Positions 1 through 33,359 of a stretch of 33,359 nucleotides of DNA are shown here, one piece after another. The stretch spans positions 1-33,359 of the forward strand of contig JANYHW010000045.1 in the NCBI GenBank assembly GCA_025358885.1, written 5' to 3'. The stretch's first letter is position 1; every line of letters begins with the position of its first letter. Source of the DNA: Cytophagales bacterium (lineage in GTDB: Bacteria; Bacteroidota; Bacteroidia; Cytophagales; Cyclobacteriaceae). The notes beneath the pieces are model-generated. The model was given only the letters and a program-made list of their open reading frames with translations, did no database searches and was not told where the DNA came from. The translations under genes and the position numbers were made by a program.

Positions 1-66
1 GTTTTGCTTCCCGATTTTATCCAACCGAAACTGCTCATCAAATAATCCTCTTGATCTATTCTTCAT
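1..66 (-). CDS. IS5-type transposase, N-terminal fragment (cut by window edge)
   Basis: A minus-strand ATG at 66-64 follows a clear AAGGAG ribosome-binding site about 8 nt upstream, unusual in this AT-rich-leader genome. It opens a frame that stays open for 22 codons to the window edge. The peptide starts MKNRSRGLFDEQFRLDKIGK. This resembles the N-terminus of Bacteroidota IS5-family DDE transposases, which often begin with a short basic stretch, then LFDEEFRLEKLSK-like residues. Only the start is visible, so the DDE catalytic residues cannot be checked. The family call rests on recalled similarity of about 20 residues and is moderate at best. It could be another small basic protein. Confidence 0.5.
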   Translation of the reverse strand, partial: MKNRSRGLFDEQFRLDKIGKQN

Positions 67-133
67 CTGTTTTTCTCCTTTTTCTCAAGAAACAAAATTT
101 ATAGATAACTTGGTAGGGTTTTTAGAGATGCCC
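1..133 (-). mobile_element. Probable terminal part of an IS5-type insertion sequence
   Basis: Behind the transposase start lies a short leader that ends, reading from the outside inwards on the minus strand, with GGGCATCTCTAAAAAC (plus-strand 118-133). G-rich, then A-rich ends of this kind are common as terminal inverted repeats in IS5-family elements. The bases just outside are TTAA, compatible with the small T/A-rich targets used by the family. The other end is outside the window, so neither the inverted repeat partner nor a target duplication can be confirmed. The boundary at 133 is inference. Confidence 0.4.
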
Positions 134-158
134 TTAATTCATTCTTAATATCGAGCCA

Positions 159-1646
159 GTGAAAATACTTGCCTCCACTATTGTTTTTGTTGTTGCATCG
201 GGGATGACGAAAGCCCAGGACACTCAATATTGGACGTACCGTTTTGGAACCCGTGCTGCTCTCATGGGCGGAGCAGCCGTAGGTGGGATCGAAGACAATA
301 GCTCCGTGGTATACAATCCCGCCTTGCTGACTTTTGTAAAAAGTAAGTCTGTATCACTCAATGCAAACGTATATCAAGTGGTGAATGTCCTGTCAAGAAA
401 TGGGGCAGGAACCGGCCTTGATGTTAGCAGTAGTCAGTTCTCAGTTGTACCCATTACTTTTTCAGGTCTTTTGCCCAAATCAGAGAATTCAAGGCTGACC
501 ATGGGCTACGCATTGCTTGTCCCCACAGAGTTCACCTTCAAAGCATCAGCTTATACTTCTGGTCCAAAAAATATTGTGGCTGAATCGTTGAGTCCAGGGC
601 CAGAAGATTTCGTTGGACAATTCGCGCTCAACGCCAGATTGACAGAAAATATGGGAGCATTTGCGTTTGCGTATAAACTGGATGATCACTGGTCATTAGG
701 TCTGACGAACGAATTTATATATCGATCACATACTTATGCGAGAAGTGAACTCGCCAGATTGATATTGAATAATTCTGCCGCGAGCCTCGTCAGTACCAGC
801 GAAACGGTCAATGTGGAATATACCAACCTGAGGTATGATGCTAAAATTGGGGTTGCCTACTATGCTGAAAACTGGTCGGCGGGATTAGTGGTAAAATCAC
901 CGTCACTAAATCTTCTGGGAAGCGCAACTGTCGCTCGGGACTTCGTAGCCAACAACCTGCTGATTAACATCGAGACTAATCCTTCCAAACCCGCCAACTT
1001 CCAGCGTGTCAACTATGCGGCCAACGATCGTCAGACGGGGCTGCCCACAACGTATAAGAGTCCGCTATCCATCGCCTTTGGCCTTTGCTACAAGTATGAG
1101 AAAAGCATTTTTGCCTTCTCCATGGAATGGTTTGGCAGTACAGGAATATATAATATTGTTTCACCCCCCGACCAGTCTTTCCGGCGGCCGACAAATCTGC
1201 CCCTCAATGGTCAGACATTCATGCAGGTCAGCGCCTCAAATCTGGCGGTACTTAACCTGGCACTAGGATATGAACGAAACATAAGCCAAAAATTCAACCT
1301 GAGTTGTGGCCTCCGTTCAAACGGTTCCTTCTTTGATCCGGTGTACGACCAGCGCGTCGACCAACGATTTCAAAAAGTTCTCAACGACAATGCCATTAAC
1401 CTTGATATTTCTTCATGGGACATCTACCATGCTGTACTTGGGGGTACCTTCAAGAAGGAAAGAAGAGACCTTTACCTAGGCATCAACTACGGATTTGCAT
1501 TCGATCGCAGTGTGAAACAGTTTGCCAATTTTGATAATCCCTCAGAGCCAACATTTTTATTGGGTCAGCGTAACACAACTTCAGCTCATTTTTTTTCGCT
1601 CGGAGTTCTTCTTGGATACACCTTCCGATTGAAATCGACCAACTAG
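159..1646 (+). CDS. Outer membrane protein, OmpP1/FadL-like beta-barrel
   Basis: A 495-residue exported protein. Residues 1-20 form a signal peptide (hydrophobic core after MKIL, probable cleavage after KAQ). The mature N-terminus carries the FadL/TodX-like signature of a G-R-A/G-rich segment: YRFGTRAALMGGAAVGGIEDNS, then VVYNPA. The rest alternates polar and hydrophobic residues as in an outer-membrane barrel and ends in LGVLLGYTFRLKSTN. Families of this type move hydrophobic compounds across the outer membrane; the substrate here is unknown. The start is GTG; an in-frame TAA at 135-137 limits any upstream extension. Only about 25 bp of apparently native DNA separate the start from the putative IS end, so the original promoter may be lost or replaced. 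The gene is convergent with the S9 peptidase, with no obvious terminator in between. Confidence 0.75.
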   Translation: MKILASTIVFVVASGMTKAQDTQYWTYRFGTRAALMGGAAVGGIEDNSSVVYNPALLTFVKSKSVSLNANVYQVVNVLSRNGAGTGLDVSSSQFSVVPITFSGLLPKSENSRLTMGYALLVPTEFTFKASAYTSGPKNIVAESLSPGPEDFVGQFALNARLTENMGAFAFAYKLDDHWSLGLTNEFIYRSHTYARSELARLILNNSAASLVSTSETVNVEYTNLRYDAKIGVAYYAENWSAGLVVKSPSLNLLGSATVARDFVANNLLINIETNPSKPANFQRVNYAANDRQTGLPTTYKSPLSIAFGLCYKYEKSIFAFSMEWFGSTGIYNIVSPPDQSFRRPTNLPLNGQTFMQVSASNLAVLNLALGYERNISQKFNLSCGLRSNGSFFDPVYDQRVDQRFQKVLNDNAINLDISSWDIYHAVLGGTFKKERRDLYLGINYGFAFDRSVKQFANFDNPSEPTFLLGQRNTTSAHFFSLGVLLGYTFRLKSTN

Positions 1647-1728
1647 TTTATTACCCAGGACCAGCGAGAAAAAATCTATCAAATGTTCATGAAGTCCCGG
1701 GATTACATCAGTTCATCAAATTGATACA

Positions 1729-3867
1729 TCATTGGTTGATCCCCACCAGGTCAAGCATAAACGCTTGTCGCATCGCCTCTTCTTTAATGGCTCGGAACCG
1801 ACCAGATGCGCCACCGTGACCTGCAGCCATGTTGGTATAAAGCAGCAATTCATGCTTGTCCGTTTTCATTGCACGCAGCTTAGCAACCCATTTGGCCGGT
1901 TCCCAATATTGAACCTGACTGTCGTGAAGACCCGTGGTCACCAACAGGTTAGGGTAGTCTTTCTTTTCTACCTGATCGTAAGGTGAATAGGAGAGCATGT
2001 ACTCATATTGCTCCTGGATATTGGGGTTGCCCCACTCACGCCATTCGAAGGTTGTCAATGGAATCGTCTCGTCCATCATGGTCGTGATGACATCCACAAA
2101 GGGTACTGCCGCAATGACACCTTTATATAAGTCTGGTCGCATGTTCGTGATGGCACCCATCAATAAACCTCCCGCACTGCCGCCATAGGCAAAAAGCTTG
2201 TCCTTGTCGGAATATTTGTTGTTGACCAAATACTCTGAACAGTCCGTGAAATCCGTGAATGTATTTTTCTTCTTCATCATCTTGCCATCCTCATACCATT
2301 GCCCGCCCATCTCCTGACCACCCCTTACATGCGAGAGGGCATAGACAAATCCGCGGTCGAGTAAACTAAGACGGTTTGAACTGAAGGTTGCGTAGGAAGT
2401 AGATCCGTAAGAGCCGTACGCGTATTGAAGACAGGGATTGGTTCCGTCTTTCTTGAACTTATCTTTACGATAGACAATGGAGATAGGCACTTTTGCCCCG
2501 TCACGCGCGGTTGCCATGACGCGTTCTGTCTGATAGTTGGCCGCGGAGAATCCTCCCAGCACTTCACGTTGCTTCATCAGTTTTTTATCATGGGTATCCA
2601 TGGTGTAGTCGTACGTGGAGGCAGGCGTAGTCATAGATTGATAGCTGTAGCGAATCACTTTGGTATCAAACTCAGGGTTGTTGTCAATTCCGGCGATATA
2701 GGCAGGTTCACCAAAGTCAATGGCAGATTCGGATTTGTCCGACCACTTGATAAGGCGGATCTTGGTAAGTCCTTCACTTTCATCTTCCAGGGCCAGATAA
2801 TCCTTGAAGAGTTCAAATCCACGGAAGAAAACATTGTTCCTATTGGGCACGACATCCTTCCAGTTCTCTTTTCCTGTTTTGGCGGGGCTTACTTCGACCA
2901 GTCTGTAATTTTTCGCATTCAGATTGGTGCGGATATAAAACTTGTCTCCGGCATGGTCGGCTTGATACTCCACGTCATTCTGCAGGGGCTCAAGGATGAC
3001 CGGCTTGCTGTTGATGTTATCAGCGTCCAGGATCTGCGAGAACGAAGCGTCTGTTCTGCCAGAGTTAACAAGAATATACTTCTTTGATTTGGTTTTGTTC
3101 ACATAACACGACAAGGTTTGATCTTTTTCCTCATAGACCAGCTTGTCGTTAGCGGTGGTGCCCAGGGTGTGGCGATGAACCTGGTTTGATCGCAATGTGT
3201 TTGGATCTTGCTTGCTGAAAAAAATCGTCCGATTGTCGTTAGCCCAGACAATGTTTCCTGTAGTGCCAGGGATTTGGTCGGGGAGCATTAGTCCGGTGGT
3301 CATGTTTATGACTTTAATAGTGTAAAACCGACGGCCCACTGTATCAATGCACAAAGCAATAAGGTCATGCTTCGGACTTGTGCTGATACTCATGTTGAAA
3401 TATTTCTGGTTTTTTCCCAGGTCGTTTCCGTTGGCGATGATTTCTTCAGCAGCCTCCAGGGATCCTTTCTTTCGGCAGTAAATCGGATAATCGTATCCTT
3501 CTTCGAAGCGTGTGTAGTAGTAGAATTCCCCATCTTTATAGGGCACTGATTCATCCTTCTCTTTGATACGTCCTTTCATTTCCTCATACAATTTTTCGCG
3601 AAGGCCTTTTGTATGCGCCGTCATAGTGTCCATGTATTTGTTTTCCGCCGTGAGGTAGCTGATGACAGCGGTGTCTTCGCGATTTTTTAACCAGTAGTAG
3701 TCATCAATCCGCTTGTGTCCATGTTTGGCGACAATTTCGAACGGAACCTTCCTGGCCACGGGTGGTTTCACATCCGGACGTGCCGGTGATTCTTTGGCTG
3801 GCGAACAGGCATTTAGGAAGGCCACTAAGCCAATGAAAGCGGAAAGGACAAGTGATTTTTGGATCAT
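1729..3867 (-). CDS. S9A prolyl oligopeptidase / oligopeptidase B family, lipoprotein
   Basis: A 712-residue serine peptidase of the prolyl oligopeptidase clan that cleaves short peptides, in the oligopeptidase B subgroup typically after basic residues. The N-terminus is a lipoprotein signal with lipobox LNAC (Cys about residue 21), so the enzyme is predicted to be membrane-tethered, unlike the cytoplasmic E. coli enzyme. A propeller-like N-terminal region (about 30-430) is followed by an alpha/beta hydrolase domain. The catalytic triad is Ser564 in GGSAGG, Asp649 in GLHDSQV and His684 in AGHGGASG. The Ser-Asp and Asp-His spacings (85 and 35) match those I recall for E. coli oligopeptidase B. 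The gene lies about 195 bp downstream of the DUF418 gene on the same strand. Family very sure; exact specificity not. Confidence 0.92.
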   Translation of the reverse strand: MIQKSLVLSAFIGLVAFLNACSPAKESPARPDVKPPVARKVPFEIVAKHGHKRIDDYYWLKNREDTAVISYLTAENKYMDTMTAHTKGLREKLYEEMKGRIKEKDESVPYKDGEFYYYTRFEEGYDYPIYCRKKGSLEAAEEIIANGNDLGKNQKYFNMSISTSPKHDLIALCIDTVGRRFYTIKVINMTTGLMLPDQIPGTTGNIVWANDNRTIFFSKQDPNTLRSNQVHRHTLGTTANDKLVYEEKDQTLSCYVNKTKSKKYILVNSGRTDASFSQILDADNINSKPVILEPLQNDVEYQADHAGDKFYIRTNLNAKNYRLVEVSPAKTGKENWKDVVPNRNNVFFRGFELFKDYLALEDESEGLTKIRLIKWSDKSESAIDFGEPAYIAGIDNNPEFDTKVIRYSYQSMTTPASTYDYTMDTHDKKLMKQREVLGGFSAANYQTERVMATARDGAKVPISIVYRKDKFKKDGTNPCLQYAYGSYGSTSYATFSSNRLSLLDRGFVYALSHVRGGQEMGGQWYEDGKMMKKKNTFTDFTDCSEYLVNNKYSDKDKLFAYGGSAGGLLMGAITNMRPDLYKGVIAAVPFVDVITTMMDETIPLTTFEWREWGNPNIQEQYEYMLSYSPYDQVEKKDYPNLLVTTGLHDSQVQYWEPAKWVAKLRAMKTDKHELLLYTNMAAGHGGASGRFRAIKEEAMRQAFMLDLVGINQ

Positions 3868-3990
3868 ATGCGGTTAAATTAATTGACGAAGATGGCAAAA
3901 TTTATTTCTGCCACAACCCTTTTTAGCCGAATGAACGGTGAGGGGCAATTACCGCTTCAAGGAGAGGTATCCTGTCTGCGTTTTTCTACC

Positions 3991-4008
3991 GGAGGAAAAT
4001 TTTCCTCC
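3991..4008. repeat. Perfect 18-bp palindrome between DUF418 and S9 peptidase genes
   Basis: GGAGGAAAATTTTCCTCC is a perfect palindrome located about 55 bp downstream of the DUF418 stop codon and about 125 bp before the S9 peptidase start. Flanking CCGG and CCCGG could extend the stem with a one-base bulge. No T-run follows on the minus strand, so it is not a classical intrinsic terminator. It could be a hairpin terminator of the T-poor kind or a binding site for a dimeric protein. Confidence 0.4.
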
Positions 4009-4062
4009 CGGGGATTGGGGCTCACCATCATCGGAGGAGTTTCATGTTTAACCATACAATGA

Positions 4063-5385
4063 CTAAGGGCTGCCTGGCGCCTGTCGTCTCATGGGTTGAA
4101 TCTTCCAATAGGTGAGTGACCGCCATACCCACTCCAAAGGGCCGAATAGGAAACTGTTGAGCCATGGTTTGCTGTAAGCCAGTTGAAATATCCAAATGAC
4201 AAACACAACGTAATAGATCTTGTAATATTCCACCTCCGCGTAGTAATTCAATCCATAGCCAAAGAATATCAGTGTGCAAATGATGGTATGCATAATGTAG
4301 TTTGTAAAGGCCATCTGTCCGACAGCCCGAAGCCTGTCGAGCAGAGCGGAAAACACATTGGACTTAACAACAAGCAAAATCAATGCAGCGTGTCCCATCA
4401 TCAAAAGAATCCGTTGCAGAGGGTAGACCAGATTCATCCAATTGATGGCATGGGTTTCAATGTAGCGAAGGGAGGCCTCGAGCGTTGGGAAATTGACATA
4501 GTTGTGATAAAAGTCCCACGTCACCAGAGGAAACCCAAGTCCATACCCGATGATGATTGTTTTTATGTACCGGGCCCGCGACCACTGCAATGTTAGAAAG
4601 CCCCATTTGTACAGGGCAATTCCGAGTAGCATCAGGGCCAAAGGATCCCAGATGCCGAAGACGAGATATTTTGTCTGACCGTCCCAGCTATTCTTCCGAA
4701 TGTATGTGGCCACCGTAGAGTAATCCGACTTCATGATACGGGTGTGATCAGCCGCATCTTCCTTGTTGGGAATCAGATCAATTTCAACCTCCCTCCATTC
4801 TTTCAACGCCAGATTTTGTAATTCCGTCAAATCAAGTTGGTTGTGCTGTGCTGCCACCGCCTCCACATAGGCCAGGCGCTTGGCCCTAATCCCCTGCATG
4901 AACATGGTCGTCATTGTAAATTCAACAATTGCCACCAACGGAACGGCCATCACCAGGTAGGTAGGTTTCATTTTCCTGAAAAGAAATGCGAGCATCCCGA
5001 TCACACCGTAGTAGTAGAGGATCTCACCTTCCCAAAGCAGGATGTGGGAGTGTATGAGACCGAACACAATAAGCCAGAACATGCGCCGGTAGAAGAGCAG
5101 GGTAGCGGATCCGCCAGTCCGCTCTTTATTAATAGTGAATAGAATGATGCCAGCGCCAAAGATGGCAGAGAACAATGCGCGCATTTTGCCTTCAAAGACA
5201 ATGATCTCTGCTGCCCTGACCCAAAAATTGATGTCCTGTGGATTGCTTTTGTACGCCTCGGAGGAATACTCCGCCATCGAAAACTCCGGGATATTCATCA
5301 ACAGAATTCCAAGCAGCGCCACGCCGCGAAGTATGTCCAGCGCCGCTATCCGATTTGATTCGGAAACGGGATTAAATATTGCCAT
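4063..5385 (-). CDS. DUF418 (YeiB-like) integral membrane protein
   Basis: A 440-residue polytopic membrane protein. The N-terminal motif, residues 11-31 with core LDILRGVALLGILLMN, is the hallmark of the heparan-alpha-glucosaminide N-acetyltransferase / DUF418 superfamily, whose members may be acyltransferases or transporters. The C-terminal third contains the conserved DUF418 region: GQMAFTNYIMHTII, and GPLEWVWRSLTY close to the end. I see about 9-10 hydrophobic segments, with a soluble loop around residues 165-235. The function of the family is unsettled. Upstream lies a promoter-like element on the minus strand (5406-5434). The next gene downstream is the S9 peptidase. Confidence 0.85.
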   Translation of the reverse strand: MAIFNPVSESNRIAALDILRGVALLGILLMNIPEFSMAEYSSEAYKSNPQDINFWVRAAEIIVFEGKMRALFSAIFGAGIILFTINKERTGGSATLLFYRRMFWLIVFGLIHSHILLWEGEILYYYGVIGMLAFLFRKMKPTYLVMAVPLVAIVEFTMTTMFMQGIRAKRLAYVEAVAAQHNQLDLTELQNLALKEWREVEIDLIPNKEDAADHTRIMKSDYSTVATYIRKNSWDGQTKYLVFGIWDPLALMLLGIALYKWGFLTLQWSRARYIKTIIIGYGLGFPLVTWDFYHNYVNFPTLEASLRYIETHAINWMNLVYPLQRILLMMGHAALILLVVKSNVFSALLDRLRAVGQMAFTNYIMHTIICTLIFFGYGLNYYAEVEYYKIYYVVFVIWIFQLAYSKPWLNSFLFGPLEWVWRSLTYWKIQPMRRQAPGSP

Positions 5386-5405
5386 CGGGCGGGGTGTTCA
5401 GTAGG

Positions 5406-5434
5406 CCAAAATAAAAGTAGCAATTTTACTCAAA
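5406..5434 (-). promoter_or_regulatory. Bacteroidota-type promoter for the DUF418 gene
   Basis: On the minus strand TTTG (5434-5431) is followed after 17 bp by TATTTTGG (5413-5406), a near match to the TAnnTTTG -7 consensus. It sits about 20 bp before the start codon at 5385. The spacing fits the primary sigma factor of this phylum, but the leader would be very short. Confidence 0.4.
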
Positions 5435-5512
5435 AATGCTGAAGCCTACCTGTCAGTCACAAGCGATGAATTCAAAATGGATTCATTAGCTTTACCTACT
5501 TTTTAATCTTAA

Positions 5513-7945
5513 ATGGCAGAAAACACCTACAAGTCCAATACCTTCAAGAAACCTGAAAAAGAAAAGAAGAGCAAAGGTTCCAAGTCTAAGTACCGTTTCA
5601 ATCTTGACTTTTTCAAAGATCCGCGGTTTCACCTGGCCCTGGGTTTTTTCTTGCTCATCATCTCTTTTTTCCTGCTGACAGCTTTTGTCTCCTATCTGTT
5701 TACCGGCAAGGCAGACCAAAGTGTTGTCGAGGGATTGGGAGATGCCACTATGCTCGAGTCCGGTGGTGATACCGACAACTGGCTTGGACTCTACGGTGCC
5801 ATCACCTCACATTATTTTATTTTTCGCTGGTTTGGAATTTCTGCCTTCTTCATTCCACCCTTGTTGTTTTTATTGGGCTTCAGGCTCGTCTTCAAACGGG
5901 AATTACTTTCATTTTTTTCAGCTTTTACTTTTTCATTGTTCGCAGGTCTCTGGCTCTGTCTGCTGATGGGCTACCTTACCCACAGCATTTCAGGTGCTAC
6001 TGAAGTCAGCTTCCTGAGCGGTGGCCTTGGTTACGAGCTGGCCTACATCACCGATAATCTATTGGGTTGGGGTACGTTTCTATTCCTTGTGCTTTCACTT
6101 TTTATATTCATTATCTATTTCTTCAACGTTACCTCCATCAATGCTTTCCAGGTAAAAGATCCGAAGCCAATTGGCAATGATGCCTTGATGCCTCTGGACA
6201 ACGCAGATTCTCCACCTTCCTATAGTGATGAGCGCGACATTTGGCCCGCCGAACCAGAACCTTTTCTTGTCGTGAAACCACCGGAAGAGCCCATAGCGCT
6301 TCCTGAAATAAAATTGGATATCGAACCTCCTAAGGTGGAGAAAAAGAAAGAAGAACCTGTCTTCACCATTGAAGAGCCTAGAGCAGAAACCGATGCGATC
6401 GCTGAAGGTTTGGTGGAGTCCCAGGGATTCTATGATCCAACATTGGACCTGAGCAGCTATAAATTTCCGCCGCTGGAGTTGCTCAATGAATATGAGGTAG
6501 GAAAGGTCCAGGTAACGCAGGAGGAACTCAACCAGAACAAGGACAAGATTCTCGCGACGCTTACCAATTTCAAAATTGGGATACAAAGCATTAAGGCAAC
6601 CATCGGACCGACAGTTACCTTGTATGAGATTGTGCCGGATGCCGGCATTAAGATATCGCGCATCAAGAACCTGGAAGATGATATCGCGCTGAGCTTGTCC
6701 GCCCTGGGTATTCGGATCATCGCACCCATTCCGGGAAAGGGTACCATTGGGATTGAAGTGCCGAATAAAAACCGCGAGATGGTGAGCATCCGGTCTGTGC
6801 TGGCTACCGAACGTTTCCAAAAGTCAGACAAAGACCTGCCCATTGCGATCGGGAAAACCATATCCAACGAACTGCTCGTCATAGATCTGGCCAAAATGCC
6901 GCACTTGCTGGTAGCGGGTGCCACGGGCCAGGGGAAATCGGTCGGACTGAATGTTATCCTGACCTCTCTATTATATAAGCTGCATCCGAGCCAACTCAAG
7001 TTTGTGCTGGTGGATCCAAAAAAGGTCGAGATGTCGCTGTTCAGCAAGATAGAACGTCATTATCTGGCCAAGCTACCCAACAGCGAAGAGGCAATCATTA
7101 CGGATACGAAGAAAGTGGTTCACACGCTAAACTCCCTTTGTATTGAAATGGAGAACCGTTATGAAATCATGAAGGATGCTGGGGCGAGGAATATCAAGGA
7201 GTACAATGCCAAGTTTGTTGGTCGAAAGCTCAACCCCAAAGAAGGTCACCGTTTTCTGCCTTATATTGTATTGGTAATTGATGAGTTGGCGGACTTAATG
7301 ATGACAGCCGGCAAAGAAGTGGAGACACCGATCGCGCGACTCGCTCAGCTTGCAAGGGCCATTGGGATACATTTGGTGGTGGCTACACAACGGCCTTCGG
7401 TGAATGTGATTACGGGTGTGATCAAGGCAAACTTCCCGGCGCGTCTTTCTTTCCGCGTTACATCTAAAGTCGACTCCCGCACCATTCTTGATACTGGGGG
7501 TGCCGATCAATTGGTGGGCATGGGCGACATGTTGTTCTCCTCCGGATCGGATGTTATACGACTACAAAGTCCTTTTGTCGATACCCCTGAGATTGAAAAG
7601 GTTTGTGATTTTATTGGCGCTCAACGTGGATATGCTTCTGCGTACATGCTCCCTGAGTTTGAAGGTGAAGACGAGGCCGGCGCAAGTGATGTGGATCTTG
7701 CTGATCGCGATGCACTCTTTGAAGAGGCAGCCCGGCTAATAGTAATGCATCAGCAGGGTAGTACATCATTGATCCAGCGCAAATTGAAACTAGGGTACAA
7801 CCGGGCAGGACGACTCATTGATCAGCTGGAAGCAGCGGGAATTGTGGGCCCATTCGAAGGATCGAAAGCGAGGGAGGTTTTGGTCAAGGACGAAATGAGT
7901 TTGGAACAATTATTGAATAGTCTTAATGAAAAGCACGGCCAATAA
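5513..7945 (+). CDS. ftsK: DNA translocase FtsK/SpoIIIE
   Basis: An 810-residue septal DNA pump that moves chromosome ends through the closing division septum and prepares dimer resolution. Residues about 40-205 hold four transmembrane segments, starting with HLALGFFLLIISFFLL. A linker rich in E, P and K follows (about 215-300), shorter than in E. coli. The motor domain has Walker A GATGQGKS (residues 469-476) and Walker B VLVIDELADL with Asp590-Glu591, then ATQRPSVNVITGVIKAN. The C-terminal winged-helix gamma domain (about 735-800, STSLIQRKLKLGYNRAGRL) reads oriented chromosomal motifs. The neighbour downstream is a LolA-like gene, the same order as ftsK-lolA in E. coli, which supports both calls. 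The start ATG has no clear Shine-Dalgarno sequence. Confidence 0.97.
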   Translation: MAENTYKSNTFKKPEKEKKSKGSKSKYRFNLDFFKDPRFHLALGFFLLIISFFLLTAFVSYLFTGKADQSVVEGLGDATMLESGGDTDNWLGLYGAITSHYFIFRWFGISAFFIPPLLFLLGFRLVFKRELLSFFSAFTFSLFAGLWLCLLMGYLTHSISGATEVSFLSGGLGYELAYITDNLLGWGTFLFLVLSLFIFIIYFFNVTSINAFQVKDPKPIGNDALMPLDNADSPPSYSDERDIWPAEPEPFLVVKPPEEPIALPEIKLDIEPPKVEKKKEEPVFTIEEPRAETDAIAEGLVESQGFYDPTLDLSSYKFPPLELLNEYEVGKVQVTQEELNQNKDKILATLTNFKIGIQSIKATIGPTVTLYEIVPDAGIKISRIKNLEDDIALSLSALGIRIIAPIPGKGTIGIEVPNKNREMVSIRSVLATERFQKSDKDLPIAIGKTISNELLVIDLAKMPHLLVAGATGQGKSVGLNVILTSLLYKLHPSQLKFVLVDPKKVEMSLFSKIERHYLAKLPNSEEAIITDTKKVVHTLNSLCIEMENRYEIMKDAGARNIKEYNAKFVGRKLNPKEGHRFLPYIVLVIDELADLMMTAGKEVETPIARLAQLARAIGIHLVVATQRPSVNVITGVIKANFPARLSFRVTSKVDSRTILDTGGADQLVGMGDMLFSSGSDVIRLQSPFVDTPEIEKVCDFIGAQRGYASAYMLPEFEGEDEAGASDVDLADRDALFEEAARLIVMHQQGSTSLIQRKLKLGYNRAGRLIDQLEAAGIVGPFEGSKAREVLVKDEMSLEQLLNSLNEKHGQ

Positions 7946-7986
7946 TTAAATTTGCCAACTGCAGTCACTAAAATCTGCCCGAACTC

Positions 7987-8628
7987 ATGAAAAAGCTGCT
8001 TTTCCTTGTCCTTCTCTCTGGTATTGCCAATGGTCTGTATGCGCAATACGATCCAAAAGCGCTTGAAATTCTGGAGGCGATGGCAAAAAAATACAGGGTG
8101 ATCCCAGCTTTTGAGGCAACGTTTTCCTACACGTTGTCCAACGACATAGAGAAAATAAATGAAGAGTTCAAAGGCAAAATGACGGTCAAGGGTGATAAGT
8201 ATAAACTTAGCCTTCCTGAACAGGAGGTCGTGAATAACGGCACAACCTTGTGGACTTACCTGCCCGAAGCAAAAGAGGTGAACATCGATAGTTTTGACCC
8301 GAATTCGGATGACCTTAACCCCTCAAAATTTTATGAGATCTATAAGAAGGGCTACAAGTACCTGTACATTGAAGACAAATCAGAAGGCGGGGTAATTTGC
8401 GAAGTCGTAGACCTGGTACCTGAAAAGAAGGACGCACAGTACTACAAAGTCAAGATGAATATCGTTAAGAAAGACAAGAGTATCCAAAGCTGGGTGATGT
8501 ATGACAAGGCGGGCAACCGGTACAAGTACCTCATAACAAAATTTAACCCGGCCGTAAAGGTTGAGGATTCCTTCTTTACTTTTGATGTAAAAAAATATCC
8601 TGGCGTTGAGGTCATCGACCTTCGTTAG
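7987..8628 (+). CDS. lolA: LolA-like outer-membrane lipoprotein carrier protein
   Basis: A 213-residue periplasmic protein with a signal peptide (residues 1-20, ending YAQ). The mature part has the LolA fold pattern: a FEATFSYTL strand near the start, GKMTVKGDKYKLSLPEQEVV, NGTTLWTYLPEAKEV, and a closing FTFDVKKYPGVEVIDL segment. LolA proteins ferry lipoproteins released by LolCDE to the outer membrane. Bacteroidota often carry several paralogues, some with other roles. Position directly after ftsK (41 bp gap) mirrors the E. coli order. A perfect TAnnTTTG -7 element (TAAATTTG, 7947-7954) lies in the gap, but I see no matching upstream TTTG, so read-through from ftsK is also likely. Confidence 0.82.
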   Translation: MKKLLFLVLLSGIANGLYAQYDPKALEILEAMAKKYRVIPAFEATFSYTLSNDIEKINEEFKGKMTVKGDKYKLSLPEQEVVNNGTTLWTYLPEAKEVNIDSFDPNSDDLNPSKFYEIYKKGYKYLYIEDKSEGGVICEVVDLVPEKKDAQYYKVKMNIVKKDKSIQSWVMYDKAGNRYKYLITKFNPAVKVEDSFFTFDVKKYPGVEVIDLR

Positions 8629-8657
8629 AAAATCAAGCCCGTTCATTATCCATGTGT

Positions 8658-8670
8658 CCTGGTGCCCAGG
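8658..8670 (+). terminator. Weak hairpin after the lolA-like gene
   Basis: CCTGG-TGC-CCAGG forms a 5-bp stem with a 3-nt loop 30 bp after the lolA-like stop. There is no T-run. A second hairpin, ACCTCA/TGAGGT with a 10-nt loop, lies at 8719-8740, just before pyrF. Together they may limit read-through in the 132-bp gap, but the evidence is only the symmetry. Confidence 0.2.
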
Positions 8671-8760
8671 CCGCAATTCCCCATGCTTTGACGATGAAGT
8701 AGTCATGAAAATCGAACAACCTCACCGAACAAGTTGAGGTCATTTATTTAACTTTAAGGC

Positions 8761-9579
8761 ATGAATCGGTCGCAATTATTTGAACATATAAAGAGTAAGG
8801 GTTCTTACCTCTGCATTGGCCTCGACACCGACCCTTCCAAGATTCCCAGGCATCTGCTGAGTGAACCTGATCCTGTGTTTGAATTCAATAAACAAATTAT
8901 TGATGCTACACATGAATATTGTGTGGCCTATAAGCCGAACCTTGCATTTTATGAGGCCCAGGGAGCGCGCGGGTGGGAGAGCTTGCAAAAAACAGTGGAA
9001 TATATTCCGAAGGATATTTTCACGATTGCAGATGCCAAACGCGGTGACATTGGAAACACTTCATCGCTATACGCGAAAGCATTTTTTGAGCAAATGAATT
9101 TTGATGCATTGACCATAGCGCCCTATATGGGAGAAGATTCCATAAAACCATTTCTGAGCTTCAAAAACAAATGGACAATCCTGCTCGCCCACACTTCCAA
9201 TACGGGAAGTGCAGACTTTCAGCTTCAGGAATCAAAGCAAACGGGGCGGAAGTTGTACGAAGAAGTTATTCTAAGATCGCAGGATTGGGGTACGCCTGAT
9301 AATATGATGTATGTTGTGGGAGCCACGCGGGTAGATAAGTTTGCCGAAATCCGAAAACTCGCACCTGACCACTTTTTTCTTGTACCGGGAGTTGGATCAC
9401 AGGGTGGCGACCTATCCAGGGTATCGGCCAATGGAATGAACAAACAATGCGGTTTGCTCGTAAATTCATCGCGGGCCATCCTTTACGCGTCATCCGACAA
9501 AGATTTTTCGCGTACGGCCGCCAGAGAAGCGCAAAAACTCAAAAAAGAAATGGAAGGACTATTGAATGCCAATCTGTAG
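8761..9579 (+). CDS. pyrF: Orotidine 5'-phosphate decarboxylase (type 2)
   Basis: A 272-residue cytoplasmic TIM-barrel enzyme that decarboxylates OMP to UMP, the last step of de novo pyrimidine synthesis. The diagnostic catalytic motif is DAKRGDIGNT, with Asp91, Lys93 and Asp96 as the charged network. It is preceded by GLDTDP (20-25) and KPNLAFYE (58-65), typical of the longer type-2 subfamily, which also has the closing VPGVGSQGGD phosphate-binding loop. Length is normal. The gene starts 132 bp after the lolA-like gene and is followed, only 3 bp after its stop, by a 7-bp-period repeat array. Confidence 0.96.
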   Translation: MNRSQLFEHIKSKGSYLCIGLDTDPSKIPRHLLSEPDPVFEFNKQIIDATHEYCVAYKPNLAFYEAQGARGWESLQKTVEYIPKDIFTIADAKRGDIGNTSSLYAKAFFEQMNFDALTIAPYMGEDSIKPFLSFKNKWTILLAHTSNTGSADFQLQESKQTGRKLYEEVILRSQDWGTPDNMMYVVGATRVDKFAEIRKLAPDHFFLVPGVGSQGGDLSRVSANGMNKQCGLLVNSSRAILYASSDKDFSRTAAREAQKLKKEMEGLLNANL

Positions 9580-9582
9580 TCC

Positions 9583-9651
9583 ATTCCCAATGCCCTATCC
9601 CGAACACCCAAGACTCTTTTATTATTCAACATTCAACATTTACAATTCTTC
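9583..9651. repeat. Degenerate 7-bp tandem repeat array between pyrF and the DUF2851 gene
   Basis: From 3 bp after the pyrF stop to 2 bp before the probable GTG start of the next gene, the DNA divides into about ten 7-bp units that mostly begin with A or AT. The first half follows ATTCCCA/ATGCCCT-like units; the second half follows ATTCAAC (two perfect copies at 9624-9637), ATTTACA and ATTCTTC. One 6-bp unit (9618-9623) shifts the phase. A related array lies at 29073-29107. Confidence 0.6.
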
Positions 9652-9653
9652 CA

Positions 9654-10940
9654 GTGCACGAATCATTCCTTCACTACCTCTGGCAGATGCAGTACTTCAA
9701 CAAAAAGGACCTGCGCTCAACGGCGGGAGACATGATCGAGATCCTCGATTCAGGTACTTTGAATACCCATGCGGGGCCCGACTTCGCCAGCGCTCGCCTG
9801 AGGATTGGTGAAATGGAATGGATGGGCAGCGTGGAAGTACATACGCATGCCTCTGCCTGGATCGAACATCATCACGAGAAAGACAAAGCATACGACAATG
9901 TCATTCTTCACCTGGTATGGCAAAATGATTGCGATATTTATCGGAACGACAGAACCTTGGTTCCCGCACTTGAACTGAAGGGGCGGGTGGATGAAGGACT
10001 AATCAAAACCTATCGGCAGTTGGTCGGCAGTTCCTTCTCAATCCCATGCCAACGGTCCTTGCCCGGAGTGCCTGAACTGATAAAAATCTCCATGATGGAA
10101 AAGGCGCTGTTCCAACGGTTGCAGCGAAAGGCAGGTGAGGTTTTGACCATGTTTGGCGACAATAGGAATAACTGGGAGGAAACATTTTATCAATTGCTGG
10201 GCCGTAACTTTGGCTTTAAGGTGAATGCGGAACCGTTCTTTCAATTGACACGACTTCTTCCATTGAGGATGCTGATGAAGCAAGGAGATAAGTTGGAGCA
10301 CCTGGAAGCATTGCTTTTTGGCCAGGCTGGTTTTCTTGATCCCACACGCGGTGACGACTATTTCCTGATGCTTAAGAGAGAACACAAGTTGCTATCTCAG
10401 AAGTACTCCCTTCAACAAAACAAAATGTCAAAATCACAATGGCGCTTTCTGCGGCTTCGGCCGGCCAATTTTCCATCCCTGCGGTTGGCACAATTTGCAG
10501 CTGTTCTACATCGACATCAAAACCTTTTTTCTTCTGTCATGGAGTGCAGTGGAGTAAAAGATTTATTGAACTTGTTCGCCGTGCCCACCCAGCAATATTG
10601 GACTCATCATTACCAGTTTGCAAGGAAATCAAAGGGTGCAGTACACGATTTGGGTCAGTCCAGTGGTGAGAACATCATCATCAATACGGTGATACCCGTG
10701 TGGGTGGCCTATGGAAAACAGACGGACCAGCAAGGTTATATTGACCGTGCGGTAGAAGTGCTGCAACATTTGCCTGCTGAGGAAAACAAGATTTTGCGGA
10801 CCTGGAATGCTTTGGGCATCAAGGTCCAAACGGCATTTGATTCACAAGCGCTGCTTGAATTGTTCAATAATTTCTGTGAGCCAAAAGGTTGCCTCAATTG
10901 CGCGATAGGCACATCCCTCATGCATCCGGGCCATGATTGA
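9654..10940 (+). CDS. DUF2851 family protein
   Basis: A 428-residue cytoplasmic protein of a Bacteroidota-centred family of unknown function. The open frame extends upstream into pyrF, but family members typically begin with an ESFLHYLWQ-like motif. The GTG at 9654 gives exactly that N-terminus (HESFLHYLWQMQYFNKKDL), so I place the start there. Conserved-looking features are LNTHAGPDFASARLRIG (about 30-47), VHLVW-type hydrophobic strands near HLVWQND, and a C-terminal cluster of CxxC character in EPKGCLNCAIGTSLM. The two C-terminal cysteines three apart could bind metal, but this is only inference. The stop overlaps the next ATG by 8 bp, suggesting translational coupling with the membrane protein downstream. 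Confidence 0.82.
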   Translation: MHESFLHYLWQMQYFNKKDLRSTAGDMIEILDSGTLNTHAGPDFASARLRIGEMEWMGSVEVHTHASAWIEHHHEKDKAYDNVILHLVWQNDCDIYRNDRTLVPALELKGRVDEGLIKTYRQLVGSSFSIPCQRSLPGVPELIKISMMEKALFQRLQRKAGEVLTMFGDNRNNWEETFYQLLGRNFGFKVNAEPFFQLTRLLPLRMLMKQGDKLEHLEALLFGQAGFLDPTRGDDYFLMLKREHKLLSQKYSLQQNKMSKSQWRFLRLRPANFPSLRLAQFAAVLHRHQNLFSSVMECSGVKDLLNLFAVPTQQYWTHHYQFARKSKGAVHDLGQSSGENIIINTVIPVWVAYGKQTDQQGYIDRAVEVLQHLPAEENKILRTWNALGIKVQTAFDSQALLELFNNFCEPKGCLNCAIGTSLMHPGHD

Positions 10941-12210
10941 CATTATGATCATGTTCGCAGGCATGCTGATGCTGGGTGGATTGACCCGGTGGCTCTATAA
11001 AATGCAAACGACTGGAAATAAAAAATTATTCTCCCTGGCATTGATCGTAAAAGTATTGGCTGGCATTTCGGTGGGGCTGATTTATTTTAATTATTATCAT
11101 GGGGGAGGAGATACGATTTCCTATTGGCATGACGGCAAATTGATTGCTGAAGGAGTTTGGGGAGAACCAGCAAGAGCACTGGGCTTTTTTTGGTCCGCGA
11201 GCCCTGACCCGGAATTCATTCCGGGGTTATTCAACGAAATGCCCCGTTCCTTCTTTTTTTCAAAAATCTGCGGTGTACTGGCATTGGTATCATCCGGAAA
11301 CTATTGGGTAATGGCGACAATCCTTTCTTTTATCGCATTTCTGTCTGCCTGGTATTTATTCTTATCGATGGTCGAATTTATTCCGGAAGCGAGATGGCCG
11401 GCGGCAATTGCATTCTTATTGTTTCCTTCTATCGTATTTTGGTCTTCCGGGCTCATCAAGGAAAGTATTGGTCTTGCCTCCTTGTATCTTATTTCAGGTT
11501 TGCTTTTGAAGGCTATCGGTAATTCCCGGATCAGAAAGTGGGAGTGGGCCTGTGCCCTTCTGGCGCTGTGGTTGGGCTGGAACCTCAAATATTACTGGAT
11601 GGGAGTTTTCCTTCCCATCACTGTTGCAGTTTGGGCCGTTTCACTCTTGAGTAAAATGAAGCCTCGCTTTGCCCGTTATGACCTGCTGATCGGGCTTGGC
11701 TTCCTCTCGGTGCTGCTAGTTGCCGCCACTCACATTCATCCAAATTTCTATCCACATCGATTCCTGGAAGTGGTTTTTCAAAACAATTTGGAGTTCATGG
11801 CATTGAGCGATCCGGTCAACACGGTTCAGTATCATGACCTGCGGCCCTCCTGGACAAGCGTACTTTTTAATTCACCGCAGGCTGTCGTGGCAGGATTTTT
11901 TAGGCCCTTTGCATGGGAAGTACACAATGTATTATCAGGATTGGCGGGATTGGAAAACATGGCCGTGTTCATCCTGGTACTCGCAGCACTACCTGGTCTC
12001 CGGAATGTGAAGAACTCTCCCTTCCGACTGTTGATCATGGGGACCCTTACCTACTGTTTCATGCTTGCCATTTTTCTTGCATTGTCTACGCCCAACCTTG
12101 GCACACTTGCCAGGTACAAAATTGGCTTTATGCCCTATCTCATTTTCCTGTGCCTGTATAGAAATCCACTCCTGGCATGGTTCACCCGACGTTATAGCTT
12201 GGGTCAATGA
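10933..12210 (+). CDS. Polytopic membrane protein of unknown function, possibly GT-C-like
   Basis: A 425-residue protein with roughly ten hydrophobic segments throughout and no signal peptide. After two N-terminal helices there is a soluble loop with GGGDTISYWHDGKLIAEG (about 55-72), containing an acidic residue early in the first extracytoplasmic loop. Then come several helices, including FLLFPSIVFWSSGLIKES (about 160-177). An early acidic loop and F-P-S-x-x-F-W-S plus K-E motifs are reminiscent of GT-C type glycosyltransferases and oligosaccharide-associated membrane proteins, but I cannot assign a family. It overlaps the DUF2851 gene by 8 bp and is followed after 36 bp by a hexapeptide acyltransferase that often works on glycans. 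A role in surface polysaccharide is possible but unproven. Confidence 0.8.
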   Translation: MIDIMIMFAGMLMLGGLTRWLYKMQTTGNKKLFSLALIVKVLAGISVGLIYFNYYHGGGDTISYWHDGKLIAEGVWGEPARALGFFWSASPDPEFIPGLFNEMPRSFFFSKICGVLALVSSGNYWVMATILSFIAFLSAWYLFLSMVEFIPEARWPAAIAFLLFPSIVFWSSGLIKESIGLASLYLISGLLLKAIGNSRIRKWEWACALLALWLGWNLKYYWMGVFLPITVAVWAVSLLSKMKPRFARYDLLIGLGFLSVLLVAATHIHPNFYPHRFLEVVFQNNLEFMALSDPVNTVQYHDLRPSWTSVLFNSPQAVVAGFFRPFAWEVHNVLSGLAGLENMAVFILVLAALPGLRNVKNSPFRLLIMGTLTYCFMLAIFLALSTPNLGTLARYKIGFMPYLIFLCLYRNPLLAWFTRRYSLGQ

Positions 12211-12246
12211 TAGATTCAACTTACCTTTGAGGTCTCCAATACCTGT

Positions 12247-12882
12247 ATGGAAAATCCTGTAATAATTTTTGGCGCCAACTACCTCGGACGCATTGCGAAG
12301 GAAATATTTGAAAGTAATGACATCGTTGTATATGGTTTTCTGGATGATGACAAGAAACTTCACAACATAGCGATTGACGAGGTGATGGTCCTGGGAGCAA
12401 CCGACGATGACGGCTTTCTTAAGTTAATAGGCAAAAAGTGTGAAGCCTTCGTGGCCGTGGACGATAATAAGCTCAGGAAAAGTATTGTTCAAATGATCCG
12501 GGAGGTCCGTCACCTGCAGCCCGTCAATGCAACGCATCGGCAGGCAATTCTTTCACCGAGGGCAAACATAGGGCACGGAAATTTTTTTGATATCGGTTTT
12601 ACCTCAGGTCCAGGCTCGGTGATCGGCAGTCATTGCCTGCTCCATGCCAAAAGCCACGTTGGAGCTGAATCCATATTGGGTGATTTTGTTCAGGTGGGGG
12701 CTGGAACAATCATCAATCCCAATGTCACCATCGAAGATGAAGTCTTTATTGGATCGGGATCAATCATCATATCCGGCATCACGATCGGAAAGGGTGCCAG
12801 AATCGGCGCTGGGTCAGTAGTGATAGGTCCTGTGAAAGCCAATGAAACTGTTTTTGGCAACCCTGCGCAGAAAGTAAAATAA
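12247..12882 (+). CDS. NeuD/PglD-type sugar O-/N-acyltransferase (left-handed beta-helix)
   Basis: A 211-residue cytoplasmic acyltransferase. The N-terminal domain (about 1-95) starts with a nucleotide-binding-like strand and loop, VIIFGANYLGRIAKEIFE, and contains YGFLDDD, as in PglD/NeuD. The C-terminal half (about 100-205) is a run of hexapeptide repeats ([LIV]-G-x-x-x-x), for example ANIGHGNFFDIG, VQVGAGTIINPNVTI and IGAGSVVIG, ending in the usual GNPAQKV tail. Such enzymes transfer acetyl or other acyl groups from a CoA donor to amino-sugar nucleotides or sialic acids. His114 or His128-region residues could be the general base, but I cannot pin the catalytic one. Context with the unknown membrane protein hints at glycan modification. 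Confidence 0.87.
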   Translation: MENPVIIFGANYLGRIAKEIFESNDIVVYGFLDDDKKLHNIAIDEVMVLGATDDDGFLKLIGKKCEAFVAVDDNKLRKSIVQMIREVRHLQPVNATHRQAILSPRANIGHGNFFDIGFTSGPGSVIGSHCLLHAKSHVGAESILGDFVQVGAGTIINPNVTIEDEVFIGSGSIIISGITIGKGARIGAGSVVIGPVKANETVFGNPAQKVK

Positions 12883-12903
12883 GAGAGCCGAAAGTAAAAA
12901 GCT

Positions 12904-12954
12904 AATCACGGCTAGCCGGTGGATCTTCGGGTTCCTGGTTCACAATCCGTGATT
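12904..12954. other. Structured intergenic segment, possible bidirectional terminator
   Basis: An 8-bp inverted repeat (AATCACGG at 12904-12911, CCGTGATT at 12947-12954) encloses the palindrome GGCTAGCC (12910-12917) and a second weak hairpin around GGATCTTCGGGTTCC. It lies between two convergent genes, so a bidirectional terminator is the simplest reading. The fold also resembles a small multi-branched RNA. Confidence 0.3.
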
Positions 12955-12966
12955 CCTTATCCCTTT

Positions 12967-13218
12967 TCAGGAAGTAGTCATGCTTTCCATACGTACAATC
13001 TGCTTGCCGGCCCTAAAAGGATCGTTATTATAGAACCCTGAGAGGATTCGATGGGCTATTTGCTCGACGACAAGTTCTTCGTCGCTCTTGCCCTCTTTTC
13101 CTTGCCAAAACACCCGCTGAGGATGGCGTCGCATGTCCTCAACATAGGACTTAGAATGATTGTACTGATCATCCGTAAACGTAATGGTAAAACAGGTTCG
13201 AACTTTTTGTGTTTCCAT
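12967..13218 (-). CDS. Small hypothetical protein
   Basis: An 83-residue ORF starting METQKVRTCFTITFTDDQYN. It has the composition of a soluble, mixed-charge folded protein: one probable beta strand (CFTITF), an amphipathic helix around NHSKSYVEDMRRHP, and a helical stretch SDEELVVEQIAHRIL. There is no signal peptide or membrane segment and I recognise no family. The amino-acid composition is more plausible than that of the antisense frame at 13051-13362, which is Leu/Phe/Ser/His-rich. The gene is alone on its strand between an acyltransferase gene and an M16 peptidase gene. It may be real or lineage-specific. Confidence 0.5.
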   Translation of the reverse strand: METQKVRTCFTITFTDDQYNHSKSYVEDMRRHPQRVFWQGKEGKSDEELVVEQIAHRILSGFYNNDPFRAGKQIVRMESMTTS

Positions 13219-13366
13219 AGTGAATTAAAGTTTACAAGTCCTATGCCACATTTATTTTACGATTTTACTAAGAATTTCCGTAAACAGTCAAGTCTTGCGA
13301 CCGGATGCGGGCATTTTTGTTCGCCCTTGAAACAATACGGTATCCCCGTTAACTTGCCATGAAATT

Positions 13367-14602
13367 ATGAGGCTACACACCATCCATACGCTAAAAAACG
13401 GGATTCGGGTTGTTCACAACCAGGTAAGCTCTACCAAAATTGTCCATTGTGGTATTATGCTCGACATCGGCAGTCGGGATGAGTCGCTGGCCAATCAGGG
13501 GATCGCCCATTTCTGGGAACATATGGCCTTCAAGGGGACACAGAGGAGAAAGTCATTTCACATCCTCAATCGTCTGGAATCTCTTGGTGGTGAATTGAAT
13601 GCATTTACAGACAAGGAGAAGATACTTTTCTTTGCCTCAATCCGGGATGATTACTTTGAACGCGCTTTTGATTTACTGACAGACATCACCTTTGAATCCA
13701 TATTTCCTCCCACTCAAATTGAACGAGAACGTCATGTTATCCTCGAGGAAATGTCGATGTATCATGATGATCCTGAAGGCTCCCTTCAGGATGAATTCGA
13801 TGCCGTGATTTTTGAGGGTCACCCCCTGGCCATGAATATTCTGGGAACAGAAAAGACGGTGAAATCATTTAAGCACTCGGACTTTAAGGCTTTTGTGAGA
13901 AAGAACATCGACACCCGCAAGATTGTCTTCTCTTGTGTAGGCAACATCAAAATAGAAGAGGTGATTCGTTTGGTGGAAAAATATATGGGGTATCTTCCGC
14001 GCATTGTATCAACACAACAACGGAAGCAATTCGGCGGCTACAAGCCTAAAGAGGTGAGGCTGCAACGACCGGTCAAGCAGGCCCGGTGTGCCATTGGCCG
14101 GCCTGCCTACGCTTTGTCGAACCCCAAACGCGGGGCCTTCTATCTCCTCACGAATATCTTGGGTGGCTCAGGTATGAATTCACGACTGAATTTATCCCTT
14201 CGTGAAAAATATGGATTTGTGTACTCCATTGGTTCGCAGTTCGTGCCTTTTACTGATACGGGATTGTTTGTCATATCCTTTGGGACCGAACCTTCCCAAC
14301 TGTCCAGGAGCATCCGCCTGGTGAATGAACAATTGCGCAGGCTTCGGGAAGAAAAGCTCGGCGTAAAGCAATTGTCTTCCGCGAAAGAACAGATGTTGGG
14401 TCAGGTGGCGATGGCAGAAGAAAGTAACACGGGTTATATGATGATGATGGCCCGCAACCTCCTTGACTTGGGCAGAATCCAATCCCTGGAAGAAATATTT
14501 TCCCGCGTCCAGGAGACAACTGCATCCGACATCATGAAGATGTCCAATGAAATGTTTGATGAAGAGAAGCTGAGTTGCCTGATCATGGAACCTGTTTCCT
14601 AA
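13367..14602 (+). CDS. M16 family zinc peptidase
   Basis: A 411-residue metallopeptidase of the pitrilysin/MPP clan. The inverted zinc motif HxxEH is HFWEH (His48, Glu51, His52), and the distal Glu ligand is Glu127 or Glu128 in VILEEM, at the expected distance. The second half carries the M16 C-domain signature, with LREKYGFVYSIGS supplying the conserved Arg/Tyr region that helps bind substrate. There is no signal peptide, so it is predicted cytoplasmic. Related single-domain proteins in bacteria act as homodimers or with an inactive partner; no partner gene is present here. The ATG at 13367 was chosen because an upstream ATG at 13359 is closed after three codons. It heads a tight operon with the O-methyltransferase. 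Confidence 0.94.
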   Translation: MRLHTIHTLKNGIRVVHNQVSSTKIVHCGIMLDIGSRDESLANQGIAHFWEHMAFKGTQRRKSFHILNRLESLGGELNAFTDKEKILFFASIRDDYFERAFDLLTDITFESIFPPTQIERERHVILEEMSMYHDDPEGSLQDEFDAVIFEGHPLAMNILGTEKTVKSFKHSDFKAFVRKNIDTRKIVFSCVGNIKIEEVIRLVEKYMGYLPRIVSTQQRKQFGGYKPKEVRLQRPVKQARCAIGRPAYALSNPKRGAFYLLTNILGGSGMNSRLNLSLREKYGFVYSIGSQFVPFTDTGLFVISFGTEPSQLSRSIRLVNEQLRRLREEKLGVKQLSSAKEQMLGQVAMAEESNTGYMMMMARNLLDLGRIQSLEEIFSRVQETTASDIMKMSNEMFDEEKLSCLIMEPVS

Positions 14603-14616
14603 CGCAAATCCACCTG

Positions 14617-15252
14617 ATGGACTTCATCCCTCCCGATATTATAGCCTATGCCGAAGGGCACACCTCACCTGAGTCTCCACTTCTCAGGAAGATTAACCGT
14701 GAAACACATGTGGAGGTTATGCGTCCGAGAATGTTGTCCGGGCATTTACAAGGACGCTTCCTGGCCATGATAAGTCACATGGTCAGAGCCAGTACAATTC
14801 TGGAGATCGGGACGTATACCGGTTACGGCTCACTTTGTCTCGCCGAAGGTCTCCCGGAAGGAGGTAAACTCATCACTATTGAGATCAATGAAGAACTTGA
14901 ATCCCGAGTCCGGAATTATTTTCATGAGGCAGGAAGGGAGCAAGTTATTGACTTAAGAATTGGCGATGCCCTGTCGATTATCCCCGGGTTAACCGGCCCA
15001 TTCAACCTTGTTTGGATTGATGCGGACAAGGAGAGTTATGGCCGATACTTTGATTTGGTGATTGACAAGGTCCCTCCCGGTGGATTCATTCTGGCTGACA
15101 ATGTTCTTTGGAGCGGAAAAGTGGTCGATAAAATTGCAGACAAGGACACTGAGGCGGTGGCTAAATTCAACGATAAGGTCCGTAACGATACACGGATAGA
15201 GATTGTATTATTGCCGGTGAGGGATGGGATAATGATGATGAGGAGGATTTAA
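14617..15252 (+). CDS. Class I SAM-dependent O-methyltransferase (CCoAOMT-like)
   Basis: A 211-residue methyltransferase of the caffeoyl-CoA/catechol O-methyltransferase type. Motif I is EIGTYTGYG (63-71), the acidic residue after strand 2 is in TIEINEELE (87-95), the metal/substrate region is WIDADKESY (133-141) and the second metal site is ADNVLWSG (160-167). These fit a divalent-metal-dependent enzyme. The open frame starts earlier at 14575 inside the M16 gene, but the ATG at 14617, 14 bp after the M16 stop, gives the family's normal N-terminus (MDFIPPDIIAYAEGH). The substrate is not predictable; bacterial members methylate diverse small phenolics. The lytic transglycosylase gene follows after 27 bp. 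Confidence 0.93.
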   Translation: MDFIPPDIIAYAEGHTSPESPLLRKINRETHVEVMRPRMLSGHLQGRFLAMISHMVRASTILEIGTYTGYGSLCLAEGLPEGGKLITIEINEELESRVRNYFHEAGREQVIDLRIGDALSIIPGLTGPFNLVWIDADKESYGRYFDLVIDKVPPGGFILADNVLWSGKVVDKIADKDTEAVAKFNDKVRNDTRIEIVLLPVRDGIMMMRRI

Positions 15253-15279
15253 CAAATTACCCGTATCTTTGTCTCACCG

Positions 15280-16800
15280 ATGAAACTTCTTGCTCCTGCG
15301 CTTATTTTTTGCGGAGCCGCCTTCGGCCAATCTCCGCAAGTACCCCACAAAATGCAATTTGCGGGCATGACCCTCACCATCCGCGATGATGCGAGAAGGG
15401 AAATACAAAAAGATGTCGACGCGCTTACACAGCACCAGAAATACTTTAATATTAAAGTTGAACGCGCTCGTACCTACTTCCCGATCATTGAAAAGATTTT
15501 CGCAGAAGAGCGCCTCCCGGATGATTTCAAATTTCTGGCCCTTCAGGAGAGCGCCCTGGTGCCTGATGCGGTCTCGTCATCCAATGCTGTAGGATTTTGG
15601 CAGTTCAAAGACTTTACAGCCCACGAAATGGGACTTCGCGTTGATAAAGAAGTGGACGAACGTATGAATATCACAAGCGCAAGCAGGGGGGCGGCGCGAT
15701 ACCTCAAGCAATGCAATCATTATTTTAATAATTGGCTTTATGCGCTGCAATCCTATCAAATGGGTGCCGGTGGTGTAATGCGAGCCGTAGGGAATGCCGA
15801 CCTGGGCACCCGGCATATGGAAATCACACCGGATACGTATTGGTATGTGAGAAAATTTCTTGCACACAAGGTAGCGTTCGAAACATCGACCGTTGGTAAG
15901 CCTACCATTGAGGTAACCAATGTTTTTGTCGGGGGGAAGACCTTGCACGAGGTTGCTGTGGAAACTTCCGTGGATGAACTAAAGCTGCGTGAGTTTAACA
16001 AATGGCTAAAAGCGGAGACCATCCCGAATGATAAGGAGTACGCAGTGATTATACCAAGGGGTGAAGGGGTTACAGATTTTGGAACACTTGCCGTCACAAC
16101 TAAAGCCAGCGTTCCAGTACCAGCAAGCGAAATCAATAAACCCGTTATGCTGGAGATCAATGGTATTGCGGTCATCAGGGCCAACCAAGGGGACGTGCTT
16201 ACCACGCTTGCTCAGCGTGGGAAAATTAGCATAAGTGCCTTTCTGCACTATAATGAAATCTCAATTGACAAGCCCATCGAGGCCGGACAATTGTATTTTC
16301 TGGGTAAGAAGAAAAAAAAGACGTCCACCGAACTTTACACCGTGCAGCCGGGGGAAGACCTCTGGTCCATCAGCCAGCGATTTGGGATTCAGGAGAAGTA
16401 TCTCCGTAAAATCAATGGTCTTGATGCAGGATCAAAAGCGGTTTCGGGCCTTACTTTATACCTGAACAATCGCAAGCCAGCAGGGAAAGCCATGGAGGAT
16501 AATAGTGCCATTGCCTTGTTGGATGCCAATAATTCATTCTCCTGGGACCAGCCAACTGCGGATGGCAGCCTGCCAGTTACAACCGAGCAAATCAACTATT
16601 CTCAACAGTCAACAGAATCCGTTACCCAGGTGAAGGACGGTGAAGGCCAGGAGGACAATCTTCATCAGGTAAAAGCTACGGATACGCTCTACAGCGTTGC
16701 CCGTCAGTACGGGGTATCGATCAAGGAGTTAATGGAATGGAATGACAAGAAAGATTTCAGCCTTTCTGTTGGTGAGAAACTGAAGGTCCGCTCCCGCTGA
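15280..16800 (+). CDS. MltD-like lytic transglycosylase with LysM domains
   Basis: A 506-residue secreted or periplasmic murein-cleaving enzyme. Signal peptide residues 1-16 end in AFGQ. The SLT domain (about 70-215) has the catalytic Glu90 in ALQESALVP, then SSSNAVGFWQFKDFTAHEMGL and the NNWLYALQSYQMGAGGV motif typical of the MltD subfamily. Further down there are at least two clear LysM peptidoglycan-binding repeats (YTVQPGEDLWSISQRFGI about 352-395; HQVKATDTLYSVARQYGV about 459-503). A degenerate one lies around RANQGDVLTTLAQRGKIS (about 295-340). The enzyme cleaves the MurNAc-GlcNAc linkage, forming 1,6-anhydroMurNAc ends. It is the last gene of an M16/O-methyltransferase operon. Confidence 0.95.
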   Translation: MKLLAPALIFCGAAFGQSPQVPHKMQFAGMTLTIRDDARREIQKDVDALTQHQKYFNIKVERARTYFPIIEKIFAEERLPDDFKFLALQESALVPDAVSSSNAVGFWQFKDFTAHEMGLRVDKEVDERMNITSASRGAARYLKQCNHYFNNWLYALQSYQMGAGGVMRAVGNADLGTRHMEITPDTYWYVRKFLAHKVAFETSTVGKPTIEVTNVFVGGKTLHEVAVETSVDELKLREFNKWLKAETIPNDKEYAVIIPRGEGVTDFGTLAVTTKASVPVPASEINKPVMLEINGIAVIRANQGDVLTTLAQRGKISISAFLHYNEISIDKPIEAGQLYFLGKKKKKTSTELYTVQPGEDLWSISQRFGIQEKYLRKINGLDAGSKAVSGLTLYLNNRKPAGKAMEDNSAIALLDANNSFSWDQPTADGSLPVTTEQINYSQQSTESVTQVKDGEGQEDNLHQVKATDTLYSVARQYGVSIKELMEWNDKKDFSLSVGEKLKVRSR

Positions 16801-16845
16801 TTGGATTTTTTGACATTTTCGCTCAATACCTTACTCCAATCTTTT
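16799..16845 (+). terminator. Possible terminator after the lytic transglycosylase gene
   Basis: GATTGGA (16799-16805, overlapping the stop codon) and TCCAATC (16835-16841) form a 7-bp inverted repeat with a long 29-nt loop, followed directly by TTTT. The stem is weak and the loop long, so this is a tentative assignment. Confidence 0.25.
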
Positions 16846-16864
16846 GATTATTTTATTTGAAGGT

Positions 16865-16893
16865 TTTGTTTCTGGTGAAAAGGAATAATTTTG
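16865..16893 (+). promoter_or_regulatory. Bacteroidota-type promoter of the response-regulator gene
   Basis: TTTG (16865-16868), then 17 bp, then TAATTTTG (16886-16893), a perfect match to the TTTG/TAnnTTTG consensus of the phylum's primary sigma factor. The start codon at 16938 lies 44 bp downstream of the -7 element, leaving room for a short leader. This is the best promoter match I found in the window. Confidence 0.6.
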
Positions 16894-16937
16894 CGCCAGC
16901 ATAATGAAAAAGGTGTAGAAAGACTTAATGTAGGACG

Positions 16938-17348
16938 ATGGATTCTTCGAAAGTAATTGACTTGGTAATGCTGGTGGATGACAATGACACCGACAATTTC
17001 ATTAGCAAACGTATAGTGGAAATCACAAAATTTGCCCGCCGCGTTGAAGTAAAGAACTCGGGAAAAAGCGCTTTGGATTATTTGACCGAGAATCAAAACC
17101 GGCCTGAAAATCTCCCCAATATCATCTTCCTCGACATCAATATGCCTGTCGTGGATGGTTTTGTTTTTCTATATGAATTCGAAAAATTCAAGGAAGTGGT
17201 GCGGACCAAGTGCAAGGTCATCATTCTCTCCAGTTCGGATAACAAACGCGATATTGACCGGATCGTCAATAACAACTACGTGATTAAATTCATCACTAAG
17301 CCATTGACGGAAATGGCTCTCGATGAAATTCGGTTGAACAACATTTGA
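16938..17348 (+). CDS. Stand-alone response regulator receiver domain
   Basis: A 136-residue CheY-like protein consisting only of a receiver domain. The acidic pocket is Asp14-Asp15 (VMLVDDNDTD), the phosphoacceptor is Asp66 in FLDINMPVVDG, the switch Ser is in ILSSSD (about 98-100) and the conserved Lys is Lys121 in FITKPL. No output domain follows, so it must act through protein contacts, as in phosphorelays or with a separate kinase. Bacteroidota have many such single-domain regulators related to the Rcp1 type. No histidine kinase gene is next to it. It has its own promoter-like element and is followed by the DUF3078 gene 51 bp downstream. Confidence 0.94.
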   Translation: MDSSKVIDLVMLVDDNDTDNFISKRIVEITKFARRVEVKNSGKSALDYLTENQNRPENLPNIIFLDINMPVVDGFVFLYEFEKFKEVVRTKCKVIILSSSDNKRDIDRIVNNNYVIKFITKPLTEMALDEIRLNNI

Positions 17349-17399
17349 TTTAAACACCGGGTTTGCAGGTTTTTGCTATTTTGCGGCAAAATCTGCACC

Positions 17400-18338
17400 A
17401 TGAAAAAATCCCCAATCTCAATCTCTTGTCTTACGGGCCTTGTCGTCGCATTCATTTTGCTGACATTCAGGATCGAATCATCCGCACAGGTCGTTAAAAT
17501 TGATTCCACATCGCTGTGGCGCAAAGCATTCAAGATTGGGCTCAACCTCAATCAAGCGGCATTTTCCTCCAACTGGAAGGCAGGGGGTGTAAACTCTTTT
17601 GGATTCAATGCTCTGCTGAATTACAAGGCCAATTACAAAAAGGGCAAGATCTCGTGGGACAATGAAATTGACTTGCTGTATGGTATGGTCAATAACCAGG
17701 GCCAGGGCTACCGCAAAACTCTTGATCGAGTCTTCCTCGATACGAAGTTAGGGTACAGTACGAGCAAGGATTGGGACTTATTTACAGCTGTAAACGCAGT
17801 CTCCCAGTTTGCCAGGGGTTACAAGTATATAAAAGATGCCAATGGGGTTGAACAAGGGCAGCTGGTTTCTGAGCCATTTGCACCGTCATTCATCACAGCA
17901 ACCCTTGGCGCAGAGTGGCACCCCGTGGATTATTTCAAGGTGCGTCTGTCTCCTATCGCACCACGCGTCACTCTTCTTCCAAACAATGATGGTCGCTTTA
18001 ATTATGTCGACTCCCTTAAGCCATATGGCGTGAACCTGCATGAATCCACCCGCTATGAGTGGTACGCTTTCCAGATGCTCGCTGAGTTCAACAAGGATAT
18101 CGCCACCAACATAAACCTCAAATGGCGATATGTTTTGTTTGCCAACTACCAGACCCTTGAAGCCAAAAAGATTGACCATCGTCTCGATCTGAACATCGTG
18201 GCAAAAATCAACAAGTACATCAATGTAAGTCTTGGGGGAATCTTTATATATGACTACGATCAGTCCCTGGATCCTCAATACAGCCAGGCATTTTCGCTCG
18301 GTGTTCTCTATTCCTTCCGAAACTATGAAGAAAAATGA
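17400..18338 (+). CDS. DUF3078 outer-membrane-type protein
   Basis: A 312-residue exported protein with a signal peptide ending at about residue 30 (IESSAQ). The mature N-terminus has the DUF3078 motif: LWRKAFKIGLNLNQAAFSSNWKAGG split over about 37-61, with NQAAFS-NWKAGG as the hallmark. Then come aromatic-rich alternating strands (NALLNYKANY, WDNEIDLLYG, FAVNAV-like strands) and a C-terminal FSLGVLYSFRNYEE, compatible with an outer-membrane beta-barrel. The function of the family is unknown. The open frame begins at 17373, but the ATG at 17400 gives a standard signal peptide (MKKSPISISCL). The following GNAT gene begins at or overlapping its stop. Confidence 0.87.
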   Translation: MKKSPISISCLTGLVVAFILLTFRIESSAQVVKIDSTSLWRKAFKIGLNLNQAAFSSNWKAGGVNSFGFNALLNYKANYKKGKISWDNEIDLLYGMVNNQGQGYRKTLDRVFLDTKLGYSTSKDWDLFTAVNAVSQFARGYKYIKDANGVEQGQLVSEPFAPSFITATLGAEWHPVDYFKVRLSPIAPRVTLLPNNDGRFNYVDSLKPYGVNLHESTRYEWYAFQMLAEFNKDIATNINLKWRYVLFANYQTLEAKKIDHRLDLNIVAKINKYINVSLGGIFIYDYDQSLDPQYSQAFSLGVLYSFRNYEEK

Positions 18339-18345
18339 TGGTTCC

Positions 18346-18858
18346 ATGATTGAAATCAGACAAGCCCAACAAGGGGATATACCTGAATTGAGAAGAGTCT
18401 CCATAGAGACGCAAGTAGACACCTTTGCGGTACACAATACACCGGAGGTTATGGAGGCCTTTCTCCGGGAATCCTACTCTATAGAAAAATTTGAAGAAGA
18501 GTTCAAGGAAAACGATGCCATCTACTATATAGCCTGGGATGGATCCAGGCTGGCGGGATTTGTGCGACTGCGGGTCACCGATGAAGTTAATCATCTTCTT
18601 GACAAACAAGCGCTCGAACTCCAGCGGTTATACGTCACCCGGGATTTTCGGGGGAAGAAAGTAGGAGCCAACCTGATGCAGTATTCCATCGATTATGCCC
18701 GCGAGCGAAACTTTGCATGGCTTTGGCTTGGTGTTTGGGAAGGCAACATCAAAGCGCAGGAATTTTATAAGAAATGGGGGTTCCAAAAATTCTCTGAGCA
18801 CATCTTCTGGATGGGCCCCGACCCGCAGAACGACTGGCTGTTGAAATTAAAGCTTTAG
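18346..18858 (+). CDS. GNAT family N-acetyltransferase (PaiA-like)
   Basis: A 170-residue acetyl-CoA-dependent acetyltransferase. The N-terminus IEIRQAQQGDIPELRRVS is the usual beta1-alpha1 of GNAT proteins. The acetyl-CoA pyrophosphate-binding motif A is LQRLYVTRDFRGKKVGANLM (central Q/R-x-x-G-x-G/A form), followed by WLGVWEGNIKAQEFYKKWGF, typical of the PaiA/spermidine-acetyltransferase-like subgroup. The substrate could be a polyamine or another amine; not determinable. The frame is open back to 18232. The ATG at 18346 (7 bp after the DUF3078 stop) gives the standard N-terminus, while an ATG at 18325 would overlap the DUF3078 end by 14 bp. Both are plausible. Confidence 0.9.
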   Translation: MIEIRQAQQGDIPELRRVSIETQVDTFAVHNTPEVMEAFLRESYSIEKFEEEFKENDAIYYIAWDGSRLAGFVRLRVTDEVNHLLDKQALELQRLYVTRDFRGKKVGANLMQYSIDYARERNFAWLWLGVWEGNIKAQEFYKKWGFQKFSEHIFWMGPDPQNDWLLKLKL

Positions 18859-18900
18859 TTTAGGATTCATTTTTTACCCTCTTCAAACGGATTCGGTAAT

Positions 18901-18962
18901 TAATTTTGCCAATCTGGATCAAATTGTACCCTATTGTTGCGAAATTATGGCAAAATATTGCC
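18901..18962 (+). promoter_or_regulatory. Leader of the ammonium transporter gene with -7 element and inverted repeat
   Basis: TAATTTTG (18901-18908) matches the TAnnTTTG -7 consensus but has no clear TTTG at the right distance. ATTTTGCC (18903-18910) is repeated in inverse as GGCAAAAT (18949-18956), which itself overlaps a small hairpin GGCAA-AATA-TTGCC (18949-18962). The repeat could form an mRNA stem in the leader or be an operator for a nitrogen regulator. Inference only. Confidence 0.35.
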
Positions 18963-18973
18963 TTGATTAGCTC

Positions 18974-20320
18974 ATGAGTAAACCAAAAGCCCGCTGGATA
19001 GTCATCTTCGTTGTACTGGCTGCCTTACAATTGCTGGTACTCTTCAACAGCAGCAACCCTGAAGCCACCTCGGTTCTCTCCATTGACAAAGCTGACACGG
19101 CGTGGATGATTGTTGCCACGGCCTTCGTCCTCTTCATGACCCCCGGGCTTTCATTCTTCTATGGTGGTATGGTCAGTGTCAAGAATGTGATATCCACTAT
19201 GCTTCAAAGTTTTATCGCCTTGGGGGTCATCAGCCTCTTGTGGTATCTCGTCGGATTCAGCCTGGCCTTTGGTGAGAGCTGGCATGGCCTTATCGGAGAC
19301 CCCACAACGTTTTTCGCCTTTAAAAATGTAGGACTGAGTCCCCATCCGGCTTTTTCGCCAACGTTTCCATTCTTACTGTTCGCCTTGTTTCAGCTTAAGT
19401 TTGCCATCATAACACCCGCATTGATCACCGGTAGCTTTGCAGAACGTGTGAAATTTACTTCTTACCTCATTTTCATATGCTTGTTCTCGTTACTCATCTA
19501 TTGTCCCCTTGCACACTGGACCTGGCATCCGGATGGATTCCTCAGGAAATGGGGTGTGCTGGATTTTGCCGGTGGGACGGTCGTCCACATGTCTGCAGGA
19601 TTTGCTGCTTTAGCCGGGGCATTTATTCTTGGCAAACGGGAACAGAAATATCATCAACCGGCAAACATCCCTTTCATTATCCTGGGAACCGGCATGCTGT
19701 GGTTTGGATGGTTTGGTTTCAATGCTGGGTCCGCGCTCGCTGCTAATGGGCAGGCGGTCCAGGCCTTCGCCACAACCAACTTTGCCTCTGCTTCAGCCAT
19801 GATTACCTGGGTGCTGTTTGATGCATTGGTTGGCAGAAAAATTTCTGCGATGGGTGCATGCATTGGCGCCGTGGTTGGGCTGGTGGCCATTACTCCGGCA
19901 GCGGGCTTTGTCAATTTGGGTCAGAGCATCTTCATTGGATTTGCCGCAGCCATCATTTCCAACCTGGCCGTTTACTACAAGCAACGCACCTCCCTCGATG
20001 ATACCCTTGATGTATTCCCCTGCCATGGGGTGGGCGGGATCGTGGGTATGGTGCTCACAGGAGTTTTTGCCAAGGACGTCGGTCTCGTGTACGGTCAGTT
20101 TGAGACTTTCAAATATCACCTACTTGCGCTCGTGATTGTAGGTGTTTTTACATTTGGAGGTTCATTCCTGATCTTTAAACTGACTGGGCTGATCACACGA
20201 CTTCGAGTATCCACCGATGAAGAACGCCTTGGCCTCGACCTGAGTCAACATTCTGAAACCCTGCAGACAGAAGGACCACAGGCACCTGTTAGCAAGGGGA
20301 AGATGGGTGTTGCGGCCTGA
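18974..20320 (+). CDS. amt: Ammonium transporter, Amt family
   Basis: A 448-residue inner-membrane channel for ammonium/ammonia with about eleven membrane helices. Landmarks are FFYGGMVSVKNVISTM near helix 2, FQLKFAIITPALITGSFAERV, the pore Asp197 and His205 in DFAGGTVVHMSAG, and the second pore His351 in CHGVGGIVGM. Spacings of 8 and 146 residues are close to those of E. coli AmtB (Asp160, His168, His318). The N-terminus is long (about 35 residues before the first core helix) and includes a hydrophobic stretch that may be a cleaved signal or an extra helix. The cytoplasmic tail is long and polar. No glnK/PII gene is adjacent, unlike many amt loci. The stop lies 1 bp from the stop of the convergent HhH gene, so the transcripts must overlap. 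Confidence 0.96.
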   Translation: MSKPKARWIVIFVVLAALQLLVLFNSSNPEATSVLSIDKADTAWMIVATAFVLFMTPGLSFFYGGMVSVKNVISTMLQSFIALGVISLLWYLVGFSLAFGESWHGLIGDPTTFFAFKNVGLSPHPAFSPTFPFLLFALFQLKFAIITPALITGSFAERVKFTSYLIFICLFSLLIYCPLAHWTWHPDGFLRKWGVLDFAGGTVVHMSAGFAALAGAFILGKREQKYHQPANIPFIILGTGMLWFGWFGFNAGSALAANGQAVQAFATTNFASASAMITWVLFDALVGRKISAMGACIGAVVGLVAITPAAGFVNLGQSIFIGFAAAIISNLAVYYKQRTSLDDTLDVFPCHGVGGIVGMVLTGVFAKDVGLVYGQFETFKYHLLALVIVGVFTFGGSFLIFKLTGLITRLRVSTDEERLGLDLSQHSETLQTEGPQAPVSKGKMGVAA

Positions 20321-20321
20321 T

Positions 20322-21215
20322 TTATTTGTCGAGCGTCAGATAGGGCGTGGCGCGGTTAATCCATTCTGCCGTAAGCAGCTTGATGTCGACGAGCTGGTCA
20401 ATTGCCGTGAACTCACCATGCTGCATCCGGTAACTAAGGATTGACTGTGCTTCCTTTCTTCTGATGTAAGGATGACGGGTGAGGTCTTCAAGGGTTGCCG
20501 TGTTCAAATGAATTTGTCGTGGAACGAACCCCTCCATAACCTTAAATTTCTTGCGAAGCACTTTAATAACCGTAGTATCCAATCCATACACCTCCTTAAG
20601 CTGGTCAAGAGATACAAAACCACCCAAACGATCCCGAAAGGTGAGTATGCGTTTTGATAGAACAGGGCCAACACCATAAATCTTCAGCAACTGCAAAGAA
20701 TCCGCCTGATTGATATCTTGCACGATGCGTAAGGTATCCTTCAATTTAGTTCTTGTTGGACTCTTTGCTTTATATGCTACTACCATCCAGGCCTGGGCCT
20801 GATTATACCAGGATGAATCCATTCCATAGATATTGAGGACATCTTCCTTCCTTCGGAAGCGCCCACCTTTTTCGCGGTAGCGAAGAATCCTTTTCGTGAG
20901 AAAGTCGGATAATCCCACTTGCTTAAACTCTTTTTCGGTGGCGGTATTCGGATCGAAAGGGGAAAATCGGATAGAATCCAAACTTGCTTGCCCTACGGCG
21001 ACCGTATCCTTTATTTTCCAATGAAGACGGGCCATAAGACTGTCCAAAGCCTTCGCATCTACAGAGAAATCTTCTGGTCTTGATGAATAGTACCAGCGGT
21101 ACAGTGGCTCTGAGAAGAGTATCACCACCATGAGCGGTAAGAGGATGAGGAAACCATTGGTCTCCGTTCTGGAGAAACCGAAGAATATCCTCACCCAGGA
21201 TTTGATCTTGCCCAT
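20322..21215 (-). CDS. Membrane-anchored protein with three ComEA-type helix-hairpin-helix units
   Basis: A 297-residue protein. One N-terminal transmembrane segment lies at about 20-42 (NGFLILLPLMVVILF), then a linker. Three HhH modules of the ComEA type follow: FDPNTATEKEFKQVGLSDF (about 92-140), DINQADSLQLLKIYGVGPV with RILTFRDRLGGF (about 167-215), and IHLNTATLEDLTRHPYIRR with ILSYRMQHGEF (about 237-290). In ComEA, HhH modules bind double-stranded DNA non-specifically during uptake. Multi-HhH anchored proteins are common in Bacteroidota, but their job is unclear; DNA binding at the membrane is an inference. A gap of 104 bp separates the gene from the VOC gene upstream; no other competence gene is in the window. 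Confidence 0.87.
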   Translation of the reverse strand: MGKIKSWVRIFFGFSRTETNGFLILLPLMVVILFSEPLYRWYYSSRPEDFSVDAKALDSLMARLHWKIKDTVAVGQASLDSIRFSPFDPNTATEKEFKQVGLSDFLTKRILRYREKGGRFRRKEDVLNIYGMDSSWYNQAQAWMVVAYKAKSPTRTKLKDTLRIVQDINQADSLQLLKIYGVGPVLSKRILTFRDRLGGFVSLDQLKEVYGLDTTVIKVLRKKFKVMEGFVPRQIHLNTATLEDLTRHPYIRRKEAQSILSYRMQHGEFTAIDQLVDIKLLTAEWINRATPYLTLDK

Positions 21216-21319
21216 GCCTGCAGAAATGTAGCAGGGATCAGATTCCTTTTTGTTAGTCGCAATCGCCGGAAAACAGGATACTTTTTAGGTTTGATTCGCG
21301 GATCAGGGCCCCTATGCGC

Positions 21320-21715
21320 TCAGCGAGCCTCTTGCTCAATCAGGTCCCACAGATTACCATAGAGATCTGCAAAAACGGCTACCGTGCCATAAGGTTCCCT
21401 GGACGGTTTTCGCACTATGTTAATCCCCTGATCAAGTAGATTTTGATAGTCTCTTTCGAAATCATCCGTGTAGAGGAAAAGAAATACGCGGCCACCCGTT
21501 TGATTGCCGATGCGGGTTCGTTGCTCTTCATTCGCAGCTTTTGCCAGGAGCAGGCAGGTACCTGCGGAGCCGGGTGGTTGTACCCGCACCCACCGCTTGC
21601 TTGCGCTCAGCACGGTATCTTCCATCAGCGTAAAGTGTAGTTTGTTTGTATAGAACTCAATGGCATCGTCGTAGTCGTCAACAACCAGGGCGATGTGGGC
21701 AATGTGCTGATTCAA
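21320..21715 (-). CDS. VOC (glyoxalase/bleomycin resistance-like) family protein
   Basis: A 131-residue two-module metal-binding fold protein. The N-terminus HIAHIALVVDDYDDAIEFYTNKLHF is the standard VOC beta-alpha-beta start, and the C-terminus FADLYGNLWDLIEQ contains the usual Glu metal-ligand region. Candidate metal ligands are an N-terminal His of HIAHIAL and the Glu near the end. The frame is open upstream to an ATG at 21778, but that would overlap the next VOC gene by 41 bp and add an atypical extension. The TTG at 21715 gives a canonical start 22 bp after the preceding stop. Substrate unknown; relatives include glyoxalases, dioxygenases and antibiotic-binding proteins. Confidence 0.8.
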   Translation of the reverse strand: MNQHIAHIALVVDDYDDAIEFYTNKLHFTLMEDTVLSASKRWVRVQPPGSAGTCLLLAKAANEEQRTRIGNQTGGRVFLFLYTDDFERDYQNLLDQGINIVRKPSREPYGTVAVFADLYGNLWDLIEQEAR

Positions 21716-21737
21716 GAATGAATTGTTACTATCAATA

Positions 21738-22085
21738 CTACTTCCAATTGGGTTTGATGAAGTAAATCGCTGTCCCATCCGGATCGGTGAAATGCAAAAA
21801 TTGTCCTCCTTCTTCTTGCCGCTCCGTCAGGGGGATGGAGTGTTTCATCAACAAAGCCTTTGTCTCATCAAAATTATCTGTGGTAAACCCAATCGAAATG
21901 GTTCCTGAATGATGAGAGGTATGCTTGCTGGAAGGATGCAAGCCGATAACAATGCCGGGTGCCACCATTTGTGCGTAATGATTTTTCCACCGGTTTTTAG
22001 TGGTCAGGCCAATCGATTCATAAAAGGAAATGGCCTTGTCAAGGTCTTTTACGTTGATGGTGACATTGGATTCTTTGATAGCCAT
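21738..22085 (-). CDS. VOC family protein (second copy)
   Basis: A 115-residue VOC-fold protein. It begins MAIKESNVTINVKDLDKAISFYESIGL (motif NVKDLDKAISFYE) and ends FTDPDGTAIYFIKPNWK, the classic DPDG-x-x-x-x-F closing strand. It is diverged from its neighbour VOC protein, so they are not a recent duplication. It could form a homodimer or pair with the neighbour; VOC proteins usually dimerise to complete the active site. The usual N-terminal His ligand is replaced by Thr/Asn in this copy, so metal binding is doubtful. It begins 40 bp after the stop of the GCS2 ligase gene and may be co-transcribed with it. Confidence 0.85.
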   Translation of the reverse strand: MAIKESNVTINVKDLDKAISFYESIGLTTKNRWKNHYAQMVAPGIVIGLHPSSKHTSHHSGTISIGFTTDNFDETKALLMKHSIPLTERQEEGGQFLHFTDPDGTAIYFIKPNWK

Positions 22086-22125
22086 GAGATGAAGGTAATA
22101 TTTTTAGATCGTCATTTGACATTGG

Positions 22126-23367
22126 CTAGCCCAAAAACATCTTATTCTGAGCCAGGCAATCGGCCAGGCGTCGGTATGTGGCCTTGATGGAATCCAGTGA
22201 ATAATCATTATTGAGTGATCGCAATAAACGGTCCGAAAGGGTGCCTTCATCTAATATAACCTTAAGTTCAGGTCCCCAATGCTCGAGTTCTGAATCGGCT
22301 TGCATCAACAATCGGCCAAGGATATGCTTCCAGAGACCTTTGGCGGTGCACGGACTTTCAAAACCAAAGGCCATTGGAAATTCAGATGAGAGAATTTCTG
22401 CCTGCTGACCATTCACAGAGGTTTCATCTAAAATCCCGGCAAGGATCTCGGTCTTAGCTCTCATTTGTTCTTCCAGGTTACAGAACTTTTCATTCACCAG
22501 TGCCTTGATTGTTTCGATCACCAATGCCTGAATGGCCAGATCCGCAGGTGGACACTCCTGGATATCCATGATCCTAATTTCAATTGAACCACGATCAAAG
22601 CGAGGAATGGCACCCCGGGAGTTTACCCAGATGGGATTCAGGATATTCTCCGGGTCGAAGGGGGCGATGTCGGCCTTGATCTTATCGTAAATGGTATTCA
22701 AGTACTGTCGTTTTGAGAAGACTGCCTCCGGCACGACTTTTCCCGTAATGGAGGGAATTCGGGATTGATTGGTTTTATAGTACGACATCCTCATGTCCAC
22801 CGAACCCGTAACCGAGCCGTCGAGGATGGGAGAACTGGCACAGAGGGCTGGAAGGATTGGCAATACCAACCTGATGGCGGCATGCAGCTTGGCGAACTCC
22901 TCGTCATCATAGAATGGCAGATTCAAATGGGTGCTCTGCAGATTTGACCAGCCATGCCCGCGGCAGTCGAAAATTCTATTATAGATGTTATAGACTTCAT
23001 TGCTGTCGTGTGGCCAAAGCCGGGTTTCAGTTGCCGGGTTCATCCACGGGTGTGCCGCGGTGGGGAGAAGCATGGCATCTGATTTCGCCAGGATTTCATT
23101 GATGCGCGTTACATTGTCGGCGAAAGCACTGGCCAGGGTATTGAAATTACTCTCCGGCCTGGTGGATTTGAGTTCGATCACGTGCAGAACAAGTTCGTTG
23201 GACCACGTGATCATGTCATTTTCATAGTCGCTTCCGATATGCCCCAGGGCTTCTTTTAGCAATACGTCGGCAATGGGTAGAATGTCCAACGTGTTCCTGT
23301 CCACAATCATGTATTCCAATTCCACACCGTAGGCCTGGAAGATATGGTAGCGTACGGGCTGCGTCAT
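22126..23367 (-). CDS. GCS2-family carboxylate-amine ligase
   Basis: A 413-residue ATP-dependent ligase of the glutamate-cysteine ligase type 2 superfamily (YbdK-like), related to the glutamine-synthetase fold. The N-terminal GVELEYMIVDR (14-24) contributes the metal-binding Glu16 and Glu18. WSNELVLHVIELKS carries further acidic residues. LNLPFYDDEEF, ALCASSPILDGSVTG and RGSIEIRIMDIQECP complete the family pattern. It makes an amide bond between a carboxylate (typically of Glu) and an amine. The start codon overlaps the stop of the RimK-like gene as ATGA (4 bp), implying coupled translation and a shared pathway. The length is somewhat above the 370 or so usual for YbdK. The actual substrates are unknown; see the finding on the cassette. 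Confidence 0.92.
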   Translation of the reverse strand: MTQPVRYHIFQAYGVELEYMIVDRNTLDILPIADVLLKEALGHIGSDYENDMITWSNELVLHVIELKSTRPESNFNTLASAFADNVTRINEILAKSDAMLLPTAAHPWMNPATETRLWPHDSNEVYNIYNRIFDCRGHGWSNLQSTHLNLPFYDDEEFAKLHAAIRLVLPILPALCASSPILDGSVTGSVDMRMSYYKTNQSRIPSITGKVVPEAVFSKRQYLNTIYDKIKADIAPFDPENILNPIWVNSRGAIPRFDRGSIEIRIMDIQECPPADLAIQALVIETIKALVNEKFCNLEEQMRAKTEILAGILDETSVNGQQAEILSSEFPMAFGFESPCTAKGLWKHILGRLLMQADSELEHWGPELKVILDEGTLSDRLLRSLNNDYSLDSIKATYRRLADCLAQNKMFLG

Positions 23368-24812
23368 TTAGCGGATTTTATTTTTGAGAGGATTGCCTCA
23401 ATGATGATGTCGTAAAGTTTGTCTTTCAATATTTTGTCTTCGGTTCCCGCATCAATGTTAGGGTTGTCGTTGACCTCAATGATAATAAATTTCCCATCCA
23501 CTTCTTTCATGTCAACACCATACAATCCTTTTCCGATAAGGGACGTTGCCTTGAGAGCCACCTTGAGTAACCCCGCCGGGGCCTGATCCACCGGAATGCT
23601 CTCCACCTCGCCATCACGGAAGTTTTCTTTTTTGGCGTTCCAGTTGACGATTTGCCAATGTTTGCTTGCCATGAAATACTTGCACACATAGATCACCTGG
23701 CCGTCGATGATGCCCACACGCCAGTCGAATGGGGTGGGCAAAAATTCCTGCGCAATGATCAGGTCAGATTTTTCGAACATACTTTCACGCACCAGCTTAT
23801 ATTCTGACAGGTTGTTGATCTTCACTACCCCCTTGGAAAATGCTCCGTCGGGTTGTTTGAGGATAAAGGGAAAGTTCATCTTTTCCGGAACGGCCGTGCA
23901 GTTCTCCTCGGTAATCACGTATGACTTGGGTGTAAGGATCTTATTGGCGTTAAGCAATTCGTGGAGATACACTTTGTTGGTACACTTGAGAATGGACTCC
24001 GGATCGTCAATCACCGCCAGGCCAAGCGACTCGGCTTTCTTGGCAAACCGAAAGGTGTGGTGGTTGACATTGGTGGTTTCCCGGATAAACAACGCATCGT
24101 ATTGAATGAGTTTGTCGATATCATTCTTGTTGATAAACTCCGTGTTGAACCCCGCTTCCAGCGACGCTTTATAGAACCGTTTGAGTGCCCGGTCGTCGGA
24201 TGGGGGATTGGGGTCGTCGGGATTTATAAGGATGGCCAGGTCATATTTCTTTTTGTCAGGGCGGTAGTCGCGCTTGCGGAGCAAATACTTTTCAAGTGCG
24301 CTTTCCAGTATAGGCTGGTCGTCCTCGGGCATTTCATTCAGACTGATCGGCCGTATGCTTTGAAGGATCCATTTGTTTTTCTTAGAGAAACTGGCGCGCA
24401 CCAATGGAGCCTGAACAAGTTGAAAGAGTTGTAAAGCCAGCTTGTTGAGATGTTCTGACTGGGCTGTTCCAAAATAGATATTGAATTCCACCCGGTCGTA
24501 GGGCTCGTGCTTAAAAGTATTTTGAATGAGTGCATCGAAGTCCTGTGAGTCATCACGCAAGATAGAAGGGAACCTCAGGTCCTGGATGGTGGAAACTTCC
24601 GGCAGCACCTTGTGGCCACGTGCCTCGGCCAGGAGTGACACATAGTATCCTTCGCTCTGGTACTGGTATGATTTGCAGAGGTTGAGGATTTTCAGGTTTT
24701 TTATCGATTGATAAATTTCATCCGTGATGTATTTGGCAGGGGTGATTACCTCAACGTCCTCGAGGCGAAGGTTCCAGCTTTTGGGTTTTTCTACGATGAT
24801 TAATTTAGGCAT
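23364..24812 (-). CDS. RLAN-domain RimK-like ATP-grasp ligase
   Basis: A 482-residue two-part ligase. The N-terminal half (about 1-180) resembles the RLAN domain (RimK-like ATP-grasp N-terminal) and contains NLCKSYQYQSEGYYVSLLAEARGH split over 44-67. The C-terminal half (about 190-478) is an ATP-grasp fold: CTNKVYLHELL, FPFILKQPDGAFSKGVV (ATP-binding loop), IIAQEFLPTPFDWRVG, and the metal-binding end GVDMKEVDGKFIIIEVNDNPN (Asp434, Glu446, Asn448). RimK enzymes add glutamates to carboxylates through acyl phosphates. The frame is open to 24845, but the ATG at 24812 gives the normal family start (MPKLIIVEKP) and avoids the inverted repeat upstream. It is 93 bp downstream of the C39-like gene and overlaps the GCS2 gene by 4 bp. 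Confidence 0.93.
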   Translation of the reverse strand: MPKLIIVEKPKSWNLRLEDVEVITPAKYITDEIYQSIKNLKILNLCKSYQYQSEGYYVSLLAEARGHKVLPEVSTIQDLRFPSILRDDSQDFDALIQNTFKHEPYDRVEFNIYFGTAQSEHLNKLALQLFQLVQAPLVRASFSKKNKWILQSIRPISLNEMPEDDQPILESALEKYLLRKRDYRPDKKKYDLAILINPDDPNPPSDDRALKRFYKASLEAGFNTEFINKNDIDKLIQYDALFIRETTNVNHHTFRFAKKAESLGLAVIDDPESILKCTNKVYLHELLNANKILTPKSYVITEENCTAVPEKMNFPFILKQPDGAFSKGVVKINNLSEYKLVRESMFEKSDLIIAQEFLPTPFDWRVGIIDGQVIYVCKYFMASKHWQIVNWNAKKENFRDGEVESIPVDQAPAGLLKVALKATSLIGKGLYGVDMKEVDGKFIIIEVNDNPNIDAGTEDKILKDKLYDIIIEAILSKIKSAK

Positions 24813-24832
24813 GTAGCAGAAAAATTCTTTTG

Positions 24833-24891
24833 CCACAGATAGCACAGATTATCACTTACAATGCATCTGAGGCAATCTGTGTAATCTGTGG
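24833..24891. repeat. Imperfect inverted repeat of CACAGAT units
   Basis: Left arm CCACAGATAGCACAGATT (24833-24850) and right arm AATCTGTGTAATCTGTGG (24874-24891) are complementary at 16 of 18 positions. Each arm is itself a near-direct repeat of an ACAGAT unit at about 9-bp spacing. The loop is 23 nt. The element fills the 93-bp gap between the C39-like and RimK-like genes. Similar (CACAGATTA)n-type intergenic sequences are, from memory, dispersed in many bacterial genomes. Confidence 0.6.
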
Positions 24892-24904
24892 TTAATATCT
24901 CCAA

Positions 24905-25618
24905 TTATTTTGGTTCAATAATCAACAAGTTAGCATCATACGTCACAATGCCAAGCATGATGCTGTTGATGAGCCTGTCGAAGGTGACACTATAATATTG
25001 ACTCTTCAATGGGTTTGGATTCATCGGGTCGGCGAGGTACACTTCACTCGAAAGGGCATCAAAGCCGTTAATAATGGCGAAGTGCCCGACCGGCTCACCC
25101 TTTATGCTGTCGTACTTATTATTGACCGATATCTCCCGCGGTGTCGCATACAGGTAAGTTGCACTAAGCCCGGTGAGGATGGGTATGGACTTTCTTAAAT
25201 AGCTTTTGATGAGGTTGTCATCCAGCTCGTGATAGAGCATCTTACCACCTGCTTCCAGGAACTTGATGTACGCCCGACTGGCAACCAGCAACCGCCTGCG
25301 TTTGGATTTGTAAGCCATTTGACGCTTGAGGTTGTGGATCATTTTGCTGGAAGGCAATTTGAACCATGTTGGATCAAATACATTGAGGTTATAAGTGAAA
25401 ATGGACGCCTGATAACCTCGCTGTAAGGCATGATTCCCCATCATCACTGCCAGTGTGCCGCCATTCTTGAGTTGTTTTACTTCCCGGATCACCTGTTTGA
25501 GGCTGATAGCATCGTTGTAGTACTGGTACAAAGCATGAAGGCATGTCGGCCCACAAGTCACCTCATCCGGCTGCGCCTTGATATCAAAATTCAGGAAGAG
25601 TGCCTGTCGTTTGTGCAT
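24905..25618 (-). CDS. Papain-like C39-type cysteine peptidase (cytoplasmic)
   Basis: A 237-residue protein of the peptidase C39-like fold. The catalytic Cys22 lies in EVTCGPTCLHAL, the His is His179 in GHFAIING and the Asp is Asp197 in ADPMNP. Gln16 upstream of the Cys may form the oxyanion hole. Length fits a lone peptidase domain. There is no signal peptide, ABC-transporter fusion or membrane segment, so it probably acts in the cytoplasm. In known C39 domains the enzyme cleaves after a double-glycine leader, but this stand-alone type accompanies RLAN/ATP-grasp ligases (family knowledge). It heads the three-gene cassette and is the likeliest processing enzyme. No GG-leader peptide gene is visible nearby. 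An alternative role is an amidohydrolase that reverses the ligase reaction. Confidence 0.88.
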   Translation of the reverse strand: MHKRQALFLNFDIKAQPDEVTCGPTCLHALYQYYNDAISLKQVIREVKQLKNGGTLAVMMGNHALQRGYQASIFTYNLNVFDPTWFKLPSSKMIHNLKRQMAYKSKRRRLLVASRAYIKFLEAGGKMLYHELDDNLIKSYLRKSIPILTGLSATYLYATPREISVNNKYDSIKGEPVGHFAIINGFDALSSEVYLADPMNPNPLKSQYYSVTFDRLINSIMLGIVTYDANLLIIEPK

Positions 25619-25716
25619 GACCTAAAACAACTTCGAAATAGATACATCAAATAACTCTAACAAATCGGTACAATGATGAGGCATCAAAGATAACGGTAAT
25701 ATCATCGTATCGGAAC

Positions 25717-25745
25717 TTGAGTTTTTCCTGAAAAGACTAATATTG
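25717..25745 (+). promoter_or_regulatory. Candidate promoter of the S1/P1 nuclease gene
   Basis: TTG (25717-25719), 18 bp, then TAATATTG (25738-25745), one mismatch from TAnnTTTG. The start codon at 25764 is 18 bp downstream. The gap to the divergent C39-like gene is 145 bp, so both promoters must share it. Confidence 0.4.
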
Positions 25746-25763
25746 CAGGAACTTCTAGCTGTT

Positions 25764-26531
25764 ATGAAAAGCAAACTTATCGCCGTCCTTGGTTTTTGTT
25801 TTGTGGTCTCCCAGGCTTCAGCATGGGGTCCAACTGGCCACCGCGCAACCGGCTGGATTGCAGAACGGTTCCTGACGGCAAAGGCCAAGAAACGTATCTC
25901 CGCAATCCTGGAACGCGAATCCCTGGCTATGGTCAGTACCTGGATGGATGAAATCCGGTCCGACTCAACCTATAACTACACGACAGATTGGCACTGGACA
26001 ACCATTCCTGATGGGAAACACTATGAAGATGTGGAGGCCAATCCTGATGGCAAAGTTGTCATGATGATAGAGAAGCTTACCAAGGACCTGAAAGCCGGAA
26101 AGTTGAGTGCAAAGCAGGAGCGGGAATACGTGAAAATGCTCGTGCACATGGTAGGAGATATTCATCAACCTCTTCATGTTGGTAAGCCGGGTGACAAGGG
26201 AGGCAATGATGTAAAAGTGAAATGGTTCAGGAGTGAATCCAATTTGCACCGCGTATGGGACAGTGAAATGATTGATGACACTAAACTAAGTTATTCAGAA
26301 CTAGCGCAATCATTAATCCAGCCTGACGCTACGGTAGTAAAGAAGTGGCAAGGTGCTTCCGTAAGAGAATGGGCCACGGAGTCGATGAGCTATCGTCCCC
26401 AGGTGTACGACATTGGCAATGGTAACCTCAGCTACCAATATTCCTATAAGTACTTGAGTATTGCCCGATTGCGTATGCTGCAGGCCGGGATCCGGTTGGC
26501 GGGACTGCTGAACGAGATTTACGGGAAGTAG
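25764..26531 (+). CDS. S1/P1 family zinc nuclease, exported
   Basis: A 255-residue secreted or periplasmic nuclease with a trinuclear zinc site that cuts single-stranded nucleic acids and 3'-nucleotides. The signal peptide is residues 1-20, and cleavage leaves Trp21 at the mature N-terminus, as in the family. The nine zinc ligands are all recognisable: Trp21, His26, Asp62, His77, His128, Asp132, His138, His162 and Asp166. The His128/Asp132/His138 spacing equals that of P1 nuclease (116/120/126). The open frame begins at a TTG (25743), but the ATG at 25764 gives the normal signal peptide. Length is close to other bacterial members. It has its own promoter-like element and is monocistronic. Role: probably nutrient or phosphate scavenging from nucleic acids (inference). 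Confidence 0.94.
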   Translation: MKSKLIAVLGFCFVVSQASAWGPTGHRATGWIAERFLTAKAKKRISAILERESLAMVSTWMDEIRSDSTYNYTTDWHWTTIPDGKHYEDVEANPDGKVVMMIEKLTKDLKAGKLSAKQEREYVKMLVHMVGDIHQPLHVGKPGDKGGNDVKVKWFRSESNLHRVWDSEMIDDTKLSYSELAQSLIQPDATVVKKWQGASVREWATESMSYRPQVYDIGNGNLSYQYSYKYLSIARLRMLQAGIRLAGLLNEIYGK

Positions 26532-26551
26532 AAAATCGGTATGGCCAGATT

Positions 26552-27226
26552 TTAGTGGCAGGCCTTGTTAAACTTCCTGAGCTTATAATAATTGTACGGA
26601 AGGGGAGCGAGGAATCCGGCCACCATGGCCACGATCAAAGCTGTCCAATACATTGGATTTCCAAAGGCGGCTTTTCCGCCAGTGATCATGAAGTCGGTCG
26701 CATTCATAACCAATTCCATCGCAATCATCGATAGGAATGACATGGAGATGGCAGTCTGGAATGCCAATTTCCAGTTAAATTGTTCCCGCCAATGAAGCAG
26801 AATGGTTTCCAGAGATACACTGGTTACGAGGCCAGCAACAATAGCCAGTACCATTTGCAGTGCCATTGGAGTGCCAGGATAATAACCCTGGAGGAAGATC
26901 ACCATAAAGAAATCACCGATTGAGCATCCGATCAGACAATTCAAGGTATTCAGTGCCGCGCGGCCCCAGATATGGGAATCGGTCCAGAATCCGATCGGAG
27001 AAGGTGCTTCAATATGTCCATTTTCTGAAATCTGGTAGGAGGGATAAGGACTCAGTGCCTGTCGAAGAGAGGTGAGGGCCAGGGGTTGATCCACCTCAAC
27101 TTCAGCCATCGACTGTTCAAGGGATACAGTGACTTTCCGGATCTCCTTCACTGAGGCAAGAGCCTTTTCAACGGTTCCAGCGCATCCGTTGCATGTCATA
27201 CCTTTAATTGAAAACGTTTGTGTCAT
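26552..27226 (-). CDS. Heavy-metal-associated domain fused to DUF4396 membrane domain
   Basis: A 224-residue fusion. Residues 1-68 form a ferredoxin-like HMA domain with the metal-binding motif GMTCNGC (Cys12, Cys15), as in copper chaperones and P-type ATPase leaders. Residues about 85-220 form a small polytopic membrane domain of the DUF4396 type: LNCLIGCSIGDFFMVIF, LVTSVSLETILLHWREQFNWKLAFQTAISMS (split), NPMYWTALIVAMVAGFLAPLPYNYYKL. A further His/Cys end (ACH) may add ligands. Cys97 and Cys101 in LNCLIGCS lie in a membrane helix and could receive the metal. A metal-transfer or sequestration role is inferred. A palindrome lies right upstream (27231-27243). No copper ATPase or CsoR gene is adjacent. 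Confidence 0.85.
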   Translation of the reverse strand: MTQTFSIKGMTCNGCAGTVEKALASVKEIRKVTVSLEQSMAEVEVDQPLALTSLRQALSPYPSYQISENGHIEAPSPIGFWTDSHIWGRAALNTLNCLIGCSIGDFFMVIFLQGYYPGTPMALQMVLAIVAGLVTSVSLETILLHWREQFNWKLAFQTAISMSFLSMIAMELVMNATDFMITGGKAAFGNPMYWTALIVAMVAGFLAPLPYNYYKLRKFNKACH

Positions 27227-27230
27227 AAAT

Positions 27231-27243
27231 ACATACGGTATGT
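27231..27243. promoter_or_regulatory. Palindrome ACATACGGTATGT upstream of the HMA-DUF4396 gene
   Basis: ACATAC-G-GTATGT is a perfect 6-bp inverted repeat around one base, located 5 bp before the start codon. On the minus strand ATACCG also repeats 10 bp apart, i.e. on the same face of the helix. It may be an operator of a metal-responsive regulator or a translation-blocking hairpin. No experimental support. Confidence 0.35.
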
Positions 27244-27377
27244 CTCGGTATTTTATTTGATACTCATGACTTTAACAAAATGAACGGCCATATAGTTGCC
27301 GCAAGGTAATATTAACTGAAGGTGATTGTTCTTGGAATTGGAGCAGGGTTTATACCTTTAAGGTTTAAAGCAGTATC

Positions 27378-29033
27378 ATGGCCGAAGAAAAGAGCTCAAA
27401 CTTCCTCGAGGAGATCGTAGAAAATGACCTGAAGTCAGGAAAATATAGCGGTATTATTACCCGTTTTCCGCCGGAACCAAATGGCTACCTTCACCTCGGT
27501 CATGCCAAAAGCATTTGCCTGAATTTCGGATTGGCCCTGAAACATGGCGGCAAGACCAACCTTCGCTTTGATGATACGAACCCCATCACGGAAGAAACTG
27601 AATACGTCGAGAGCATCAAGAACGATGTGAAATGGCTTGGTTTTAGTTGGTCGAACGAATTCTACGCATCAGATTACTTTGGGGAACTCTATGAATTTGC
27701 CATCGTCCTCATTAAAAAAGGACTGGCCTATGTCGACGACAGTTCCCCTGAGGAAATAGCTTTCCAAAAAGGCACACCCGTTAAGGCAGGAACAGGCAAT
27801 GTTTACCGCGAACGAAGTGTTGACGAAAATCTCCAGCTGTTTACAGAAATGAAGGCCGGAAAATACAAAGAGGGTGAAAAAGTCCTTCGTGCAAAAGTGG
27901 ATCTGGCCAGCCCGAACATGCACATGCGCGATCCCATCATCTATCGGATCAAGCATGCGCACCACCACCGAACGGGCGGCACCTGGTGCATCTACCCGAT
28001 GTATGACTTCGCCCACGGCCAAAGTGATGCCATTGAAAAGGTCACTCATAGTATTTGCACCCTGGAATTCATCCCGCACCGGGAATTGTATGACTGGCTT
28101 ATCACCAACCTGGGAATTTACCCTTCAAGGCAATATGAGTTTGCAAGACTCAATATGACTTACACGATGATGAGTAAACGCAAGCTGTTACAACTGGTAA
28201 GCGAAGGGCATGTCAAAGGCTGGGATGATCCGCGTATGCCGACCATTACCGCCGTGCGCAGGAGAGGGTACACTCCGGAGAGTATTCGCGAATTCTGCGA
28301 CAAAATCGGTGTAGCCAAGCGTGAGAACCTGATCGACATCGGGTTGCTGGAATTCTGTGTAAGGGAACACCTGAACAAGATATCACTTCGCCGCATGGTA
28401 GTAACCGATGCCTTAAAAGTGGTGATCACCAATTATCCAGAAGGAAAGATGGAATTGCTGCCAAGTGAAAACAACACAGAAGATCCCAACGGAGGTATTC
28501 GTGAGATTCCGTTTAGCCGGGAATTATTCATTGAGAAAGATGACTTTATGGAGGTTCCTGTCAAGAAATATTTTCGGCTTGCACCCGGACAGATGGTGAG
28601 GTTAAAGAGTGCCTACATCATAAAATGTGAGGAAGTGATTAAAGACAGCGCCGGAAATGTCTCCGAACTGCGCTGTACGTATGTTCCTGAAAGCAAGAGC
28701 GGGTCCGATGTTTCAGGTATAAATGTGAAGGGAGTGATTCATTGGGTGAGTGTTCCCCATGCCCTGGAAGTGGAGGTCAGACTTTACGATAGGCTCTTCA
28801 ATATGGAGGATCTCAATCAGGCTGAAGGTGACTTCAGGACTTTGCTCAATCCCGATTCTCTCAAAGTCCTGCCGAAAGTGTATGCTGAGCCGTCTCTTGC
28901 GCTTGCAAAATCAGCTGATCGGTTCCAATTCATGCGGATTGGGTACTTCTGTGTCGATCCGGATTCTACCCCGGCGAAGCGGGTATTTAACCGGACGGTA
29001 ACACTGAGGGACATGTGGGCGAAGAAAAACTAA
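27378..29033 (+). CDS. glnS: Glutaminyl-tRNA synthetase
   Basis: A 551-residue class I aminoacyl-tRNA synthetase charging tRNA-Gln in the cytoplasm. The N-terminal PPEPNGYLHLGHAKS contains the HIGH-type motif HLGH (39-42), and the KMSKS-type loop is MSKRK (265-269). The sequence around residues 7-50 follows E. coli GlnRS closely (NFLEEIVENDL, RFPPEPNGYLH). GlnRS is distinguished from GluRS by FDDTNP and the C-terminal two-barrel anticodon-binding region (from about residue 340). Length equals E. coli GlnRS within a few residues. Its presence implies a direct glutamine pathway rather than sole dependence on GatCAB. The gene is monocistronic, with 151 bp upstream, and convergent with the START-like gene. 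Confidence 0.97.
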   Translation: MAEEKSSNFLEEIVENDLKSGKYSGIITRFPPEPNGYLHLGHAKSICLNFGLALKHGGKTNLRFDDTNPITEETEYVESIKNDVKWLGFSWSNEFYASDYFGELYEFAIVLIKKGLAYVDDSSPEEIAFQKGTPVKAGTGNVYRERSVDENLQLFTEMKAGKYKEGEKVLRAKVDLASPNMHMRDPIIYRIKHAHHHRTGGTWCIYPMYDFAHGQSDAIEKVTHSICTLEFIPHRELYDWLITNLGIYPSRQYEFARLNMTYTMMSKRKLLQLVSEGHVKGWDDPRMPTITAVRRRGYTPESIREFCDKIGVAKRENLIDIGLLEFCVREHLNKISLRRMVVTDALKVVITNYPEGKMELLPSENNTEDPNGGIREIPFSRELFIEKDDFMEVPVKKYFRLAPGQMVRLKSAYIIKCEEVIKDSAGNVSELRCTYVPESKSGSDVSGINVKGVIHWVSVPHALEVEVRLYDRLFNMEDLNQAEGDFRTLLNPDSLKVLPKVYAEPSLALAKSADRFQFMRIGYFCVDPDSTPAKRVFNRTVTLRDMWAKKN

Positions 29034-29072
29034 TGTTAGATCCCGGGTGTTAAATGCTTTATTGACAGACGC

Positions 29073-29107
29073 AATTAAAATTTAGCATTCAACATTTTAC
29101 ATTTTGC
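29073..29107. repeat. Second 7-bp-period repeat array, abutting the START-like gene
   Basis: Five contiguous 7-bp units with the consensus ATTTNNC (for example ATTTAGC, ATTCAAC, ATTTTAC) lie between glnS and the START-like gene. The last unit ends at 29107, directly before the START-like stop triplet (minus strand, 29110-29108). The unit type matches the second half of the array at 9583-9651. Confidence 0.55.
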
Positions 29108-29812
29108 TTAGTCTTTAATAAAGGATACTCTCCTGGTTTTGTATTTCCCGATTTTTTCCCGCATGGCTTTGAAGGTTTGGTAGGGTGCTTCTGGTGCAAC
29201 AACATTCACAATCCAGGGAGGGACAGCACCCCCGATGTCAATTTCGATATAGTATTCCACGAAGACCTTGCCTGCTGCGAGCGGCTTGATGGACCACTTT
29301 GCTTTTGAGAATGGCACACGTACGATCTTGTCTTTCGGCGGTAGATAATCCGGGATGCTTACGGCTTCTACCTTTAGCTCTTTCGTGACATGATCCTGAT
29401 TCAGGGTAAGGCGAATTACAAAATCCCGGTTGCTGGTGACGATGGGGGCACCCACTTCCGTGTAGTAAATAATCTCATAATCGCTGACTTTCTTCAACAC
29501 GCTTGCGCTGATGGTTTTGTACTGCCAGGCGCCATACCCCTCTATATCAACGATCATTGCTGCGACCTGCGAAAGACTGCCATTGACAGCAAATGTTGTT
29601 TTTACGGATCTAAACTTGGACTCCTGGACGTGGCATAAGTATACCTGAATACTGTCTTTGTCTACTTTGAGAATGCAATCGGTTTGGCCTGATACTTTCA
29701 ACGAATGAATGAAGAGTAAAGTGCTCGTAAGTAACAAGAACTTGAACCGCTGAGAGGTGGAGACGCAAAGGTTCACCAGCCGTTGCATTGATTTATCTTT
29801 TGTAGAAGCCAT
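29108..29812 (-). CDS. START-like (SRPBCC) lipid/hydrophobic-ligand binding protein, exported
   Basis: A 234-residue protein. A basic N-region is followed by a hydrophobic segment (about 24-38, FLLLTSTLLFIHSL) and a probable cleavage after VSGQ, so it is predicted exported or anchored. The mature part resembles a START/SRPBCC domain: SVKTTFAVNGSLSQVAAMIVD with IEGYGAWQYKTISASVLKK, YYTEVGAPIVTSNRDFVIRL, WSIKPLAAGKVFVEYYIEIDIGGAVPPWIVNVVAPEAPYQTFKAMRE (each split below 20 residues; the PPWIVN-type motif is typical of START). Such domains bind lipids or other hydrophobic ligands. The first 25 or so residues are encoded in a repeat-like segment (29738-29777), so the true start may be later. It is 19 bp downstream of the metallophosphoesterase gene and likely the last gene of its operon. 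Confidence 0.75.
   Translation of the reverse strand: MASTKDKSMQRLVNLCVSTSQRFKFLLLTSTLLFIHSLKVSGQTDCILKVDKDSIQVYLCHVQESKFRSVKTTFAVNGSLSQVAAMIVDIEGYGAWQYKTISASVLKKVSDYEIIYYTEVGAPIVTSNRDFVIRLTLNQDHVTKELKVEAVSIPDYLPPKDKIVRVPFSKAKWSIKPLAAGKVFVEYYIEIDIGGAVPPWIVNVVAPEAPYQTFKAMREKIGKYKTRRVSFIKD
29738..29777. repeat. GACGCAAAG-type repeat inside the START-like gene 5' end
   Basis: The plus strand reads AACCGCTGAGAGG then TGGAGACGCAAAGGTT, a degenerate series of CGC-RAG-RAG units about 9 bp apart. It resembles the widespread intergenic repeat of the form CCGC-AGAG-ACGC-AAAG seen in many environmental genomes (recalled, not searched). It encodes the basic N-region of the START-like protein's signal sequence. 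Confidence 0.4.
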
Positions 29813-29831
29813 CGCAGTGGTTTGGATTTGG

Positions 29832-30785
29832 TCATGGGCGGGAAGGAAAAGAGATATCGAAAGAATTCCCTTTCTCCATTCCGGAAAAATCCTCCCTTAA
29901 GAAAAACGAAGTGATGGTCATTGCTTTTTTGTTGTGATACAATTTGACATAATGAAACATGGGCTTATAGTCTACGGCGAAATCTTCAAGTTTGTCCGGG
30001 CCCGTATTGAGTGGTTGGTGAATGCCTCCGCCGCCACCGATCGTGATAAAATCCTTGCCCTCTTTCTTGAAATGTTCAAATGCATGTGCATGCCCTGTGA
30101 TAAAAAGGCAGGCTTTTTTTGACTTTATAAATGGTTGAACAAAATGTTCCTGGACAGGTCCAGACGAGCCTACGATTTTGCTGTTGGTATATGGTGCGTG
30201 ATGGCAAGTCACAATGATGGCTTGAATGCCGGGCTGGCCATCAAGGTCGTTCAAAGTTTTCATCAACCACTTATCTTGTACAGCGATTGCCTCTTTTGAC
30301 ATTTTTTTGAAATTGGAATTCAATAAGATGATTGCAATTGAGTCGACTGTCCTGAAATACCCTGTGCGCACGTGATCAGGAAACCGGCTTTGAAATCTTT
30401 TCTCCCCTTTCTTGGCGTGCAACATAACATCGTGGTTCCCCAGCAGTGCGGTTACTTTAATTCCGACACCCCTGCACTGCGCCAGGTAGTCATCCATGTT
30501 TTTCCACTTATTATTCTTGTATCCCAGCGCGACAACATCGCCCAAAATGAAGAGCGCCTTCGGTTTTTCATGCACAATATCTTCCATGATCAGCCCCGTT
30601 GCTCTTTCATTTTGGTTGGGCTTCAGAAATACTTTCTCTATCCACATGGGTGCCTGGGTATCGCTGACAAATGCAATATCAGCATGGGCTTGGGCCCCGG
30701 AAGAGGTTATTATAAACAAGAGACTGCCAGAGAGGAGCAACCCTTTCGCTGACAACCAGCCACAATCCATTTTCAATTTCAACAC
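29832..30785 (-). CDS. Calcineurin-type metallophosphoesterase, exported
   Basis: A 317-residue exported protein with a signal peptide (about residues 1-33, ending AQA). The core motifs of the superfamily are SDTQ (Asp42, Gln44), LGDVVALG (Asp83), LLGNHD (Asn117, His118), VTCHHAPYTNS (His195/196) and ITGHAHAFEH (His232, His234). The first metal motif is D-x-Q rather than the common D-x-H, a variant that occurs in a minority of family members. The substrate (phospho-monoester or diester) is unknown. The alternative start is Met6 (30770). The gene is 10 bp downstream of asparagine synthase and 19 bp upstream of the START-like gene. Confidence 0.9.
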   Translation of the reverse strand: MLKLKMDCGWLSAKGLLLSGSLLFIITSSGAQAHADIAFVSDTQAPMWIEKVFLKPNQNERATGLIMEDIVHEKPKALFILGDVVALGYKNNKWKNMDDYLAQCRGVGIKVTALLGNHDVMLHAKKGEKRFQSRFPDHVRTGYFRTVDSIAIILLNSNFKKMSKEAIAVQDKWLMKTLNDLDGQPGIQAIIVTCHHAPYTNSKIVGSSGPVQEHFVQPFIKSKKACLFITGHAHAFEHFKKEGKDFITIGGGGGIHQPLNTGPDKLEDFAVDYKPMFHYVKLYHNKKAMTITSFFLREDFSGMEKGNSFDISFPSRP

Positions 30786-30795
30786 ATTAATCAGT

Positions 30796-32697
30796 TTACA
30801 TCATCCATTTCTTCCACCACGATTGAAATACCACCAATCCCCAAATCCTGGCGTGGACATCGCCGGGATTCAACGAAAATAGCCTTCTTTTTAATTTCTT
30901 GATTTCACTGAATTCGAAAATCCCCTGCTCCCGGATGAATTTTTCGGAGAGCAAACTATCACGGATTTCTGATTTCATCTCTGAGCGGAGCCACTTCAGT
31001 AACGGGACTTCAAACCCTTTTTTTGGCCGGTTGTAGAGTTCCGGTGGCAGGGTATCTTTAAAACTATCTTGCAGGATCTTCTTCCCCATTTGTCCATCAA
31101 TCTTATAATCTTCGGGAAGACTGAAAAGAAAGTTAACGACCTCATAGTCAAGGAAGGGAACGCGAACTTCGAGACCATTAGCCATGCTCATCAGGTCCAC
31201 TTTGGTCAGCATGTCGTTGGCAAGGACGACGTGCATATCGGTGAGCAAGATGTCATTCATGGATTCTTTTTCTGGAATGGTCTTGAGCAGTTCGTTTTTT
31301 CGGGATTGATAGGACAGCAAGCTCTTCGTGTGTGTTTCCTTTGAAAGTAGTTTGCCTGCGACAGATTCATTGGCAAACCCAGCCCAGCGCCAATACCGCT
31401 CTCGCGAGGAAAGAAGGGCCCCTTCTGCAAACCGGCTTAGTTGACGTACTGAATTCGAAAAAGGTGCATGACGTGATTTCGGGAGAATTTTCCATAGCGG
31501 ACCAAAGGTGGTTGCTGCATTTTCTTTCCAGCTCATGTGCAGGCAGCGATAGAATGCAGTATGTTTGTTGTAGCCTCCCAACAATTCATCGGCGCCATCA
31601 CCGGAGAGGGCAACTGTCGCATGTCTTCGTGTCTCTTTGCTCAGGAGATAAACGGCGATGGCTGAAGAATCGGCAAAAGGTTCATCAAGGTAATCCAATA
31701 CGGAATGCACATGTTCATACATATCCTTGTTCGAGAGGGGAAATACCGTGTGATGGGTATTAAACTTCTTTGCGACGGCGGTTGCATAACTTGTCTCATC
31801 AAAGAATTTTTCATCTGTAAAGCCAATGGAGAATGTGTGAAGATCAGGTTTATGTCGGCTGGCCAGGGCCGTAATCACCGAGGAATCAACACCTCCGCTG
31901 AGGAAAGTTCCCAATGGTACGTCAGATACCAGTCTTCGTTTTACTGACTCTTCCAGCAGGTATTTGAATTTATCTTTCGCTGCTTCATAGGAGAGTTTCT
32001 CTTGCTGTTCAATACTTCGATTGTAGGGAATTTCATAATAGCGCCCAGCCACAAGTTGCCTGGAGGCAATCCTTACCCAATGACCGGGCATCAATTTTTT
32101 CACTCTCGTGAAAATGGTATCAGGTGCGGGGATATAATTCAGCTGCAAATAGGTGAACAGGGAGGCATGATCGATTTCCTTGTCAATTCCGTAAGCCAGC
32201 AACGATTTCATCTCAGACGCGAACAGAAACTTATCTTCATCAAAAAGATAGAGGAGGGGCTTTATGCCAAACCTGTCGCGAGCAAGAAAAAGAGTTTGTT
32301 CCACCTGATCATAAATGCAGAACGAAAAGAACCCATTGAGCTTACTTAAACACCCTTCTGAGTACTGAATATAAAGCTTGAGCAATACTTCAGTATCTGA
32401 TTCGGTTATGAATGATATACCTTTCTGGGTGAGTTCCTGCCGGAGCTCCCGGAAGTTGAAGATTTCCCCGTTGAAGATGATGCAATAACGTTTGCTTTCG
32501 TCCCACATGGGCTGGTGAGCGATAGCCCGGGTGTCGATGATAGATAAGCGGCGGTGACCGAGGCACACCCACTCATCAACATGAATGTCCTGAAAATCCG
32601 GGCCGCGTGAGGAGAGGGCTTGCGTTGCGGCGGCCACATTGATTTTACTGAATTTGCCGACAAGGTTGAACGCGAAGACTCCGGTGATACCGCACAT
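30796..32697 (-). CDS. asnB: Asparagine synthase (glutamine-hydrolysing)
   Basis: A 633-residue two-domain enzyme. The glutaminase domain starts directly with the nucleophile Cys2 (MCGITGVF), with Arg49 (GHRRLSIID) and FNGEIFNF (Asn76-Gly77-Glu78) around the active site and Asp101 in ESDTEVLL. The synthetase domain has the PP-loop SGGVDSS (267-273), then DEPFADSSAIAVYLLSK and LSGDGADELLGGY. Ammonia moves from the glutaminase site to an aspartyl-AMP. Family members of this length can also be XrtA/exosortase-type or polysaccharide-locus amidotransferases, so asparagine synthesis is likely but not the only possibility. The metallophosphoesterase gene follows after 10 bp. Confidence 0.93.
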   Translation of the reverse strand: MCGITGVFAFNLVGKFSKINVAAATQALSSRGPDFQDIHVDEWVCLGHRRLSIIDTRAIAHQPMWDESKRYCIIFNGEIFNFRELRQELTQKGISFITESDTEVLLKLYIQYSEGCLSKLNGFFSFCIYDQVEQTLFLARDRFGIKPLLYLFDEDKFLFASEMKSLLAYGIDKEIDHASLFTYLQLNYIPAPDTIFTRVKKLMPGHWVRIASRQLVAGRYYEIPYNRSIEQQEKLSYEAAKDKFKYLLEESVKRRLVSDVPLGTFLSGGVDSSVITALASRHKPDLHTFSIGFTDEKFFDETSYATAVAKKFNTHHTVFPLSNKDMYEHVHSVLDYLDEPFADSSAIAVYLLSKETRRHATVALSGDGADELLGGYNKHTAFYRCLHMSWKENAATTFGPLWKILPKSRHAPFSNSVRQLSRFAEGALLSSRERYWRWAGFANESVAGKLLSKETHTKSLLSYQSRKNELLKTIPEKESMNDILLTDMHVVLANDMLTKVDLMSMANGLEVRVPFLDYEVVNFLFSLPEDYKIDGQMGKKILQDSFKDTLPPELYNRPKKGFEVPLLKWLRSEMKSEIRDSLLSEKFIREQGIFEFSEIKKLKRRLFSLNPGDVHARIWGLVVFQSWWKKWMM

Positions 32698-32858
32698 GGC
32701 AGAAGTGATGGTGCAAGTAATGAATATACCTCCAAACAGTTGTTAACTACTGTGAAATATTTTCTGCTCCACAGCAATTCGAAAAATTGCTTTGACTCAC
32801 CTTTATTTTATTCCATGAAGGGCTACCTGCACCGAGGGCAAGAAGGGGATACAAGCTG
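32698..32858. other. Intergenic region with palindromes between asnB and DUF1080 genes
   Basis: The 161 bp contain a near-palindrome CAGTTGTTAACTACTG (32737-32752, one mismatched pair) about 40 bp upstream of the asnB start and a hairpin GCAATT-CGAAA-AATTGC (32774-32790). The first could be a regulator site for asnB. The second could end transcription from the DUF1080 gene. I see no convincing TTTG/TAnnTTTG promoter. Confidence 0.3.
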
Positions 32859-33359
32859 TTACAATCCCTTGATCATGATGCTCCGGAACCAGACCTCGCT
32901 GCCATGGTCTTGCAGGTCAATGTATCCGGCAGGAGCAAGTCCATACCCGGGATAGTCCCTCCACTTGCTGGCGGCCACTCTTTTTTTCCAGTCCTCTGAA
33001 CCAAATTCGTACTCGACCACCTTCTTGCCGTTCAACCAGTGCTCAACATGATTGCCATTGACGATAAGCCAGGAAGAATTCCATTCTCCGGCGGGGTTCA
33101 TGGTTTTGTTTTCGGCTACGTGCACATCGTAGTTGGCTGCCGTTTTGTTTACATCTTTGAGTTCACCGGGGTATCCGATGTCGTCTATGATCTGGTACTC
33201 CGGACCACTGGCATAGGGAACTTCATATTCTTCTGTCGCACGGTAGATCAGACCACTGTTACCCTGGGGAGCAATTTTCCAATCGAAGGCAAGCTCGAAA
33301 TTTGTGTATTGTTCTGACGTTATCAGGTCTGCCCGCTTCGTACCAACGCTGTCCTGTGC
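32859..33359 (-). CDS. DUF1080 / 3-keto-disaccharide hydrolase domain protein, C-terminal part
   Basis: An open frame of 167 codons on the minus strand, running off the right edge, ends at 32859. The visible part is a concanavalin-like jelly roll of the DUF1080 family: FELAFDWKIAPQGNSGLIYR, EYQIIDDIGYPGE, AANYDVHVAENKTMNPAGEW, SSWLIVNGNHVEHWLNGKKVVEY, and the final segment LAPAGYIDLQDHGSEVWFRSI, which is the family hallmark (GxIxLQDHGxxVxFRxI). This family acts on 3-keto-glycosides or is otherwise tied to carbohydrate breakdown. The start and any signal peptide are beyond the window. A GTG at 33125 inside the frame is not a real start, since the homologous sequence extends upstream. Confidence 0.9.
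   Translation of the reverse strand, partial: AQDSVGTKRADLITSEQYTNFELAFDWKIAPQGNSGLIYRATEEYEVPYASGPEYQIIDDIGYPGELKDVNKTAANYDVHVAENKTMNPAGEWNSSWLIVNGNHVEHWLNGKKVVEYEFGSEDWKKRVAASKWRDYPGYGLAPAGYIDLQDHGSEVWFRSIMIKGL

Follow-up and report, generated by a model that had tools for sequence, protein, structure and literature searches.

A peptidase and two amide-forming ligases encoded side by side in a Cytophagales bacterium: a candidate unit for synthesis and turnover of a small peptide

Here, a cassette of three genes coding for a papain-like peptidase, an RLAN/ATP-grasp ligase and a GCS2 carboxylate-amine ligase was analyzed in the window, i.e., the whole stretch of 33,359 nucleotides from a Cytophagales bacterium (contig JANYHW010000045.1), and compared with related loci. 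The genes are linked across genomes, belong to recognizable families and retain their catalytic residues, and either a GCS2 or a GNAT domain is encoded beside the same kind of ligase. We propose a self-contained cytosolic unit that makes and turns over a small non-ribosomal peptide, a reading to which we give an even chance. Of the two readings offered in an earlier note, building and trimming of a peptide or tagging and untagging of a protein, the former fits best.

The three minus-strand open reading frames reported earlier are all present, and all three deduced proteins pass Pfam cut-offs. The peptidase gene (24905..25618, minus strand) encodes a stand-alone protein of 237 aa that scored 35.7 bits with Peptidase_C39_2 (PF13529; cut-off 24) and 26.9 bits with PF03412 (cut-off 22). 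Its C39-like catalytic domain is shared with the leader peptidases of bacteriocin exporters, but these are fused to an ABC exporter, whereas the window peptidase carries no transporter domain. The claimed catalytic residues were invariant in an alignment of 93 sequences, some of them truncated and with gaps left out (Cys22 in 86/86, His179 in 89/89, Asp197 in 89/89), and Gln16 is presumably the oxyanion residue by analogy with papain. The structure model (pLDDT 94) matched the isopeptidase PeiR (E 8.5e-6) and C39 domains in Foldseek searches and, more weakly, phytochelatin synthase Alr0975 (E about 0.01); the substrate of phytochelatin synthase is glutathione.

The ligase with an RLAN domain and a RimK/LysX/ArgX-like ATP-grasp half (23364..24812, minus strand) comprises 482 aa from a conserved ATG, which is residue 12 of the longest ORF (23364-24845, GTG start at 24845). 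It scored 151.8 bits with the RLAN domain (PF14401; cut-off 25) and 41.3 bits with the Pfam RimK domain (cut-off 21), and stayed below the cut-offs of the RimK family alpha-L-glutamate ligase model TIGR00768 (85.5 vs 143.4 bits) and of the glutathione synthase GshB model NF003573 (19.7 vs 272 bits). The metal ligands named before, Asp434, Glu446 and Asn448, correspond to D445, E457 and N459 of the long ORF and are invariant in 37 aligned sequences. In the structure model (pLDDT 83) the ATP-grasp half resembles ArgX, LysX, RimK and Ddl; all 50 Foldseek matches listed were ATP-grasp enzymes, and the RLAN half gave no functional pointer. The GCS2 gene (22126..23367, minus strand, 413 aa) overlaps the ligase gene as ATGA, its ATG lying at 23367-23365 and the ligase TGA at 23366-23364 according to the ORF coordinates. 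Its product belongs to an unnamed subfamily and scored 76.1 bits with GCS2 (PF04107; cut-off 21), while staying below the cut-off of the YbdK carboxylate-amine ligase model TIGR02050 (47.1 vs 176.4 bits). Glu16 and Glu18, to which we ascribe a metal-binding role, were each conserved in 88/88 sequences of an alignment of 100, again with truncated members and with gaps left out. The subfamily matches YbdK (1r8g) distantly (E 0.0015), and glutamate is assumed as its putative substrate from such distant relatives only.

Among 395 genomes of the phylum, the GCS2 subfamily (E ≤ 1e-20) was detected in 30, in all 30 beside a stand-alone RLAN ligase, and the peptidase (E ≤ 1e-15) in 27, all of them inside the 30 GCS2 genomes; these limits were set by us, as was that of 1e-10 used below, so weaker matches are missed. 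The claim of a co-conserved three-gene cassette is thereby borne out, the linkage exceeding chance at a hypergeometric probability of about 1e-34, and the accompanying check across homologues returned invariant catalytic residues in the aligned sequences. RLAN occurs in 44 of the 395 genomes, with two weak matches (G155, G370). Moreover, the three cassette proteins diverge in parallel (r 0.71-0.72 over 67 loci). In a neighbourhood survey, 123 of 124 sources had an RLAN match (L046 had none) and 121 loci were kept after two duplicate contigs were dropped, some sources stopping at contig ends. In relatives, genes were predicted with a simple ORF rule, which misses some in G+C-rich genomes, partners were counted by tblastn, and the sequences for the alignments (A2-A4) came from loci identified via RLAN. 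Peptidase and RLAN without a GCS2 match were present in 3/121 loci, two of these not at a contig end, an N-formylglutamate-amidohydrolase-like (FGase) gene and RLAN alone in 1/121 and RLAN without any partner in 2/121, so GCS2 is not strictly obligate. Beside the cassette, no further gene family held a constant place among 98 GCS2 loci (ORFs of at least 90 aa, 7.5 kb), and the largest neighbour cluster, unannotated like the others, comprised 11 loci at scattered positions. Because no neighbour holds a constant place, no linked exporter or large precursor is indicated; as to a GG-leader precursor gene, of which the earlier note saw none, the clustering covered ORFs of at least 90 aa. The two- to four-gene unit is found under more than ten phylum-level labels in the record titles; the scan of genome contigs retained the 80 best among at least 587 relatives, and most carriers come from metagenome assemblies, so that these labels may include binning errors. 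By the same titles several carriers are marine, and others come from groundwater, horse faeces and palsa; Chryseolinea serpens DSM 24574 is a named environmental relative.

The FGase gene lies directly behind GCS2 in 20 of the 30 cassette genomes and is absent from the window cassette; in one relative of the neighbourhood survey, L083, it is about 3 kb off instead. Its family name points to a hydrolase acting on an N-acyl amino acid. Since the peptidase is missing in 3/30 and FGase in 10/30 cassette genomes, neither is obligate. In a hand-picked set of 72 of the 395 genomes (30 with the cassette, 12 with GNAT-RLAN and 30 others), the cassette FGase subfamily (E ≤ 1e-10) occurred in 0/12 GNAT-RLAN genomes and 0/30 of the others. 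The cassette FGase profile had no match in the host genome at E ≤ 1e-10, and the host's own FGase, the only one found in this genome, was rejected as a relocated cassette member (about 20-25% identity over the eight best matches listed). In the window, the FGase position of many relatives is held by a VOC (glyoxalase-like) gene (21738..22085, minus strand), located 40 nt behind GCS2 and overlapped by a second VOC gene (21320..21778, minus strand). Neither is a conserved member, and the suggestion that VOC genes are extra members did not hold: in the gene lists of relatives (ORFs of at least 70 aa), none was picked out up to five or six genes away from RLAN.

The link to GNAT acetyltransferases suggested at the same time was confirmed, although GNAT substitutes for GCS2 instead of joining it. 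In other genomes, GNAT replaces GCS2 either fused to the RLAN ligase or fused to a C39-like DUF3335 peptidase beside RLAN, and its domain is RimI-like with 64.7 and 68.5 bits, under the cut-off of 86.4. A GNAT-DUF3335 (PF11814) gene adjoins the RLAN ligase gene in Azospirillum and Tistrella, and a Bacteroidota locus, L045, whose RLAN match is weak, was assigned to this type by similarity to their proteins. Neither a full-length GCS2 nor an FGase nor a cassette-type peptidase was found beside the GNAT-DUF3335 genes, which sets them apart from the cassette, and the DUF3335 and cassette peptidases belong to different, remotely related families (hhalign probability 81). Elsewhere, DUF3335 was detected in 1 of the 72 genomes and below the cut-off, this set being without G155, which holds L045.

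Glutathione is made by a GCS/GCS2-type GshA followed by the ATP-grasp enzyme GshB, yielding a gamma-glutamyl tripeptide. The cassette likewise pairs a GCS-type with an ATP-grasp ligase, the two kinds that act in succession in glutathione synthesis, but its ATP-grasp enzyme is RLAN/RimK-like, its GCS2 subfamily is distant and hydrolases lie within the operon. Following this logic with different enzymes, the GCS2 enzyme would link an amine to a carboxylate, which is most likely glutamate's gamma-carboxylate, and the RLAN/ATP-grasp ligase would next activate a carboxylate of the resulting intermediate and attach a second amino acid. We infer these substrates and this order of steps, as well as a product that is a metabolite and hydrolases that serve it: the papain-like peptidase, joined by the FGase-like hydrolase in genomes that have it, may cleave amide bonds in the product or in by-products for recycling, editing or trimming. 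A passage in PMC4431377 describes linked peptide ligases as often acting successively, as for glutathione. Where GNAT stands instead of GCS2, the product would carry an acetyl rather than a glutamyl cap, so that the GCS2/GNAT exchange leads to a direct prediction on the cap. The wider proposal that an as yet undescribed peptide of low molecular weight, a metabolite or cofactor, is made by GCS2 and RLAN, or with the other cap by GNAT and RLAN, in many phyla and occurs alongside bacillithiol in Bacteroidota is possible, and we hold it more tentatively. BshC was found in 384 of the 395 genomes, and the 11 genomes without it share none with the 44 RLAN genomes, so a replacement of bacillithiol by the cassette is not supported.

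The ligases might instead attach residues, glutamyl or others, to a distantly encoded protein, from which the peptidase and the FGase-like enzyme would remove them. The closeness of the ATP-grasp half to RimK/LysX/ArgX, with RimK itself modifying a protein, the resemblance of the peptidase fold to an isopeptidase and the similarity of the alternative GNAT domain to RimI, another protein modifier, are in line with this; nevertheless, we consider it unlikely, since the GCS2 enzymes known to us are ligases acting on small molecules and no neighbour holds a constant place beside the cassette. Dependence on LysW, the carrier of the related LysX/ArgX ligases, was not supported: LysW was not found in the host genome and was found in 3 of 25 RLAN genomes (21 with the cassette, 4 with GNAT-RLAN), leaving 22/25 without it. 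The pairing of ligase and protease in RimK/RimB (PMC12239564), which act on ribosomal protein S6, would provide a model, but the cassette lacks a RimB-like (aspartic) protease and has an RLAN domain and GCS2. Were the hydrolases the core of a salvage or degradation unit, with ligases that re-charge fragments, for example of imported cell-wall or glutathione-like peptides, the likeness of the peptidase to pseudomurein endoisopeptidase and weakly to phytochelatin synthase, the FGase family's presumed N-acyl amino acid substrate and the 3/121 loci with peptidase and RLAN but no GCS2 would be accommodated. This is improbable in our view, because across the phylum genomes surveyed it is the peptidase and the FGase that get lost while the two ligases stay paired (30/30), and no uptake system, among clusters that are unannotated, holds a constant place beside the cassette.

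A product serving as compatible solute or storage dipeptide, similar to N-acetylglutaminylglutamine amide (NAGGN), would agree with the marine origin of several carriers and with the general plan that GNAT-RLAN fusions share with NAGGN synthetase, also a GNAT/ATP-grasp protein. We regard it as quite improbable: other carriers come from groundwater, horse faeces and palsa, and the NAGGN synthetase model, which we take to be TIGR03103, was not among the 15 families for the window ligase nor the 18 for the L042 fusion (for L034, 25 of 37 families were covered). As for RiPP maturation, in which the C39-like peptidase would cleave a leader and the ATP-grasp enzyme cyclise the core peptide, graspetides are RiPPs made by ATP-grasp ligases (PMC8939145). 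The peptidase gene without a transporter fusion, the closely packed genes of the relatives with little room for a precursor and the lack of a constant neighbour of at least 90 aa, the lower bound of the clustering, render it highly improbable. The small non-ribosomal peptide is the reading retained here. With its two to four genes and conserved active sites, such a closed unit is a ready target for naming a possibly widespread small peptide.

A role in anti-phage defence was rejected, as neither the three proteins of the window cassette nor the one FGase included matched any PADLOC-DB family at E ≤ 0.001, and so was phage carriage, for which two weak partial matches only were obtained. The general kind of gene group is credited to Iyer and colleagues, whose survey reportedly extended to peptidases, to RLAN by name or to this set of genes. 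By its title and the passages citing it, their study deals with linked ATP-grasp, COOH-NH2 ligase and GNAT peptide ligases (Iyer et al., 2009, Mol Biosyst 5:1636). Among the papers listed by full-text searches, judged mostly by titles and beginnings of abstracts and with subscription papers mostly outside, none dealt with this gene set or assigned it a product.

Finally, the tight arrangement described for the cassette applies to the two ligase genes but not to the junction of peptidase and ligase, where a gap of 92 nt (24813..24904, minus strand) compares with less than about 60 nt in most relatives (13 junctions read, one of them misassigned). The gap contains an imperfect hairpin with arms at 24833-24850 and 24874-24891 and a folding z of -3.8, and its repeat arm has a single occurrence in the genome with up to one mismatch allowed.

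The peptidase, RLAN/ATP-grasp and GCS2 genes described in the earlier note were recovered in that order on the minus strand, together with the overlap of the two ligase genes: the papain-like peptidase (237 amino acids, 25618-24905) is first in transcription order, followed by the RLAN/ATP-grasp ligase, with a conserved ATG start at 24812 (24845, a GTG, for the longest reading frame) and a stop at 23364, and by the GCS2 ligase (413 amino acids, 23367-22126), the start of which lies across the stop of the ligase gene before it. The RLAN domain was reportedly defined by the group behind the 2009 work of Iyer et al. All three proteins pass their Pfam cut-offs and fall short of those of their best NCBIfam models, the scores being 47.1 bits against 176.4 for GCS2 (YbdK model), 85.5 against 143.4 for the ligase (RimK family model) and 20.9 against 150 for the peptidase (PA2778-type peptidase model). 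The host draft genome comprises 3.84 Mb, of which the window is one 33-kb contig, and, within the named collection, Flammeovirgaceae/Cyclobacteriaceae draft genomes and Chryseolinea serpens are its closest relatives, with ligase identities of 70-80%. The gap between peptidase and ligase (24813-24904), which is also long in the relatives L033 and L078 with different sequence, holds an imperfect hairpin (z -3.8) whose repeat arm occurs once in the genome; the window gave no Rfam match at gathering scores and nothing from ARAGORN. An HMA (heavy-metal-associated) domain fused to a DUF4396 domain is encoded at 26552-27226 on the minus strand.

Co-conservation of the three genes, which the earlier note had set as a test, was borne out across 395 Bacteroidota genomes. 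RLAN is present in 44 of them and the GCS2 subfamily in 30 (profile A3, E <= 1e-20), adjoining RLAN in 30/30, while the peptidase (profile A2, E <= 1e-15) occurs in 27, every one within these 30, and is missing from G198, G226 and G355; the hypergeometric values were 1e-34 for GCS2 and 9e-39 for the peptidase. The remaining 14 RLAN genomes comprise two weak matches and 12 with a GNAT domain fused to RLAN, the latter carrying neither GCS2 nor peptidase of the cassette subfamilies. Moreover, identities of the three proteins covary pairwise (r 0.71-0.72 over 67 loci), with 0 of 500 permutations as high.

The predicted active sites likewise held up in the alignments: Gln16 and Cys22 (both 86/86) and His179 and Asp197 (both 89/89) of the peptidase, Glu16 and Glu18 of GCS2 (88/88, besides many other invariant polar residues) and the ATP-grasp Asp, Glu and Asn (37 sequences), which we take to be the metal site, are invariant, which makes it very likely that all three proteins are active as enzymes. 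For the modelled peptidase (pLDDT 94) the best match was the pseudomurein endoisopeptidase PeiR (E 8.5e-6); C39 domains came next, and phytochelatin synthase Alr0975 stood lower in the list (E about 0.01). The likeness is of fold level only, since query-normalised TM-scores lie near 0.5. The ligase model (pLDDT 83) matched ATP-grasp ligases, with the lowest E-values for Ddl and the top target-normalised TM-scores for ArgX/LysX (0.78-0.84); the RLAN half had no structural match of its own among the 50 matches listed.

In many relatives an N-formylglutamate-amidohydrolase-like gene (FGase), mostly of 220-260 codons, lies directly behind GCS2. Two examples scored 80.3 and 69.3 bits against PF05013 (cut-off 28.9), the closest solved structure is 2odf (E 1e-37), and all 29 aligned sequences keep a Cys-Glu-His motif and two histidines after it. 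The subfamily profile (E <= 1e-10) detected FGase in 20/30 cassette genomes, always at the cassette, and in 0/42 others tested; L083, another relative, has it at a distance of about 3 kb. The host genome has no cassette-type FGase at this threshold and carries two VOC genes behind GCS2 instead; VOC had been suggested earlier as an extra member, and no such gene was flagged next to the cassette of relatives.

A wider survey, its loci found via RLAN itself, covered 121 sources after two duplicates were dropped and one locus without RLAN was set aside. RLAN was accompanied by peptidase, GCS2 and FGase in 56, by peptidase and GCS2 in 32, by GNAT in 17, by GCS2 and FGase in five, by GCS2 alone in five, by the peptidase without a GCS2 match in three, by FGase alone in one and by none of these in two, losses that are upper bounds because some sources stop at contig ends. 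Around the 98 loci with GCS2 no family held a constant place: the biggest of the unannotated neighbour clusters covered 11 loci at scattered positions, and the others were mostly lineage-local. At L048 (G179), GCS2 lies in two overlapping frames and the start of the called RLAN protein aligns poorly, reflecting broken genes or sequencing errors.

Other partners were also seen. In both an Azospirillum and a Tistrella plasmid, RLAN is preceded by a fusion of GNAT with a DUF3335 C39-like peptidase (281 and 282 bits), and a similar pair occurs in Bacteroidota at L045, where the RLAN match is weak; DUF3335 matches the cassette peptidase remotely (hhalign probability 81). A passage of PMC10318531, crediting Iyer et al. 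(2009), describes DUF3335 as often fused to GNAT domains. An 11-kb stretch of Pseudomonas aeruginosa plasmid pZYPA1927 (L158) has an RLAN ligase at 4902-6491 and lacks the cassette partners; glutamate/aspartate transporter genes lie on its opposite strand. A Legionella adelaidensis plasmid record, beginning at RLAN with the upstream side outside it, reads RLAN-GCS2-FGase (annotated as RimK family protein, glutamate-cysteine ligase family protein and N-formylglutamate amidohydrolase). The RLAN ligase is therefore the constant part, in a survey itself made through RLAN, and the partner predicted to add the glutamyl or acetyl group is the variable one. GNAT, suggested earlier as an extra member to look for, is indeed linked to RLAN through fusions and GNAT-DUF3335 pairs, but it alternates with GCS2. 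At a verrucomicrobial locus (L111, 2080-6273), GNAT and RLAN genes are followed by a PLP decarboxylase gene (PF02784/PF00278), by eye diaminopimelate-decarboxylase-like, and one that, again by eye, resembles dapA, a possible lysine/DAP clue from one locus.

The absence of a gene family at a constant place around the cassette argues for a small cytosolic product rather than an exported RiPP. Because the two linked ligases differ in fold, they suggest two successive bond-forming steps, in keeping with a general statement in part of PMC4431377 on linked peptide ligases acting in succession, and since GCS2 and GNAT alternate, either may supply an N-terminal cap; substrates and step order we infer. 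For the hydrolases, a part in turnover or editing is more likely than an essential step, because across the phylum they can be lost where the two ligases remain side by side, although the three sources with peptidase and RLAN and no GCS2 match run counter to this. A replacement for bacillithiol was rejected, BshC being present in 384/395 genomes and RLAN in 0 of the 11 without it, as was dependence on LysW, which is absent from most carriers tested. The cassette is not in PADLOC, and none of the papers listed by full-text searches treats this gene set; passages of PMC10318531 and PMC4431377 trace linked amidoligases as a general kind to Iyer et al. (2009), so the kind is already known and the cassette is a further member. 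The host genome has a second amidoligase-like cluster (L047, contig C46, 138-4404), which comprises a GCS2 protein scoring 220 bits, a class-I glutamine amidotransferase and two proteins without a Pfam match, one of 347 aa that is ATP-grasp-like by eye and one of 397 aa.
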